Source of the DNA: Sphingomonas sp. Leaf343
GTDB taxonomy: Bacteria > Pseudomonadota > Alphaproteobacteria > Sphingomonadales > Sphingomonadaceae
Length of the DNA: 64,000 nt
Reading direction: 5' to 3'
Assembly: GCF_001423765.1 (NCBI RefSeq)
Contig: NZ_LMPG01000001.1
Location: 130,073 to 194,072 of the forward strand
Under the pieces are notes generated by a model that was not told where the DNA came from, ran no database searches, and saw only the letters and a list, made by a program, of their open reading frames with translations. Both the position numbers and the translations under genes were made by a program. This document shows, piece by piece, positions 1 to 64,000 of the stretch. Position 1 is the first letter of the stretch. Every line of letters starts with the position of its first letter.

Positions 1-153
1 CAATGGCGCGATCTGCCGGCCCAGGCGGATGCGCCGCTGGCGAACGGGATCACGCATGCGCGCTGGCCGGCGTTGACGACCAGCAAGGTGCGCGTGATGT
101 TCGACCTGACTCCCAACCGCGCGATGCGGCTGGTGGAGGCGAAGCTGTACTGA
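1..153 (+). CDS. C-terminal fragment of an unidentified protein
   Basis: An open frame runs in from the left edge and ends at a TGA at 151-153, giving the last 50 residues of a protein. The fragment has alternating hydrophobic residues (TTSKVRVMFDLTP then MRLVEAKLY) like the final strands of a beta-sandwich, as at the C-terminus of many secreted glycosidases. The neighbours (FadR-type regulator, GH43, GH5) make a carbohydrate-active enzyme plausible, but the fragment is too short to assign. No family is claimed. Confidence 0.5.
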   Translation, partial: QWRDLPAQADAPLANGITHARWPALTTSKVRVMFDLTPNRAMRLVEAKLY

Positions 154-238
154 TCCGACCGGCGACACGCCTTCAACTCTCTCGTCACCGCCGCGACAGC
201 TAAGGTGACGACTGAATGCGTCGCGCCGTAGATATCCT

Positions 239-267
239 CGTCATCCCGGGACCAGCCCGGCATGACG
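239..267. terminator. Hairpin between convergent genes
   Basis: CGTCAT at 239-244 pairs with ATGACG at 262-267, and CCGG with its complement inside, forming a compact hairpin between the end of the partial plus-strand gene and the end of the minus-strand regulator gene. There is no T-tract, so it may be an intergenic palindrome that also ends transcription. Confidence 0.4.
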
Positions 268-279
268 TTACCGACGCAC

Positions 280-1050
280 TCATCCGCCGATCGAAAGCTG
301 CGTGTCCTCCAGCGCGAGATCGACCAGCGTCCGCATCGCCGCGCTTGCGGCCGGGCCGTCGCCGGCCGCGATCGCGTCCAGCACGACGCGATGGTCGGGG
401 ATCGGGTTGCGGGGCAGGGCGCGTTGCCGCTGCTTGAACTGCGTCGTCCAGTTCACCGCCGCGCCGATGCTGGCGCTCAGCACCATCAGCGCGGGGTTGC
501 CGGTCGCGTGCAGGATGGCGTTGTGGAAATCGCGATCCGCCGCGCGGCCCGCTTCGCTTGCGAGCGTATGGCGGGTCATCGCCGCCAGCGCATCCTTCAT
601 CGCCTTCAACTGCACACGGTCGCGCCGCTCGGCCGCAAGTGCCGCCGCCGCCGGTTCCACGATCGCACGCAACTCGAACAGGCCGCGGATCAGGTCGCGG
701 TCGGGTTCGCCGGAAAACGCCCAGGCGAGAACCTCCGGGTCGAGGAGGTTCCACCGGTCCCGCGGCAGCACGCGCGTGCCCGCCTTGGGCCGGCTTTCGA
801 CCAGTCCCTTCGCCGCCAGCACCCGCACCGCTTCGCGATAGGCGCTGCGCGATACGTCGAGCGCCTCCGAAAAGGCGACTTCGCCCGACAGCACCTGCCC
901 CGGGACATATTCGCCGGACAGGATCGCGATGCCCAGCTTTCGGGCGATGCCGCCATGCAGCCGCCGTCCCGTGCCGCGTGGCACCCGCACGCCATCCACC
1001 ATGCGTGGAACGCCTGACCCCAGCGCGTCGGGCAGGTCGGTATCGGTCAT
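280..1050 (-). CDS. FadR-subfamily GntR transcriptional regulator
   Basis: A 256-residue regulator with an N-terminal winged helix (about residues 31-96, including SEALDVSRSAYREAVRVLAAKG, the recognition helix region) and a C-terminal FCD ligand-binding domain (about 118-245) carrying D174/H176 in DRDFH and H220, the type of residues that bind metal in this fold. FadR-type regulators usually bind a sugar acid or organic acid and control nearby catabolic genes, so glycoside utilisation genes beside it are the likely targets. The ATG at 1050 is chosen over 1056 because GGAG lies 8 bases ahead; longer starts would overlap the upstream GH43 gene. Confidence 0.85.
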   Translation of the reverse strand: MTDTDLPDALGSGVPRMVDGVRVPRGTGRRLHGGIARKLGIAILSGEYVPGQVLSGEVAFSEALDVSRSAYREAVRVLAAKGLVESRPKAGTRVLPRDRWNLLDPEVLAWAFSGEPDRDLIRGLFELRAIVEPAAAALAAERRDRVQLKAMKDALAAMTRHTLASEAGRAADRDFHNAILHATGNPALMVLSASIGAAVNWTTQFKQRQRALPRNPIPDHRVVLDAIAAGDGPAASAAMRTLVDLALEDTQLSIGG

Positions 1051-1123
1051 CGGCATCTCTCCCCGCCCGACTGCTATCAGGCGATCCGGGAGCCTAACAG
1101 TCAATTGTCCGACCGGAAACGGG

Positions 1124-2128
1124 TCATCGCACCGGCAGCGTCGGGGCGGCTGCTCCATCGGTCATTCGAACCGGCAGAATCGTACCGTCCTTTGCGTAGC
1201 TTAACCGGTCGATCGCGACCACGCGCTCGCCCTTGAACGGGGCCGGGCCGGGGCGCTGCTCCCAACGGTGATAGACGATCAGCGTCTTGCCGTCCGGGGT
1301 CGGCACGATGCTATGGTGGCCCGGGCCCTGATGCTTCGCGTCGCTGGTCAGGATCGCGCCGCGATAGCGCCACGGCCCCAGCGGCGACGATGCCGTAGCG
1401 TAATGGACCGAGTAATCCGGCCCGTTGAAGCGACCGTGGCTGTACGACAGGTAATAGGTGCCGTTGCGGTAATCGACGAAGGCGCCCTCGGTGAAGTTCT
1501 TCGGCGTCGCGACCGGCATCTCGCGCACGATCGACACCATATCGTCCGCCATCTGCCACACGCGCAGCTTCGCGCCCGCGCTGCCGCCGGCATAGAGATA
1601 GGCGATGTTCGTCTTCGGATCGACGAAGACCATCGGGTCGATCGCCTCGAAGCCGTTGCCGCCGGTGACCAGCGGCTTGCCGATGTCGCGATAGGGACCC
1701 TGCGGGCGATCGGCGACGGCGACGCCGATGCGGCTGGGGGTCGGGTTCTGCGGGCCGACCGAGAAATAGAGATAGTATTGACCGTTGCGGGTCGCGACGC
1801 CGGGAGCCCACAGGAAATGCTCCTTAGCACCGTCATCGCCGATCCACTTGATCTGGTCGCGGCGGATCAGTTCGCCGCGCGCGGTCCACTGGCGCAGGTC
1901 GCGCGACGACCATGCCCCGAATCGGTCCGCGTCCCAGCTTCCGGCGGTGCTGCCGGTCTGCTCCTTCGGGCCGCCCGTCGGGAAGACCCACATCTCGCCG
2001 TCGATCATCATCGCGTGCGGGTCGGCGCCCTCGAACTGTGGATTGCCGGGCGTGCCGGTTGTTTGAGGCAGCGGTGTCGCACCGCCGAGGGTCAGGGCGG
2101 CGATGACGCCGGCAAGGGCAGGGCGCAT
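1124..2128 (-). CDS. Secreted glycoside hydrolase, family 43
   Basis: A 334-residue protein with a signal peptide (residues 1 to about 20) and a single five-bladed beta-propeller domain of the GH43 type. The three acidic residues of the family are visible: D36 in GADPHAM (base), D164 in AIDPMVFVD (pKa modulator) and E214 in TEGAFVDY (acid). GH43 enzymes remove or cleave L-arabinofuranosyl or D-xylosyl units from plant hemicellulose; arabinosidase versus xylosidase cannot be told from sequence alone. It acts in the periplasm or outside. GGGAGA lies upstream of the ATG. It is transcribed ahead of the FadR-type gene and diverges from the GH5 gene. Confidence 0.85.
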   Translation of the reverse strand: MRPALAGVIAALTLGGATPLPQTTGTPGNPQFEGADPHAMMIDGEMWVFPTGGPKEQTGSTAGSWDADRFGAWSSRDLRQWTARGELIRRDQIKWIGDDGAKEHFLWAPGVATRNGQYYLYFSVGPQNPTPSRIGVAVADRPQGPYRDIGKPLVTGGNGFEAIDPMVFVDPKTNIAYLYAGGSAGAKLRVWQMADDMVSIVREMPVATPKNFTEGAFVDYRNGTYYLSYSHGRFNGPDYSVHYATASSPLGPWRYRGAILTSDAKHQGPGHHSIVPTPDGKTLIVYHRWEQRPGPAPFKGERVVAIDRLSYAKDGTILPVRMTDGAAAPTLPVR

Positions 2129-2196
2129 GGCATTTCTCTCCCGTTCGTCTCATGACGTTTTCGACAGCATATCACGCGCCGCGAGAAGATCGAGGC

Positions 2197-2225
2197 TTGT
2201 TATAAGACTAATATGCCGTGATACT
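2197..2225 (+). promoter_or_regulatory. Candidate sigma70-type promoter for the GH5 gene
   Basis: TTGTTA at 2197-2202 and GATACT at 2220-2225 are separated by 17 bases in an AT-richer stretch between the divergent GH43 and GH5 genes. The same stretch (TTATAAGACTAA) is a reasonable place for the FadR-type regulator to bind, but no clean palindrome is seen. Confidence 0.35.
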
Positions 2226-2277
2226 CGATGCTTAGCGATCAGGCCGCGACAGACGGCGAAGAGGAGGACGAGGCGCG

Positions 2278-3435
2278 ATGAAGTTTTTGTGGGCGACCCT
2301 GCTGGCGAGCGTCGCGCTCACCGCCACATCCGCCGAGGCGCGTGGGCGCTGGACCGAGGCGCAGGCCAATGCGTGGTACGCGAAGCAGCCTTGGCTGGTC
2401 GGCGCGAATTACGCCCCCGCCACCGTGATCAACCAGATGGAGATGTGGCAGGCGGAAACGTGGGACCCGAAGCGCATCGACTACGAGCTTGGACTTGCGC
2501 AGGGGATCGGCATGAACACGATGCGCGTGTTCCTGCACGATCAGCTGTGGCAGCAGGATGCGGAGGGGTTCAAGCGTCGGATCGCCGAATTCCTGACGAT
2601 CGCGCAACGGCATGGCATCAAGCCGCTGTTCGTACTGTTCGATAGTTGCTGGGACCCCAACCCCGTGCTCGGGCCACAGCATCCGCCGATTCCCGGCGTC
2701 CACAATAGCGGCTGGGTGCAGGGACCGGGCCTGCCCGGACTGCGCGATCGCAGCCGGTATCCCGGGTACAAGGCGTATGTGCAGGGCGTGATCGGCGCGT
2801 TCGCGACCGACGATCGCATCCTTGGCTGGGACGTATGGAACGAGCCGGACAATGGCGCCGACCAGTATAAGGGGCAGGAGGGCAAGGAGCCGCTGGTCCG
2901 TGCGATGCTGGCGCAGGTGTTCGACTGGGCGCGCGATGCCGATCCGTCGCAGCCGCTGACATCGGGCGTGTGGGTCGGAAGCGACTGGGCGCCCGGCGGC
3001 AAGTCGTCGCCGATGGAAAAGCTGCAGCTCGGCCAGTCGGACGTCATCAGCTTCCACGATTACAACTGGCCCGAGACGTTCGAAGGCCGCATCCGCCAGT
3101 TGCTGCCCTATGGCCGTCCGATCCTGTGCACCGAATATATGGCGCGCGGCAACGGATCGACGTTCGACGGCAGCCTGCCGATCGCCAAGCGCTACAACGT
3201 CGCGGCGATGAACTGGGGTTTCGTCGACGGCAAGACGCAGACGCGGCTGCCATGGGATAGCTGGCAGAAGCCATACGTCATGGCCGAACCGACGATCTGG
3301 TTCCACGAGGTGTTCCGCAACGACGGGACGCCGTACCGGGCTGCGGAAACGGACCTGATCCGCAGACTTGCGGCCGCGCCGAAGGGCGTGGTGCCGCCGG
3401 CCGTCGTGGCTCCGCAGCGGCGCAGGAAGCGCTGA
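2278..3435 (+). CDS. Secreted GH5-like glycosidase (cellulase family)
   Basis: A 385-residue protein with a signal peptide ending near SAEA (residue 21) and a TIM-barrel of the glycoside hydrolase clan A type. The two catalytic glutamates are clear: E189 in WDVWNEPDN (acid/base) and E286 in CTEYMARG (nucleophile). The substrate is a beta-linked glycan; annotators commonly call such proteins cellulase or 1,4-beta-xylanase, but specificity is not readable here. AGGAGG ends about 10 bases before the ATG, a strong start. With the GH43 enzyme it suggests a small polysaccharide-degrading locus. Confidence 0.8.
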   Translation: MKFLWATLLASVALTATSAEARGRWTEAQANAWYAKQPWLVGANYAPATVINQMEMWQAETWDPKRIDYELGLAQGIGMNTMRVFLHDQLWQQDAEGFKRRIAEFLTIAQRHGIKPLFVLFDSCWDPNPVLGPQHPPIPGVHNSGWVQGPGLPGLRDRSRYPGYKAYVQGVIGAFATDDRILGWDVWNEPDNGADQYKGQEGKEPLVRAMLAQVFDWARDADPSQPLTSGVWVGSDWAPGGKSSPMEKLQLGQSDVISFHDYNWPETFEGRIRQLLPYGRPILCTEYMARGNGSTFDGSLPIAKRYNVAAMNWGFVDGKTQTRLPWDSWQKPYVMAEPTIWFHEVFRNDGTPYRAAETDLIRRLAAAPKGVVPPAVVAPQRRRKR

Positions 3436-3475
3436 CCCGAATCCGGAACGCCGGTCGCCAAAGCTCCGGGAAACT

Positions 3476-3502
3476 GCGGGAGGCGGCATGTCCGCCTCCC
3501 GC
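3476..3502. terminator. Bidirectional terminator hairpin
   Basis: Perfect 11-bp stem (GCGGGAGGCGG at 3476-3486, CCGCCTCCCGC at 3492-3502) with a 5-base loop, sitting between the convergent GH5 and methyltransferase genes. No U-tract follows on either strand. Confidence 0.65.
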
Positions 3503-3509
3503 GCGAGAA

Positions 3510-4331
3510 CTACCGCGCTTTCACGAACCGCAGGGTCATCCGGTCGCTCTCGCCGATCGCGACGTATCTGGCGCGGTCGGTGTCGCCCAGCCGCAGGGTC
3601 GGCGGCAGCGTCCAGACGCCCTCCGCCCAGTCATGCGTGTCGCGCGGGTTGGCGTTGACCTTGCTCTCGCCGGCCAGCCTGAAACCGGCGTCCGACGCCA
3701 GCTTCACGATCGTCGATCGCTTGAGATAGCCGCTCTTCATCTCCGCCGCAGAATCCATGTCTTCGGGCAGGCGGTGGTCGACCACGCCCAGCGTGCCGCC
3801 GGGTTTCAGCATGCGGTGGAACGCTTTGAACGCGTTCGGCGCGGCCTGTCCGCCCTGCATGATGAGGTTGTGGACGTTGCGGAACGTCAGCACGGTGTCG
3901 ACCGACCCGTCCGGCACAGTCGACGTACCCGCCGCGACGTCCAGCGCCGCCGCCGTCGCGCCCTTGTACCGGGTGCCGCCGCCCGCGAGCAGCTTCGTCA
4001 GCCCCTCCTGCCCCTTCTGACTGGTGAGGCCGACATAATGGCCGCGCGCCGACAGCATGGGTGCGAGGATTTCGGTGTACCAGCCGCCGCCGGGCTGGAA
4101 CTCGACCACCGTCTGCGTCGGCGTCACGCCGAAGAACGCCAGCGTCTCGGCCGGATGCCGGTATCTGTCGCGCGCGCGGTTCTGCGGGCTGCGTTCCGGC
4201 GCGGCGACGGCCTTCGCGATCGCCGGGTCGGTCCGCTTCGCCACCGCCTGCGCGCCCGACGGCGTCGCCGCCGCGATCAGCATCCCGCCCATTCCTGTGA
4301 CGGCCAGTGCCGCCAGACCGTGCTTCAGCAT
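3510..4331 (-). CDS. Exported class I SAM-dependent methyltransferase-like protein
   Basis: A 273-residue protein with a signal peptide (MLKHGLAALAVTGMGGMLIA, cleaved near SGAQA) followed by a Rossmann-type methyltransferase fold. Motif I is TVVEFQPGGGWYTEIL, and VDTVLTFRNVHNL matches the strand-4 region. It resembles the COG4798 group of predicted methyltransferases, which are oddly exported and whose substrate is unknown. Two ATG codons lie side by side (4334 and 4331) after GGGAGA; 4331 has the better spacing. It diverges from the yghU gene. Function beyond the fold is not known. Confidence 0.75.
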   Translation of the reverse strand: MLKHGLAALAVTGMGGMLIAAATPSGAQAVAKRTDPAIAKAVAAPERSPQNRARDRYRHPAETLAFFGVTPTQTVVEFQPGGGWYTEILAPMLSARGHYVGLTSQKGQEGLTKLLAGGGTRYKGATAAALDVAAGTSTVPDGSVDTVLTFRNVHNLIMQGGQAAPNAFKAFHRMLKPGGTLGVVDHRLPEDMDSAAEMKSGYLKRSTIVKLASDAGFRLAGESKVNANPRDTHDWAEGVWTLPPTLRLGDTDRARYVAIGESDRMTLRFVKAR

Positions 4332-4414
4332 CATTCTCTCCCGCCGCTTCCTTGAGGGCGGGGGTGGTGGACCATAGATTGCGACCGGCCGCAACCGCGG
4401 CGAAGGAACCTGCG

Positions 4415-5266
4415 ATGACCGACCCGAACTACGAACCGCCCAAGGTCTGGACCTGGAACCGCGAGGCCGGTGGCCGCTTCGCCAGCATCAATCGCCCGAT
4501 CGCCGGGCCGACGCACGACAAGGACCTGCCGGTCGGCGACCATCCGCTGCAACTCTATTCGCTCGCCACGCCCAACGGGCAGAAGGCGACGATCATGCTG
4601 GAGGAGCTGCTGGAGGCGGGGCACGCCGGTGCGGAATACGACGCATGGCTGATCCGCATCATGGACGGCGACCAGTTCGGCAGCGGCTTCGTCGCCGCCA
4701 ACCCCAATTCGAAGATTCCCGCGCTGGTCGATCATAGCGGCCCGGAGCCGGTCCGCGTGTTCGAGTCCGGTTCGATCCTCGTCTATCTCGCGGAGAAGTT
4801 CGGGGCGTTCCTGCCGACCGAGCCGGCCGCGCGCGCGGAGACGTTGTCGTGGCTGTTCTGGCAGATGGGGGCCGGCCCGCTGCTGGGCGGCGGCTTCGGG
4901 CATTTCTACGCCTATGCGCCGGTGAAGATCGAATATGCGATCGACCGCTATGCGATGGAGGTGAAGCGGCAGCTCGACGTGCTGAACCGGAGACTGGGCG
5001 AGGTGCCCTATATCGCGGGCGACGACTACACGATCGCCGATATCGCGATCTGGCCGTGGTACGGCGCGCTGGTGCAGAACAAGGTCTATGACGCGGCCGA
5101 GTTCCTGGCGGCGCAGGACTACGCGAACGTCGTCGCCTGGGCCGGGCGCATCGGCGAGCGGCCGGCGGTGAAGCGGGGACGGATCGTCAACCGCATCATG
5201 GGCGACCCCGCGGAACAGCTCCACGAACGCCACGACGCGAGCGATTTCGACGGGAAGCTGGCCTGA
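4415..5266 (+). CDS. yghU: YghU-type glutathione-dependent disulfide-bond oxidoreductase
   Basis: A 283-residue cytosolic protein of the Nu-class glutathione transferase group. It has the long N-terminal extension of YghU (NREAGGRFASINRPIAGPTH), a thioredoxin-like domain (LYSLATPNGQKATIMLEEL, then NPNSKIPALVDH and FESGSILVYLAEKFG) and a helical GST C-terminal domain (YIAGDDYTIADIAIWPWYG). YghU binds two glutathiones and reduces organic disulfides and peroxides. Length fits the family (about 288). The ATG at 4415 follows AAGGAAC. It has its own promoter region and is followed by a repeat, so it is likely monocistronic. Confidence 0.9.
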   Translation: MTDPNYEPPKVWTWNREAGGRFASINRPIAGPTHDKDLPVGDHPLQLYSLATPNGQKATIMLEELLEAGHAGAEYDAWLIRIMDGDQFGSGFVAANPNSKIPALVDHSGPEPVRVFESGSILVYLAEKFGAFLPTEPAARAETLSWLFWQMGAGPLLGGGFGHFYAYAPVKIEYAIDRYAMEVKRQLDVLNRRLGEVPYIAGDDYTIADIAIWPWYGALVQNKVYDAAEFLAAQDYANVVAWAGRIGERPAVKRGRIVNRIMGDPAEQLHERHDASDFDGKLA

Positions 5267-5273
5267 CTTGAAT

Positions 5274-5390
5274 CCTCCCCGTCACGGGGAGGGGGACCGC
5301 GCAACGGTGGAGGGGCAGCCACGGGCGACACCGCGTGTGGCCGCCCCTCCGTCACGCCTGCGGCGTGCCACCTCCCTGTGCCGGGGAGGA
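5274..5390. repeat. Composite palindromic intergenic repeat
   Basis: The stretch opens with CCTCCCCGTCACGGGGAGG and closes with CCTCCCTGTGCCGGGGAGGA, and has a central pair (GGAGGGGCAGCC against GGCCGCCCCTCC). This long, nested palindrome lies just after yghU and can fold as a branched hairpin; it may end yghU transcription. The rest of the 5267-5494 gap shows no gene. Confidence 0.6.
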
Positions 5391-5494
5391 ATAGTTGGCC
5401 GGCTCAACCCTCTACTGGTGAGGGAAGCCGGAAATAGCGGGGGATCGACAGAGGCCATTGCGACCGCCTCCGCCACATCCTAGGGCGATCCGCG

Positions 5495-6238
5495 ATGGCA
5501 TCGGGTTACCGCGTCTCGCCCGGTCGGCGTCGGCCCGCCTCGCTGATCCTGGCGCTGGTGGCGCATGTCCTTATCATCCTCGCGCTGTTCTGGGCCGCGC
5601 CGAAGCCGCCGCCGCCGCGCGAGGTCGATCCCGACCCCAAGACTTTCAGCCTCTATCCCGCGCCGAACGAGGTCGCGCGGCCGAGTCCGCAGAAGAGTGT
5701 CGCCCGTTCGACCAGCGCCGCGCGCAAGGCCCCCGCCGCCGCGCCGGTCGGCCCCGCTGTCGTACCACCACCGCCGCCGATCCCCGCGCCCGCGCCCGTG
5801 AAGATGCTGGCCGGCGGCATGGAGCTGTTCGACGCCGCCGACATCGGCAAGCTGGGCAACAAGGGCGATACCGGCGCTGACACCGCCGGCACCGGGAAGG
5901 GCAGCGGCAAGGTCTATGGTCCCGGCGAGGGGCCGGGCGGCGAGCGGTTGTACGACGTCGACTGGTATCGTCGACCGACACAGGCGGAACTCGACGGCTA
6001 CCTGCCCAATGGCGCACCGCCCGGCGGCTATGCGATCATCGCGTGTCGGATGATCGAGAACTACCAGGTCGAGAATTGCCGTCAGCTCGCCGAATCGCCG
6101 GTCGGCTCCGGGTTGGCCCGCGCGATGCGGCTGGCGGCGTGGCAGTTCCGCGTGCTGCCGCCGCGGGAGGGAAACCGCATGATCCTGGGCGGTTGGGTAC
6201 GCATCAAGATCAGCTTCGGCGAACTGCCGCAAAAATAG
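5495..6238 (+). CDS. TonB-like energy transducer
   Basis: A 247-residue protein with one N-terminal membrane segment (about 15-34, SLILALVAHVLIILALFW), a proline/alanine-rich periplasm-spanning region (about 36-105, including VVPPPPPIPAPAPV), a Gly-rich linker and a C-terminal domain with the TonB-like pattern ARAMRLAAWQFRVLPPREGNR. TonB proteins pass energy from ExbBD to outer membrane receptors. The gene lies 98 bp ahead of a TonB-dependent receptor, so it is probably that receptor's dedicated partner. The C-terminal domain is divergent from classical TonB, hence the general name. No exbBD is present here. Confidence 0.7.
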   Translation: MASGYRVSPGRRRPASLILALVAHVLIILALFWAAPKPPPPREVDPDPKTFSLYPAPNEVARPSPQKSVARSTSAARKAPAAAPVGPAVVPPPPPIPAPAPVKMLAGGMELFDAADIGKLGNKGDTGADTAGTGKGSGKVYGPGEGPGGERLYDVDWYRRPTQAELDGYLPNGAPPGGYAIIACRMIENYQVENCRQLAESPVGSGLARAMRLAAWQFRVLPPREGNRMILGGWVRIKISFGELPQK

Positions 6239-6240
6239 CA

Positions 6241-6279
6241 CGTCACGCGTCCGTCACGGAGGCGTCACGACCCGGTCAT
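6241..6279 (+). promoter_or_regulatory. Four GTCAY half-sites with exact 11-bp period (Pho-box-like)
   Basis: GTCAC, GTCAC, GTCAC and GTCAT start at 6242, 6253, 6264 and 6275, exactly 11 bases apart. PhoB-class (OmpR-family) regulators bind tandem 11-bp direct repeats, and the PhoB half-site is CTGTCAY. Here the preceding bases are CC or similar rather than CT. The site lies 58 bp before the receptor start codon. Phosphate control is an inference from pattern and gene content. Confidence 0.55.
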
Positions 6280-6336
6280 CCGGTGGGAACATGGCCCCGC
6301 TCACCGGGAAGCATATCCGTTCAAGGGGCTGTAATC

Positions 6337-8721
6337 ATGATCGCCAAGTTTCTGATGCTCGCGGGCGTCGCGCCTGCGGCGCTGTTCGCGCAGGCCGCCG
6401 TCGCGCAGGACATGTCCGTGCAGGCCGCCGCCGCTGCTCCTGCCGCCGCCGATATCACACCCGAAGATCAGGCCACTCCGGATCAGGCTGGCCCCGATCA
6501 GGCGGGCGGGGACATCGTCGTGCTCGGCTTCGGCCAGAGCCGTCAGGTCCAGACCGTCACTGCCAGCGATCTCGAGCGCCTGACGCCCGGCACGTCGCCC
6601 CTGAAGGCGGTTGCCAAGCTGCCCGGCGTCAATTTCCAGTCGTCGGACGCGTTCGGTGCGTATGAGTGGTCGACGCGGATCAGCCTGCGCGGGTTCAACC
6701 AGAACCAGCTCGGCTTCACGCTGGACGGCGTGCCGCTCGGCGACATGAGCTACGGCAACGTCAACGGCCTGCACGTCAGCCGCGCGATCATCTCCGAAAA
6801 TCTCGCCAGCACCACCGTCGCGCAGGGCGCCGGGTCGATCGGTACGGCATCGACCAGCAACCTCGGCGGCACGTTGCAATTCGTCAGCCGGACCCCGTCC
6901 GACGCATTCGATATCGTCGGCTCCGGCACGTATGGCAGCGACGACACGTACCGCGCTTTCGTCCGCGTCGACTCCGGCGATCTGGGTGAGGGTCTGAAGG
7001 GGTATCTCAGCTACGGCTTCCTTCAGACCGACAAGTGGAAGGGCTATGGCAACCAGCGCCAGCATCAGGCGAACGGCAAGATCGTCAAGGACATCGCCGG
7101 GCTGGGCAGCATCACCGCGTTCCTGAACTTCTCCGACCGGCGGGAAACCGATTATCAGGACCTGAGCCTCGACATCATCCGTCGCCGCGGCCTGAACAAC
7201 GACAATATCGGCGACAACTACCCGCTCGCGCTGCAACTGGGGCAGATCTACGCCAACCAGACGGTCCGCGCGGGCAGCGGTGCCGCGCCCTTGCCCTATC
7301 CCTCCGCGGGCCTCGCTTTCCCGTCGGGGATCGGCACGATCGACGACGTGTATTACGACGCGGGCGGCCTGCGTCGCGACTGGCTGGGCGGGGTGACGTT
7401 CGACGCCAAGCTGTCGCCGGAGCTGTCGGTCGTCTCGACCAGCTATTACCACAAGAACAAGGGGCAGGGATCGTGGATCACGCCCTATGTCGGTACCCCC
7501 GCCGGTGCGCCCGACGGCAATGGCGGCACGCTGACGGCCGGATCGCCGCTGTCGTTCCGCACCACCGAATACGGCATCGATCGCGCCGGCAATTTGACGC
7601 GGTTCGCGTACGAGACGGCCGTCAACAGGCTGGAGGTCGGCGGCTGGGTCGAGAGCAACAGCTTCAATCAGGCGCGCCGCTTCTATGGCATGACCAGCGC
7701 CGCGACGCCCAATCGCGAGACGCTGGCGTTCCAGAAGGACCCGTTTGCGACGCAGTGGAACGGCAAGTACGACACTTTCACGCTGCAATATTACGTCGCC
7801 GATACGCTGACGCTGGGCGACCTGACGCTGAACGGCGGGTGGAAGGGGATGCGCGTCCAGAACCGTGCGAACCTGACCACCGGTACGCTGGTCGCGGGTG
7901 AGATCCAGTCGAAGGACTGGTTCCTGCCGCAGGTCGGCGCGGTGTTCCGCCTCGGCGGCGGCGCGGAGGTGTTCGCCAGCTACACGGAAAACATGCGCGC
8001 GTTCGTGTCGTCGGCGACGACTGGCCCGTTCGCGATTACGCAGGTCGGGTTCAACGCGATCCGCAACACGCTGAAGCCGGAAACGTCGAAGACCGCGGAG
8101 GGCGGCGTGCGCCTGCGCACCGGCGGGCTGCAACTGTCGGCGGTCGGCTATTATGTCGATTTCTCGGACCGGCTGCTGACCTTCGCCAACGGGGCGGGCA
8201 TCATCGGCAACCCGCCGACGCTGAACAATGCGGGCAGCGTCGAGAGCTATGGCGCGGAACTGTCCGCCTATTACCGGATCGCCGGCGGCTTTTCCGCCTT
8301 CGCCAGCTATTCGTACAACAAGGCGACGTATCAGGACGACGTCCGCAACGTCGCCGGCGCGGTGCTGACCGCGACCGAAGGCAGGACCGTGGTCGATACG
8401 CCGGAGCATATGGCCAAGGGCGAACTGGTGTTCGACAATGGCAGCTTCTTCGCGCGTGCCGGTGCGGATTACATGTCGAAGCGGTACTTCACCTACCTCA
8501 ACGACCAGTCGGTCGGTGCGCGCGTGCTGGTCGATGCCAGCATCGGCTATCGCTTCCCGGCGCTGGGCGGGCTCGCGATCGAGGGCAGCGTGACCAACCT
8601 GACCGACAAGGAGTATATCTCCACGATCGGCTCCAACGGCTATGGGGCCAGCGGCGACAACCAGACGCTGCTGGCGGGTGCGCCGCGTCAGTTCTTCGTC
8701 TCCCTGCGCAAGGGGTTCTGA
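6337..8721 (+). CDS. TonB-dependent outer membrane receptor
   Basis: A 794-residue receptor with a signal peptide (cleaved after AAVAQ), a TonB-box-like DIVVLG near residue 55, an N-terminal plug (VAKLPGVNFQSSDAFG, ISLRGFNQNQLGFTLDGVPLGD, NLGGTLQFVSRTPSD) and a C-terminal 22-strand barrel ending in a terminal aromatic (FFVSLRKGF). There is no FecA-type signalling domain. The substrate is unknown; the two-base gap to the secreted phosphodiesterase gene and the 11-bp repeats upstream suggest uptake linked to phosphodiester or phosphate scavenging. The ATG at 6337 gives a proper signal peptide; upstream codons in frame do not. Confidence 0.92.
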   Translation: MIAKFLMLAGVAPAALFAQAAVAQDMSVQAAAAAPAAADITPEDQATPDQAGPDQAGGDIVVLGFGQSRQVQTVTASDLERLTPGTSPLKAVAKLPGVNFQSSDAFGAYEWSTRISLRGFNQNQLGFTLDGVPLGDMSYGNVNGLHVSRAIISENLASTTVAQGAGSIGTASTSNLGGTLQFVSRTPSDAFDIVGSGTYGSDDTYRAFVRVDSGDLGEGLKGYLSYGFLQTDKWKGYGNQRQHQANGKIVKDIAGLGSITAFLNFSDRRETDYQDLSLDIIRRRGLNNDNIGDNYPLALQLGQIYANQTVRAGSGAAPLPYPSAGLAFPSGIGTIDDVYYDAGGLRRDWLGGVTFDAKLSPELSVVSTSYYHKNKGQGSWITPYVGTPAGAPDGNGGTLTAGSPLSFRTTEYGIDRAGNLTRFAYETAVNRLEVGGWVESNSFNQARRFYGMTSAATPNRETLAFQKDPFATQWNGKYDTFTLQYYVADTLTLGDLTLNGGWKGMRVQNRANLTTGTLVAGEIQSKDWFLPQVGAVFRLGGGAEVFASYTENMRAFVSSATTGPFAITQVGFNAIRNTLKPETSKTAEGGVRLRTGGLQLSAVGYYVDFSDRLLTFANGAGIIGNPPTLNNAGSVESYGAELSAYYRIAGGFSAFASYSYNKATYQDDVRNVAGAVLTATEGRTVVDTPEHMAKGELVFDNGSFFARAGADYMSKRYFTYLNDQSVGARVLVDASIGYRFPALGGLAIEGSVTNLTDKEYISTIGSNGYGASGDNQTLLAGAPRQFFVSLRKGF

Positions 8722-8723
8722 CG

Positions 8724-10046
8724 ATGCTGCGGCGTCTCCTGTTCGTGGCGGCGGCGCTGCTGACGACCGGCGAGGCTTCGGCCTCGTCGGTGCTGCTGAT
8801 CTCGCTCGACGGGCTGCGGCCCGCCGACGTGGCGCAGGCGAAGGCGCGGGGCATGACACTGCCCGCGCTGACCGCGCTCGCGGCGGAGGGTGCGTCGGCG
8901 GAGGGGGTGATCGGCGTCCTGCCGACGCTGACCTACCCCAGCCACACCACGCTCGTTACCGGCGTCTCCCCCGCGAAGCATGGTGTGTCGAACAACCTGA
9001 CCTTCGATCCCGATGTGAAGAACCAGACCGGCTGGTACTGGTATGCCAGCGACGTGCGCGTGCCGACCCTGTGGGCCGCGGCGCACGCGAAGGGGCTGAC
9101 GACCGCCAACGTGCACTGGCCGGTCACGGTCGGCGCGCCCGGTATCGACGCCAATCTGCCGCAGATCTGGCGCACCGGCACTGCCGACGATCCCAAGCTG
9201 CTCGCCGCGCTGGCGACGCCCGGACTGTTGCCCGAACTGGAGAAGGCGGTCGGCACAGCCTATGCGCAGGGGATCGACGAGAGCGTCGAGGGCGACGCGA
9301 ACCGCGTCCGCTTCGCCGCTGCGCTGATCGCGGCGCGCAAGCCCGCCTTCACCACCGTCTACCTCGCCGGGATCGATCACGAGGAACATCGCAGCGGCCC
9401 CGGCTCCGCCGCCGCCAACGCCGCGATCGAACAGACCGATGCACTGGTCGGCCAATTGGTCGCCGCCGCCCGCAAGGCGATGCCGGACGTGACGATCGTG
9501 CTGGTGTCCGATCACGGGTTCCAGCCGATCGCGACCGACATCAACCTGTTCAAGCCGTTCCTCGACGCCGGCCTCATCACGCTTGGGCCGGACGGCAAGC
9601 CGACCGGGTGGGAGGCGATGCCGTGGCTCGCGGGCGGCACCGCGGCGGTGCGGCTGGCGCGCCCGGACGACGCCGCGCTGGTGGCGAAGGTCGCGGCCGT
9701 GCTGGCGAAGACGGCTGCCGATCCGGCCTATCACATCGCCACCGTCATGGACCGCAGTGCGGTGGCGAAAGCCGGTGGCGCGAGCGAGGCCAGCTTCTTC
9801 GTCGCGCTCCAGCCGGGTTACGAGACCGGTCGCGATCCGGGGGCGCCGATCGCAAAGCCGGCGGCATACAAGGGCATGCACGGCTATGTCCCGACCGATC
9901 CGGCGATGCGATCGACGTTGATCGTGGCGGGACCGGGGATCGGGCCCACCGATCTGGGCGTGGTCGACATGCGCGCCATCGCGCCGTCGATCGCGCGGGT
10001 GCTGGGCGTGACCCTGCCGGATGCAGAGGTGAAGCCGGTGTTTTGA
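8724..10046 (+). CDS. Secreted alkaline-phosphatase-superfamily phosphodiesterase (NPP/ENPP-like)
   Basis: A 440-residue protein with a signal peptide (to about residue 20) and the nucleotide pyrophosphatase/phosphodiesterase fold. Likely metal ligands and nucleophile are visible: D29 (ISLDGLR), T70 in PTLTYPSHTTLVTG, D218 and H222 (GIDHEEH), D263/H264 (VSDHGF) and H386 (KGMHGY). Such enzymes hydrolyse nucleotide or other phosphodiesters in the periplasm or outside. It starts two bases after the receptor stop, so the two are co-transcribed. The natural substrate cannot be told. Confidence 0.88.
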   Translation: MLRRLLFVAAALLTTGEASASSVLLISLDGLRPADVAQAKARGMTLPALTALAAEGASAEGVIGVLPTLTYPSHTTLVTGVSPAKHGVSNNLTFDPDVKNQTGWYWYASDVRVPTLWAAAHAKGLTTANVHWPVTVGAPGIDANLPQIWRTGTADDPKLLAALATPGLLPELEKAVGTAYAQGIDESVEGDANRVRFAAALIAARKPAFTTVYLAGIDHEEHRSGPGSAAANAAIEQTDALVGQLVAAARKAMPDVTIVLVSDHGFQPIATDINLFKPFLDAGLITLGPDGKPTGWEAMPWLAGGTAAVRLARPDDAALVAKVAAVLAKTAADPAYHIATVMDRSAVAKAGGASEASFFVALQPGYETGRDPGAPIAKPAAYKGMHGYVPTDPAMRSTLIVAGPGIGPTDLGVVDMRAIAPSIARVLGVTLPDAEVKPVF

Positions 10047-10326
10047 GGGGGGGCGTCACCTTTCCCGTTATTGCGAGCGCAGCAAAGCAATGGCCTTCGC
10101 CGCGGTGGCAGAAGATGTGGACCGGTTCCGGGCGGATGAGCAGTTGCGCTACCAAGCATCCGTGCTCCCGGGAAGGCGGGAGCCAGTGCCTTGGTTCGAC
10201 AGGCGTAGACCGCTTTGGTTCACTGGGTCCCGCCTTCGCGGGGATACGGGGCCCAGCGCGGAGGGATCACGTCCGCCGGCATAACAGTGCGCTGGCGTTC
10301 GGCGGCATCTCACGCCGCCTCGTTCC
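10047..10326. repeat. Intergenic repeat region between convergent genes
   Basis: No gene is seen here. The stretch holds TTGCGAGCGCAGCAAAGCAA near 10073, a short element of a type common between genes in alphaproteobacteria, and a facing pair of GC-rich palindromes: CTCCCGGGAAGGCGGGAG near 10168 and TCCCGCCTTCGCGGGGA near 10230, separated by about 50 bases. These can act as bidirectional terminators for the phosphodiesterase and SGNH hydrolase genes. Confidence 0.55.
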
Positions 10327-11130
10327 CTACCGCGTCGCGTGGGCGATCGCGGCGAGCGCCACGGGGCGCATCGCCGCATAGCCCGCCTCGGTCGGATGCA
10401 CCCCGTCGCTGGCCAGTCCCGGCTTCATCGCGCCGTCCGCCGTCGCCAGTACGGGGTGGTAATCGACCCACTGAAAGCCGTTCGCCGCCGCATATCCCTT
10501 GGCCCAGGCATTTATCGCGGCAATCTGCGGCGCGGGCTTCTTATCCTTGCGCCATGGAAACTCGATCGCCGGCGGCACCGAGGCGATGACGACACGGATG
10601 CCGTTCGCCTTCGCCAGCTCGGCCATGCTGCGGATGTTTCCTGTCACGGTCGCCATCGTCGCCGCGCCGGTGTTGCCGGCGATGTCGTTGGTTCCGGCCA
10701 TGATATGCACGGCCTTCGGGTGGAGGTCGATCACGTCCTGACGGAAGCGGACCAGCATCTGCGGCGTGGTCTGCCCGCTGATGCCGCGCCCGACGACGCC
10801 GTTCGCGAACAGCGCCGGGTCCTTCTGCGCCCATCCCTCGGTGATGGAATCGCCCATGAATACGATCCGCACCGGCGTCTTCGCCGCGATCAGCCGGGCG
10901 TCGTCTGCGGCATAGCGACACAAGCCGCCGAAATCGCGTGTCTGCAGATGCAGCCGGTAAGCCGCCTTGGCCTTGTCGTCGATCGGGGCGGGATGCACGA
11001 TACAGGGTCGATCGACGATGCCGACCGGGTCGGACGCGTAGTCGTCGGGGGCCACGATCTGCGCGCAGATCGGAGAGATGAACGGCACGCCCAGCAGCAG
11101 CGACATGGCGGTGACAGGGCGACGAAGCAT
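10327..11130 (-). CDS. Secreted SGNH/GDSL-type hydrolase
   Basis: A 267-residue protein with a signal peptide (MLRRPVTAMSLLLGVPF... to about residue 23) and an SGNH fold: block I VFMGDSITEGW with nucleophile S95, block II GRGISGQTT, block III MAGTNDIAGN, block V SDGVHPTEAGY with the catalytic Asp/His. These enzymes de-esterify acylated sugars, lipids or polysaccharides; the close relatives include rhamnogalacturonan or xylan acetylesterases. AAGGAG precedes the ATG at 11130. It lies 26 bp after hisD on the same strand but is unlikely to be functionally linked to histidine synthesis. Confidence 0.85.
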   Translation of the reverse strand: MLRRPVTAMSLLLGVPFISPICAQIVAPDDYASDPVGIVDRPCIVHPAPIDDKAKAAYRLHLQTRDFGGLCRYAADDARLIAAKTPVRIVFMGDSITEGWAQKDPALFANGVVGRGISGQTTPQMLVRFRQDVIDLHPKAVHIMAGTNDIAGNTGAATMATVTGNIRSMAELAKANGIRVVIASVPPAIEFPWRKDKKPAPQIAAINAWAKGYAAANGFQWVDYHPVLATADGAMKPGLASDGVHPTEAGYAAMRPVALAAIAHATR

Positions 11131-11156
11131 CAGGCTCTCCTTCGAGGTAGTGGCGA

Positions 11157-12461
11157 TCAGGATTCTGGCCGGTTCAGCCGCAATCGCAACGCGACGGAGC
11201 GGGCATGGGCGGGCAACCCTTCCGCCTCCGCCAGCGCCACGGTTGCCGGGCCGAGTTCGGCGAGTGCGCTCTCGTCCAGCCCCAGGAAGCTGGTGCGTTT
11301 CATGAAGTCCAGCACCGACAGCCCGCTGGCGAAGCGCGCGCGCCGGCCAGTCGGCAGGACGTGGTTCGGTCCCGCGACGTAATCGCCGATCGCCTCCGGC
11401 GTATGGCGGCCGAGGAACACCGATCCGGCGTGACGCACCCGGTCGAACAACGCCTGCGGATCGTCCACCGCCAGTTGCAGATGCTCGGGCGCGAGACGGT
11501 CGACCAGCGGCAGCGCCTCGTCCAGATCGCGGACCACGACGATCGCGCCGTTCGCCTCCCATGCGGTTCGCGCCACGATTTCGGTCGCCAGTGTGGTCAG
11601 TTGCGCCTCGACCGCGGCGGCGACGCGATCGGCGAAGGCGGCGTCGTCGGTGAACAGGATCGACTGCGTCGTCACGTCATGTTCGGCCTGACTCAGCAGG
11701 TCGGCGGCGATCCAGTCCGGATCGTTCGCGCCATCGGCCACGACGACGATCTCCGACGGTCCGGCGACCATGTCGATCCCGACGACGCCGTAAAGCTGGC
11801 GCTTGGCCTCCGCGACCCAGGCGTTACCCGGTCCGGTGACGACGTCGACCGGCGCGATCGGCCCCGCGCCGTACGCCAGCGCAGCGACACCCTGCGCACC
11901 GCCGACGCGGAATATTTCGTCCACGCCCGAAAGATGCGCGGCCGCGAGGACCAGCGGGTTGATCTCTCCGTTCGGTGTCGGCGTGACCATCGCCAGCCGC
12001 TTCACGCCCGCGACCTTGGCCGGGATCGCGTTCATCAGCAGCGACGACGGATAGGCCGCGCGTCCGCCCGGCACGTACAGCCCGGCCGCGTCGACCGCCG
12101 ACCACCGCGCGCCCAGCCGGACGCCCGCCGCATCGACATAGTCGCTGTCCACCGGCCGCTGACGCTCGTGATAGGCGCGGATGCGGGTGGCGGCGAGGTC
12201 GAGCGCGGCGCGCAGGCCCGGTTCGAGTGCGTCATAGGCGGCGGCGCAGGTCGCGGCGTCGATCCGCCAGCCGGTCTGGTTCAGGTCGTGACGATCGAAT
12301 TGCAACGTCAGCTCGGCGACGGCGTCCGCCCCGTGCGCCTTCACGCGCGCCAGCATCGCCGTCACGTCGCGCGTCACGTCGGCGGCGGATTCGCGCCGGC
12401 CCTCGACCAAAGCGTCGAATGCTTCCGCAAAGCCGGTGTCGGTCGTGTCGAGCCGGATCAT
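11157..12461 (-). CDS. hisD: Histidinol dehydrogenase
   Basis: A 434-residue cytosolic zinc enzyme that carries out the last two steps of histidine synthesis, oxidising L-histidinol to L-histidine with two NAD+. Family signatures seen are [53 protein letters not shown] (zinc ligands Q/H), and LAPEHLQL with the catalytic Glu/His. Length is typical. The ATG at 12461 overlaps the hisG stop (ATGA), so the two are translationally coupled. The other his genes are not in this window except hisZ. Confidence 0.97.
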
Positions 12462-13117
12462 GCCGCGATCGCTCCGGCAACGGCGCGGCGGAACGCCTCT
12501 ACCAGCGGCACCACGTCCGGCCGCGTCTTCATCGCGGCGCGGTTGACGACGAGGCGGCTGGTCACGTCCATGATGCGCTCGACCTCGACCAGCCCGTTTT
12601 CCTTCAGCGTCCGGCCCGACGACACGAGGTCGACGATCCGCGGCGCGAGGCCCAGCGTGGGGGCGAGTTCCATTGCGCCGTTCAGCTTGACGCATTCCGC
12701 CTGCACGCCGCGGCGTGCAAAATGGGCGGCGGTGACGTGCGGGTATTTGGTGGCGACGCGGACGTGGCTCCACCCGCGCGGGTCGTCGCGCTCGGCCATC
12801 GCGACCGGCTCCGCGACCGAGAGGCGGCAATGACCGATGCCGAGATCGACGGGCGCGTAGAGTTCCGAATAGTCGAACTCCGCCAGCACGTCGGACCCGA
12901 CGACGCCCAGTTGCGCCGCGCCGTGCGCCACGAAGGTCGCGACGTCGAACGCGCGGACGCGGATCAGCTCGATCTGCGGCACGTCGGTGGCGAAGCGCAG
13001 CGCGCGGCTGTCCTCGTCGGCGAAGGCGGCTTCGGGGCGGATGCCGGCGGCGGCGAGCAGGGGCAGCGCCTCGCTCAGGATACGCCCCTTGGGCACGGCG
13101 ATGATGAGGGGTTTCAC
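12458..13117 (-). CDS. hisG: ATP phosphoribosyltransferase, catalytic short form
   Basis: A 219-residue short-form HisG, which condenses ATP and PRPP in the first step of histidine synthesis. It has [18 protein letters not shown] at the N-terminus and [15 protein letters not shown] (PRPP-binding loop), and lacks the C-terminal regulatory domain of the long form. Short HisG works only with HisZ; a hisZ gene is present at 49194. The GTG at 13117 is chosen because [11 protein letters not shown] starts right after it; a longer reading adds unrelated residues. Confidence 0.95.
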
Positions 13118-13159
13118 GTCCCGCGCCTTACCGGTGCGCCGCGAGGGGCGCAACGCGCC

Positions 13160-13819
13160 TCACACCACCAGCCGGTATCCGATCCCCGGCTCGTTCCGGA
13201 TCAGCACGGGGCGTGACGGATCGTCCTCCAGCTTCACGCGCAACCCGCGTGCGGCGACGCGCAGATAGGCGATATCTTCGACATGCGCCGGGCCCCAGAT
13301 CGCCGTCAGCAGCTGCGCGTGCGTGACGATCCGCCCCGGATGCGTGGCGAGCATCGCCAGCAGCGCGTATTCCTTGCGCGTCAGATGCACCTCCGCGCCG
13401 GCCTTCGTCACCGATCGCCGGTCCGCATCGATCGTCACGTCGCCGGCCGTCACGACCCGGGCCGGCACTGCGCCGCGACGGCGCAGTGCCGCACGGAGGC
13501 GTGCGAGCAGTTCGTCGCCGTCGAACGGCTTGGTCACGTAATCGTCCGCACCCAGATCGAGTGCCGCGACCTTCTCCGCCGCGGCCTCGCGCGCCGATAC
13601 GATCAGCACGGGGGCGGTGCTGATCCGGCGGATGTCGCTCAGCACCTCCAGCCCGTCGCGGTCGGGCAGGCCGAGGTCGAGCAGCACCGCCTCCGCACGC
13701 GGCACCAGCCCCATCGCCGATCGCGCATCGCCCGCCTCCGCCACGTCGTACCCGCCGCGCGACAGGATCGTCGCCAGCAGCCGCCGCACATGCGGTTCGT
13801 CATCCACGATCAGGATCAT
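13160..13819 (-). CDS. kdpE: KdpE-like response regulator (OmpR family)
   Basis: A 219-residue regulator: receiver domain (1 to about 115) with acidic D6/D7, phosphoacceptor D48 in AVLLDLGLPD and K97 in YVTKPFD; winged helix C-terminal domain (about 125-219) ending in EPGIGYRLVV. It is closest in character to KdpE, which activates potassium uptake genes. It overlaps the sensor kinase stop by ATGA. In this locus the potassium transporter next to it is Kup, not KdpFABC, so Kup control is the likely role. The gene name is by resemblance. Confidence 0.85.
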   Translation of the reverse strand: MILIVDDEPHVRRLLATILSRGGYDVAEAGDARSAMGLVPRAEAVLLDLGLPDRDGLEVLSDIRRISTAPVLIVSAREAAAEKVAALDLGADDYVTKPFDGDELLARLRAALRRRGAVPARVVTAGDVTIDADRRSVTKAGAEVHLTRKEYALLAMLATHPGRIVTHAQLLTAIWGPAHVEDIAYLRVAARGLRVKLEDDPSRPVLIRNEPGIGYRLVV

Positions 13820-15216
13820 GCGATGCGGAAGCCCACTGTGAAGATCGCGCCGCCGCCCGGCCGGTTCGCCGCGGTCACCCTCGCGCCGAACGCTTGGGAA
13901 AAGGCGCGGACGATCGCGAGGCCGAGGCCGCTGCCGCCATCGCGGTCCGAGCCGGCGAACCGGCGGAATCGGGTGAAGACATCGTCTTCGTGTCCGGCCG
14001 GAATACCCGGTCCCGCGTCGGACACGGTCAGCACCGCGCCCTCGACCACAATGGCGATCGGCCCCCCTGAAAACTTCGCGGCATTGTCGATCAGGTTGAG
14101 GAGGACGTGGTGGAGCAATCCCGGATCGGCCTGCACCAGCGGCGCATCGGGTGCGATCGTCACCGTCACGTCGCGTCCCGCCAGCATGCCCGCGGCATCG
14201 TCCAGCACGCTGGCGACGGCGTCGGTCAGGTCGACCGGCTCGATCGCGACCGCCACCGCCCCACCCTCGACCCGCGCCATGCCGAGCAGATTGTCGATCC
14301 GCCGCGCCAGCCGCTGCGCCTCCGCCACGATCGTTCCTCCGCCCGCCAGCGCGCGTCCCTCGCCGAGAATGACCGTCAGCGGCGTGCGCAGGTCGTGGCC
14401 CACCGACGACAGCAGCGCGGCGCCCAGTTCGCTGCGCCGCCGTTCCTCGCGGATCGCCGCCTGTTGCTCGGCCAGCCGCAGCCGGCCGATCGTCTGCGCC
14501 GCCGCCGCGATCATGCCCCGGATCAGCGAGCGCCGCCCCGCCGGCACCGGTGGGGTGCCGTCGACGCGGGACAGCGCGATCAGCGCCACCCGCTCGCCCC
14601 CGGCGACCACCGGCCAGTAGAGCCGGTCGGCGCTGTCGATCACGCCGCTGCCGCGCCCCGCCGGCTCTCCGTTCGCCAGCGCCCATTCCCCCGCCGCGCG
14701 GTCGAGCGGCGCGGCGACCGCGATATCGGGTTCGCCCAGCGCCGCCGCGTCGACAGCGAAGGCGGTGGTCACCGCATCGATCAGCAGCGCCAGTGCCGCA
14801 CCCTGATCGCCGGCATCGGTCATCGCCCGCTCCAGCATGGCCAGCCGCCGCTGGTCGGCCGCCAGCGCCTCCGCCGCCTCCCGCGCCGCGCGCAGCCGTC
14901 CGGCGAGCTGGCTGACCGCGCCGGCGACCAGCAGAAGCACCAGCGTCGTCGCGACGTTGTCCGGATCGGCGATGCGCAGCGTGAAGCGCGGTTCGATGAC
15001 GAAGAAGTTGAACGCCACCGCGCCGCCGCCCGCGGCGACCAGCCCGGCGACCAGTCCGCCCCGCGCCGCCGCGATCATCACCGGCAGGATGAACAGCAGC
15101 GCCAGACTGCCCGGCCCCAGCCATGGCGACAGCAGCATCGCGGTGACGCCGACCGCCGCCACGCCGAGCAGCGCCACGGCGATGCCGATCCGGCGGCTGA
15201 CGATCCCATCGGTCAT
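13816..15216 (-). CDS. KdpD-like sensor histidine kinase lacking the N-terminal KdpD/Usp domains
   Basis: A 466-residue kinase with four membrane segments at the N-terminus (about 8-105, the DUF4118 unit of KdpD), a GAF-like region (about 130-240), a dimerisation helix with H274 in SSVGHDLRTPLT and an ATPase domain (NLIDNAAKFS, DAGPGIPAGH, GGSGLGLAI). Classical KdpD is about 890 residues and carries a KdpD nucleotide-binding domain and a universal stress domain ahead of these segments; both are absent. The ATG at 15216 comes 33 bp after the kup stop, so nothing upstream can encode them. No other long frame in this strand continues the homology. Confidence 0.85.
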   Translation of the reverse strand: MTDGIVSRRIGIAVALLGVAAVGVTAMLLSPWLGPGSLALLFILPVMIAAARGGLVAGLVAAGGGAVAFNFFVIEPRFTLRIADPDNVATTLVLLLVAGAVSQLAGRLRAAREAAEALAADQRRLAMLERAMTDAGDQGAALALLIDAVTTAFAVDAAALGEPDIAVAAPLDRAAGEWALANGEPAGRGSGVIDSADRLYWPVVAGGERVALIALSRVDGTPPVPAGRRSLIRGMIAAAAQTIGRLRLAEQQAAIREERRRSELGAALLSSVGHDLRTPLTVILGEGRALAGGGTIVAEAQRLARRIDNLLGMARVEGGAVAVAIEPVDLTDAVASVLDDAAGMLAGRDVTVTIAPDAPLVQADPGLLHHVLLNLIDNAAKFSGGPIAIVVEGAVLTVSDAGPGIPAGHEDDVFTRFRRFAGSDRDGGSGLGLAIVRAFSQAFGARVTAANRPGGGAIFTVGFRIA

Positions 15217-15248
15217 GCGGGCGTCCTGCCGCCTCGGATCGCCCACGT

Positions 15249-17150
15249 CTACACCTCGATCCGGCTGCCGAGTTCGACGACGCGGCCGGGCGGAATGCAG
15301 AAGAATTGCGTCGGGTCGGTCGCGTTCTTTTGCAGGAAGAGGAAGATCACGTCCTGCCAGAACGGCATCCCCTGACCCTTCGCCGCGCCGATCGAGTTGC
15401 GGCCGATGAAGAACGACGTTCCGCCCTTGTCGCGGGGCCAGCGCGGATCGCTCAGCAGGTCGGCCGGGATGTCCGGCGTATCCATATAGCCATAGGTCAG
15501 GGTCGCACATTCGAACAAATCGCCCAGCGCCGTCATCCGGAGCCGGTCCGGTGCCGCGACATAGGGAGTGTCGGCGGTCCGCACCGTCAGCACCACGTTG
15601 TGCGCGTGCAGCACCTTGTTGTGTTTGAGGTTGTGGAGCAGCGCGGCCGGCGCCTCGTGCGTCTCGCGCGTCAGGAAGACGGCCGTGCCCTCGACCCGTT
15701 CGGGCGGCCGACGCCCCAGCGCGGCGGCGATGTCGGCCAGCGGCACGCTGTCGCCCGACGTCCGCTCCGCCACCAGCGCGCGCCCGCGCCGCCACGTTGC
15801 GATCACCAGCCCGACCAGTGCCGCGACCAGCAACGGCACCCAGCCGCCTTCACTGACGCGCAGGATGTTGGCCCCGAAGAAGATCAGGTCGATCGCGAGC
15901 AGCGGCACGATCAGCGCCAGCGCGGTCGCCAGCTTCCACTTCCACAGCCGCGTGACGACGATGAACGCCAGACAGGTGGTGATGACCATCGTTCCCGTCA
16001 CCGCGATGCCATAAGCGGCGGCCATCGCCGACGAGCTCTGGAAGGCATGCACCAGATACAGCACGCCGATCAGCACCAGCCAGTTGATGAGCGGGATATA
16101 GATCTGCCCGGCATGATGCTGCGACGTCTGGCGGATCGCCATCCGCGGCAGCAGCCCGAGCGCGATCGCCTGCTGCGTCAGGCTGAACGCGCCGGTGATG
16201 ACCGCCTGCGACGCGATGATCGTCGCCAGCGTGGCGAGTACGACCAGCGGCGCGCGAAGCTGGTCGGGGGCCATCAGGAAGAACCAGTCGGCGTTGGCGA
16301 ACGGCTTGCCCGCCGCGGTCGCCGTTTCCAGCGTCGCGAGCGCGAACGCGCCCTGTCCCAGATAGTTGAGCACCAGCGCCGGAAAGACGAGCGCGAACCA
16401 GCCGATGCGGATCGGCTGCGCCCCGAAATGACCCATGTCGGCGGTCAACGCCTCTGCGCCGGTCACGGTCAGGAACACCGCGCCCAGTACGAACAGCCCG
16501 GCGGTGCCATGACTGGCGAGGAAGGTCGCCGCATGCCACGGGTTGAACGCCATCAGGATACCGGGCCGGTCCAGCACGTGCCACGCCCCCAGCGCCCCGA
16601 TCGCGAGGAACCACAGGACACAGACCGGCCCGAACACGCGCGCGACGCTGGCGGTCCCGCGCGACTGCACCGCGAACAGCGCGATGAGGATCACGACGGT
16701 CATGCCCATGATCGCGGGCAGCGACAGCCCGCCCAGGCCCGGCACCGTCTTCAAGCCTTCGACGGCGGACAGGACCGACAGGGCCGGCGTGATGATCGCG
16801 TCGCCGTAGAACAGCGCCGCGCCTGCCGCGCCGAGCAGCAGCACCAGCCCGCCGCGCTGCGCCGTGCCCGATCGGCTGGCCAGCGCCATCAGCGACAGCA
16901 CGCCACCCTCTCCGTTGTTGTCGGCGCGCAGCAGGAACAGCACGTATTTGACGGTCACGATCAGGATCAGCGCCCACAAGGCGAGGCTCAGCACGCCGAC
17001 GATCTCGCCCGCATCGATGCCACCCGCCGCCGACTGCGCCAGCGCCTCGCGAAACGCATAGAGCGGGCTGGTGCCGATATCGCCGAAGACGACGCCGATC
17101 GCGCCGAGCGTCAGGGCGGCCGTTCGGCCACGGGGAGAATGCTGGTCCAT
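15249..17150 (-). CDS. kup: Kup-type potassium uptake protein
   Basis: A 633-residue inner membrane K+/H+ symporter. The N-terminus LTLGAIGVVFGDIGTSPLYAFREA is diagnostic of the KUP/HAK/KT family. About 12 membrane segments fill the first 440 residues, followed by a cytosolic domain ending in VVELGSRIEV. Length is usual for the family. It heads a minus-strand unit with the KdpDE-like pair, so potassium sensing and uptake are probably linked. It diverges from the marR operon; the region between them holds the MarR operator. Confidence 0.95.
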   Translation of the reverse strand: MDQHSPRGRTAALTLGAIGVVFGDIGTSPLYAFREALAQSAAGGIDAGEIVGVLSLALWALILIVTVKYVLFLLRADNNGEGGVLSLMALASRSGTAQRGGLVLLLGAAGAALFYGDAIITPALSVLSAVEGLKTVPGLGGLSLPAIMGMTVVILIALFAVQSRGTASVARVFGPVCVLWFLAIGALGAWHVLDRPGILMAFNPWHAATFLASHGTAGLFVLGAVFLTVTGAEALTADMGHFGAQPIRIGWFALVFPALVLNYLGQGAFALATLETATAAGKPFANADWFFLMAPDQLRAPLVVLATLATIIASQAVITGAFSLTQQAIALGLLPRMAIRQTSQHHAGQIYIPLINWLVLIGVLYLVHAFQSSSAMAAAYGIAVTGTMVITTCLAFIVVTRLWKWKLATALALIVPLLAIDLIFFGANILRVSEGGWVPLLVAALVGLVIATWRRGRALVAERTSGDSVPLADIAAALGRRPPERVEGTAVFLTRETHEAPAALLHNLKHNKVLHAHNVVLTVRTADTPYVAAPDRLRMTALGDLFECATLTYGYMDTPDIPADLLSDPRWPRDKGGTSFFIGRNSIGAAKGQGMPFWQDVIFLFLQKNATDPTQFFCIPPGRVVELGSRIEV

Positions 17151-17243
17151 CCCGCCGCTGAACCACGCAGGGGCGTAAAGCCGCGACGGGGAATACCGGC
17201 TGCCGGCATAAAGATGTCGTAAAGTTCATTTGACTGCCCAGGC

Positions 17244-17265
17244 AATGGTAGCCAAGGCAACCATT
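17244..17265 (+). promoter_or_regulatory. Near-perfect palindrome, probable MarR operator
   Basis: AATGGTAGCC (17244-17253) and GGCAACCATT (17256-17265) are inverted copies with one mismatch and a 2-base centre. The site sits two bases before the marR ATG and 8 bases after TTGACT (17230-17235, a good -35 match), so a bound dimer would cover the -10 region. MarR-family regulators typically bind 16-22 bp palindromes over their own promoters. Confidence 0.7.
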
Positions 17266-17267
17266 AT

Positions 17268-17723
17268 ATGGGCTTCTACACCGACTCGGATTTCACGCCC
17301 GACTGCTCGATCGGCTATCTCGTCCGCCGCGTGCACCAACTGGGTGGCGTGCGGATCGAGGGCATTTTCGCGGCCGAGGGGCTGACAGCGATGCAGTGGC
17401 AGGCGCTGGTCGCGATCTGGTACGGGCGCGGCAACACCGCCGCCGAACTCGCGCGCGATCTGGGCCATGACAAGGGTGCGATGACGCGGCTGGTCGATGC
17501 GATGGAACAGCGCGGCTGGATCACGCGCGAACGCACCGCCGAGGATCGCCGCTGCATCAATCTCGCGCTGACCGCGGAAGGCGAGGCGGTGGCGCTCCGA
17601 TGCAAGCGACAGGTGCTGGCGTGCTGGAACGAATGGCTGGCGGACTGGGAGCCGCAGGAGGTGGAGACGATGATCGCCCTGTTGCAGAAGCTGCGCGACA
17701 CGCTGGTGACGGTGTCGGCATGA
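17268..17723 (+). CDS. MarR-family repressor of the efflux operon
   Basis: A 151-residue winged-helix regulator. The DNA-binding part runs from about 40 to 105 (NTAAELARDLGHDKGAMTRLVDAMEQRGWITRE then RTAEDRRCINLALT, the wing), flanked by dimerisation helices. MarR/EmrR proteins repress multidrug efflux operons and release DNA when they bind aromatic compounds. It is the first gene of a four-gene operon, with stop/start overlap (ATGA) to the next gene. The ATG at 17268 is the only sensible start. Confidence 0.92.
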   Translation: MGFYTDSDFTPDCSIGYLVRRVHQLGGVRIEGIFAAEGLTAMQWQALVAIWYGRGNTAAELARDLGHDKGAMTRLVDAMEQRGWITRERTAEDRRCINLALTAEGEAVALRCKRQVLACWNEWLADWEPQEVETMIALLQKLRDTLVTVSA

Positions 17724-19123
17724 TGCGCGTGTCCCGCCTTATGCCGCTCGCCGCCGCGCTGCTGGCCGGGTGCACCGTGCCCGCGACGCAGCAGGCGGTG
17801 ACGCCGGTCGCACCCGCCGCGCTCGGCCTGACCGGCGCACCCGCGCCGTTGATCGCGGGCGACTGGTGGCACGGCTTCGGCGACCCGCAGCTCGACCGGG
17901 TCGTCGCCGACGCGACCGGCGGCAACCCGACGCTCGCCGCCGCGCTTGCCCGCGTCGCGCAGGCGCAGGCGGTGCTGTCGCAACGCCGGGCGGAGGACGG
18001 GCCGGACCTGACCTTCGACGGGCAGGGGCAGGTCAGCCGGCTGAGCGGCAAGTACATCATCCCGCCGCCCTTCGGCGGCTCGGTCCGGTTCGTCGGCACC
18101 GCGCTCGCCAATCTCAACTGGAACCTGGACCTGTTCGGGCGGCAGCAGGCGGCGATCGCCGGCGCGCGCGCCACGGGCCGGGCGGCGGCACTCGATCTGG
18201 AGGCGGCGCGGCTCGCGCTCGCCGGGTCGGTGGTCCAGACCTATCTCGATCTCGCCCGCGCCGAAGCACAGGCGCGGATCGCGAGCGACACGATCGCCAC
18301 CCGCTCGCGCTCGGCCCGGCTGATCGACGTCCGCATCCGCAACCGGCTGGCGAGCAACCTCGATGCGCAGGGGGCGGCGACGCTGCTGGCGCAGGCGCGG
18401 CAGGCTTTGGTCCGCGCGCAAGCGGCGCAGGTGCTGGCGAAGAATGCGCTCGCCGCGCTGGCTGGCCGCGGCGTCGATTACCCGCAGACGATCGCGCCGA
18501 CCCGCCTGACGCTCGACGCCGCCCTGCCGCTGCCAGCGACGGTACCCGCCGACCTGCTGTCGCGCCGGGCCGACATCGCCGCGGCGCAGGCGCGGGTCGA
18601 GGCGGCGGCGGCAGGGCGTCAGGTCGCGCGCCGCGCTTTTTACCCGAACATCAACATCTCCGCCGCGGCCGGGCTGCAGGCGATCGGCCTCGGCAATCTG
18701 TTTTCCCCCGATGCGGGCAATGCCGCGGTCGGGCCGGCGATCCACCTGCCGATCTTCGACAATGGCCGGTTGCGTGCCGATCTGGCGGGCGCGACGGCGG
18801 CGGTCGACCTCGCCACCGCCGATTACAACGACCGCGTCGTCGGATCGGTGCGGCAGGCGGCGGATGCCATCGCCCGCATCGGCGCGCTGGAGCAGGACCG
18901 CGCCCGCCAGCGCGAGGTCGTGCGCGGCTTTGCGGAGACGGGCCGCCTCAACGCCATACGCGTGTCGAGCGGCCTCGAAAGCCGGCTCGGCCTGATCGAC
19001 AACGACGTCCGCCAGCTCGCCGCCGCGCAGGACGATGCCAACCTCGCGGTGGATGCGGCGCAGGCGCGCGTCGCGCTGGTCCTCGCGCTCGGCGGCGGCT
19101 TCTCACAGGACACGACCCGATGA
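17720..19123 (+). CDS. Outer membrane efflux lipoprotein (NodT/OprM family)
   Basis: A 467-residue RND-type outer membrane factor. The signal sequence ends in the lipobox LAGC (acylated C18), and the body holds two repeated helical hairpin/strand units typical of TolC-like proteins (WWHGFGDPQLDRVVADA, LNWNLDLFGRQQAAIAGARA, then AAAGRQVARRAFYPNINISA). It forms the outer channel of the tripartite pump with the two following genes. It overlaps marR by ATGA and emrA by ATGA. Confidence 0.93.
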   Translation: MMRVSRLMPLAAALLAGCTVPATQQAVTPVAPAALGLTGAPAPLIAGDWWHGFGDPQLDRVVADATGGNPTLAAALARVAQAQAVLSQRRAEDGPDLTFDGQGQVSRLSGKYIIPPPFGGSVRFVGTALANLNWNLDLFGRQQAAIAGARATGRAAALDLEAARLALAGSVVQTYLDLARAEAQARIASDTIATRSRSARLIDVRIRNRLASNLDAQGAATLLAQARQALVRAQAAQVLAKNALAALAGRGVDYPQTIAPTRLTLDAALPLPATVPADLLSRRADIAAAQARVEAAAAGRQVARRAFYPNINISAAAGLQAIGLGNLFSPDAGNAAVGPAIHLPIFDNGRLRADLAGATAAVDLATADYNDRVVGSVRQAADAIARIGALEQDRARQREVVRGFAETGRLNAIRVSSGLESRLGLIDNDVRQLAAAQDDANLAVDAAQARVALVLALGGGFSQDTTR

Positions 19124-20322
19124 CCGACACGACCGCTCCCGCGCCGGAGGCTCCCGCCGCGCCGGCTCCCGCTCCTGCCCCCTCGGCACCGCCCGCCAGC
19201 GGCAATCCGCGCGCGCGGCGTCGCGGCCTGATGCTGCTCGGCCTCGTCGTCGTCATCGGCGCGATCGTCTGGGCGGTGTTCCACTTCCTGCTCGCCGCAC
19301 CGGAGCAGGAGACAGACGACGCCTATGTCGCCGGCGATATCGTCGCGATCACCGCGCGCGATCCCGGCACGGTGCTGTCGATCCATGCCGACAACACGCA
19401 GATGGTGAAGGCCGGGCAGCCGCTGATCGATCTCGACGCCGCGACCGCCGATGTCGGCCTCGCCTCCGCCGAAGCCGATCTCGCCCGCGCCGTCCGCGCG
19501 ACGCGGTCGGACTTCTCGAAGGTCGACTCGGCGGGTGCGGAGGTCGTGCAGGCGCAGGCGCAACTGGCGCGCGCGCAGAGCGATTACGCCCGTCGTCGCG
19601 GGGCCGCCGCCGAGGGGGCCGTGTCGGGCGAGGAACTCAGCCACGCCGCCGACGAGGTCCGCGTCGCGACCGCGAATCTCGCGCTCGCCCGCACGCGCCA
19701 GCAACAGTCGCGGACCGGCGTGCAGGGGACGACGGTCGACACCAACCCCGCCGTCCTCGCCGCGATTGCCGCCTATCGCCGCGCCGCGATCGTGCGCGGG
19801 CACATGCACGTCACCGCGCCGATCGACGGCGTCGTCGCGCAGCGCACGGTGCAGATCGGCCAGCAGGTCGCGGCGGGGACGCCGCTGATGGCGGTCGTGC
19901 CGCTCGACCGCGTGTGGGTCGACGCCAATTTCCGCGAGACGCAGCTCAAGGACCTGCGCATCGGCCAGCCCGCGACGATCCATTCGGACATGTACGGCGA
20001 CGACGTCGTCTATCACGGCCGCGTGATCGGTCTGGGGGCGGGCAGCGGCAACGCCTTCGCGCTGCTGCCGGCGCAGAACGCCAGCGGCAACTGGATCAAG
20101 ATCACGCAGCGCGTGCCCGTCCGCATCGCCCTCGACCAGCGCGAACTGAAGGCGAACCCGTTGCGCGTCGGCCTGTCGGTGGCGGCGACGGTGGATACGG
20201 CGAACACGTCGGGGACGCGCATCGGCCAGCCGGCGCGCGCTTCCTATAAGGGGCTGGACACCGCCGCCAACGACCCCGCGGTCGAGGCACGCATCCGCCA
20301 GATCGTCGCGGCCAACCGCTGA
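19120..20322 (+). CDS. emrA: EmrA-type membrane fusion protein
   Basis: A 400-residue HlyD-family adaptor: a Pro/Ala-rich cytosolic tail (1-30), one membrane segment (about 36-58), then DDAYVAGDIVAITARDPGTVLSI (first lipoyl half), a coiled coil (about 115-200) and the second half (VTAPIDGVVAQRTVQIGQQV) with the beta-barrel (VWVDANFRETQLKDLRIGQP). It links the inner membrane pump EmrB to the outer membrane factor. Start and stop overlap both neighbours. Confidence 0.93.
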   Translation: MTDTTAPAPEAPAAPAPAPAPSAPPASGNPRARRRGLMLLGLVVVIGAIVWAVFHFLLAAPEQETDDAYVAGDIVAITARDPGTVLSIHADNTQMVKAGQPLIDLDAATADVGLASAEADLARAVRATRSDFSKVDSAGAEVVQAQAQLARAQSDYARRRGAAAEGAVSGEELSHAADEVRVATANLALARTRQQQSRTGVQGTTVDTNPAVLAAIAAYRRAAIVRGHMHVTAPIDGVVAQRTVQIGQQVAAGTPLMAVVPLDRVWVDANFRETQLKDLRIGQPATIHSDMYGDDVVYHGRVIGLGAGSGNAFALLPAQNASGNWIKITQRVPVRIALDQRELKANPLRVGLSVAATVDTANTSGTRIGQPARASYKGLDTAANDPAVEARIRQIVAANR

Positions 20323-21869
20323 TGGCCGGCCCTCCCGCCGCCGGTGGCGCACCGCCCCTGCAAGGGGGGAAGCTGGCGCTGGTCGCCTTCGCGCTGGCGC
20401 TCGGCACGTTCATGCAGGTGCTGGACGGCACGATCGCCAACGTGTCGCTGCCGACGATCGCGGGCAATCTCGGCGTGTCGAGCGACAATTCGACGTGGAT
20501 CGTCACGGCCTTCGCGGTCGCCAACGGCGTCGCGGTGCCGCTGACCGGCTGGCTGATGGGCCGGTTCGGCGTGGTGCGGACATTCTGCACGTCGGTGTTT
20601 CTGTTCACGATCGCGTCGTTCCTGTGCGGGATCGCGTGGAACCTGCCCTCGCTGATCGGTTTCCGTATCCTTCAGGGGGCGGTGTCGGGGCCGATGATCC
20701 CCGGCAGCCAGGCGCTGCTGATCGCGATCTTCCCGCCCGACAAGCGCGGCACCGCGCTTGGCATCTGGTCGATCACGACGCTGGTCGCGCCGATCATGGG
20801 GCCGATCCTGGGCGGGTATATCAGCGACAATTATCACTGGAGCTGGATCTTCCTCATCAACGTGCCGTTCGGCCTGTTCTGCGCGGCGACGTGCTGGAAA
20901 GGTCTGAAATCGCGGGAGACGCCGACGCGCAAGCTGCCGATCGACCAGGTCGGGCTGGTGGCGCTGGTCATCTGGGTCGGCGCGCTCCAGATCGTGCTCG
21001 ACCTCGGCAAGAACGACGACTGGTTCGCGTCCGAACGGATCGTCGTTGCGACCGTCGTCGCCGCGATCGGCTTCGTCTTCTGGCTGATCTGGGAACTGAC
21101 CGACGCCAACCCGGCGGTGAACCTGTCGCTGTTCAAGAGCCGCAACTTCGCGATCGGCACCATCGCCTTCTGCCTCGGCTATGCGGTGTTCTTCGCCAAC
21201 ACGCTGCTGCTGCCGCTGTGGTTGCAGACGCAGCTCGGTTACACGGCGACCTGGGCCGGCCTCGTCGCCGCACCGTCGGGCGCGGTCGCGGTGCTGCTGA
21301 CGCCGTTCGTCGCCAAGTTCAGCGGGCGGATCGATGCGCGGATCATGGCGACGATCGCCTTCGCGGCGTTCGGCCTCTCCTATTACCTGCGCTCCGGATA
21401 TACGACGGGGGCCAGCTTCCGCGACCTGATGCTGCCGCTGCTGGTGCAGGGGATCGCGATGAGCACGTTCTTCCTCGCGATGCTGACGATCTCGCTCGAT
21501 CGTATCCCGCCCGAACGCCTGCCGTCGGCGACCGGAATCTCCAACTTCGCGCGAATCACCGCGGGCAGCTTCGCCGCCTCGCTCATCACGACGGCGTGGG
21601 ACCGGCGCGAGGCGCTGCACCAGAGCCGGCTTTCCGATGCGGTCGGCACCAACATGCCGTACCGGATGGCGTCCGGTGCGCTGGGGAAGATGGGCCTGAC
21701 CGACGTTCAGTCCGCCGCGGTCGTGACGCGGCAGATGGTCGGGCAGGCGTATCTGCTAGCGTCGACGGACCTGTTCCGGCTGTCGGCGTGGCTGTGCGTC
21801 GTCATGGTCGTCGTCGTCTGGTTCACCCGCCGCGCGTCGCCGCCGCAGGGGCCGATCGCGGCGGATTGA
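20322..21869 (+). CDS. emrB: EmrB-type MFS drug exporter (DHA2, 14 TM)
   Basis: A 515-residue inner membrane drug:proton antiporter with about 14 membrane segments. Seen are the motif region LDGTIANVSLPTIAGNLGVS in segment 1, GWLMGRFGVVRTF (motif A) and RILQGAVSGPMIPGSQALL (motif B/C region), as in the DHA2 family. With the EmrA-like and outer membrane proteins it should expel hydrophobic or aromatic compounds. The ATG shares one base with the emrA stop (TGATG). A hairpin follows 8 bases after the stop. Confidence 0.94.
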   Translation: MAGPPAAGGAPPLQGGKLALVAFALALGTFMQVLDGTIANVSLPTIAGNLGVSSDNSTWIVTAFAVANGVAVPLTGWLMGRFGVVRTFCTSVFLFTIASFLCGIAWNLPSLIGFRILQGAVSGPMIPGSQALLIAIFPPDKRGTALGIWSITTLVAPIMGPILGGYISDNYHWSWIFLINVPFGLFCAATCWKGLKSRETPTRKLPIDQVGLVALVIWVGALQIVLDLGKNDDWFASERIVVATVVAAIGFVFWLIWELTDANPAVNLSLFKSRNFAIGTIAFCLGYAVFFANTLLLPLWLQTQLGYTATWAGLVAAPSGAVAVLLTPFVAKFSGRIDARIMATIAFAAFGLSYYLRSGYTTGASFRDLMLPLLVQGIAMSTFFLAMLTISLDRIPPERLPSATGISNFARITAGSFAASLITTAWDRREALHQSRLSDAVGTNMPYRMASGALGKMGLTDVQSAAVVTRQMVGQAYLLASTDLFRLSAWLCVVMVVVVWFTRRASPPQGPIAAD

Positions 21870-21876
21870 CCGTCCC

Positions 21877-21904
21877 AAATCCTCCCCGCTCGCGAGGAGG
21901 ATTT
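21877..21904 (+). terminator. Terminator hairpin after emrB
   Basis: AAATCCTCC (21877-21885) pairs with GGAGGATTT (21896-21904) around a 10-base loop, followed by TGG. It belongs to the same CCTCC/GGAGG palindrome group seen elsewhere in the window. It closes the marR-emrB operon. Confidence 0.6.
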
Positions 21905-21942
21905 TGGAGACGCCGCGCGCACGACCCGCTACCCTCCGCATC

Positions 21943-22617
21943 GTGAACCACTGGACCCCCAATGTCGTGCATCAGGGCGAGGAGCGGTCGCCTGTCCTGA
22001 TCCTCGACGGTTTCGCGCCCGATCCCGCCGTCTTCGTCGCCGACGCCGCCGCGCGCGAGTTCGCGCCGATCGGCCCCTATTATCCCGGCGTCCGCGCCAC
22101 GGTCCCGGCCCCGTTGATCGCCGATCTGCTCGCCGCGCTGGAGCCGCTCGCGAGCGAAACCTTCGGCACAGGCGCGCTGTCGGTGGTCGAAGCCTATTAC
22201 TCCATCGTCACCACGGCCCCATCGGCGCTCGCGCCGATCCAGCGGCTGCCGCATATCGACGGCGTCGGCGAGGACCGGCTGGCGCTGCTCCACTATCTGT
22301 CACCCAACGAGCGGGGCGGCACCGCCTTCTTTCGCCAGCGATCGACCGGCTACGAGAGCGTCGATCGTTCGCGCTACCCGTCCTACGCCTCCGCGCTGCA
22401 ACTCGACGTGCGCGAGCACGGGTTGCCGGATGCCGCGTATATCGACGGCGATACGCCGCTGTTCGCCTGTATCGCGCGCCACCAAGGCCGCTTCAACCGC
22501 GCGATCCTCTATCGCAGCAACACGCTCCACTGCGCCGATCTGCCCGCTGACCTGTCGCTCTCGCCCGATCCACGAATAGGGCGGCTGACCGTCAACACCT
22601 TCCTGAGCGCGGCATGA
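21943..22617 (+). CDS. DUF6445-family protein, predicted HxD...H oxygenase-like
   Basis: A 224-residue protein of the group found next to tryptophan halogenases in Sphingomonadales and Caulobacterales (recalled; DUF6445). It has VLILDGFAPDPAVFVADAA near the N-terminus, then H104 and D106 in LPHIDGV, H196 in SNTLHCA and R214 in RIGRLTVNTF. This HxD...H...R spacing matches the metal and 2-oxoglutarate residues of Fe(II) dioxygenases; that reading is my inference. The GTG at 21943 is preferred; a TTG at 21904 lies inside the terminator palindrome. It overlaps the halogenase start by ATGA. Confidence 0.7.
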   Translation: MNHWTPNVVHQGEERSPVLILDGFAPDPAVFVADAAAREFAPIGPYYPGVRATVPAPLIADLLAALEPLASETFGTGALSVVEAYYSIVTTAPSALAPIQRLPHIDGVGEDRLALLHYLSPNERGGTAFFRQRSTGYESVDRSRYPSYASALQLDVREHGLPDAAYIDGDTPLFACIARHQGRFNRAILYRSNTLHCADLPADLSLSPDPRIGRLTVNTFLSAA

Positions 22618-24092
22618 GCGCGCCCTTCACCGTCACGATCGCGGGCGGCGGCACCGCGGGGTGGATGACCGCCGCCGCGCTGGCGCGGTTCGCCGGGCCT
22701 GCGACGCGCGTCAGGCTGATCGAATCCGACGCGATCGGCACGGTCGGCGTCGGGGAGGCGACGATCCCGCAGATCCGCCTGTTCAACCACGGTCTCGGCA
22801 TCGACGAGGACGCGTTCCTCGCCGCGACGGGCGGCACGTTCAAGCTCGGTATCGAATTCGTCGACTGGCTCCGCCGCGGCCACCGCTACATGCACGCGTT
22901 CGGCACCGTGGGTCGCGATATCGGCGTCGTGCCGTTCCATCATTACTGGGCTCGCGCCAACGCAGCCGGAGTGGCGGCTCCGCTCGGCGACTATGCCCTG
23001 AACGACGTCGCTGCGCGCGCGGGCCGCATGCACCGCGGGCCGTCGATCACCGCGCCCAATTTGCCGCCCGTCCCCTATGCCTATCATTTCGACGCCACGC
23101 TCTATGCGCGGTTCCTGCGCGATTATGCCGAGGCGCGCGGCGTCGAGCGGATCGAGGGCCGCATCCTGTCGGTCGAGCGTGCCGACACCGGCGACATCGG
23201 CGCACTGCGGCTGGAGGGGGATCGCCGCATCGACGGCGACCTGTTCGTCGACTGCACCGGTTTCCGCGCCCTGCTGATCGGCGAGACGCTGGGCGTCGGC
23301 TACGAGACGTGGAGCCACTGGTTGCCCTGCGACCGTGCGCTCGCGGTGCCGAGCGAACCGACGCCGGAGCCGGTTCCCTACACCCGCTCGACCGCGCATA
23401 AGGCGGGCTGGCAATGGCGTATCCCGCTGCGCCACCGCACCGGCAACGGTCATGTCTATTGCAGCGCGCATACCAGCGACGACGAGGCCGCCGCGACGCT
23501 GCTCGCCGGGCTCGACACGCCGGCGCTGGGCGATCCCCGCCCGCTGTCCTTCACGACCGGTCGTCGCATCCGCACGCGCGAGGCCAATGTCGTTGCGATC
23601 GGCCTGTCGAGCGGCTTCCTCGAACCGCTGGAATCGACCAGCATCCACCTGATCCAGTCCGCGATCGCGCGCCTGCTCAAGCTGTTTCCCGGCCGCACGG
23701 TCATCGCGGCCGAGCGCGTCGAACATAATCGCCAGACCGACTTCGAGATCGAGCGTATCCGCGACATGGTCATCCTCCACTATCATGCGACCGAGCGGCC
23801 GGAGCCGTTCTGGCAGACCTGCCGCGACATGACGCTTCCTGACACGCTGGCGGCGAAGATCGACCTCTGGCGCGCCCGTGGTCACATCGTTCGCGAGCAT
23901 GACGAGCTGTTCACCGAACCCGGCTGGCTACAGGTGCTGGCGGGGCAGGGGATCGCCCCCGCTGCATGGCACCCGCTGGCGGAGACGCTGCCGGATGCCG
24001 ACCTTGCGGGCTTCATGCGGATGCTGGCGGACCACAATGCCCGCGAAGCCGCGGCGATGAAGCCGCACGCGGCGTTCCTGCGCCCGCAATGA
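22614..24092 (+). CDS. Flavin-dependent tryptophan halogenase family protein
   Basis: A 492-residue FAD-dependent halogenase. Seen are the dinucleotide-binding motif GGGTAGW (11-17), VGVGEATIP, the catalytic lysine K77 in GTFKLGIEF, the halogenase motif WQWRIP (266-271) and E340 in EPLESTSIH. All residues needed for hypohalous acid chemistry are kept, so it is likely active. The substrate is not known; chromosomal members in this order are often near TonB receptors and may act on peptides or other indoles. It is translationally coupled to the DUF6445 gene. A flavin reductase is not encoded nearby. Confidence 0.9.
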   Translation: MSAPFTVTIAGGGTAGWMTAAALARFAGPATRVRLIESDAIGTVGVGEATIPQIRLFNHGLGIDEDAFLAATGGTFKLGIEFVDWLRRGHRYMHAFGTVGRDIGVVPFHHYWARANAAGVAAPLGDYALNDVAARAGRMHRGPSITAPNLPPVPYAYHFDATLYARFLRDYAEARGVERIEGRILSVERADTGDIGALRLEGDRRIDGDLFVDCTGFRALLIGETLGVGYETWSHWLPCDRALAVPSEPTPEPVPYTRSTAHKAGWQWRIPLRHRTGNGHVYCSAHTSDDEAAATLLAGLDTPALGDPRPLSFTTGRRIRTREANVVAIGLSSGFLEPLESTSIHLIQSAIARLLKLFPGRTVIAAERVEHNRQTDFEIERIRDMVILHYHATERPEPFWQTCRDMTLPDTLAAKIDLWRARGHIVREHDELFTEPGWLQVLAGQGIAPAAWHPLAETLPDADLAGFMRMLADHNAREAAAMKPHAAFLRPQ

Positions 24093-24099
24093 CGGAACT

Positions 24100-24852
24100 T
24101 CAGGCGTTGGGCAGCCACTCGGTCGCGACTTCGCGGTAGCGGTCGACGAAGCCGGTCGCGGCGATCATCCCCGCCTCGTCCAGCATCGTCACGCGCCGGC
24201 CGTCCCGGCGGATCATCGCCTTGGCCTCCAGCGCGCGGAACGTGCGGTTGACGTGGACCTTGGTCAGGCCCAGCGCATCGCCGAGATCGGTCTGCGTCAG
24301 CGGCAGGTCGATCGTGTCGACGACGCCCCCGGCGGTGACACGCAGCCGCGCCAGCACGTCGAGCAGCAGCATCGTCAGCCGCTGCAGCGCGTTCATCCGG
24401 CCGATCGTCGTCAGCCGGTCCGCCATCGCGACCTTTTCCGCGCAGGCGACCGCATAGAGCAGCCCGCCGATCCGCGGATGCGCGGCGAACAGCCGGCCCA
24501 GATTGGCCTTCGGCACGACCGCGACGATACAGTCGCTGACCGCCGTCAGCGACGCCGCGGCGACCGACCACGCGATCGACGACGTGCCGATCAGGTCGCC
24601 GGAATAATGGAATCGCAGGATCTGCCGCCCGCCGGTCGCCAGCCGCTTCGACGAGTGGAGCCAGCCCTGCTGCACCACGAACAGCCCGTCGACGGGGCCG
24701 CCCTGTTCCTGCAACAGCTGCCCGGCGCTCAGTCGCCGCTCGCTTTCGATCAGCGCGGCCAGTGCGTCGCGCTCATGCCCGGTGAGGTCGACATAACGCG
24801 CCAGACGCATCGTCAGCGCATTGCGGGGTGTTCCTGGCGGATGCAGCAGCAT
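24100..24852 (-). CDS. Crp/Fnr-family transcriptional regulator
   Basis: About 250 residues: a cyclic-nucleotide-binding-like beta-roll (about 20-140, GQLLQEQGGPVDGLFVVQQGWL, LRFHYSGDLIG) and a winged helix (about 165-235, LTQTDLGDALGLTKVHVNRTFRAL). No cysteine cluster for Fe-S binding is seen, so it is not an Fnr oxygen sensor of the classical kind; the ligand is unknown. Starts at 24870, 24852 and 24810 are possible with no strong ribosome site for any of them; 24810 (MRLARYVDL) would match the usual family N-terminus best. It is convergent with the halogenase, 7 bp apart. Confidence 0.85.
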   Translation of the reverse strand: MLLHPPGTPRNALTMRLARYVDLTGHERDALAALIESERRLSAGQLLQEQGGPVDGLFVVQQGWLHSSKRLATGGRQILRFHYSGDLIGTSSIAWSVAAASLTAVSDCIVAVVPKANLGRLFAAHPRIGGLLYAVACAEKVAMADRLTTIGRMNALQRLTMLLLDVLARLRVTAGGVVDTIDLPLTQTDLGDALGLTKVHVNRTFRALEAKAMIRRDGRRVTMLDEAGMIAATGFVDRYREVATEWLPNA

Positions 24853-24925
24853 GATGCTGAAACATCGCACTTACGCAGCGGTGCCGCAACGGCTTTACGC
24901 GCCCGATGCGTGATGCCGTGCGATA

Positions 24926-25108
24926 TCAGCAACAGCGTCCGCCGCCCTTGCCGCCGTAACGCGCCTGCTGGCGATCCCGGAAGAACGCGACCTCGTCCAT
25001 CGGGGCGGTTTCCGGGTGCCGTTCCGCCATATGCCGTCGATAGGCGGCGTAGGACGGCATTCCGACCATCGCCCGCGCGGTTTCCGCCAGCAGCGCGATC
25101 AGCGTCAT
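24926..25108 (-). CDS. ybdD: YbdD/YjiX-family small protein
   Basis: A 60-residue protein encoded directly after cstA, overlapping its stop by ATGA. The sequence has the family features ARAMVGMPSYAAYRRHMAERHP, MDEVAFFRDRQQARYGG and the C-terminal GGGRCC. YbdD/YjiX proteins accompany CstA/BtsT pyruvate transporters in many proteobacteria and are needed for pyruvate uptake in some. Its place and overlap make a joint role with CstA likely. Confidence 0.9.
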   Translation of the reverse strand: MTLIALLAETARAMVGMPSYAAYRRHMAERHPETAPMDEVAFFRDRQQARYGGKGGGRCC

Positions 25109-27153
25109 GCCGCGGCCCCGTGCGCCGGAATTTCCCGGACGGTCGGCCGATCGACTCGCCGCGCGGCGAGGCAGGCGCGGATGCCGAACACCAGCATCGT
25201 CGCCACGACGGCGAGGAACAGCGCGCACAGCCCGGCGTCGATGCGATCGTTCAGCACGACGCGGCTCATCTCCGCCAGCGATTTGGCGGGGGCCAGCACG
25301 CGTCCCTCCGCGGCGGCGGCGGAGAACTTCGCCGCATGGGCGAGGAAGCCGATCGCGGGATCGGGATGGAAAACCTTCTGGAAACCCGCCGTGCCGGTGC
25401 ACAATACCAGCCACGCCGCCGGGGCCGCCGTGACCCAGGCGTAACGGTCGCGTTTCATCCGGAACAGCACCACCGTCGCGAGGATCAGCGCGACGGCCGC
25501 GAGCATCTGGTTGGCGATCCCGAACAGAGGCCACAGCGTATTCACGCCGCCCAGCGGATCGGTGACGCCCTGATAGAGGAAGAACCCCCACGCGCCGACG
25601 CACAGGAAGGTCGCGACCAGCCCCGGCCCCCAACCCACCCCCTCGCGAAAGCGCGGCACCGCCAGCCCGAGCAGGTCCTGCAACATGAACCGCCCCGCGC
25701 GGGTGCCGGCATCGACCGCGGTCAGGATGAACAGCGCCTCGAACAATATGGCGAAATGGTACCAGAACGCCTTCATCGCCGATCCGCCGAGGATGTGGCT
25801 GAAGATCTCCGCCATCGCCACCGCCAGCGTCGGCGCGCCGCCGGTGCGGCTGATGACCGTCGCCTCGCCGACGTCGCGTGCCGCCTGTGCGAGGGCGGCG
25901 GGGGTGATCGGGAAACCCATCGCGGTCACGGCGGCGGCGGCGCTTTCCGGGCTGGTGCCGACGATTGCGGCGGGGCTGTTCATCGCGAAATACAGGCCGG
26001 GGTCGAGGATCGACGCGCCAACCAGCGCCATGATCGCGACGAAGCTCTCCGCCAGCATCGCGCCATATCCGATGAACGGCGCGTCGCCCTCGCTCGCGAT
26101 CAGTTTCGGGGTGGTGCCGCTCGCGATCAGCGCGTGGAAGCCGCTGACCGCACCACAGGCGATCGTGATGAACAGGAACGGGAACAGCGTGCCCGCCCAG
26201 ACCGGTCCGCCGCCATTCGTGAACTGCGTCAGCGCCGGCATCCGCAGCGGCGGGGCCATGATCGCGATGCCCAGCGCCAGCGCGACGATCGCGCCGATCT
26301 TCAGGAAGGTCGACAGATAATCGCGCGGCGCGAGCAGCAGCCACACCGGCAGCAGCGCCGCGACCGCACCGTAGGCGATCAGGCCGAAGCAGAGCTGCAC
26401 CGGCGTCAGCGTGAACCACGGCGCGAGCGACGATTGCGCCACCTGTCCGCCCAGCACGATCGCGGCGAGCAGCCCGACGATGCCCAGCACCGACACCTCG
26501 CCGATGCGTCCCGGCCGCAGCCAGCGGGTGTAGCAGCCCATCAGCAGCGCGAGCGGGATCGTCGCCGCCACGGTGAACAGCCCCCACGGGCTTTCCGCCA
26601 GCGCGCGGACGACGATCAGCGCCAGCACCGCGAGGATGATGACCATGATCGCGAACGCGCCCACCAGCGCGACCGTCCCCGCCACCTGCCCCATCTCGGC
26701 GCGGACCAGTTCGCCCAGCGAGCGACCGTCGCGGCGCATCGACACGAACAGGATGCAGAAATCCTGTACCGCCCCCGCCAGCACGACGCCGACGAGGATC
26801 CACAACACGCCCGGCAGATAGCCCATCTGCGCCGCCAGCACCGGCCCGACCAGCGGCCCCGCGCCCGCGATCGCCGCGAAATGGTGGCCGAACAGCACGC
26901 GCCGGTCGGTCGCGACGTAATCCAGCCCGTCGGCGCGGCGCACCGCCGGCGTCGGGCGCGAGGGATCGATGCCGAGCACCTTCGTGGCGATGAAGCGGGC
27001 ATAGAATCGATAGGCGATCAGGTAGGTGCAGAGCGCCGCGGTGACGATCCACAGCGCGTTGACGCTCTCGCCGCGCACGGTGGCGACGACACCCAGCGCG
27101 GTCGCCCCCAGCAGCGCCAGCGCGCCCCAGCCGATCCTGTCCTTGGTAGTCAC
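25105..27153 (-). CDS. cstA: CstA-family carbon starvation protein (pyruvate/peptide transporter)
   Basis: A 682-residue inner membrane protein with about 16-18 membrane segments. Diagnostic stretches include RRADGLDYVATDRRVLFGHHFAAIAGAGPLVGPV near residue 75 and CGAVSGFHALIASGTTPK. CstA relatives import pyruvate and have been linked to peptide use under carbon starvation. The GTG at 27153 is preferred: GGGAGAGG lies 4 bases before it and the protein then opens with a charged tail and a membrane helix. That ribosome site sits in the 3' arm of a perfect hairpin, hinting at translational control. ybdD follows with overlap. Confidence 0.92.
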   Translation of the reverse strand: MTTKDRIGWGALALLGATALGVVATVRGESVNALWIVTAALCTYLIAYRFYARFIATKVLGIDPSRPTPAVRRADGLDYVATDRRVLFGHHFAAIAGAGPLVGPVLAAQMGYLPGVLWILVGVVLAGAVQDFCILFVSMRRDGRSLGELVRAEMGQVAGTVALVGAFAIMVIILAVLALIVVRALAESPWGLFTVAATIPLALLMGCYTRWLRPGRIGEVSVLGIVGLLAAIVLGGQVAQSSLAPWFTLTPVQLCFGLIAYGAVAALLPVWLLLAPRDYLSTFLKIGAIVALALGIAIMAPPLRMPALTQFTNGGGPVWAGTLFPFLFITIACGAVSGFHALIASGTTPKLIASEGDAPFIGYGAMLAESFVAIMALVGASILDPGLYFAMNSPAAIVGTSPESAAAAVTAMGFPITPAALAQAARDVGEATVISRTGGAPTLAVAMAEIFSHILGGSAMKAFWYHFAILFEALFILTAVDAGTRAGRFMLQDLLGLAVPRFREGVGWGPGLVATFLCVGAWGFFLYQGVTDPLGGVNTLWPLFGIANQMLAAVALILATVVLFRMKRDRYAWVTAAPAAWLVLCTGTAGFQKVFHPDPAIGFLAHAAKFSAAAAEGRVLAPAKSLAEMSRVVLNDRIDAGLCALFLAVVATMLVFGIRACLAARRVDRPTVREIPAHGAAA

Positions 27154-27157
27154 GTCG

Positions 27158-27178
27158 CCTCTCCCGCTTCGGGAGAGG
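27158..27178 (-). promoter_or_regulatory. Hairpin that contains the cstA ribosome binding site
   Basis: Perfect 8-bp stem (CCTCTCCC at 27158-27165, GGGAGAGG at 27171-27178, plus strand) with a 5-base loop. Read on the minus strand, the 3' arm GGGAGAGG is the Shine-Dalgarno sequence of cstA, 4 bases from the GTG, so it would be hidden when the stem forms. Confidence 0.55.
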
Positions 27179-27213
27179 TTATCGGTGCCCCCTCGCATCG
27201 GAGCAACAGTCTT

Positions 27214-28398
27214 TTACCGGTCGCCGACCTTCCACGATATCGCCCAGATCAGCAGCCCGCCCAGCGCCAGCGCACAGCCGACGATGCCGGTCGACGTCCA
27301 GCCATAGCCCGCCGCCAGCACCAGTCCCGCCAGAAACGGCCCCAGCGCATTGGCGGTGTTGAACGCCGAGTGATTGAGCGCGGCGGCCAGCGTCTGCGCC
27401 TCGCCGGCGACATCCATCAGCCGCGTCTGGAGGACGGTGCCGAGCGCCCCGCCGACCCCGATCGCGAACACGTCCAGCGTCAGCCACGTCAGGTCGTGCG
27501 CGGCGAGCGGGAACAGCGCCAGCATCGCCGCCGACCACAGCAGCAACACGCCCGCGGTCGGCATCAGCGCACGGTCGGCGAAGCGCGGTATGAACAGGTT
27601 GCCCGCGGTCATGCCGCTGCCGAACGCCACCAGCACCAGCGCGAGTGCGGCGGGGCCGCCGCCGGTCACCGCCGCCAGCGTCGAGGCGAGATAGGTGTAG
27701 ACCGCGAACATGCCGCCGAACCCGACCGCGCCGGTCGCCAGCGTCAGCCACACCTGCCGTTTCTTCAGCGCACCCAGTTCCCGCATCGCGTTCGCGCCGG
27801 GCTCAACCGTGTCGCGCGGGGCCATGATCGCCACCGAAACCGCCGTCGCCGCCGCCAGCACCGCCACCACGCCGAAACCCCACCGCCACCCGATCCACTG
27901 GCCCAGCGCATTGGCCAACGGCACGCCCGCCACGGTCGCGACGGTCAGCCCCAGCATCACGCGCCCGACGGCGCGCGTCCGTCGCTCGGCCGGCACCAGC
28001 GACGCCGCGACCAGCGACGCGATCCCGAAATATGCGCCGTGGGGCAGGCCGCTCAGGAAGCGGAACACCAGCATCGATCCATAGCTTGGCGCCAGTGCCG
28101 ACAGCCCGTTGGCGATCGCGAACACGGCCATCAACGCGATCAGCATCGTCCGCTTGGGCCATTTCGCGCCCAGCACCGCCAGCGTCGGTGCACCGACGAC
28201 GACGCCCAGCGCATAGGCGCTGATGACGTGCCCCGCGGTCGGTTCGTCGATATGCAGGTCGCGCGCCATCAGCGGCAACAGGCTCATCGTCGCGAATTCG
28301 GTCGTCCCGATCGCGAACCCGCCCAGCGCCAGCGCAAGATGGACGAGGCCGACGGCGGGGGTGCGCCGGACGGGGGCGGATAGCACGGTAGCGGTCAT
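27214..28398 (-). CDS. MFS exporter, DHA1 family
   Basis: A 394-residue inner membrane protein with 12 membrane segments. The opening LALALGGFAIGTTEFATMSLLPLMARDL is characteristic of the YdhP/AraJ-like drug or sugar efflux branch, and GAPTLAVLGAKWPKRTMLIALM is motif A. Substrate unknown; sugars, arabinose-like compounds or drugs are known for relatives. The ATG at 28398 is chosen over an upstream in-frame ATG because the shorter form starts just before the first helix. It is separated from pyk by a strong terminator and lies upstream of cstA on the same strand. Confidence 0.85.
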   Translation of the reverse strand: MTATVLSAPVRRTPAVGLVHLALALGGFAIGTTEFATMSLLPLMARDLHIDEPTAGHVISAYALGVVVGAPTLAVLGAKWPKRTMLIALMAVFAIANGLSALAPSYGSMLVFRFLSGLPHGAYFGIASLVAASLVPAERRTRAVGRVMLGLTVATVAGVPLANALGQWIGWRWGFGVVAVLAAATAVSVAIMAPRDTVEPGANAMRELGALKKRQVWLTLATGAVGFGGMFAVYTYLASTLAAVTGGGPAALALVLVAFGSGMTAGNLFIPRFADRALMPTAGVLLLWSAAMLALFPLAAHDLTWLTLDVFAIGVGGALGTVLQTRLMDVAGEAQTLAAALNHSAFNTANALGPFLAGLVLAAGYGWTSTGIVGCALALGGLLIWAISWKVGDR

Positions 28399-28468
28399 CC
28401 TGCCGGAGGTGAGGGCGCGCGGCCCCGAGGGCAAACGCATGTTGCGTCAGGATGATTGCACCGCGTGC

Positions 28469-28506
28469 ATCTGAAATCCTCCCCGTTCACGGGGAGGATT
28501 TCAGAT
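28469..28506 (-). terminator. Strong terminator hairpin after pyk
   Basis: Perfect 16-bp inverted repeat: ATCTGAAATCCTCCCC at 28469-28484 and GGGGAGGATTTCAGAT at 28491-28506, with a 6-base loop. The right arm touches the last base of the pyk stop codon. This is the longest perfect stem in the window and should separate pyk from the MFS gene. Confidence 0.75.
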
Positions 28507-29975
28507 CAATCGTAATTCTTCAATTCGTCCCCGACGATCCGCGTCACATGGATGACGTTGGTTGATCCCGGCGTGCGGAACGGCACGCCGGCCATGACGA
28601 CGACCTGCTCGCCCGCCTTGGCGATGCCGTGGCGCAGCGCCATGCGCTTCGACTTGGCGACCATCTCCTCGAACGATTCGACATCGCGGGTGTGGACGGC
28701 GTGCGTCCCCCAAAGCAGTCCCAGCCGCCGTGCCGTCTCCAGCTGCGGCGTCAGGACCAGGATCGGCACCGAAGGGCGCTCGCGCGCGATCCGGCGCGCG
28801 GTCGATCCGGACGAGGTGAAACAGATGATCGCCGTCGCCGACACCGTGCGCGCGATGTTCTTCGCCGCCTCCGCCAGCGCGTCGGCGGTCGTCGGGTCGG
28901 GCTTCATGACGGTGAAGTGGACACGGTCACCATGACCCGGATCGCGCTCCACCGCATTGCCGATCGCGTTCATCATCGTCACCGATTCGATCGGCCAAGC
29001 GCCCGCCGCGCTTTCTGCCGACAGCATGATCGCATCCGCGCCGTCGTAGATCGCCGTCGCGACGTCCGACACTTCGGCGCGGGTGGGCGATGGCGACTGG
29101 ATCATCGATTCCAGCATCTGCGTCGCCACCACGACCGGCCGCCCCATCCGGCGCGACACCTCGACGATGCGCTTCTGCAGCGGCGGTACCTGCTCGGGCG
29201 GCAGTTCGACGCCCAGATCGCCGCGCGCGACCATCACGCCATCGCACTGCTCGACGATCTCCTCCAGCCGCTCGATCGCCGCCGGCTTCTCGATCTTCGC
29301 GAGCAACGCCGCCTTGCCGCCGATCAGGCGGCGGGCCTCCATCAGGTCCTCGGGCCGCTGCACGAACGACAGCGCGATCCAGTCGACGCCCTGCTCGACC
29401 GCGAACGCCAGATCGCTGCGATCCTTTTCGGTCAGCGCCGCCATCGGCACGACCACGTCGGGCACGTTCAGCCCCTTGTTGTTGGACAGCATGCCGCCGA
29501 CCTCGATCGTCGTGACGATCTTCGTCTCGTCGTGATCGGTGACGCGCAGCACCAGCTTGCCGTCGTCCAGCAACAGGCGCGCACCCGGCTCGATCGCCGC
29601 GAAAATCTCCTTGTGCGGCAATTCGACGCGCGTGGCGTCGCCCGGCTCCGGCGAACGGTCGAGCGTGAAGACGGCGCCGGTCACCAGTTCGACGCGCCCC
29701 TCCGCGAAGCGGCCGACGCGCAGCTTGGGTCCCTGAAGATCGGCGAGGATCGTCGTCGGACGCCCGAACTGCTTCTCCAGACCGCGGATCGCCTCGATCA
29801 CCGCGATCTTCGACTGCTGGTCGCCGTGGCTCATGTTCACGCGGAACGCGTCGGCTCCCGCCTGGAACAGGGTGGCGATCATCTCCGGCGTGTTGCTGGC
29901 GGGGCCGAGCGTCGCGAGCACGCGGACCTTGCGCGTCCGGGGGGCGATCTCCGTGGGGGCGTGGGCCTGGGTCAT
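28506..29975 (-). CDS. pyk: Pyruvate kinase
   Basis: A 489-residue cytosolic glycolytic enzyme that makes ATP and pyruvate from phosphoenolpyruvate and ADP. Typical stretches are KVRVLATLGPASNTPEMI, FRVNMSHGDQQSK, ILADLQGPKLRVG, LLAKIEKPAAIERL (catalytic Lys), DGVMVARGDLGVELP and VATQMLESMI. Length fits (about 480). The ATG at 29975 begins MTQAHAPTEIAPRTRKVRV; a longer reading would run through the promoter. A TATAAT lies at 30036-30031 on this strand. Confidence 0.96.
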   Translation of the reverse strand: MTQAHAPTEIAPRTRKVRVLATLGPASNTPEMIATLFQAGADAFRVNMSHGDQQSKIAVIEAIRGLEKQFGRPTTILADLQGPKLRVGRFAEGRVELVTGAVFTLDRSPEPGDATRVELPHKEIFAAIEPGARLLLDDGKLVLRVTDHDETKIVTTIEVGGMLSNNKGLNVPDVVVPMAALTEKDRSDLAFAVEQGVDWIALSFVQRPEDLMEARRLIGGKAALLAKIEKPAAIERLEEIVEQCDGVMVARGDLGVELPPEQVPPLQKRIVEVSRRMGRPVVVATQMLESMIQSPSPTRAEVSDVATAIYDGADAIMLSAESAAGAWPIESVTMMNAIGNAVERDPGHGDRVHFTVMKPDPTTADALAEAAKNIARTVSATAIICFTSSGSTARRIARERPSVPILVLTPQLETARRLGLLWGTHAVHTRDVESFEEMVAKSKRMALRHGIAKAGEQVVVMAGVPFRTPGSTNVIHVTRIVGDELKNYD

Positions 29976-30030
29976 GGGATGGCTTTCATCAGGTGCGGCT
30001 GGGGGGATGCGGTGCCACCTCCTAAAGCCT

Positions 30031-30036
30031 ATTATA
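30031..30036 (-). promoter_or_regulatory. Candidate -10 box of pyk
   Basis: Minus-strand TATAAT in the 86-bp divergent region between pyk and the DUF1244 gene; the -35 position 17 bases upstream (GTATGC) is weak. On the plus strand the same bases give TATTAT at 30030-30035, which may serve the DUF1244 gene. Confidence 0.35.
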
Positions 30037-30061
30037 CCTCGATCAACCACGGAGCATACGA

Positions 30062-30451
30062 ATGGACCCGCTTGACAGCGTCGACGACGCCACCGCCGCC
30101 GCGGTATATCGGCGGCTCGTGCGCCATTTGCGGCATCGGACGGACGCGCAGAACGTCGACCTGATGGGCTTGGCGGGATTCTGCCGCAACTGCCTCGCGG
30201 ACTGGACGCAGGAGGCGGGCGGCCTCGACCGGGATGTCGCGCGCCAGGCGATCTACGGCATGCCCTATGCCGACTGGAAGGCGAAGCATCAGGGCGACGC
30301 CACGCCCGAACAGCTCGCCCGCATGAAGGACAGCGTCGCCCGCAATGCTCCGGCGGACCCGGCCGACGCCGAGGCGGCGCTCGACGAAGCACTGGACGAA
30401 AGCTTTCCGGCCAGCGACCCGCCCGCGATAACCGAACCCGGTCGGGGCTGA
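30062..30451 (+). CDS. DUF1244-domain protein with an extra acidic tail
   Basis: A 129-residue protein. Residues about 10-95 form the DUF1244 domain (RRLVRHLRHRTDAQNVDLMGLAGFCRNCLADW, then IYGMPYADWKAKHQ), common in alphaproteobacteria and of unknown function; the FCRNC pair of cysteines is conserved in this family. The tail (about 108-129, LDEALDESFPASDPPAITEP) matches a short motif found at the end of several unrelated alphaproteobacterial proteins. GGAG lies 8 bases before the ATG. It diverges from pyk. Confidence 0.85.
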   Translation: MDPLDSVDDATAAAVYRRLVRHLRHRTDAQNVDLMGLAGFCRNCLADWTQEAGGLDRDVARQAIYGMPYADWKAKHQGDATPEQLARMKDSVARNAPADPADAEAALDEALDESFPASDPPAITEPGRG

Positions 30452-30586
30452 GGCCGGGTCAGGCTACAGCCGGGCCGGGCTTGAGCCGGTAAAGGTAAAC
30501 GCCTAGACGCGCCCCCCTGCCGGTGATCCGGCATCCTTTCATCGAATCAGCAAAAGGCCGCGCACGGGCGCGGGCGGGGTGGGACT

Positions 30587-30853
30587 ATGGCCGAAGAGCG
30601 TAACGAAGGCATGGGCGGCGGGCACGTCGCGGCGGACGAGCTGCGGCTCCTGATCGAGCGCGCGGAGCGTCTCGAAGAGGAAAAGAAGGGCATCGCCGAC
30701 GACATCAAGGACGTGATGGCCGAGGCGAAGGGCCGTGGCTACGATCCCAAGGCAATCCGCAAGATCCTGTCGATCCGCAAGAAGAAGAAGGAAGAATATC
30801 AGGAGGAGGAGGCGATCCTCGAAGTCTACATGCAGGCGCTGGGCATGATCTGA
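30587..30853 (+). CDS. gapR: GapR nucleoid-associated protein (DUF2312)
   Basis: An 88-residue protein of the GapR family, which in Caulobacter binds overtwisted DNA ahead of moving polymerases and stimulates type II topoisomerases. The hallmarks are present: [28 protein letters not shown] (first coiled coil), [24 protein letters not shown] and a C-terminal helix. It has no obvious operon partners; the following hairpin at 30861 ends it. Confidence 0.93.
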
Positions 30854-30860
30854 ACCGTTA

Positions 30861-30884
30861 CATCCTCCCCCTGGAGGGAGGATG
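30861..30884. terminator. Bidirectional terminator hairpin between gapR and the HD-GYP gene
   Basis: CATCCTCCC (30861-30869) pairs perfectly with GGGAGGATG (30876-30884) around a 6-base loop, starting 7 bases after the gapR stop and ending 13 bases before the convergent gene's stop. Confidence 0.65.
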
Positions 30885-30897
30885 AAGTTCGCCAGCG

Positions 30898-32217
30898 TCA
30901 GGCGGCGCGCACGCCGATCAACGGGATCGCGCCGCCGAATAGCTGTCCCGTCACCGGCTCGTTCGCCAGCACGCGCGCCGCGATCATCGGCCAGTCGCGG
31001 CCGAACCAGCGGTCGCCGTCTTCCGGCCGCAGGATCGCGTCGCCGTGCGGCGCCGGCTTCGCGACGGCATCGCGCAGCGACAGGAAGCGCGAGTCCGGCA
31101 CCGCATAGAACCGCCGGATGCACGGCAGCGTCGGTTCGTCGGCATTGGCGGCGATGACGATGCCGAGCTGGCTGTCGGCCATCTGCACCAGCGTGCCGAT
31201 CGGATAGATGCCGATGCTGCCGACGAACGCGGACAGCACATTCGGGTCGAAATGCCCCTCCCACGTCATCATTTTGGACAGGGCGTCGGACGGCGACCAG
31301 GCCGGCTTGTAGCTGCGGTTGCTGGTGACCGCGTCGTACACGTCGCACACCGCGCCCATCCGTGCATGGACGCTCAACTGATCGGCGGTCAGCCCGAACG
31401 GATAGCCGGTGCCGTCCACCCGCTCGTGATGATGCAGGCACACGTCGCGCGCGATCGGCAACAGATCGTCGCCGTCGCCGCCCAGCAGGCGGATGCCCTC
31501 TTCCGGATGCGTGCGGATGATCCGCGTCTCCGTGTCGTCCAGCTTTCCCGGCTTGTCGAGCAGCCCGTTGGGCATCGCCATCTTGCCGATGTCGTGCAGC
31601 AGCCCGGCCATGCCGATGTCGCGGATCTCGCGCTCGTCCAGCCGCAGGTGCCGGCCGAGGTTTATCATCAGCGCGCACACGGCGACCGAATGGAGATAGG
31701 TATATTCGTCCTTGTTCTTCAGCCGGCAGACCGAGATGATCGCGCCGGGATCGCGCGCGACGGACGCCGCGATCTCGTCGACCAGCGGTGCGACGTCGGC
31801 CGGCTTCACCGCCTGGCCCAGCCGTGCTTCCCCGAACATGCGGCGGACCGCCAGCTTCGACTTCTGCACCGTCTCCGCGGCACGGGTGGCGGCATCCTCG
31901 CGGCGGCGGACCGGAGGACGGGGGCGGGGGGGAGCGGCGATCGGCTCGTCGACCGGTTCGCCCGGCGGCGGAGTCATCTCCGCGACGAACGAATCGTCGG
32001 GCGCGCTTTCGGCCGGGCGGGCGTCCGGCGTCGGTGACAGGCCGCGCTCGGTGTCGATTTCGATCCGTTGGAAATCGCTGGCGACGATCTTGTCGAGATC
32101 GGCCTGCCGTCGCAGCAGGAAGCTGCTCCGCCAGAAGGGATGTTCCCACCACGACGTGTCGATCGCACAGATATACATACCAAGCCGCAACTGGCTGGCG
32201 GTGATCGTCACGCGCAT
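30898..32217 (-). CDS. HD-GYP domain protein, predicted c-di-GMP phosphodiesterase
   Basis: A 439-residue protein: a DUF3391 domain at the N-terminus (RVTITASQLRLGMYICAID), a Pro/Arg-rich linker (about 85-110) and an HD-GYP domain (about 160-330). Catalytic motifs are intact: HSVAVCALM, GLLHDIGKMAMPNGLLDKPGKLDD, the HHHERVDGTGYPFGL loop that contains the GYP signature. Such enzymes linearise cyclic-di-GMP and so affect motility and biofilm. The ATG at 32217 has GGGAGGA 7 bases upstream, inside a hairpin. Confidence 0.93.
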   Translation of the reverse strand: MRVTITASQLRLGMYICAIDTSWWEHPFWRSSFLLRRQADLDKIVASDFQRIEIDTERGLSPTPDARPAESAPDDSFVAEMTPPPGEPVDEPIAAPPRPRPPVRRREDAATRAAETVQKSKLAVRRMFGEARLGQAVKPADVAPLVDEIAASVARDPGAIISVCRLKNKDEYTYLHSVAVCALMINLGRHLRLDEREIRDIGMAGLLHDIGKMAMPNGLLDKPGKLDDTETRIIRTHPEEGIRLLGGDGDDLLPIARDVCLHHHERVDGTGYPFGLTADQLSVHARMGAVCDVYDAVTSNRSYKPAWSPSDALSKMMTWEGHFDPNVLSAFVGSIGIYPIGTLVQMADSQLGIVIAANADEPTLPCIRRFYAVPDSRFLSLRDAVAKPAPHGDAILRPEDGDRWFGRDWPMIAARVLANEPVTGQLFGGAIPLIGVRAA

Positions 32218-32226
32218 GAAGTTATC

Positions 32227-32255
32227 CTCCCGCCGCTGCTGATACGCAGCGGGAG
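32227..32255 (-). promoter_or_regulatory. Hairpin that contains the HD-GYP gene ribosome binding site
   Basis: CTCCC (32227-32231) and GCTGC (32235-32239) pair with GCAGC (32246-32250) and GGGAG (32251-32255), plus-strand view, with a 3-base bulge. On the minus strand the 3' arm is GGGAG of the Shine-Dalgarno. Beyond it lies an AT-rich stretch (32256-32290) fit for a promoter. Confidence 0.45.
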
Positions 32256-32302
32256 TAAACAATGTAGAACCAAACTCGTTTTTCCGAATAAAATAACCTG
32301 GA

Positions 32303-33760
32303 TCAGGCCGCGTCCGCCGACTCCGTCGTCCAACCGAGGCGCGGGATGGTGATCGACCGCTTGCCGGACAGATCGACGCGCGTGACGAACAGTTCGCGAC
32401 TTTCGATATAACCGATCAGCCGCCGCACCCGTCCCAGCGAGCTCGTCCCATAGGTCGTCGCGAGTTCCGAATCGGAGGGACAGGGTCGTCCCTCCTTCGC
32501 CGCCCGGGCGACGAGCAGGAAGGCACCCATCATGTCGTCGGGCAACGTGCCCGCCAGCGCCAGTGCGTCCTGCCACTCCTCCGCCGCCACGTCGAAGATA
32601 CCGGCCCGCGCGCAACTCAGCCGCCGGGTGAAGCCCGGCAGGTCCAGCGGCGGCCGCGCCAGCCCCGCCATCCGGCACCGCACCTGGAAATCCTGAAACA
32701 GCGTCGATGGCGACCGGAACGCCGCATCCGCATCGGCGACGATCGCACGCAGTGCCTCCGCATAGATTGCCTCGACCTCCGCCTCGTCCTTGTCGGGCAC
32801 GGGCGCGAGGGGGGCCGGGGCAGGGCGGCCGATATCCGCCGCCAGTTCCTCCGCCGGTACCAGCCGCGGTCGCGATTCGAACGCCATCGGCAGCATCGGC
32901 GCGTCGACCACCCGCTCTGCCAGCATGTCGACCAGATCGAACGGCTTCGCCGCCGGCAACGGTGTCAGCTTGGGGCTGCCCGAGCGCGCGGACGTCTCGA
33001 CGGTGCCGATCCTGACGGTGATCGGCCGCCGCGACACCGCTGGCCCCAGCGCCATGAAGGTGCCACGCGGCAGGTCGCGGATCGCCTCCGCCTGTCGCCG
33101 CTCCATCCCCAGCAGGTCGGCGGCGCGCGCCATGTCGATATCGAGGAAGGTGCGGCCCATCAGGAAGTTCGACGCCTCGGCGGCGACGTTCTTCGCCAGC
33201 TTGGCGAGTCGCTGCGTGGCGATCACCCCCGCCAGCCCGCGCTTGCGGCCCCGGCACATCAGGTTGGTCATTGCCGACAGCGAGGCGCGGCGCACCTCCT
33301 CCGTGACCTCGCCGCCGGTCGTCGGGGCGAACAATTGCGCCTCGTCGACCACGACCAGCGCCGGATACCAGTGTTCGCGCGGGGCATCGAACAGCGCCGA
33401 CAGGAACGCCGCGGCGCAGCGCATCTGGCCCTCCGCCTCCAGCCCTTCGAGACTCAATACCACCGAGGCGCGGTGTTCGCGGATGCGCGATGCGAAGCGG
33501 GCCACCTCCGCCACCGAATAATCCGCCGCCTCGATCACGACATGCCCGTAGGGGCCGGCGAGGGTGACGAAATCGCCCTCCGGATCGATCACCACCTGCT
33601 GCACCTGCCCGGCGGACCGCTCCAGCAGGCGGCGCAGCAGGTACGATTTTCCCGATCCGGAATTGCCCTGCACCAGCAACCGGGTGGCGAGCAGTTCCTC
33701 AAGGTCCATCGCCACCGCCGAGCCGCGCTCGTCGGTGCCCATATCCACGCTTACCGTCAT
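32303..33760 (-). CDS. HerA-like ATPase (FtsK/HerA superfamily)
   Basis: A 485-residue P-loop protein. Walker A is GNSGSGKSYLL (about 33-43), Walker B is ALVVVDEAQLF, and SAMTNLMCRGRKRGLAGVIATQRLAK carries the arginine/Q-motif region typical of HerA/VirB4-type pumps. The C-terminal third (about 330-485) has no domain I recognise and ends with a winged-helix-like part (ELATTYGTSSLGRVRRLIGYIESREL). HerA partners with NurA in archaeal DNA end processing, but bacterial versions like this one act in unknown processes. No NurA gene is nearby. Confidence 0.8.
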   Translation of the reverse strand: MTVSVDMGTDERGSAVAMDLEELLATRLLVQGNSGSGKSYLLRRLLERSAGQVQQVVIDPEGDFVTLAGPYGHVVIEAADYSVAEVARFASRIREHRASVVLSLEGLEAEGQMRCAAAFLSALFDAPREHWYPALVVVDEAQLFAPTTGGEVTEEVRRASLSAMTNLMCRGRKRGLAGVIATQRLAKLAKNVAAEASNFLMGRTFLDIDMARAADLLGMERRQAEAIRDLPRGTFMALGPAVSRRPITVRIGTVETSARSGSPKLTPLPAAKPFDLVDMLAERVVDAPMLPMAFESRPRLVPAEELAADIGRPAPAPLAPVPDKDEAEVEAIYAEALRAIVADADAAFRSPSTLFQDFQVRCRMAGLARPPLDLPGFTRRLSCARAGIFDVAAEEWQDALALAGTLPDDMMGAFLLVARAAKEGRPCPSDSELATTYGTSSLGRVRRLIGYIESRELFVTRVDLSGKRSITIPRLGWTTESADAA

Positions 33761-33845
33761 CGCGGTGCCGTTTGCCGGAAGGGGACGATTGGCGAAAGCC
33801 CTTTGTCGGGTCTAAGGACGCTGCCATCTTCCAAGAGGCGGACCG

Positions 33846-34589
33846 ATGGCAGGCCATTCCAAGTTCAAGAATATCATGCACCGCAAGGGCGCGCAGGACA
33901 AGAAACGGTCCGGCATGTTCTCCAAGCTCAGTCGCGAGATCACCGTGGCGGCCAAGATGGGCCTGCCCGATCCCGACATGAACCCGCGCCTGCGCGCGGC
34001 GGTGAACGCCGCCAAGGCGCAGTCGATGCCCAAGGACAATATCCAGCGGTCGATCGACAAGGCGTCGCGCGGCGACATGGAGGCGTATGAGGAAATCCGC
34101 TACGAGGGGTTCGGCCCGGGCGGCGTGTCGCTCATCATCGAGGCGCTGACCGACAACCGCAACCGCACCGCGACCAACGTGCGGACGGCGGTGGCGAAGA
34201 ACGGCGGCAATCTCGGCGCGTCCGGATCGGTCAGCCACGCCTTCGACCGCGTCGGCCTCATCAACTATCCGGCATCCGTGGGCGATGCCGAGAAGGTCTT
34301 CGAGGCGGCGCTGGAGGCGGGTGCGGAGGACGTGACCTCCACCGACGACGGCCACGAGATCTGGACCGCGCAGGGCGACCTGCACGAGGTCGCCAAGGCG
34401 CTGGAGCCGGTGCTGGGCGAACCCGAAGGCGCGAAGCTGGCATGGCGCCCGCAGACGATGGTCGGCGTCGACGAGGGCGACGCGGCGACGCTGTTCAAGC
34501 TGATCGACACGCTGGACGACGACGACGACGTCCAGACCGTCTGGGGCAATTACGAAGTCTCCGACGAGGTCATGGAGAAGCTGGGTTGA
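33846..34589 (+). CDS. yebC: YebC/PmpR-family protein
   Basis: A 247-residue protein that opens [21 protein letters not shown], the family signature, and is of full length. YebC proteins bind the ribosome or DNA; recent work gives YebC a role in helping translation through proline stretches, older work shows transcription control. It lies ahead of ruvC, a frequent order in bacteria. GAGG precedes the ATG. A hairpin follows the stop. Confidence 0.96.
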
Positions 34590-34598
34590 GCCACGCCC

Positions 34599-34700
34599 CC
34601 TCTCCGGCACGGAGAGGTTCGGGCGAGCGGCGGGATCGTCCTCATCCTTCCGTCGCTTCGCTCCTCCCTCCCTCTCCCTCTGGGAAGGGTGAGGCCGCAC
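34599..34700 (+). terminator. Terminator hairpin and repeat after yebC
   Basis: CCTCTCC (34599-34605) pairs with GGAGAGG (34611-34617) around 5 bases, 10 bases after the yebC stop. A second palindrome-like part (CCCTCTCCCTCTGGGAAGGG) follows near 34672. The 148-bp gap to ruvC holds nothing else I can support. Confidence 0.5.
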
Positions 34701-34737
34701 ATTTCGCGGGCATCACGGCTGGCGAGCACACGGGCCG

Positions 34738-35244
34738 ATGATCATCCTCGGCCTCGACCCCGGCCTCGGCACGACCGGCTGGGGCGTCATCCGGGCCGAT
34801 GGCAACCGGCTCAGCCACGTCGCCAACGGGCAGATCCGCACCGATCCGTCGATGGCTTTGCCCCGCCGCCTGTCGCTGCTCTACTCGGCACTGGTCGACG
34901 TCATCCGCACCGAGCGGCCGGACGGCGCGGCGGTGGAGGAGGTGCTGGGCAACACCAATGCGCAATCGACGCTGAAGCTGGGGCAGGCGCGCGGCGTCGT
35001 GCTGCTCGCCGCTGCCGCCGCGGGGCTGCATATCGGCGAATATCATCCCTCCACCGTCAAGAAGGCGGTCGTCGGCACCGGCGGTGCGGAGAAGAAGCAG
35101 ATCCAGGCGATGATGGCCGTCCTGCTGCCCGGCGCGAAGCTGGCCGGACCCGACGCCGCCGACGCGCTGGCGGTGGCGATCACGCACGCGCACCATCTCG
35201 CCAGTGCGGAGGGCATGGCGCGGCGTTCCCGCATCACCGCCTGA
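34738..35244 (+). CDS. ruvC: Holliday junction resolvase RuvC
   Basis: A 168-residue endonuclease that cuts Holliday junctions together with RuvAB. It opens [18 protein letters not shown] with catalytic D7; the second acid is in [14 protein letters not shown] and the third pair in [17 protein letters not shown]. Length is usual. RuvA is 2.2 kb and RuvB 4.2 kb downstream, with unrelated genes between, so the ruv genes are near each other but not a tight operon. Confidence 0.97.
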
Positions 35245-35300
35245 ATACTTGCAACCCGGCAACGGATGTCGGAAATGCCGCTGCGACAGGGAGGGAATTG

Positions 35301-35747
35301 ATGCGAGGACAGGTACTTGGTGTCGATGCGCGGACTGGGGCGGGGCAGGTCGCGGGCGATGATGGCCGCCGCTACACCTTCGGCCCGGACGATTGGGCGG
35401 ATCGCGGCGAGCCGGCGATCGGCGCCTATGTCGATTTCGAGACCGCCGACACCCGCGCGCTGAGCATCTTCCCGCTGCCCACCGCGACGCAGGCGGTGGC
35501 CGTGCCGTCGCCGCCGGCCCGTCCCCGCACCGATCGCAACAAATATGTCGCGGCGATCATCGCGTTCCTGTTCGGCACGCTCGGCATCCACCGCTTCTAT
35601 CTCGGCCGAACCGGCTCCGGCATCGCGATGCTGGTGCTGACCTGCACGCTGGTCGGCCTGCTCGTCACCGGCCCGTGGGCGCTGATCGACATGATCCGCT
35701 ATCTCGTCATGTCCGACGACGATTTCGCGGAACGCTATCCGCGGTAG
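35301..35747 (+). CDS. TM2-domain protein with an OB/cold-shock-like N-terminus
   Basis: A 148-residue protein. Residues 1-60 (GQVLGVDARTGAGQVAGDDG, then YTFGPDDW) look like a small beta-barrel of the cold-shock/OB type; this is a fold guess. Residues about 80-140 form a TM2 domain with two membrane helices (YVAAIIAFLFGTLGIHRFYLG, then AMLVLTCTLVGLLVTGPWALIDMIRYL). GGGAGG precedes the ATG. Its last 13 bases overlap the end of the convergent Crp/Fnr gene. Function unknown. Confidence 0.85.
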   Translation: MRGQVLGVDARTGAGQVAGDDGRRYTFGPDDWADRGEPAIGAYVDFETADTRALSIFPLPTATQAVAVPSPPARPRTDRNKYVAAIIAFLFGTLGIHRFYLGRTGSGIAMLVLTCTLVGLLVTGPWALIDMIRYLVMSDDDFAERYPR

Positions 35748-36472
35748 GTGCGCGGGCGCGGCATCGGCCCGATCAGGCGTTCATACTCCGCCTCCGGCGC
35801 GCCATAGGCATCGCCCGCAAACTCCTCCAGCGCCGGCCGGTCGCGCATCACGACCTGCCCGCGCAGCGACCGGATCAGCCCGCTCCCCTCCAGCGTCTGC
35901 AACGCCAGCGTCACGCTCGATCGCCGCGTGCCCAGCATCAGCGCCATGAACTCATGCGTCAGCGCGATGCCGTCGGTCGGCACCCGGTCGTGGCACATCA
36001 GAATCCACCGCGCGAGCCGCTCGTTGATCGTGTGCAACGCATTGCTGAGCGCGGTATGCGCCACCTGCACCGCCGACGCCTGCGCATAGCGGAGCATCAG
36101 CGCCATCAGCGTCGGACTGGCCCATGCGGCATCGGCGAACGCACCGGCGGGCATCCGCAGCGCATCCCCCTCGACCTGGATCAGCGAGTCGTGCGGCGAT
36201 CGTCCGCCCGCCAACAGGACGGGAAGTCCCGACATCCCTTCCGCGCCGAAGAGGCCGGCCTCCACCCGGTTCCCGTCCGGCGATACCGCCAGCAGCGACG
36301 CGACCGCCGTCTGCGGGAAATAGACGTGGTCCATCACCTCGTCCTTGTCGCCCATGACATGGCGGACCGGCAGCATCATGCGCTCCAGCGAAGGCACCAG
36401 TCGCGCGAAGTCCTCCGCCGCCATCATCGCCAGCAACCGGTTGCCGATCGTCGCCTGATCCAGATCGGGCAT
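35735..36472 (-). CDS. Crp/Fnr-family regulator (weakly conserved sensor domain)
   Basis: A 245-residue protein with a cyclic-nucleotide-binding-like domain (about 20-140, HVYFPQTAVASLLAVSPDGNRVEAGLFGAEGM) and a winged helix (about 165-225, LTHEFMALMLGTRRSSVTLALQTLEGSGLI). It belongs to the branch often called Crp/Fnr with LGTRRSSVT recognition helix. No Fe-S cysteines or haem ligands are evident. It diverges from a second Crp/Fnr gene; the two may control each other. Confidence 0.88.
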   Translation of the reverse strand: MPDLDQATIGNRLLAMMAAEDFARLVPSLERMMLPVRHVMGDKDEVMDHVYFPQTAVASLLAVSPDGNRVEAGLFGAEGMSGLPVLLAGGRSPHDSLIQVEGDALRMPAGAFADAAWASPTLMALMLRYAQASAVQVAHTALSNALHTINERLARWILMCHDRVPTDGIALTHEFMALMLGTRRSSVTLALQTLEGSGLIRSLRGQVVMRDRPALEEFAGDAYGAPEAEYERLIGPMPRPRTYRG

Positions 36473-36580
36473 CGTTCCACCCCCGTCGTCCGGCCGGAAG
36501 CGCCTGTCTTCCGGGCGTCCACACCCCGGATGATGCGAGCGGACGCGCGCCTGGCCTAACACCGGAAGCGCGGCACCGCC

Positions 36581-36610
36581 TTGCTGTGGATAATGCTGCC
36601 ACGCTAAAAT
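36581..36610 (+). promoter_or_regulatory. Candidate promoter for the plus-strand Crp/Fnr gene
   Basis: TTGCTG at 36581-36586 and TAAAAT at 36605-36610 are 18 bases apart in the AT-rich part of the 219-bp region between the two divergent Crp/Fnr genes. GTGG and CCAC flank the spacer as a short inverted pair. Confidence 0.35.
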
Positions 36611-36691
36611 GTTCGCTTTCCGACCAAGTATTCTGGCGCGTGAACATGATCGGTATCCGGTCGGCGATACGTGAGACAAAGGAATATCCCG

Positions 36692-37420
36692 ATGCCGGCA
36701 GGCGAACCCGTCCTCATGCCCATCGTCCGGAAACTGACACGGTCCGGCCCCCTCGGGGAGGACGACCGGGCGGCGATCCTGTCGCTGGCGCAGGATAGCG
36801 TGATGCTCGATGCGGGCGTGGCCATCGTCGCCGATGGCGGTCCGGTGGACCGCTGCTGCGCGCTGCTGTCCGGTTTCGCGTCGCGGTCCAAGGTCACGGG
36901 GGAGGGCAAGCGCCAGATCCTGTCGCTGCACGTGTGCGGCGACCTGCTTGATCTGCACGGCCTGATGAGGGGTGTAGCCGATCACGACATCCGCACGCTG
37001 ACGCCGTGCCGCGTCGCGTTCCTCCCCCGGTCGGCGATCCTCGACCTGATCGATCGGCACGCCGCCATCGCGCATGCGCTGTGGCTCGATACGCTGGCCG
37101 ATGCGTCCGTGTTCCGCGAATGGATCCTCAACGTCGGCCGGCGGGGCGCACGGACCCGTATCGCGCATCTGCTGTGCGAAAGCGCCCTGCGGGTCGCGGC
37201 GGCCGATCCGGATGCCCGATCCGGATTGCCGCTGACGCAGGCGCAACTGGCGGATGCGACGGGACTGACGCCGGTCCACGTCAACCGCGTGCTGCAGGCG
37301 CTGGTCCAGGAACGTCTGATCGACCGTGATGACGGCACGATCACGATCGTCGATTTCGACCGGCTGGCGATCCTGGGCGAGTTCGATCCCGCCTATCTCG
37401 GATCGCTCGCCCACGGCTGA
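36692..37420 (+). CDS. Crp/Fnr-family transcriptional regulator
   Basis: A 242-residue protein: sensor beta-roll (about 20-140, with CCALLSGFASRSKVTGEGKRQILSLHVCGDLLDLHG) and winged helix (about 175-230, LTQAQLADATGLTPVHVNRVLQAL). The cysteines (C52/C53 and others) do not form an Fnr-type cluster. This VHVNRVLQ type of recognition helix is common in Sphingomonads. The ATG at 36692 has GGA 9 bases upstream; an in-frame GTG at 36671 is less likely. ruvA follows after 48 bp. Confidence 0.88.
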   Translation: MPAGEPVLMPIVRKLTRSGPLGEDDRAAILSLAQDSVMLDAGVAIVADGGPVDRCCALLSGFASRSKVTGEGKRQILSLHVCGDLLDLHGLMRGVADHDIRTLTPCRVAFLPRSAILDLIDRHAAIAHALWLDTLADASVFREWILNVGRRGARTRIAHLLCESALRVAAADPDARSGLPLTQAQLADATGLTPVHVNRVLQALVQERLIDRDDGTITIVDFDRLAILGEFDPAYLGSLAHG

Positions 37421-37468
37421 CACGGTACCGCTTTCGTTCCCCGTGCCCTTGCACTACGCCTCGCGGCC

Positions 37469-38068
37469 ATGATTGCGCATCTCAAGGGACGGCTGGAGTC
37501 CACCGGCATCGACCATGCCGTCATCGACGTCGGCGGCATCGGCTATCTGGTCGGCGCATCCTCGCGCACGCTGGCGGCGATCGGCCCGGTCGGGGAGGCG
37601 GCCACGGTGTTTACCGAGATGCTGGTATCGGAGGATTCGATCCGCCTCGTCGGCTTCGCGAGTGCATCCGAACGGGATTGGTTTCGTCTGCTGACGGGCG
37701 TGCAGGGAGTCGGCTCGCGCGTGGCACTGGCGATCCTGTCGACGCTGGAACCGGTCGATCTCGCCCGTGCGGTCGGCGCGCAGGACAAGGCGATGGTCGC
37801 GCGCGCCAACGGCGTCGGTCCGAAGCTGGCGGAGCGCATCGTGCGTGAGTTGAAGGACCGCGTCGGCGCATTTCCGGCGGGAACCGGTGCCGCGCCGGGA
37901 ATGGTGGCCCCCGCGGGCGCGGCGGCGGATGCGGTGTCGGCACTGCTCAACCTGGGTTTCCGGCCCGCCGAGGCCAGCACAGCCGTCGCTGCGGCGGACG
38001 AGGAACTGGGCGCGGGTGCCAGCCTCGATGCGCTCGTCCGACTGGCCCTTCGAAAAGCCGCGAAATGA
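37469..38068 (+). CDS. ruvA: Holliday junction branch migration protein RuvA
   Basis: A 199-residue DNA-binding subunit of the RuvAB motor. It opens [28 protein letters not shown] and has the paired helix-hairpin-helix region ([17 protein letters not shown], then [19 protein letters not shown]) and a C-terminal domain ([21 protein letters not shown]) that contacts RuvB. Length is typical. Confidence 0.97.
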
Positions 38069-38083
38069 CACATAAATCAATCA

Positions 38084-38138
38084 TTACGAGTGAAACCCAT
38101 TTTGGATTCGTAACGGATGGGTAAGCGTTTGCTCGTAA
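38084..38138 (+). promoter_or_regulatory. AT-rich control region with repeated TCGTAA motifs
   Basis: The 80-bp gap between ruvA and the next gene is much less GC-rich than its surroundings. It holds TTACGA (38084-38089) with inverted TCGTAA at 38108-38113 and 38133-38138 (25 bases apart), and ACCCAT (38095-38100) inverted to ATGGGT (38117-38122). These look like binding half-sites, but I recognise no known consensus. Confidence 0.35.
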
Positions 38139-38148
38139 AACCGGGATC

Positions 38149-38637
38149 ATGGACACGACCCGCGCACTTCATCTGCTGCACGAGCATCGGCAGGGCCTAT
38201 CGAACCAGTTAACCGCCGCGGAAGCGGTGGTGAGCGTCGCGGGGTCCGATGGCGGTCCGGCCCTCGCCCGCGCCCATTGGGATCTGGCGCGGCTGCTGCG
38301 CTCCTATCGCCTGTTCAAGCATGCGGAGGTGTTCTGCCCGGCCATCGCGCAGGGTGACACCGACGAACGGCGGTCGGCCGCCGACATGATGGTCAACTGC
38401 GACAGGGCCGCTGCCCGTTTCGACGACTATGTCCTGCGTTTCAGCGGGATCGGCGGCACCGTCCCCGTCGGGGAGCCGGATCGGCGCGCGGCGATGCTGG
38501 CTCTGATCGCCGGCATCCGCGCCCACCTCGACAACGAGGGCCGCGCAATCGAACGGTTGATGAACGACTGGCGCGGGATGCCGGTGGGTATGCCGCCATC
38601 GCAGCCTGCCGCAACCAGTCTCTACGCCCGCCGCTGA
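38149..38637 (+). CDS. Hypothetical protein, possibly a divergent hemerythrin-like domain
   Basis: A 162-residue, mostly helical soluble protein. H11/H13 (LLHEHRQGL), H43 (RAHWDLARLL), H58 with E60 (FKHAEVFCPAI) and H126 with E130 (HLDNEGRAIERL) fall where a hemerythrin HHE domain has iron-binding residues, and the phrase HAE.FCPAI resembles the HxxxE...FxP turn of that family. Some ligands are not clearly placed, so oxygen or iron binding is only a suggestion. It has its own AT-rich upstream region. Confidence 0.55.
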   Translation: MDTTRALHLLHEHRQGLSNQLTAAEAVVSVAGSDGGPALARAHWDLARLLRSYRLFKHAEVFCPAIAQGDTDERRSAADMMVNCDRAAARFDDYVLRFSGIGGTVPVGEPDRRAAMLALIAGIRAHLDNEGRAIERLMNDWRGMPVGMPPSQPAATSLYARR

Positions 38638-38650
38638 AGCGCCACGCCGG

Positions 38651-39244
38651 TCAGGTCTTCGATCCGATCAGTCCCGCGCCGACGGCGACGGCGACACTCG
38701 CCAGCATCATCGCGGCGATCATCAGTGCCCCGTCACGCACCAGCAACGCCAGTCCGAACGCCGCGATCGCCGCCATCGGCGCGGTGCTGGCGAACGGCAG
38801 CAGCTCCAGCGGCGGCACCGTCGCCGCCAGCACGATGCAGCACACGCCCGCCACCCGCACGAACGGCCCTCGCGTCAGTGCCGGCAGTCGCCCGTGGAAC
38901 CAGCGATCGGCATGGTGCGCCGCGCCACGCAGCGTCTGCGTCGCCTTGCGGACCGTGTCCGCCCTGGCGCTCCGCCGCGCGAGGAAACCGGGCAGCCAGA
39001 GGTGATCGCGGCCCAGCACGATCTGTACCGCGAACAGCGCGATGATCGCCGCCAGCACCGTCGGCAGGCCGGGGATGCCGCCGATCGGCGACATCTCGAT
39101 CAGCGCCGGCACCAGCAGGAACGGGCCGTACGACCGGTTGCCGAACGCCTCCACCGCATCGCCCAGCGACACGCGATCCTGTTCCCCGGCCAGCTCGTCC
39201 AGTCCGTCCAGAATGTCGCCGATGCTGTGGGGATCGTCCGCCAT
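38651..39244 (-). CDS. exoD: ExoD-family membrane protein
   Basis: A 197-residue inner membrane protein of the ExoD family, named from Sinorhizobium meliloti, where loss affects exopolysaccharide and alkali tolerance; the biochemical role is unknown. Features are DILDGLDELAGEQDRVSLGDAVEAFGNRSYGPFLLVPALIEMSPIGGIPG and four to five membrane segments. The ATG at 39244 begins MADDPHS; longer readings run into repeat DNA. It is convergent with the hemerythrin-like gene and diverges from ruvB. Confidence 0.85.
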   Translation of the reverse strand: MADDPHSIGDILDGLDELAGEQDRVSLGDAVEAFGNRSYGPFLLVPALIEMSPIGGIPGLPTVLAAIIALFAVQIVLGRDHLWLPGFLARRSARADTVRKATQTLRGAAHHADRWFHGRLPALTRGPFVRVAGVCCIVLAATVPPLELLPFASTAPMAAIAAFGLALLVRDGALMIAAMMLASVAVAVGAGLIGSKT

Positions 39245-39375
39245 GGAGACCGAACCGCGCCACGCCGGAACGGGTTCCGCTGTCCTACAGGTGCCGCCGG
39301 TGCGATAGTGAGGCGATGTTCCGGCCGACACTCCCCCGCTCACCTGATCGGTCGTATCCGGTGGTGATGCGGGCG

Positions 39376-39419
39376 AAGTGGAGGCCGGTGCGCCGACGCC
39401 TCCACTTCCTCCACTTCGA
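39376..39419 (+). repeat. Structured inverted repeat, copy 1 (upstream of ruvB)
   Basis: GAAGTGGAGG (39376-39385) pairs with CCTCCACTTC (39400-39409); inside, CGG-TGCG-CCG forms a small inner stem; CTCCACTTCG follows again at 39410-39419. A second copy lies at 49108-49153. It ends 42 bases before the ruvB start codon and is not behind any plus-strand gene, so it is not a simple terminator. Confidence 0.75.
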
Positions 39420-39461
39420 TCCCCTCGACTTGGGGCTGTCCGGTCCGCTACGGAACGAATC

Positions 39462-40481
39462 GTGACCGATGACCGCCTCCTGACCGCCAGCCGCCGCCCC
39501 GAGGACGTCGATGCCGCGCTGCGCCCCAAAAGCCTCGACGAATTCGTCGGGCAACAGGCGGCGCGCGAGAATCTGCGCATCTTCATCCAGGCCGCGCGCG
39601 GTCGCGGCGACGCGCTCGATCACGTCCTGTTCTTCGGCCCGCCGGGTCTCGGCAAGACGACGCTGGCACAGATCATCGCGCGCGAAATGGGCGTCGGCTT
39701 CCGCGCCACCTCCGGCCCGGTCATCGCCAAGCAGGGCGATCTCGCCGCCCTGCTGACCAATCTGGAGGACGGCGACGTCCTGTTCATCGACGAGATCCAC
39801 CGACTGCAACCGGCGGTGGAGGAAGTGCTCTATCCGGCGATGGAGGACCGCGCGCTCGACCTGATGATCGGGGAGGGGCCGTCGGCACGTTCCGTCCGCA
39901 TCGACCTGCCGCGATTCACGCTGGTCGGCGCGACGACGCGGCAGGGATTGCTGACGACGCCGCTGCGCGACCGGTTCGGCATCCCCGTGCGCCTGCAATT
40001 CTATACCGTGGAGGAACTGACGCGCGTCGTGTCGCGCGCCGCCGGGCTGCTCGACCTCGGCATCGCACCGGACGGCGCGGCGGAGGTGGCCCGCCGCGCG
40101 CGGGGCACGCCGCGCATCGCCGGTCGCCTGCTGCGCCGCGTCCGCGACTTCGCCAACGTCGCCGGGGTGGAGACGGTGGACGCCCGAATCGCCGACGCCG
40201 CGCTCAACCGGCTGGAGGTCGACAAGCTCGGCCTCGACGCGATGGACCGGCGCTATCTGCACATGATCGCCGACATCTATCGCGGCGGCCCGGTCGGGGT
40301 CGAGACGCTCGCCGCCGGCCTGTCCGAACCGCGCGATACGATCGAAGAGGTGATCGAGCCGTATCTGATCCAGCTCGGGCTGATCGCCCGTACCGCCCGT
40401 GGCCGCTTCCTGAACGCCGGGGGGTGGAAGCATCTGGGACTCAACCCGCCGGCGGGGTCGCAGGACGGATTGTTCGACTGA
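39462..40481 (+). CDS. ruvB: Holliday junction DNA helicase RuvB
   Basis: A 339-residue AAA+ motor of branch migration. Walker A is [12 protein letters not shown], Walker [10 protein letters not shown], sensor 1 [11 protein letters not shown], sensor 2/arginine region [16 protein letters not shown], and a C-terminal winged helix ([15 protein letters not shown]). The GTG at 39462 with GGAAC 9 bases upstream gives the usual start ([14 protein letters not shown]). Confidence 0.97.
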
Positions 40482-40502
40482 CGGAGTAGAAGGGGGGATC
40501 AC

Positions 40503-41726
40503 ATGGGGGGAATGGTCGTCGATCCGGCGGATGGGGGCAATGTGCCGTCGCCTGCGCCACCCGCGATATCGTTGCCGGCGCTGTTCCTGCGTTTCCTGCG
40601 CTTTGGCTGCCTCGCCTTCGGGGGACCGGTCGCGCAGATCGCGATGATCCGGCAGGCGCTGGTAGAGGACGATCCGTGGATCTCCGGCGCGCGCTTCAAT
40701 CGCCTGCTCGCCATCCTCCAGATCCTGCCGGGGCCGGAGGCGCACGAACTCTGCGTCCATCTGGGCATGGTCGCGCGCGGCCGCTGGGGTGGACTGCTTG
40801 CCGGGCTCGGCTTCATGCTGCCCGGTCTCGTGCTGATGCTGGGCGCGGCGTGGCTCTACGACGCGTGGCTGCTCGGCCGGACGGGGGCGTCGGGGTTGCT
40901 GCTGGGCGTGCAGATCGTCGTCGTCGCGATCATCGTCCGCGCGGTGCAGCGGATCGGCAGGCATGTGCTGGAGGATCGCCTGCTGTGGCTGATCGCGGGC
41001 CTCGCGACGGTCGCGACTTTGCTCGGCGTGCCGTTCTGGATTCCGCTGATCGCGGGCGGTCTGGCCTATGCGGTCGCGGCGCGGCGCCGGGCCGCGGCGG
41101 CGGTCGCGGTGCTGGCCGTCCTCGTCGCGATCGCGCTGCATGACGGCACGGTGGCGCCGGTCGGCGCGGTGGCCGCGTCACCCGGCGTGCAGGCGGGCAT
41201 CGCCGCGCTGTTCGTCGCCGGGCTGAAGGGCGGGCTGCTGACCTTCGGCGGGGCCTACACCGCCATTCCGTACGTACGCGCCGACACGGTGGGGCGCGGC
41301 TGGCTGGCGGACGGCACGTTTCTCGACGGCGTCGCGCTGGCGGGCGTGCTGCCCGCGCCGCTGGTGATCTTCGGCACCTTCGTCGGCTATGTCGCCGGTG
41401 GGCTCGGCGGTGCGCTGGCGCTGACCGCGGGCATGTTCCTGCCCGCGTTCGCCTTTTCGATGATCCTGTTCGAACGGCTGGAGGCGGTGGTGGAGAACCC
41501 GGCCACCCACCGGCTGCTTGCGGGTGTCGCGGCGGCGGTGGTCGGGGTGATCGCCGCCACGTCGGTGCAACTCGGCTGGGCCACCGAAGCCCGCGCGCCG
41601 GCGCTGTGGCCGGTCGCGACGATCTTCGCGCTGGCGCTGGCGGCGGCGTGGTTCGGCAAGGGGCGCTGGCTGATCCCCGCGCTGATCGCGTTCGGTGCGG
41701 CGGCGGGGTGGCTGCTGTTTCCGTGA
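40503..41726 (+). CDS. chrA: Chromate transporter ChrA family, long (two-domain) form
   Basis: A 407-residue inner membrane protein of the CHR family. Two homologous halves are visible: FLRFGCLAFGGPVAQIAMIRQALV at the N-terminal half and FVAGLKGGLLTFGGAYTAIPYVRADTV at the second, about 10-11 membrane segments in all. ChrA expels chromate by a proton-driven mechanism; many chromosomal members have unproven substrates. AAGGGGGG precedes the ATG; a second ATG three codons on is also possible. Confidence 0.92.
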   Translation: MGGMVVDPADGGNVPSPAPPAISLPALFLRFLRFGCLAFGGPVAQIAMIRQALVEDDPWISGARFNRLLAILQILPGPEAHELCVHLGMVARGRWGGLLAGLGFMLPGLVLMLGAAWLYDAWLLGRTGASGLLLGVQIVVVAIIVRAVQRIGRHVLEDRLLWLIAGLATVATLLGVPFWIPLIAGGLAYAVAARRRAAAAVAVLAVLVAIALHDGTVAPVGAVAASPGVQAGIAALFVAGLKGGLLTFGGAYTAIPYVRADTVGRGWLADGTFLDGVALAGVLPAPLVIFGTFVGYVAGGLGGALALTAGMFLPAFAFSMILFERLEAVVENPATHRLLAGVAAAVVGVIAATSVQLGWATEARAPALWPVATIFALALAAAWFGKGRWLIPALIAFGAAAGWLLFP

Positions 41727-41772
41727 TCGCGCCGCTACCCGGCCCCCGGACAATCTGATAGCGAGTCGCATC

Positions 41773-44040
41773 ATGCCCACGGCCGCCGCCTCCGCCCGCG
41801 AGATTCTCGTTCGTCTCCACGACGTAATGGCGTCGCGCACGCCCGCGCAGGCGAAGCTCAATCAGGTCGTCGGCATCATCGGCGAGGAGACGGACAGCGA
41901 AGTCTGTTCGGTGTATCTGCTGCGCGAGGGCGTGCTCGAACTCTTCGCCACCCGCGGCCTGGCGCAGGAGGCGGTCCACGTCACCAAGCTGGCGCTGGGC
42001 GAGGGGCTGGTCGGCACGATCGCCGAGCGGGGCGAGGTGCTGAACCTCGACGAGGCCGCTTCCCATCCCGATTTCCGCTACATGCCGGAAACGGGGGAGG
42101 AGCGCTTCCACAGCTTCGCCGGCGTGCCGATCATCCGCCGCGAACGCGTCGTCGGCGTGCTCGCGGTCCAGCATGCCGAACAGCGCCGCTACGCCGATGT
42201 CGAGATCGAGGCGTTGCTGACGGTCGCGATGGTGTTGTCTGAACTGATCGCCAATGCCGGCCTGATCGACACCGGCGCGGTGACCGATCGTCCGCAATCG
42301 ACCGCCGCCGTCCGCATTCCGGGGCAGAAGCTGGTCGAGGGCATGGCGTCCGGCGCGGCGGTCTTCCACCAGCCGCGCATCGTCGTCGAGCATACTGTCG
42401 CCGAGGACACCGATGCGGAGCGCCACCGCGTCTACGCCGCGTTCGACAAGATGCGCGAGCAGATCGACCGGATCGCGCGGGAGGCCGAATTCGGCGTCGG
42501 TGGCGAGCATATCGAGGTCATCGAGACCTACAAGATGTTCGCCTATGACGAGGGCTGGGCGCGGCGCATCAACGAGGCGATCGACAGCGGCCTGACCGCC
42601 GAGGCGGCGATCGAGCGCGTGCAGCAGCGCACCCGTCAGCGGATGCGCCAGATCGACGACCCGCTGCTCGCCGATCGCATGCACGATCTGGAGGACCTCG
42701 CGAACCGCCTGCTGCGCATCGTCTCGGGCCAGATGGGCACCGCCGCGCAACTCGGGCTGCGGCAGGACACGATCCTGATCGCCCGCAATCTCGGCCCCGC
42801 CGAATTGCTGGAATACGACCGCCGCCGTCTGAAGGGCGTGATCCTGGAGGAAGGATCGCTCACCGCGCACGTCACGATCGTCGCGCGCGCGATGGGCGTG
42901 CCCGTGCTCGGCCGGGTGCGCGACGTTCGCCGCCTGATCGCGGAGGGCGACCAGTTGTTGCTCGACGTGACGGAGGGCAACGTCTTCGTCCGCCCGTCCG
43001 CTGCGATGGAGGAGGCGTTCGACGCCAAGCTGGCGCTCCGTCAGAAGCGCAAGGCCGCGTTCGCCGCGTTGCGCGACGTGCCGCCGGTGACGAAGGACGG
43101 CCACCGCGTCACGCTGATGATAAACGCCGGGCTGCGCGACGATGTCGGTGCGCTCGACATCACCGGCGCCGACGGGATCGGCCTGTTCCGCACCGAATTC
43201 CAGTTCCTCGTCTCCGCCACCCTGCCGCAGCGCGAGCGCCAGCAGCGCCTCTATCGCGAAGTGATGGAAACCGCCGGCGACCGCCCGGTCGTGTTCCGCA
43301 CGATCGACATCGGCGGCGACAAGGCTTTGCCCTATCTGAAGCTGGAGGGCGGGCACGAGGAGAATCCGGCGATGGGCTGGCGCGCGCTGCGCCTGTCGCT
43401 GGAGCGCGACGGCCTGATGAAGGTGCAGGCGCGCGCGCTGCTGGAGGCGGGGGCCGGCCGCACCCTCAACGTCATGTTCCCGATGGTGTCGGAGGCGTGG
43501 GAGTTCGACGAGGCGAAAGCCCTGTTCGAGGCGCAGCGCGACTGGCTGACCGGCCGGGGCAAGCGCGCACCGAATGAGGTCCGCTATGGCGCGATGCTGG
43601 AGGTGCCGGCGCTGGCCGAACAGCTCGACCTGTTGTTGCCCGCGGTCGATTTCCTGTCGATCGGCACCAACGACCTGACGCAGTTCCTGTTCGCCGCCGA
43701 CCGCGCCAACCCGAAACTGGCGGAGCGGTACGACTGGTTGTCCTCCTCGATCCTGCGCTTCCTGCGCCGCGTCGTCACGGCAGCGCGGGAACAGGGCGTG
43801 CCGGTGGCGGTATGCGGTGAAATGGGGGGTCGCCCCTTGGAGGCGCTGGCGCTGATCGGTATCGGGATCGACCGGCTGTCGATCACGCCCGCCGCGGTCG
43901 GTCCGGTCAAGGCGATGATCCGGTCGCTGGACCGGACGGCGGTGACCGCGGAACTCGACCGGCTGCTGGCCCGCCCGCCGCGCGACATGCGTGGTGCGCT
44001 CGAAACATGGGCGGCGGCGAACGGAATCGAACTGGCCTGA
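41773..44040 (+). CDS. ptsP: PtsP, phosphoenolpyruvate-protein phosphotransferase (EI-Ntr)
   Basis: A 755-residue first enzyme of the nitrogen-related PTS. A GAF domain (about 15-165) is followed by the PTS-EI N-terminal part, the phosphohistidine domain with H366 in EGSLTAHVTIVARAMGVPVLG, and the PEP-binding TIM barrel (GADGIGLFRTEFQFL, DIGGDKALPYLK, FLSIGTNDLTQF, VAVCGEMGG). It phosphorylates NPr in response to glutamine and in turn affects potassium and carbon control. Length matches the family. ATG at 41773 starts MPTAAASAREIL. Confidence 0.95.
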   Translation: MPTAAASAREILVRLHDVMASRTPAQAKLNQVVGIIGEETDSEVCSVYLLREGVLELFATRGLAQEAVHVTKLALGEGLVGTIAERGEVLNLDEAASHPDFRYMPETGEERFHSFAGVPIIRRERVVGVLAVQHAEQRRYADVEIEALLTVAMVLSELIANAGLIDTGAVTDRPQSTAAVRIPGQKLVEGMASGAAVFHQPRIVVEHTVAEDTDAERHRVYAAFDKMREQIDRIAREAEFGVGGEHIEVIETYKMFAYDEGWARRINEAIDSGLTAEAAIERVQQRTRQRMRQIDDPLLADRMHDLEDLANRLLRIVSGQMGTAAQLGLRQDTILIARNLGPAELLEYDRRRLKGVILEEGSLTAHVTIVARAMGVPVLGRVRDVRRLIAEGDQLLLDVTEGNVFVRPSAAMEEAFDAKLALRQKRKAAFAALRDVPPVTKDGHRVTLMINAGLRDDVGALDITGADGIGLFRTEFQFLVSATLPQRERQQRLYREVMETAGDRPVVFRTIDIGGDKALPYLKLEGGHEENPAMGWRALRLSLERDGLMKVQARALLEAGAGRTLNVMFPMVSEAWEFDEAKALFEAQRDWLTGRGKRAPNEVRYGAMLEVPALAEQLDLLLPAVDFLSIGTNDLTQFLFAADRANPKLAERYDWLSSSILRFLRRVVTAAREQGVPVAVCGEMGGRPLEALALIGIGIDRLSITPAAVGPVKAMIRSLDRTAVTAELDRLLARPPRDMRGALETWAAANGIELA

Positions 44041-44129
44041 CAGGCAATCGGATGGCGGGCGCGGGTTGACGGGGCTGGAGCGCTCTGAAAGATGCAGGGG
44101 CGGGCGGGATGCCCGGGCGGAGTGAATGG

Positions 44130-45101
44130 ATGAGTGACGTCGTGCCCGACCAGCCCGTGCCGCCCGCGCCGTCCGAACGCGTGGGCGATCGCCTGCGCGC
44201 GGGACGCGAGGCCGCCGGCCTGTCGATCGCCGAAGTGGGGCAGCGCACCCGCGTGCCGCTCCGCCATCTGGAGGCGATCGAGGCCACGGATTTCACCGCT
44301 CTGCCGTCGCCGACCTACGCTATCGGGTTCGCCCGCGCCTATGCCCGCACGCTGGGGATGGACGAGGTCGCGGTGGCGCACGATGTCCGGCTGGAATTGC
44401 GCAACGTCACCCGCGCGCCGGAATATGCGCCGTACGAAACCGCCGATCCCGCCCGCGTCCCTTCGCGCGGGGTGGCGATCGTCGGACTGGGACTGGCGCT
44501 GGCGGTCATCATCCTCGTCGGACTGTGGTATGGCACCGACCTGTTCCGCCGCACCGGCACCGGCACGATCGCCGCGACACCCGCCGCGCTGCCGAGCGCC
44601 GGGCCGACGCCGGCCGCAGCCCCCACGCCGGTCGCGCCGCGTCAGGTGACGCTGGCCGCCGGTGACGACGAGGTCTGGCTGCGCGTCTACGATGCGGACA
44701 ATACGACGCTGTACCTCGGCACGTTGAAGCCGGGCGAGACGTTCGACGTACCGCCGACGGCGAACCGCCCGATGATCAACGTCGGCCGCCCGGACGAGTT
44801 GAAGGTCAGCGTCGACGGTCGCGCGATCCCGCCGCTCGGCGACGGCCGCCGGCCGATCAAGGACGTGCCGGTCGACGCCGCCTCGATCGCCGCGCGCCTG
44901 TCGGGTGCCACGCCTGCACCCTCATCCGGCGCGACTCCAGGCTCGACTGCGGGTCCGGTCGCCGCCACCGCCCGGCCTGTGCGGACCGCCGCTCCGGCGC
45001 AGCCTCGCTCGCGCCCGACGCGCGTTCTGACCGAGACGCAGCGCGCCAACCTCAATTCGGCCACCAACCCGCCCGCGCCCCGGCCGACCACCAGCGAGTA
45101 A
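44130..45101 (+). CDS. rodZ: RodZ-like helix-turn-helix membrane protein
   Basis: A 323-residue protein: a cytosolic HTH_25 domain (about 16-85, VGDRLRAGREAAGLSIAEVGQRTRVPLRHLEAIE), one membrane segment (about 115-134), a Pro/Ala linker and a periplasmic DUF4115 domain (about 175-260, DDEVWLRVYDADNTTLYLGTLKPGETF). RodZ links the MreB cytoskeleton to wall synthesis in rod-shaped cells. The start at 44130 follows GGAG. It is followed six bases later by cpoB. Confidence 0.88.
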   Translation: MSDVVPDQPVPPAPSERVGDRLRAGREAAGLSIAEVGQRTRVPLRHLEAIEATDFTALPSPTYAIGFARAYARTLGMDEVAVAHDVRLELRNVTRAPEYAPYETADPARVPSRGVAIVGLGLALAVIILVGLWYGTDLFRRTGTGTIAATPAALPSAGPTPAAAPTPVAPRQVTLAAGDDEVWLRVYDADNTTLYLGTLKPGETFDVPPTANRPMINVGRPDELKVSVDGRAIPPLGDGRRPIKDVPVDAASIAARLSGATPAPSSGATPGSTAGPVAATARPVRTAAPAQPRSRPTRVLTETQRANLNSATNPPAPRPTTSE

Positions 45102-45107
45102 CCGCCA

Positions 45108-46064
45108 GTGACCCAGCGTATAGTGACCCAGCGTAGCGTATCTTTCCTGCCCCTCCTGCTCGCCGCAGCGCTTCCCGCCGCCCTTTTTCCCGCCGTCGCC
45201 AATGCGCAGTCCGGGCTCGACGGTCGCGTCGGCCGGCTGGAGAGCGAGATGCGCGCGGTGCAGCGCAAGGTGTTTCCGAACGGCCAGCTTCTCCAGCCCG
45301 ACGTCACCGCCCCCGTCGCGCCGACCGAGGTTCCCGGCGCTCCTGCGTCCAGCGCGGTCGTCGACCTGACGGCGCGTGTCACGTCGCTGGAGCAGCAGCT
45401 GGCGACGTTGACGGGTCAGGCCGAACAGAATGGCTATCAGATCCGCACCCTGCGCGAGCAGTTCGAGGCCTATCGCCGCAGCACGGACGCGAAACTGGCC
45501 GCGCCGGTCGCCGCCGCACCGATCGACGGCGGCGAACCCGCGCCGATCGCTCCTGCGCCGGCTTCGCGTCCGCTGGGCTCCACCGGCGGTGCTGCGCGTC
45601 CGGCTCCGGCCGGCCCCACCGTCACCGACGAACGCGCCGCGCGTCTCGCGGCGCTGGAACGCCCGGCCAGCGGCGATGCGGCCGAGGACGCGTATCTCTA
45701 CGGCTATCGCCTGTGGCAGGCGAAGCTCTATCCGGAAGCGCAGGCGCAACTGAAGAAGACGGTCGCGGACCATCCGAAGTCGAAGCGCGCCAGCTATGCC
45801 CAGAACCTGCTCGGTCGCGCCTATCTCGATGACGGCAAGCCCAGCCTCGCATCAATGGCTTTCTACGATAATTACAAGAAGATGCCGGACGGTGAGCGTG
45901 CGCCCGACAGCCTGCTTTATCTGGGTCAGGCTCTGGTCAAGCTCAACAAGCCTGCCGACGCCTGCAAGGTGTATGACGAACTGAGCGATGTCTATGCCGG
46001 CAAGCTGTCGGCCGGGATGCAGGCGGATATCGCCCGTGGCCGTACCGCCGCCAAGTGTAGGTGA
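45108..46064 (+). CDS. cpoB: CpoB/YbgF-type periplasmic coiled-coil TPR protein
   Basis: A 318-residue protein with a signal peptide (about 1-33, ending ANAQ), coiled-coil stretches (GLDGRVGRLESEMRAVQRKV; ARVTSLEQQLATLTGQAEQNGYQIRTLREQF) and a C-terminal TPR domain (about 200-318, EDAYLYGYRLWQAKLYPEAQAQLKKTVADHPKSK). CpoB coordinates outer membrane constriction by Tol-Pal with wall synthesis. Two GTG starts (45108 and 45123) exist because a 13-14-base stretch is duplicated in tandem at the start. tilS overlaps the end. Confidence 0.88.
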   Translation: MTQRIVTQRSVSFLPLLLAAALPAALFPAVANAQSGLDGRVGRLESEMRAVQRKVFPNGQLLQPDVTAPVAPTEVPGAPASSAVVDLTARVTSLEQQLATLTGQAEQNGYQIRTLREQFEAYRRSTDAKLAAPVAAAPIDGGEPAPIAPAPASRPLGSTGGAARPAPAGPTVTDERAARLAALERPASGDAAEDAYLYGYRLWQAKLYPEAQAQLKKTVADHPKSKRASYAQNLLGRAYLDDGKPSLASMAFYDNYKKMPDGERAPDSLLYLGQALVKLNKPADACKVYDELSDVYAGKLSAGMQADIARGRTAAKCR

Positions 46065-47049
46065 GGCCCGGACGATCGACGCCGCGCAGGTCGATCGCTT
46101 CCGCACCGATGTCGGTGCGCTACTCGCCGATCCGCCGGGTATCGATCGTCCGCTCGCGCTGGCGGTCTCCGGTGGTCCCGACAGTATGGCGATGCTCGCG
46201 CTGGCTACGGCCGGCTTTCCCGGCCGGGTGATCGCGGCGACCGTCGATCACCGCCTCCGCCCGGATGCGGCCGACGAAGCCGCGATGGTCGCCGGCTGGT
46301 GCGCAGACGCCGAGATTCCGCACCGCACGCTGACGCTGGAGCCGCTGCCCGGCGGCAATCTGCATGCCGAAGCGAGGGCGGCGCGGTACGCCATACTGGC
46401 GGACTGGGCGACGGGGCAGGGGGCGCAGCACCTCGCCACCGCGCACCACGCCGACGATCAGGCCGAAACCTTCCTGATGCGGGCGAACCGCGGCAGCGGA
46501 CTGGCCGGGCTGGCCGGCATCCGCCCACAGCGCGCGTATAGGAACCTCACGATCGTCCGCCCGCTGCTCGGCTGGCGTCGTGCCACGCTGCGCGCCGTCG
46601 CGGAGGCCGCCGCGCTGCCGTTCGTCGACGATCCCGCCAACGATGCCGATCGCTTCGACCGCACGCATCTGCGCCGCCATCTCGCCGGCCAAAACCTTCT
46701 CGATCCCGCCGCGCTCGCCCGCAGCGCCGGCTGGTGCGCCGAGGCGGACGCCGATCTGCGCGCGATGCGCGACTGGCTGTGGAGCGGGCGTGCCCGGTCC
46801 GGCGACGAGCTCGCGATCGATGTCGCCGACCTGCCGCGCGCACTGTGCCGCCTGCTCGTGCGTCGGGCGATCGAGGGGGTCCGCACGGCTCTTGCGATCA
46901 CGCACCCCACCTTCTCCGAATCGACCAATGTCGAGGCGCTGCTGGATGCGCTTCAGGCCGGCAGATCGGCGACGCAGGCGGGCGTGATGGCGTCGCCGCG
47001 CGGTACGACGTGGTATTTTCGCGAAGCACCGCCACGTCGATCACTCTGA
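46036..47049 (+). CDS. tilS: tRNA(Ile)-lysidine synthetase
   Basis: About 337 residues. TilS converts the wobble C of the AUA-reading tRNA-Ile to lysidine using ATP and lysine and is essential. The PP-loop motif is ALAVSGGPDSMAMLALA; further family stretches are VDHRLRPDAADEAAMVAGWC, HHADDQAETFLMRANRGSGLAGLAG and VRPLLGWRRATLRA with DDPANDADRFDRTHLRR. It is shorter than the E. coli protein at the C-terminus, as in other alphaproteobacteria. The GTG at 46036, inside cpoB, is the likely start, but an ATG at 45988 cannot be excluded. Confidence 0.92.
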   Translation: MAVPPPSVGEARTIDAAQVDRFRTDVGALLADPPGIDRPLALAVSGGPDSMAMLALATAGFPGRVIAATVDHRLRPDAADEAAMVAGWCADAEIPHRTLTLEPLPGGNLHAEARAARYAILADWATGQGAQHLATAHHADDQAETFLMRANRGSGLAGLAGIRPQRAYRNLTIVRPLLGWRRATLRAVAEAAALPFVDDPANDADRFDRTHLRRHLAGQNLLDPAALARSAGWCAEADADLRAMRDWLWSGRARSGDELAIDVADLPRALCRLLVRRAIEGVRTALAITHPTFSESTNVEALLDALQAGRSATQAGVMASPRGTTWYFREAPPRRSL

Positions 47050-47063
47050 GCGCGGTTGTTCCA

Positions 47064-47091
47064 TTGCCATTAACCCATCCCGGCTTATCTT
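47064..47091 (+). promoter_or_regulatory. Candidate promoter of ftsH
   Basis: TTGCCA at 47064-47069 and TATCTT at 47086-47091 with 16 bases between, in the only non-coding stretch before ftsH. AAGG lies about 10 bases before the ATG. Confidence 0.4.
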
Positions 47092-47117
47092 GATGGTCGA
47101 AAGGTACAGCGCGACCC

Positions 47118-49082
<1,965 letters not shown>

Positions 49083-49107
49083 GCGCCGGGTCGACCGCTC
49101 CGAAGCG

Positions 49108-49153
49108 GAAGTGGAGGAACTGGTGCGCCAGCGCCTCCACTTCCTCCACTTCG
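49108..49153 (+). repeat. Structured inverted repeat, copy 2 (between ftsH and hisZ)
   Basis: GAAGTGGAGG (49108-49117) pairs with CCTCCACTTC (49134-49143); the inner stem is CTGG-TGCG-CCAG, where copy 1 has CGG-TGCG-CCG, so paired bases changed together. CTCCACTTCG follows at 49144-49153. It lies 26 bases after the ftsH stop and 40 bases before hisZ. Confidence 0.75.
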
Positions 49154-49193
49154 CCGGCTGGCGCTCCACCGCGCACCCCGCTATCCGGCGCGC

Positions 49194-50300
49194 ATGACCA
49201 AGCCCGGCCTGCTTCCGGAGGGGTTCCACGACCGCCTCCCGCCTTTCGCCGATGTCGCCGCCGCCGTGGAGGCGCGCGTGCTGGAGGCGGCGCGGCTCTA
49301 TGGCTACGAACGCGTCGATCCGCCGCTTGCCGAATATGCGGAGGAACTCGCCGCGCGGCTGAAGGCCGGCGGCCTTGCCAACGCCGTACGCTTCGTCGAT
49401 CCGGTCGGGCAGGCAACGCTCGCGATCCGTCCCGATCTGACCGCACAGGTCGCCCGCATCGCCGCGACCCGCATGGGCCACCACCCGCGTCCCGTCCGCC
49501 TGTCCTATGCCGGCTCCGTCCTGAAACTGCGCGCGACGCAGCTCGCCCCGGCTCGGGAGCGCCGCCAGCTTGGCGTCGAACTCATCGGTCTCGATTCGAT
49601 CGCTGCCGCCCGCGAAGTCGTGGCGGTCGCCGCCGACGCGCTGACCGCGGCGGGTATCACCGACCCGTCGGTCGACTTCACGCTCCCCGATCTGGTCGAC
49701 ACGCTTGCCGCCGGCGCGCTGCCGGTCCCCGCCGGGCAGATCGATGCGTTGCGCGACCGGCTCGATGCCAAGGACGCCGGCGGTGTCGCCGCGATTGCGC
49801 CGGCCTATTTGCCGCTGATCGAAGCGGCGGGTGCCTTCGCCCCCGCGCTGGAGCGGCTGCGCGCGTTCGACACGACGGGCGCGCTCGCCAGCCGGCTCGA
49901 CGGGCTTCGGCAGATCGCCGAGTCGCTGGGCGATCGCGTGGCGATGACGCTCGATCCGACCGAACGTCACGGCTTCGAATACCAGTCCTGGCTCGGCTTC
50001 TCTCTGTTCGCTGCCGGCGCGGCGCGCGAGCTGGGGCGGGGCGGCACCTATGTGGTCGTCCATCCGAACGGCAACGAGGAACCCGCCACGGGCTTCACGC
50101 TCTACGCCGACGCACTGCTGGCCGGCGATGCCACGGTGGAGCGCCGCCGCCTGTTCCTGCCGCATGGTACGCCCGATGCCGAAGGTGCATCGCTCCGCGC
50201 GCAGGGATGGGTCACCGTCGCCGCCCTCGATCCGGCGGATACGCCGCAAGCGCAACTCGCGACGCATTGCTGGGTGGCAGGACAGGCGCAGGCCCTGTAG
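49194..50300 (+). CDS. hisZ: ATP phosphoribosyltransferase regulatory subunit HisZ
   Basis: A 368-residue paralogue of histidyl-tRNA synthetase that forms a complex with short HisG and brings histidine feedback control. Seen are [65 protein letters not shown] (motif 2 region) and [12 protein letters not shown]. It has no anticodon-binding domain. The partner hisG lies at 12458-13117 in this window, 36 kb away on the other strand. purA follows after 28 bp. Confidence 0.93.
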
Positions 50301-50328
50301 AGGGCACGCGCATCCGGGGAGAAACGCA

Positions 50329-51618
<1,290 letters not shown>

Positions 51619-51623
51619 CACGC

Positions 51624-51657
51624 GAAAGGGCCGGACGATCGCTCGCCCGGCCCTTCG
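51624..51657. terminator. Terminator hairpin between purA and the convergent gene
   Basis: AAGGGCCGG (51626-51634) pairs with CCGGCCCTT (51647-51655) around a 12-base loop, 8 bases after the purA stop. There is a short TTC but no long T-tract. Confidence 0.65.
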
Positions 51658-51675
51658 ATAACGCCCGAAACCGGC

Positions 51676-52173
51676 TTATTGCGGCGGGGTCGTACCCGTC
51701 GTTCCGCCAGCCGTTCCGGTGGTGCTGCCACCCATCGTGCCACCGGTCGTTCCGGGCGCGCCGGTGGTTTCACCCATCGTCGTCCCGGTCGTGCCCGGTG
51801 CGGTCGTGCTGTCGACGCCGGTCGTGCCTGCGCCGCCATACGTGCCCGGTGCGCTGGTCGTCGGATCGACGGTCGTCGCGCCGCCTGTGGTTCCGCCGGT
51901 CGCCGAGCCGCGGCGCGCACGGTTGGGTGAGCGGGTCGTCGTCGAACGCGTGGTGCTGGTCTGGGTATCCGGCGTCGTAGTCTGGGTGCCGGTCTGACCC
52001 ATCGTGCTGCCGGTCGTGCCACCCATCGTGCTGCCAGCCGTGCCGCCCATCGTGCCGGCACCCATCGTACCGGAAGTGCTACCGGCGGTGCCGCCGGTGG
52101 TCCCGGTCGTCTGCGCTCCGGCGAGTGCGGGAAGGGCAAGAGCGGCGGCTGCCAAAGGAAGGATCATACGCAT
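51676..52173 (-). CDS. Exported Thr/Gly/Ser-rich low-complexity protein
   Basis: A 165-residue protein with a clear signal peptide (MRMILPLAAAALALPALAGAQ) and a mature part made almost only of Thr, Gly, Ser, Pro and Ala in degenerate repeats (TGTTGGTAGS, TMGGT units) with a short basic patch near the middle (RSPNRARRGS). No domain is recognised; it is likely unfolded in the periplasm or at the surface. AGGAG lies 7 bases before the ATG at 52173. An EcfG-type promoter lies just upstream, so expression under general stress is expected. Comparable hypothetical proteins occur in Sphingomonas. Confidence 0.75.
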   Translation of the reverse strand: MRMILPLAAAALALPALAGAQTTGTTGGTAGSTSGTMGAGTMGGTAGSTMGGTTGSTMGQTGTQTTTPDTQTSTTRSTTTRSPNRARRGSATGGTTGGATTVDPTTSAPGTYGGAGTTGVDSTTAPGTTGTTMGETTGAPGTTGGTMGGSTTGTAGGTTGTTPPQ

Positions 52174-52199
52174 CGTCATTCTCCTAAAAGTCTCCGTCC

Positions 52200-52224
52200 A
52201 ACGAAGACCGATAGGAGGCGTTCC
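52200..52224 (-). promoter_or_regulatory. EcfG-type (general stress) promoter
   Basis: On the minus strand GGAAC (52224-52220) and CGTT (52203-52200) are separated by exactly 16 bases, the consensus GGAAC-N16-CGTT used by the alphaproteobacterial general stress sigma factor EcfG. The start codon of the exported low-complexity protein is 26 bases further on. I found no other exact match in the gene-free parts of this window. Confidence 0.7.
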
Positions 52225-52235
52225 ATTTCAATTGT

Positions 52236-53318
52236 TTAGTAGGTTAACATTGCGCCAGTTTGACCGCGATGAAGCAACGCCTGGTCGGCCAGCACCAGTG
52301 CTACCATCGCCTCCACCACGGGAACTCCACGAATACCGACGCAGGGATCGTGCCGGCCTTTGGTGGCGATCTCGGCAGCTTCACCCGCCGGCGTGATCGT
52401 CGGCACCGGCGTCAGGATGGAACTGGTCGGCTTGAACGCCACGCGAAGCCTGATCGGCTGGCCGGTGGCGATCCCGCCCGCGATCCCGCCCGCATGGTTC
52501 GCCAGAAAGGCGGGGCCGTTTTCGCCCGGCTGCATCGGATCGGCATTCTGTTCGCCCGACAACGCCGCCGCCGCGAAGCCGTCGCCGATCTCCACACCCT
52601 TGACCGCGTTGATCCCCATGCACGCCGCCGCCAGTTCGCTGTCGAGCTTGGCATATAGCGGCGCGCCCCAGCCAGCCGGAACGCCGGTGGCCTCGCACGC
52701 GACGACTGCACCCAGCGACGATCCCGCCTTGCGGGCGCGGTCCACCAGCTCCTCCCAGCGGACCGCCGCCGCCCGATCCGGGCAGAAGAAGGGATTCTCG
52801 TCGATCGCGCCGTCATCGAACGCCGCGGGATCGATCGCGTCGCCGCCGATCGCCTCGACCCAGGCGCGAATGCGGACGCCGGGGATCACCGCCCGCGCGA
52901 CTCCGCCCGCCGCAACCCGGCTGGCCGTTTCGCGCGCCGATGATCGGCCGCCGCCGCGATAGTCGCGAAAGCCGTATTTGGCGTCATAGGCGTAATCGGC
53001 GTGGCCCGGCCGGTACGCCTTGGCGACCTCCGAATAGTCCTTCGATCGCTGGTCGACATTCTCGATCATCAGGCTGATCGGCGTACCCGTCGTGCGCCCG
53101 TTGAACACGCCCGACAGGATGCGGACCAGATCCGGTTCACGTCGTTGAGTGGTGAAGCGCGACGTGCCAGGTCGCCGCCGGTCGAGCCACGGCTGGATAT
53201 CCGCCTCGCTCAGCGCGATGCCCGGCGGGCAGCCGTCCACGACCGCCCCGATCGCCGGACCGTGACTTTCGCCCCACGTCGTGAACCGCAGCATGCGGCC
53301 GAAGCTGTTGACGCTCAT
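52236..53318 (-). CDS. aroC: Chorismate synthase
   Basis: A 360-residue enzyme that makes chorismate from EPSP with reduced FMN, last step of the shikimate pathway. Signatures: [82 protein letters not shown]. Full length. ATG at 53318 opens [10 protein letters not shown]. It lies after fabI and the broken DUF4160 gene on the same strand. Confidence 0.97.
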
Positions 53319-53345
53319 GCCGCGCTCCGAGCCGCCTGCGTCATG

Positions 53346-53613
53346 TCACCGCGGCCTGCGATCAGGCCCTGTACAAAGATGTCTTTGTCGAAACCAACGC
53401 TGATCGCGCGTTCCAAGAGGGTCATTCCATGCATCCACGATCTCTGGCCGGCGAAGGCTCACCTGTTCGACGATCCATCGCAAGGTGCGGGCGTCCAGTC
53501 CATGATTATCGGCGATCGCCACGTCCGCGTAAGGGACGTGGGTTGGTGCCCGCGGTTCGGCCTCACTGGAATAGAAGTGGAAGCGATTATCGGTCGAGGA
53601 AAACGACAGGCAC
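53346..53613 (-). pseudogene. Degraded DUF4160-family gene
   Basis: The 301-bp space between fabI and aroC has minus-strand traces of a DUF4160 protein. A GTG at 53613 (AAGGGCGG just before it) opens MPVVFLDR and stops at once; shifting frame by one base at about 53590 gives NRFHFYSSEAEPRAPTHV, then LDARTLRWIVEQVSLRRPEIVDAWNDPLG, ending at a TGA at 53348-53346. The family usually reads M-P-x-V-F ... R-F-x-F-Y-S-x-E ... P-x-H-x-H-V, about a dozen residues are then missing, and the closing helix matches well. Frameshift and internal loss both argue for a dead gene. DUF4160 proteins are often paired with DUF2442 in toxin-antitoxin-like loci; no partner remains. Confidence 0.6.
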
Positions 53614-53619
53614 CCGCCC

Positions 53620-54423
53620 TTAGACCAGCGCGATGTCCGGCGCGTCCTCCGCCTTCATGCCGATGACGTTGTAGCCGGCATCGACGTGATGCACCTCGCC
53701 CGTCACGCCGCTCGCCAGATCGGAGAGCAGGTACAGGCCCGCGCCGCCGACATCCTCGATCGTGACGTTGCGCTTCAGCGGCGAGTTGAGCTCATTCCAC
53801 TTCATGATGAGGCGGAAGTCACCGATGCCGCTCGCCGCCAGCGTCTTGATCGGACCGGCGCTGATCGCGTTGACGCGGATGTTGTCGCGGCCCAGATCGA
53901 CCGACAGATACTGCACGCTCGTCTCCAGTGCGGCCTTCGCCACGCCCATGACGTTGTAATGCGGGATCACCTTTTCCGCGCCGTAATAGCTCAGCGTCAG
54001 CAACGCGCCGCCATCCGGCATCATCTTCGCCGCCCGCTGCGCCACCGCCACGAACGAATAGACGCTGATGTTCATCGTCATCAGGAAATTGTCGAGGCTG
54101 GTGTCGACATAGCGACCGCGCAGTTCGTTCTTGTCCGAAAAGCCGATCGCGTGGACCACGAAATCGATCGTCGGCCAGTCCTTGGCCAGTTCCTCGAATG
54201 CGGCGTCCAGCGCGCCCATGTCGGACACGTCACACTCGATCAGCCGCGCGGTGCCGAGTTGCTCGGCCAACGGACGAACCCGCTTGCCCAGTGCCTCGCC
54301 TTGATACGAAAAGGCGAGTTCCGCCCCCGCCTCGGCCAGCTTCTGCGAGATACCCCACGCGAGCGACTTGTCGTTGGCGAGGCCCATCACGAGCCCACGC
54401 TTGCCAGCCATCAATCCGTTCAC
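53620..54423 (-). CDS. fabI: Enoyl-ACP reductase (NADH)
   Basis: A 267-residue short-chain dehydrogenase that carries out the last reduction in fatty acid elongation and is the target of triclosan. Typical stretches: LMAGKRGLVMGLANDKSLAWGI (Gly-rich cofactor loop), VVHAIGFSDK, LLTLSYYGAEKVIPHYNVMGVAKAALE (Tyr-Lys pair) and SAGPIKTLAASGI. Start GTG at 54423 (reading MNGLMAGKRG) has AAGGG 6 bases before it; GTG at 54441 and ATG at 54411 are alternatives. It is encoded after the yihY-like gene on the same strand. Confidence 0.95.
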   Translation of the reverse strand: MNGLMAGKRGLVMGLANDKSLAWGISQKLAEAGAELAFSYQGEALGKRVRPLAEQLGTARLIECDVSDMGALDAAFEELAKDWPTIDFVVHAIGFSDKNELRGRYVDTSLDNFLMTMNISVYSFVAVAQRAAKMMPDGGALLTLSYYGAEKVIPHYNVMGVAKAALETSVQYLSVDLGRDNIRVNAISAGPIKTLAASGIGDFRLIMKWNELNSPLKRNVTIEDVGGAGLYLLSDLASGVTGEVHHVDAGYNVIGMKAEDAPDIALV

Positions 54424-54450
54424 GCCGATCCCTTTTGTCACATCAAGCCT

Positions 54451-55416
54451 TTACGCTATCGCCGCTCCCGCCGGCGTCGGTTCGTTCTTCTCTAGCGAAG
54501 ATTCGGGCGGTTCCGCCAGTGCCGCGTTCAGATGCGCGCCGAACACGAGGCCAAGCCCGATGAGATAAAAGAATAACAGCATGACGACAACGCCTGCCAG
54601 GCTGCCATAGGTCATGTCGTATCCACCGAGTTGCGCCAGAACGACGGGCAGCAGCGCGGTCATGCTGACCCACCAGACCGTCGTGAACGCTGCGCCCGGC
54701 CATTTGCGGCAGTCGGTGTAGCGATATTTCGACGGCGTGACCGAATAGAACAGCATGTACAGCGCGCCGAACATGATGAAGCCGGGAATGAAGCGCGACA
54801 GGCCGATCACGCCGACCCAGTCCTGCGCGAACGGCAGCAAGCGATACACGAACTGTTCCGCGGCGGTCAGTATACCCTGCGCGAGGAACGCGAACAGCGC
54901 GACGACGACCGACAGGATGATGACGCCGGACGACGACAGCCGCGATTTCCAGAAGGGTGCCGTCGCCTTGATACCATATGCGCGGTGGAAGATGTCGCGG
55001 ATCGTCTCCACGAAGCCGCCGACCGTCCACAGCCCGACGAGGCCACCCAGCCACAACAGGTTGCCGGTGCGAGATGCCAGCACGTCGGCGATCGGCTTTT
55101 GCAGGATCGTGGACACGTCGGGGGGCAGGACGTGGAGAAATCCCTCGACCGTCCGGACCGTCTCCTCGCTCTGCCCCAGCAGCGACAGAATCGCAGCGGC
55201 AACGATGAAGAACGGGAACAGCGTCATCAGCGCCAGATAGGCGAGGTTGCCCGCGTGCGTGAAACCGTCGTTGAACACGCCGACCGCCGCGCGCTTGAAA
55301 ACTTCGAACGCGTAGCTGCCAGGTCGAACCTTCGCCAGTTGCTTGTCGAGACGGGCGCGGGCGCGACCGTGATGGTCGGCCCGTGCTTCCGGGGTCAGTT
55401 CGCCAATATCATCCAC
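54451..55416 (-). CDS. YihY/BrkB-family inner membrane protein
   Basis: A 321-residue protein with six membrane segments (NLAYLALMTLFPFFIVAAAILSLL, LLWLGGLVGLWTVGGFVETI, IILSVVVALFAFLAQGIL and others), typical of the family once mis-called ribonuclease BN. Function unknown. The GTG at 55416, seven bases after the dnaJ stop, is preferred; a longer reading overlaps dnaJ in another frame. dnaJ, yihY and fabI are in the same direction with short gaps (7 and 27 bp), suggesting one transcript. Confidence 0.88.
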   Translation of the reverse strand: MDDIGELTPEARADHHGRARARLDKQLAKVRPGSYAFEVFKRAAVGVFNDGFTHAGNLAYLALMTLFPFFIVAAAILSLLGQSEETVRTVEGFLHVLPPDVSTILQKPIADVLASRTGNLLWLGGLVGLWTVGGFVETIRDIFHRAYGIKATAPFWKSRLSSSGVIILSVVVALFAFLAQGILTAAEQFVYRLLPFAQDWVGVIGLSRFIPGFIMFGALYMLFYSVTPSKYRYTDCRKWPGAAFTTVWWVSMTALLPVVLAQLGGYDMTYGSLAGVVVMLLFFYLIGLGLVFGAHLNAALAEPPESSLEKNEPTPAGAAIA

Positions 55417-55423
55417 AGGGTCT

Positions 55424-56389
55424 TCAGACGCCCATCGCCGCCCGCGGGTTCCCCGCGTCGCGCCCGGCCCATGCCTCGACGAACGTCTTAAGCGCGGCGT
55501 CATCGGGAACGTCGACCATCAGCGTGACGAGCTGATCGCCGCGGTCACCCGCCTTTTTGTGGAAGCCTTTGCCCTTCAGGCGCAGGACCTTGCCCGACGA
55601 CGTGCCGGCAGGGATGGTCAGCATGACGGGGCGTTCCACGGTAGGCGCCTTGATCTGCCCACCCAGTACCGCCTCGGCCAGCGAGATCGGCAGGTCGACG
55701 CGAACGTCGTCGCCGTCGCGCACGAAGAAGCGGTGCGGCTGCACCTCGATCGTCACCAGCGCGTCGCCCGCACCCGCCGGCCCCGGCTGGCCCTTGCCGC
55801 CCAGCCGCATCTGCGTGCCGGTCTCGACGCCCGCCGGCAGTTTCAGGTCGATCGCCTTGCCGTCGCCCAGCGTCACGCGTTGCGGCGCAAGCGTCGCGGC
55901 ATCGGTGAAGGGCACCTGCAACTTATACTGTACGTCCGCACCCCTGGTCGCACCGCGCCGCCCGAAGCCGCTCGCGAAGCCGCCGCCGCCCGGTGCCCCG
56001 CCGCCGCGCGATCCGCCGCCGAACAGTCCTTCGAAGATGTCGCTCATGTCGGGCGCATCGGCTCCGCCGCCGCCGAACTCGAATCCCTGACTGCGGAACC
56101 CCCCGCCGCCCGCGCCGGGATGCGGCGAGCGACCACCACCGCCGCCGAAGCCGAACGGCGCGGCGGGGTTGCCGTCGCCGTCGATCTCCCCGCGGTCGAA
56201 CCGCGCGCGCTTGTCCTTGTCGTTCAGCAGGTCGTACGCATTCGTCACCTGGCTGAAGCGTTCGGACGCCTTGGGATTGTCCTTGTTACGGTCGGGGTGC
56301 AGCTCCTTGGCGAGCTTGCGGTAGGCTTTCTTGATATCGGCCTCGGTCGCGGTGCGTGCCACGCCGAGTGTCTGGTACGGATCGGCCAT
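55424..56389 (-). CDS. DnaJ-type co-chaperone (CbpA-like, no zinc finger)
   Basis: A 321-residue protein: J domain (1-70) with HPD at 31-33, a Gly-rich linker (about 78-145), and C-terminal substrate-binding domains I/II (VQYKLQVPFTDAATLAPQRVTL, IDLKLPAGVETGTQMRLGGKG, VMLTIPAGTSSGKVLRLKGKGFHKK). The CxxCxGxG zinc repeats of true DnaJ are absent, so it is of the type-II/CbpA kind and stimulates DnaK. AGGGAA precedes the ATG. Confidence 0.92.
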   Translation of the reverse strand: MADPYQTLGVARTATEADIKKAYRKLAKELHPDRNKDNPKASERFSQVTNAYDLLNDKDKRARFDRGEIDGDGNPAAPFGFGGGGGRSPHPGAGGGGFRSQGFEFGGGGADAPDMSDIFEGLFGGGSRGGGAPGGGGFASGFGRRGATRGADVQYKLQVPFTDAATLAPQRVTLGDGKAIDLKLPAGVETGTQMRLGGKGQPGPAGAGDALVTIEVQPHRFFVRDGDDVRVDLPISLAEAVLGGQIKAPTVERPVMLTIPAGTSSGKVLRLKGKGFHKKAGDRGDQLVTLMVDVPDDAALKTFVEAWAGRDAGNPRAAMGV

Positions 56390-56501
56390 CGAATTCCCTG
56401 TAATCCGGGTCGGTGTATTATCCGCCTATGTGGGCGCTTCGCCGCAAGAGCGCAACGCGCGAGCGGAACGGCGCGTTGTCGGCGATGAAGGAGAGAGTTC
56501 C

Positions 56502-56750
56502 ATGTCCGATCAACCAATGCAGGCCGGTGGCGGCGACGGCCGCAAGGGCGCACCCGACGGGGTATCCGACACCCCCGCCAAGGATGGCAGCGGTGAGAGT
56601 GGCGGCGGTGCGTACCCGAACCCGCAGACCGGGAAGAAGCCCGAGGGCGGCGGATTCTTTGGTCATGGCGGCCAGACCGACAATCGCTATTCGGGGCCGG
56701 GCGACAAGGACGATCCCGATGGCGGCGACCCCAACGCCGTGACGAAATAG
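56502..56750 (+). CDS. Small Gly/Asp-rich hydrophilic protein
   Basis: An 82-residue protein, very rich in Gly, Asp and Pro with no hydrophobic stretch (GGGAYPNPQTGKKPEGGGFFGHGG, then DKDDPDGGDPNAVTK); it should be disordered in solution. AAGGAG lies 10 bases before the ATG, so translation is likely. No domain is recognised; similar small proteins are seen in Sphingomonas and could be stress or desiccation proteins, but that is a guess. It diverges from dnaJ. Confidence 0.65.
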   Translation: MSDQPMQAGGGDGRKGAPDGVSDTPAKDGSGESGGGAYPNPQTGKKPEGGGFFGHGGQTDNRYSGPGDKDDPDGGDPNAVTK

Positions 56751-56784
56751 CGTCGTGATGCCGGGGTATTCCCGGCATACCAGC

Positions 56785-56958
56785 TCAGCGCCGCATCGTC
56801 CTCTGCGCGAAGGTCCAGCCGATGTCGGTGCCGATCGCCATCAATGGCAGCACCAACGCCCAGTCCGGCAGATCGCGTCCGGTCATCGCCCGGAACAACC
56901 AGTAGCTCAGGCCGAACAACGTCACGACGATCAGCATCACCAGCGCGAAGCGTTTCAC
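56785..56958 (-). CDS. Small two-helix membrane protein
   Basis: A 57-residue protein with two membrane helices (FALVMLIVVTLFGLSYWLF and WALVLPLMAIGTDIGWTF). The start is GTG at 56958, overlapping the transglutaminase stop by four bases (GTGA), so it is translationally coupled and likely works with that gene or its partners. No family is recognised. Confidence 0.6.
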   Translation of the reverse strand: MKRFALVMLIVVTLFGLSYWLFRAMTGRDLPDWALVLPLMAIGTDIGWTFAQRTMRR

Positions 56959-57839
56959 GGAGCGTCTACCGGCGCGACATCGACGCTTACGGCCATGTCC
57001 TGCGCCCCCGACCCCAGCACGACCCCGTCGACCGGCGCGATCTCCGCATAGTCGCGGCCGACCGCGGTGACGATGTGGTCCGCCGCCATCCAGATGCCGT
57101 TGGTCGGGTCCATGCCGACCCAGCCGCGTGCCGGTCCGCACCATAGCAGCACCCACGCATGCGTCGCGTCCGCACCCACCAGCCGCGCCTGCCCGGGTGG
57201 CGGGATCGTGCGGATATACCCGGACGCATAGGCTGCCGGCAGCCCGGCGGCGCGCAGCCCCGCGATCATGATCTGCGCGAAATCCTGGCACACGCCGCGC
57301 CGCTGCCGGAACGCGTCGATCGGGGCCGTGTCGACGAAGGTCGCATCGGCATCGAACGCGAACTCCCGCTGGATGCGCCGCGCCAGCGCCATGCCCGCCT
57401 CCAGCGATCCCCGCGTCGGATCGAGGTCCGCCGCGCACCACGCGCCGATTTCCGGGTCCAGCGGGATCAGCGGCGAGGGGTAGATATACGCCGCCGGTCC
57501 CGCCGCCGAGAGGTCGCTGCTCGCCCGCGCCAGTCGCGCGATGTCCGCCAGCGTCGGATCGTCGACGGCCGGGATCGGCACCAGCCGATCCACCGTCACC
57601 CGCGCCACGCTCTCGATCGTCAGCGTGCGGACAGGGCTGTCCACCACCAGCCGCGTGACATTGGCGAGGCCCGCTTCCGCCCGCGCCGGGCTCGTCCGCC
57701 CCACCGGGGACACCGTCAGCCGATAATCGTCCAGCGTCTGCCCCGGCCAGTCGATCGGCTTCAATCGCAAATTGCAGCGCGCGAACTTGACCTGATTGCC
57801 GTAGTCGAACGTCGTGACGTGCCGGATGTCGTAGATCAC
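56955..57839 (-). CDS. Transglutaminase-like cysteine peptidase family protein
   Basis: A 294-residue protein: a beta-rich N-terminal domain (MIYDIRHVTTFDYGNQVKFARCNLRLKP) of the bacterial transglutaminase N-type and a C-terminal papain-like domain with C184 (RRGVCQDFAQIM), H227 (ADATHAWV) and D244 (VGMDPTN). The triad is complete. No signal peptide, so it is cytosolic. It follows the ATP-grasp/alpha-E gene by 10 bp; these families are repeatedly found together and were proposed to make or modify peptides. GTG start at 57839 after GAGGG. Confidence 0.9.
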   Translation of the reverse strand: MIYDIRHVTTFDYGNQVKFARCNLRLKPIDWPGQTLDDYRLTVSPVGRTSPARAEAGLANVTRLVVDSPVRTLTIESVARVTVDRLVPIPAVDDPTLADIARLARASSDLSAAGPAAYIYPSPLIPLDPEIGAWCAADLDPTRGSLEAGMALARRIQREFAFDADATFVDTAPIDAFRQRRGVCQDFAQIMIAGLRAAGLPAAYASGYIRTIPPPGQARLVGADATHAWVLLWCGPARGWVGMDPTNGIWMAADHIVTAVGRDYAEIAPVDGVVLGSGAQDMAVSVDVAPVDAP

Positions 57840-57849
57840 GCCGCCACCC

Positions 57850-60297
57850 TCATGCGAGCGTCAGCCCGACAGCGCGCAGCGGCTCCGCGCCTTGCAGGAA
57901 ATAGCGACGTGCCACCGCCTCCGACAGCGCCACCAGCCGGCTCTCGACATCGCCCAGCGTATCCACGTCCAGCGTCGTAGCATCCGCCGTCGTCACCATC
58001 GCCTTCAGCCGGATGGCCTGCGCCTGCTGCGCCTCCGCCATCTCGTCGTCGCCCAGCACCGGCAGCGCGGCGAGGTGACTGGCGATCCGTTCCGTCTGGA
58101 AACCCAGGCTGCGCGGGTTGTTCGGGTCGAGCGCAACGAGATCGACCACCGCGACGCGGGCCAGTCCGGTCGGATAACGCTGGCGATAGCTGATCTGGCT
58201 GTCCCCCAGATCGAGCAGCGTCGACAGATCGTCCACCGTCGCGCCCGGCATCCCGAACAGCCGCACTGCCCGCGCGATCGCCGCCGCACGCTCGATCCGC
58301 CGGCCGAGATCGTGGAACCGCCACGCCGAGGTCCGCACCATATGCTCCGCCGACAGGCCGACGATCGCCGCATAACGCCGCTGCAGCGACCCCGCCCGCT
58401 CCAGCATCCCGCGCTGCGTAGGGAAGGGTGCTTCCAGCAACCGCACCATGTCCGCCGACAGCCGGTCGCGCGATCCCTCGCCGATCGCGCGCGCGTTGCG
58501 GTTGATCGCCGCCACCGAATGCCAGTCCGGGTCTTCCATCGCGGTCCGCGCGAACTGGATCAGCGCGGGCCGGTTGAGCGACGAAGGTGAGGGGGCCGCA
58601 CCCGATCCCGCCAGCATCCCGACCAGCCGCGCGAGCGTCGCGGTCGGCAGCACCGCGCCGCCGCCGTCCGCATCGATCGAATTGCCCAGCAGCACGCGGA
58701 TCGCGCCCAGCAACGCTTCGCCCCGCTCCAGATACCTGCCCAGCCAGTAGAAATTGTCCGCCACCCGGCTCGGCAACGTCCCCGGATTCCGCCGGACGTG
58801 GAGCGAATCGGGCGCGGTCAGCAGCGACACCGGCGCGACCGGCTCCGCGCCGTAGATGCAGACGTCGGCCGACCACAGCCCCTCGCCGATCGCCGCCACG
58901 GTCGCCTGCGGATGTTCGCCGATCCGGCCGAAGCCGCCCGGCATCACGGCCCATTGGCCGTCACCGTCGCGCGCCGCGAAGACGCGGAGCATGAACGGGC
59001 GCGCCTCCAGCCGGTCGCCGACCACGACGGGCATGGTCGAAAGCCGCACCTCCTCCTGCCCGACATAATCCTGCGGGCGGCGGACCATGTCGGCGATCAG
59101 GTCGGCGCGCGACGCGTCGTCCGTCAGCCCCAGCGGCAGATGCCCGAAGGCCGGCGCGATCGTCAGCCGGTCGAGATTGGCGGCGACATGCGCGCACTCG
59201 TCCGCCCCACCGCACCACCACGTCGCGATCGTCGGCAGTTTCAGCGGCTCGCCCAGCATTGCCCGCGCCAGCGCCGGCATGAATGCGTGGAAGGCGGGGG
59301 CCTCCATCACCGCCGCGCCCGGTGCGTTGGCGAGCACGACATTGCCCTCCGCATAGGCATCGATCAGACCGGGTACGCCGATCTGCGAATGGGTGTCGAA
59401 CGCCAGCGGATCGAGCATGCGCGGGTCCAGCCTGCGCCACAGCGCATCGATCCGCTTCAGCCCGCCGATCGTGCGGACATAGACCTTGCCCTCCAGCGCG
59501 GCGAGGTCCGCCCCCTCGACCAGCAACAGCCCCAGATACCGCGCGAGGTGCGCCTGTTCCGGATAGCTCGGGTTGAACCGCCCGGGTGTCAGCAGGCCGA
59601 TGCGCGGATCGTCGCGCCGGCAGAGAGCCGCCAGCCCGCTGCGGAATGCCGCGAAGAACGGCGCGTGCCGTTGCACGTTCAGTCGCGCCGCCAGCCCGCC
59701 CAGCGTGCGTCCGACCGCCAGCCGGTTCTCCAGCGCATAGCCCGCACCCGCCGGCGCACGCAGGTGATCGGCCAGCACCCGCCACTCCCCGGTCGGCCCG
59801 CGCGCCAGATCGAACGCCACGAATTGCAGATGCTTGCCGCCCGGCGGCTCCAGCCCGACCATCGGTCGCAGGAACAGGCGGCTGCCGGTCACCAGCGACG
59901 CGGGCAGCACGCCCTCCGCAACCAGCCGTCCCTCGCCATACAGGTCGGCGACGACACGCTCGATCAACTCCGCGCGCTGCGCCACGCCTGCTTCGATCCC
60001 GGCCCATTCCGCTGCCTCGATCAGCAGGGGGACGGGCGATACCGGCCACGGTCGCTCGTCCGCCTCGCCGATGATCCGGAACCCGGTGCCGATGTCCGCC
60101 GCGTGCCGCTGCACGCGCTCGCGCGCATGGCCCAGATCGTCGCTCGCGACCGCCGCCAGTTCCTCCAGCATCGTCGCCCATGGTTCGGTCGATCCCGTCG
60201 CGAGCACGTCATGCGCCGGCGCCCGCGCGGCATAGTCGTCGATCCACCGCCGTGCGTTCACGCCGGCATCGAAAAGAGAGGTCGACTGCGTCGCCAT
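57850..60297 (-). CDS. Circularly permuted ATP-grasp / alpha-E fusion protein
   Basis: An 815-residue protein. Residues about 20-480 form a circularly permuted type 2 ATP-grasp domain (DUF404/DUF407: GTGFRIIGEADERPWPVSPVP, LLTPGRFNPSYPEQAHLARYLGLLLVEGADL, KRIDALWRRLDPRMLDPLAFD, GVPGLIDAYAEGNVVLANAPG). From about 500 follows an alpha-E domain (DUF403: SRVADNFYWLGRYLERGE...). In many bacteria these are two separate genes; here they are one. ATP-grasp enzymes form amide bonds, so with the transglutaminase a peptide ligase/peptidase system is suggested. Substrate unknown. ATG at 60297 (MATQSTSLFDAG). Confidence 0.9.
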   Translation of the reverse strand: MATQSTSLFDAGVNARRWIDDYAARAPAHDVLATGSTEPWATMLEELAAVASDDLGHARERVQRHAADIGTGFRIIGEADERPWPVSPVPLLIEAAEWAGIEAGVAQRAELIERVVADLYGEGRLVAEGVLPASLVTGSRLFLRPMVGLEPPGGKHLQFVAFDLARGPTGEWRVLADHLRAPAGAGYALENRLAVGRTLGGLAARLNVQRHAPFFAAFRSGLAALCRRDDPRIGLLTPGRFNPSYPEQAHLARYLGLLLVEGADLAALEGKVYVRTIGGLKRIDALWRRLDPRMLDPLAFDTHSQIGVPGLIDAYAEGNVVLANAPGAAVMEAPAFHAFMPALARAMLGEPLKLPTIATWWCGGADECAHVAANLDRLTIAPAFGHLPLGLTDDASRADLIADMVRRPQDYVGQEEVRLSTMPVVVGDRLEARPFMLRVFAARDGDGQWAVMPGGFGRIGEHPQATVAAIGEGLWSADVCIYGAEPVAPVSLLTAPDSLHVRRNPGTLPSRVADNFYWLGRYLERGEALLGAIRVLLGNSIDADGGGAVLPTATLARLVGMLAGSGAAPSPSSLNRPALIQFARTAMEDPDWHSVAAINRNARAIGEGSRDRLSADMVRLLEAPFPTQRGMLERAGSLQRRYAAIVGLSAEHMVRTSAWRFHDLGRRIERAAAIARAVRLFGMPGATVDDLSTLLDLGDSQISYRQRYPTGLARVAVVDLVALDPNNPRSLGFQTERIASHLAALPVLGDDEMAEAQQAQAIRLKAMVTTADATTLDVDTLGDVESRLVALSEAVARRYFLQGAEPLRAVGLTLA

Positions 60298-60426
60298 GAC
60301 CGTCGCGTCGCGTCCTTTGCTGGGGCGGAGGGTGCAGGCGCGCGTGGTCCCACAGGCGGACGGCGGCGGCAAGCCGTTTCGGTTTGGGAACGCGGGTGTG
60401 GGTATTGCCTGCCGCCTCCTTCTTAA

Positions 60427-60456
60427 CTCCCCCAACCCTTGCCAAGGGGAGGGGAG
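60427..60456. repeat. Palindromic hairpin between ligD and the ATP-grasp gene
   Basis: CTCCCC (60427-60432) pairs with GGGGAG (60451-60456) and CCCTT with AAGGG inside. It sits in the 207-bp gap after ligD on the minus strand and could act as its terminator. I see no gene in the rest of this gap. Confidence 0.5.
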
Positions 60457-60504
60457 CAGAAAGAAGCGGGGGGCGAGCGCATGGAAGTGCGCTCGATCCC
60501 CCCT

Positions 60505-62940
60505 TCAAAAATCCGGCAACACCTGATCCGCCACGCCCCAGCCCTGCAGCCCGCGCCCACTGGCACGCTTTGCCAGGGCGGCGAGGTCCGTCACGCTCCA
60601 GCGCGCCGCCGTGTCGATATCGCGCAACTCCGTCCATGACACCGGCACGGCCACCGGCGCACCTTCGCGGGCGCGCGCCGAATAGGGCATGATCGCCGTC
60701 GCCCCCCGCTGGTTGCGCAGCCAGTCGATGAAGATACGACCCTTGCGCTTCGCTTTCGCCATCGTCGCGACGAACCGGTCGGGCTCCGCCTGTGCCAGCG
60801 CCTGTGCGAAGCGGCTGGCGAAATCCTTCACCGCCGGCCACTCGGCTTTCGGCGTCAACGGAACGACGACATGCACACCTTTGCCCCCCGACAGCAGCGG
60901 AAAGCTGACCAGGCCCAGTTCCGCCAGTTGCTCCTTCAGATGCTCCGCCGCCTTTTTCGTGTCGGCGAAATCCAGCCCCTCGTCGGGGTCGAGGTCGAAG
61001 ACCATGCGGTCGGGCTGTTCGACACTGGCGACCGACGATCCCCAGCCATGGAATTCGATCGCGCCCATCTGCACGCATGCGACCAGCCCGTCGGCCGTAT
61101 CGACGTACAGATAGTTCTTGGTCGATCCGTCCTTCTCGCGGATCGGCACCTGATGCACCGTATCGCCGAAGCTGCCCGCATCGTGCTTCTGGAAGAAACA
61201 GGCGCGGGCGCGACCCTGCGGACAGCGGACCAGACTGACCGGGCGCTTGCCGGCCCACGGGAGCATGACCGGTGCGATCGCCGCGTAATAGTCCGCCAGC
61301 TGCCCCTTGGTGACGTTCGATTCCGGGAAGATCAGGCGGTCGCGGTTGCTGATCTTCACGCTGGTCGCAGTCTTCGCATCGGGCGCCGGCGCAGGAACCT
61401 CCGCTACCACCTCGTCCGCGCCCTTGTCCTCGCGCAGGCCGATGAAGCTCGCGTGGCGCAGCATTCCGTCCGGCGTCACCTCCGCATAGGCGATCTCCGC
61501 GACCAGTTTCGGCGTCACCCATTTCGCGCCGCGCACCATGGCCCGCGGCGCGCTGACCGTGGCGGTCTTGCGTTCCAGCGGCGCCAGCTTCGCGACCACT
61601 TCGTCCATCGTCCCGGCGTTGAAGCCGGTGCCGACCTTGCCGCGATAGGCGAAGCCGTCTCCCTCATGCACCGCCAGCAGCAGCGACGCGAAGCCGCGCC
61701 CTTTCGGCGACGGTTGCCAGCCGACGATCACGAATTCCTGCCGCTGGATGCACTTGGCCTTGAGCCACGCCTTGGTGCGCCCCGACCGGTAGGGCGAATC
61801 GGCGCGCTTCGACACGACACCCTCGAGCCCTTCGCGACACATCTGTTCGAACAGTGCCTCGCCCGATCCGACGACGTGCTCGGAATAGCGCAGCGTCTCC
61901 GATCCCTCGCCGATCAGCGCGCGCAGCCGCTCCTTGCGCTCCATCAGCGGCAGGTCGGACAGGTCCTCGCCGTCCTGTTCGATCAGGTCGAACGCGAACA
62001 GCGTCATGCCCCCGTCCGCCGCCGCGATCGCATCCTTCAGCGCGGCGAAGTCGGGTTTGCCGTCGCGGAACGCGACGATCTCGCCATCGATCAGCGCCGT
62101 CCCCGGCAGCGCCGCCACCGCGTCGGCGATGCCGTCGAACTTGTCGCTCCCGTCGAGCCCGCTGCGGGTGAAGACCTTCGCCGACTTGCCGTCGCCCGCG
62201 ACCAGCGTGCGATACCCGTCATATTTGATCTCGTGCAGCCACGCCGACCCGGCCGGCACCGCATCGACCAGCGTGCATAATTGCGGCTCGCGAAACACGG
62301 GCGCGACCTTCCTGGCAGCCGCTTTCTTCGGCGCAGCCTTGCGCGTCTTGGGCGCAACCTTCGCCGCTGTCTTCCCCTCGGCGATCTCGCTCATCGTCCG
62401 GCCGGTGGCGACACTGGTCAGCGCTTCCTCAACCAGCGTGTCGGTGCCGCCGGCGAACCCGTCCTCCACCTTGCGCAACAGCCAGTTCTCGCCGCGATCC
62501 TTGCCGCGCGGTTTCAGGCGGATCAGTAGCCACTCGCCCCGCATCCGCTCGCCTTCCAGCACGAAATGCAGGTGGCCCTTGTCGATGTCCTTCGCCGACT
62601 TTCCGGCGATCGGCGACCACGTCCCGCGGTCCCACAGCATCACCGTGCCGCCGCCATATTCCCCCTTGGGGATCGTCCCCTCGAACGTCGCATAGGACAG
62701 GGGATGATCCTCGGTCCGCACCGCCAGCCGCTTTTCGCCGGGATCGAGGCTCGGCCCCCGCGTGACCGCCCAGCTTTTCAGGACGCCGTCGATCTCCAGC
62801 CGGAAGTCCCAATGCAGCCGCGTCGCGTCATGCTTCTGGACCATGAAGCTGTTGCCGTTACCGGGTTCCAGCGTTCCCGCCGGCTCCGCGGTCTTCGTGA
62901 AATCACGCTTGGCGTTGTAGCGTGCAAGTGCGTCCGTCAC
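60505..62940 (-). CDS. ligD: DNA ligase D (phosphoesterase-ligase-polymerase)
   Basis: An 811-residue repair enzyme for non-homologous end joining. Order of domains: 3'-phosphoesterase (about 1-165, with H37, H43, D45, R47 in KHDATRLHWDFRLE and H79), a Lys/Ala linker (190-215), ATP-dependent ligase (about 220-510, nucleophile K239 in HEIKYDGYR), and polymerase/primase (about 525-811, D649/D651 in FDLDPDEGLDF). All active-site residues are present and the order is that of Pseudomonas LigD. GTG start at 62940 with GGGGAGGGG before it. It follows ku by 39 bp. Confidence 0.95.
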   Translation of the reverse strand: MTDALARYNAKRDFTKTAEPAGTLEPGNGNSFMVQKHDATRLHWDFRLEIDGVLKSWAVTRGPSLDPGEKRLAVRTEDHPLSYATFEGTIPKGEYGGGTVMLWDRGTWSPIAGKSAKDIDKGHLHFVLEGERMRGEWLLIRLKPRGKDRGENWLLRKVEDGFAGGTDTLVEEALTSVATGRTMSEIAEGKTAAKVAPKTRKAAPKKAAARKVAPVFREPQLCTLVDAVPAGSAWLHEIKYDGYRTLVAGDGKSAKVFTRSGLDGSDKFDGIADAVAALPGTALIDGEIVAFRDGKPDFAALKDAIAAADGGMTLFAFDLIEQDGEDLSDLPLMERKERLRALIGEGSETLRYSEHVVGSGEALFEQMCREGLEGVVSKRADSPYRSGRTKAWLKAKCIQRQEFVIVGWQPSPKGRGFASLLLAVHEGDGFAYRGKVGTGFNAGTMDEVVAKLAPLERKTATVSAPRAMVRGAKWVTPKLVAEIAYAEVTPDGMLRHASFIGLREDKGADEVVAEVPAPAPDAKTATSVKISNRDRLIFPESNVTKGQLADYYAAIAPVMLPWAGKRPVSLVRCPQGRARACFFQKHDAGSFGDTVHQVPIREKDGSTKNYLYVDTADGLVACVQMGAIEFHGWGSSVASVEQPDRMVFDLDPDEGLDFADTKKAAEHLKEQLAELGLVSFPLLSGGKGVHVVVPLTPKAEWPAVKDFASRFAQALAQAEPDRFVATMAKAKRKGRIFIDWLRNQRGATAIMPYSARAREGAPVAVPVSWTELRDIDTAARWSVTDLAALAKRASGRGLQGWGVADQVLPDF

Positions 62941-62944
62941 CGGT

Positions 62945-62967
62945 TCCCCTCCCCACCAGAGAGGGGA
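62945..62967 (-). promoter_or_regulatory. Hairpin that contains the ligD ribosome binding site
   Basis: TCCCCTC (62945-62951) pairs with GAGGGGA (62961-62967), 9-base loop, between ku and ligD. On the minus strand the 3' arm GAGGGGA is the Shine-Dalgarno, about 5 bases from the GTG. It may lower LigD output compared with Ku, or act as a partial terminator. Confidence 0.5.
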
Positions 62968-62979
62968 GACGGCCAGCCC

Positions 62980-63837
62980 CTAAGCACGCTTCTTCGCCGC
63001 GGGTTTGCGGGCTGGAGCCTTCTTCGCCGCCTCCTTCTTCGCCGGTGCCGCCTTGTCGCCCATCGACTTTCGCAGCGCCGCCATCAGGTCGACCACGTTC
63101 GACCCCTTCGCGTCTCCCGTGTCCTTCTCCTCGATGATCTTCTTGCCGTTCGCCTTGCGCTTGCGCTCGATCAGTCCTTTCAGCGCATCGACGTAGCGGT
63201 CGTGAAATTCCTGCGGATCGAACGCCGCCGTTTTCCGGTCGATCAGCGCCTCCGCCAGATCGAGCAGTTCCGCGTCGGGCTTGTCGTCGGGGATCTCGCG
63301 GAAATAGCCCTGCGCCTTATGCACTTCGTCGGCGTAGCGCAGCGTCTCCAGCACCATGCCGCGTCCGCACGGCTTCAGGCTGACGACATATTCGCGGCCG
63401 CGCATCGCCAGCTGGCCCAGCCCGACTTTCTTCGTGCGCCGCAACGCCTCGCGCAGGACGATGAACGCTTCTTCCGCCAGATCGTCGGCAGGCACCACGA
63501 AATAGGGCTTTTCATAATAGAGCACGTCGATCTCGGACGCGTCGACGAACTGCGTCAGCTCCAGCGTCTTCTTCGATTCCAGCTTCACCGCGTCGATCTC
63601 GTCCTGCTCCAGCAGGACGTATTCGCCCTTCGACACCTCGTACCCCTTGACGATCTCGTCGACATCGACCGGACCCATGCCGGTCACGACCTTCTCGTAG
63701 GATATGGGCTTGCCGGAGGGCTCGTGGATCTGGCGGAACGAAACCGCCGCGCCGCTCTTGGTGGCGGAGTAGATTTCGACAGGAATGGACACCAGCGCCA
63801 ACCGGATCTGCCCCTGCCAATATGCGCGTGCCGCCAT
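62980..63837 (-). CDS. ku: Non-homologous end joining protein Ku
   Basis: A 285-residue bacterial Ku, which binds broken DNA ends as a homodimer and recruits LigD. It opens MAARAYWQGQIRLALVSIPVEIYSATKSG and has the Ku core (HEPSGKPISYEKVVTG, ILEQDEIDAVKLESKK-like LLEQDEIDAVKLESKKTLEL, FVDASEIDVLYYEKPYFVVP) and a Lys/Ala-rich tail (about 255-285) used in DNA binding. GGGGA precedes the ATG at 63837. It diverges from pdxH with 82 bp between. Confidence 0.95.
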   Translation of the reverse strand: MAARAYWQGQIRLALVSIPVEIYSATKSGAAVSFRQIHEPSGKPISYEKVVTGMGPVDVDEIVKGYEVSKGEYVLLEQDEIDAVKLESKKTLELTQFVDASEIDVLYYEKPYFVVPADDLAEEAFIVLREALRRTKKVGLGQLAMRGREYVVSLKPCGRGMVLETLRYADEVHKAQGYFREIPDDKPDAELLDLAEALIDRKTAAFDPQEFHDRYVDALKGLIERKRKANGKKIIEEKDTGDAKGSNVVDLMAALRKSMGDKAAPAKKEAAKKAPARKPAAKKRA

Positions 63838-63919
63838 GTTGTGATCCCCGATTATCCTGAATGAATGCGGAGCCTGCGGACTCGTTCCGTTCGCCGCGCG
63901 ATTGCGGTAAGGGCGGGGC

Positions 63920-64000
63920 ATGACCGACGACCCTTTCGCCCTGTTCGATACGTGGTTCGCGGAGGCACAGGCGTCCGAACCCAATGATCCCAACGCGATG
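63920..64000 (+). CDS. pdxH: Pyridoxamine 5'-phosphate oxidase, N-terminal fragment
   Basis: The first 27 residues of a gene that runs off the right edge. The start TDDPFALFDTWFAEAQASEPNDPNAM matches the N-terminus of alphaproteobacterial PdxH, the FMN enzyme that makes pyridoxal 5'-phosphate. AAGGGCGGGG precedes the ATG. Only the N-terminus can be seen, so the call rests on this short match. Confidence 0.8.
   Translation, partial: MTDDPFALFDTWFAEAQASEPNDPNAM

Follow-up and report, generated by a model that had tools for sequence, protein, structure and literature searches.

The PHO box has been described as a pair of CTGTCAT repeats separated by an A/T-rich spacer of 4 nt (PMC3131613). TonB-dependent receptors, a nucleotide pyrophosphatase and a phytase belong to the PhoB regulon of Caulobacter crescentus, together with phosphatases and PstSCAB (PMC11208175). 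In Flavobacterium, the TonB-dependent transporters of the phosphate utilisation systems (PusC/PusD) are induced by phosphate depletion and some of them are clustered with phosphoesterases (PMC8115612).

The window (the whole stretch of 64,000 nucleotides of Sphingomonas sp. Leaf343 DNA that was analysed) carries at 6241-6284 on the plus strand four 11-bp direct repeats, CGTCACGCGTC CGTCACGGAGG CGTCACGACCC GGTCATCCGGT, which we regard with high confidence as a candidate PHO box array on the grounds of the sequence, genome scans, a pstS-derived matrix and conservation of the 11-bp period. The initial annotation had reported four GTCAY motifs 11 bases apart, and this was confirmed: GTCAC starts at 6242, 6253 and 6264 and GTCAT at 6275, with a spacing of exactly 11 bases. 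The array is bounded by the stop codon of an ORF at 5495-6238 and by the start codon of a TonB-dependent receptor (TBDR) gene at 6337, which lies 62 bases from the start of the last motif, and the receptor gene is followed by that of a nucleotide pyrophosphatase/phosphodiesterase-type (NPP-type) enzyme. With the classical PHO box the array shares the GTCA-core direct repeats every 11 bp, and sites of this type precede pstS and phosphoesterase genes in the present genome; it differs in having four repeats, AC, CC, GC and CG instead of CT before the GTCA core, and G+C-rich spacers (PMC3131613).

TonB-dependent receptors and a nucleotide pyrophosphatase are common to this locus and the C. crescentus PhoB regulon, and because that regulon holds such genes the receptor-NPP locus falls in a known kind (PMC11208175). 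A TonB-dependent receptor beside a phosphoesterase gene is likewise common to the locus and to some of the PusC/PusD systems; the latter are SusCD-like, come with a binding lipoprotein and belong to Bacteroidetes (PMC8115612). The mechanism is already known and the operon in sphingomonads is a new instance of it; searches of open-licence papers yielded no account of a PhoB-controlled receptor-NPP operon in this group and, judged by titles and the beginnings of abstracts, no PHO-box model for it.

Receptor and phosphodiesterase genes

The receptor gene (6337-8721, plus strand) is preceded by AAGGGG at 6323-6328 on the same strand, which from its sequence is the likely ribosome binding site. It encodes a TBDR of 794 aa with Pfam matches to Plug (PF07715) and barrel (PF00593), both above their cut-offs, and its best solved relative was the YncD/PQQ transporter (E 5e-8). 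The stop codon of the receptor (8719-8721) and the start of the NPP gene (8724-10046, plus strand) are separated by 2 bases, and owing to this gap the two genes are likely to be transcribed as one operon. The matches to Plug, barrel and PF01663 together with the 2-base gap bear out the order of genes, a TBDR and two bases on a phosphodiesterase, that had been proposed for this locus.

The NPP-type phosphodiesterase, a protein of 440 aa with an N-terminus that looks like a signal peptide by eye, was identified by Pfam (PF01663), a structural model and alignment. The model reached a mean pLDDT of 91 when built from an alignment of 60 sequences and a pLDDT of 57 when built from nine close sequences. 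Its best structural match was the Xanthomonas NPP 7n1s (Z 39.7, rmsd 3.1, 353 residues aligned), with ENPP5 and ENPP7 tied within 1. Compared with the Xanthomonas NPP (2gsn and 7n1s) it has the same fold (Z 39.6 and 39.7) and the same metal-ligand and threonine residues at 24-25% identity in the structural alignment. The six metal ligands and the threonine nucleophile are all present (D29, T70, D218, H222, D263, H264 and H386), their roles being assigned through alignment with 2gsn and general NPP chemistry; D29, T70, N91, D218, H222, D263 and H386 were identical in 60/60 sequences and H264 in 59/60. Phosphatases of the PhoK type are described from sphingomonads (PMC12444516). Such a phosphomonoesterase identity is less likely by sequence, the enzyme being nearer to Xanthomonas NPP (2e-19) than to PhoK (2e-4). 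In the locus of one related genome (G154, L130), an ORF resembling a PhoA-type alkaline phosphatase by eye lies at 7850-8974 on the minus strand, about 1.1 kb beyond the NPP gene and on the other strand from it.

Conservation of the receptor-NPP pair

Among the best 80 of 92 public NPP loci, mostly from Sphingomonadales and with 8 of the 80 repeating genomes of the genus set, the receptor was found directly upstream of NPP in 66, counting as such a tblastn match on the same strand no more than 400 bases away. Contig ends account for some of the 14 loci without it, and the receptor was missing in this upstream test from each of the five Caulobacterales rows. With 66 of 80 loci, the expectation that receptor and NPP belong together was upheld by a conserved pair. 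Two Rhodanobacter loci (L178 and L180) carry a TBDR relative downstream of NPP, not upstream.

Within the genus, a search with the first 220 residues of the TBDR at E 1e-40 detected relatives in 185 of 295 genomes, and 14 of the 295 had a strong NPP match. The TBDR precedes NPP in all 11 NPP-bearing genomes examined (the own genome, L026-L033, L114 and L130; G215, G252 and G277 were left out). At one of these loci (L030 of G095, 3557-5957) the reading frame of the receptor is split in two, with the junction near residue 404, and NPP lies about 450 bases away; the gene is either broken or affected by a sequencing error.

When Sphingomonas loci were fetched through the receptor, 18 of 20 had no NPP alongside; one of these 18 (L131) ends at a contig edge, and its genome is outside the 14 that are NPP-positive. 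The array score (defined below) was at least 16 in 13 of the 18 NPP-less receptor loci and in 8 of the 10 NPP-bearing loci scored. The initial annotation had suggested a dedicated Pho-regulated system; a PhoB-type array is supported, and the word dedicated has to be qualified because of the 18 receptor loci that lack an adjoining NPP. An alternative that is compatible with our best explanation is that the operon is Pho-controlled, the receptor imports something other than the substrate of NPP and NPP is an optional neighbour. The NPP-less loci, 13 of them with a high-scoring array, speak for this reading, as do the NCBIfam models nearest to the receptor, which describe receptors for siderophores and haem and none of which comes near its cut-off; against it stands the receptor directly upstream in 66 of the 80 public NPP loci, spread over five sphingomonad genera, and on balance we consider it rather unlikely.

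A tree of 86 TBDRs, made by a quick method with a midpoint root, long-branch warnings and a bias to NPP-bearing loci (15 rows and 8 repeats of genus genomes were left out), required the NPP label to change 8 times, with at least 6 of these changes on starred branches. As the NPP-bearing rows span Sphingobium, Novosphingobium, Sphingopyxis, Sphingorhabdus and Sphingomonas, we read this as an old pair from which NPP would have been lost repeatedly in Sphingomonas, with repeated gains as the alternative.

Similarity of the array to pstS boxes

The pst cluster of the genome lies on contig C12 at about 90-96 kb and encodes a PstS-type protein, PhoU and a PhoB-like regulator, with a sensor-kinase-like ORF (by eye) ahead of pstS. 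The PstS-type protein matches PF12849 and, below the cut-off of the model, TIGR02136. The PhoB-like regulator has a Trans_reg_C match and resembles the receiver (1b00, 7e-40) and the DNA-binding domain (1gxp, 9e-25) of E. coli PhoB, both of which are outscored by full-length OmpR-family structures, MtrA and RegX3 among them. The gap ahead of pstS contains TGTCATCACCG CGTAACAACGG CGTCAC, i.e., the same 11-bp format as the array.

The exact four-repeat pattern occurs once in the 3.6-Mb genome and not in the reversed control. With up to 2 mismatches three further matches appeared, of which one is this array again, displaced by a single repeat; at this tolerance the reversed genome still gave no match. 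The three-fold pattern YGTMAY-N5-YGTMAY-N5-YGTMAY is found without mismatch at two loci of the genome, the array and the pstS gap (control 0), and with one mismatch at three more, C1:404037, C11:91045 and C11:173008. The first two of these are each ahead of a metallophosphoesterase (Pfam) and the third is ahead of a Phytase-like protein. The genome scan that had been proposed as a check of the repeat pattern thus gave a positive answer in its three-fold version, which marks pstS and, with one mismatch, phosphoesterase genes.

The site at C1:404037 (L133, 4038) is flanked on one side by a TBDR-like ORF (by eye) and on the other by the metallophosphoesterase, which has a lectin-like domain; the two genes are possibly a second receptor-phosphoesterase pair. 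The metallophosphoesterase at C11:91045 (L081) distantly resembles UDP-2,3-diacylglucosamine diphosphatase, below the model cut-off, and may be PlcP, a Pho-regulated lipid-remodelling enzyme.

At up to two mismatches the three-fold pattern gave 32 matches in the genome and 11 in the reversed control, with 26 of the 32 carrying two mismatches, and part of these two-mismatch sites must be due to chance. The ORF behind the site was tabulated for 18 of the 26, after removal of six that overlapped a neighbour and two that had no locus, and Pfam was run on five of the 18 chosen by eye; they comprised PhoX (PF05787), Porin_O_P (PF07396), two TBDR-type proteins and one protein without a family (C14:187051). 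Several other two-mismatch sites adjoin genes without a phosphorus link by eye, such as those for a ribosomal protein and a transposase-like ORF. At C14:187051 (L038, L157) the degenerate repeats are ahead of the protein without a Pfam match, which is followed by a TBDR-like ORF (by eye). Overlapping and partly palindromic repeat matches on both strands were seen at C1:858267-858306 (L142-L144), ahead of a small TPR-like/secreted ORF.

We scored the sites with a half-site matrix built from 18 distinct pstS boxes taken from other Sphingomonas genomes, the own and the nearest genome being left out. The array scored 15.0, and the best other position of the window on both strands 6.67; the own pstS box reached 24.8, above the array. 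Best scores at other sites of the genome were 16.3 for Porin_O_P, 15.7 and 12.3 for the TBDR sites (on C13 and at C1:468900), 11.2 for PhoX and 13.1 and 9.9 for the two metallophosphoesterase sites, and the Phytase-like site, at 4.89, fell below the chance maximum of the window. The matrix exceeded 6.67 in 23 of 30 TBDR upstreams of the genus. In the pstS boxes of other Sphingomonas the spacers are A-rich and the bases before GTCA vary; the base before GTCA/GTAA is T in 51%, G in 28% and C in 19%, which goes some way towards answering the doubt raised earlier over CC in place of CT in the half-site.

Binding of the array by another OmpR-family response regulator that uses 11-bp direct repeats, instead of PhoB, would fit the 13 Trans_reg_C domain matches in the genome, the G+C-rich spacers and the first bases AC, CC, GC and CG. 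This appears improbable, since elsewhere in the genome a perfect three-repeat match occurs only before pstS, and since no position of the window scores higher than the array with the pstS-trained matrix; the one-mismatch sites ahead of phosphoesterase genes also argue against it. The PhoB-type reading, on the other hand, is favoured by the same 11-bp format before the own pstS and before 30 of 30 scored pstS loci, and by the one-mismatch phosphoesterase sites.

Conservation of the 11-bp period

Upstream regions were scored within 300 bases at a period of 11 (maximum 18, threshold 16) for the top 30 pstS loci from the 142 genomes that had a match and for the receptor loci of 30 of the 185 genomes with a TBDR relative. 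At period 11 a score of at least 16 was reached in 30/30 pstS upstreams and 23/30 receptor upstreams, and at periods 7-10 and 12-15 in 0/30 of either; none of 179 coding stretches reached 16. The pstS counts are partly circular because the choice of YGTMAY was made with the pstS gap of this genome and some upstream regions of orthologues already in view; this applies less to the period control and to the matrix built without the own and nearest genomes, and all conservation counts come from related, non-independent sequences. The remaining seven receptor upstreams scored 13-15. Three of these seven (L068, L071 and L073, the last being the locus of an NPP-bearing genome) were not clearly above shuffles (0.056, 0.384 and 0.326). 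Among public receptor upstreams, a period of 11 gave a score of 15 or more in 58 of 63 and of 16 or more in 31 of 63 (30/60 in another count), against 0 to 5 and 0 to 2, respectively, with other periods. Conservation of the repeat spacing in orthologous loci, on which the initial annotation had staked its reading, was thus found both in the genus (23/30) and among public upstreams (58/63 at a score of at least 15).

The alternative that the tandem arose by chance or mutation and does not serve regulation, to which the shortness of the stretch and its degeneracy in some relatives might lend something, is highly improbable. None of 200,000 shuffles of the 98 intergenic bases contained the exact four-fold pattern, and a period-11 signal is kept in relatives despite changed spacer letters. 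Given how often GTCAY occurs in the window, the number of four-fold arrays expected in the genome on both strands is about 0.0001.

Proposed function of the locus

As the array resembles the docking site ahead of pstS, this Sphingomonas probably turns on the receptor and NPP when phosphate is scarce. PhoB binds four half-sites as two dimers. Starting from what can be read directly from the letters (the array, its likeness to pstS boxes, the conservation, the gene layout and the fold and catalytic residues of NPP), we propose that under phosphate scarcity phosphorylated PhoB would bind the four half-sites head to tail and recruit RNA polymerase to a promoter just downstream of the array, which would drive the receptor and NPP as one transcript. 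The receptor would then carry a phosphorus compound in short supply through the outer membrane, NPP, once exported, would cleave a phosphodiester or nucleotide pyrophosphate before or after import, and other Pho enzymes and PstSCAB would complete phosphate release and uptake. Import of phosphodiesters by the receptor is a tentative assignment, to which we give somewhat less weight than its denial.

In broader terms, and equally tentatively, the locus may be the core of an old phosphate-starvation uptake module of Sphingomonadales, in which a TBDR imports intact phosphodiesters and a periplasmic NPP cleaves them, and in which receptors whose NPP has been lost would still be PhoB-controlled and serve other phosphorus compounds; such a module would be a counterpart of the phosphate utilisation systems of Bacteroidetes. 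The array would link to phosphate starvation an unassigned receptor group that has relatives in 185 of the 295 genus genomes, NPP as a partner enzyme gives a handle on the substrate, and the pstS-derived matrix provides a usable PHO-box model for sphingomonads.

The ORF ahead of the array (5495-6238, plus strand) encodes a protein whose proline-rich, membrane-anchored look (by eye) fits the TonB-like label and which had no match in Pfam or NCBIfam at E 0.001. It had been placed in the same system by the initial annotation. A homologue is present in 145 of 151 genomes, and the gene adjoins the receptor in 1 of 11 related loci (that of the nearest genome, G100) and is found elsewhere in the other 10 genomes; a role as partner of the receptor and NPP was accordingly rejected, and the gene is a neighbour that does not belong to the conserved part of the locus and most likely a bystander. 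Further along the window, the minus strand at 13160-17150 carries, as judged by eye, adjacent genes for a response regulator, a sensor-kinase-like protein and a Kup-like potassium transporter, which perhaps form a potassium-control cluster.
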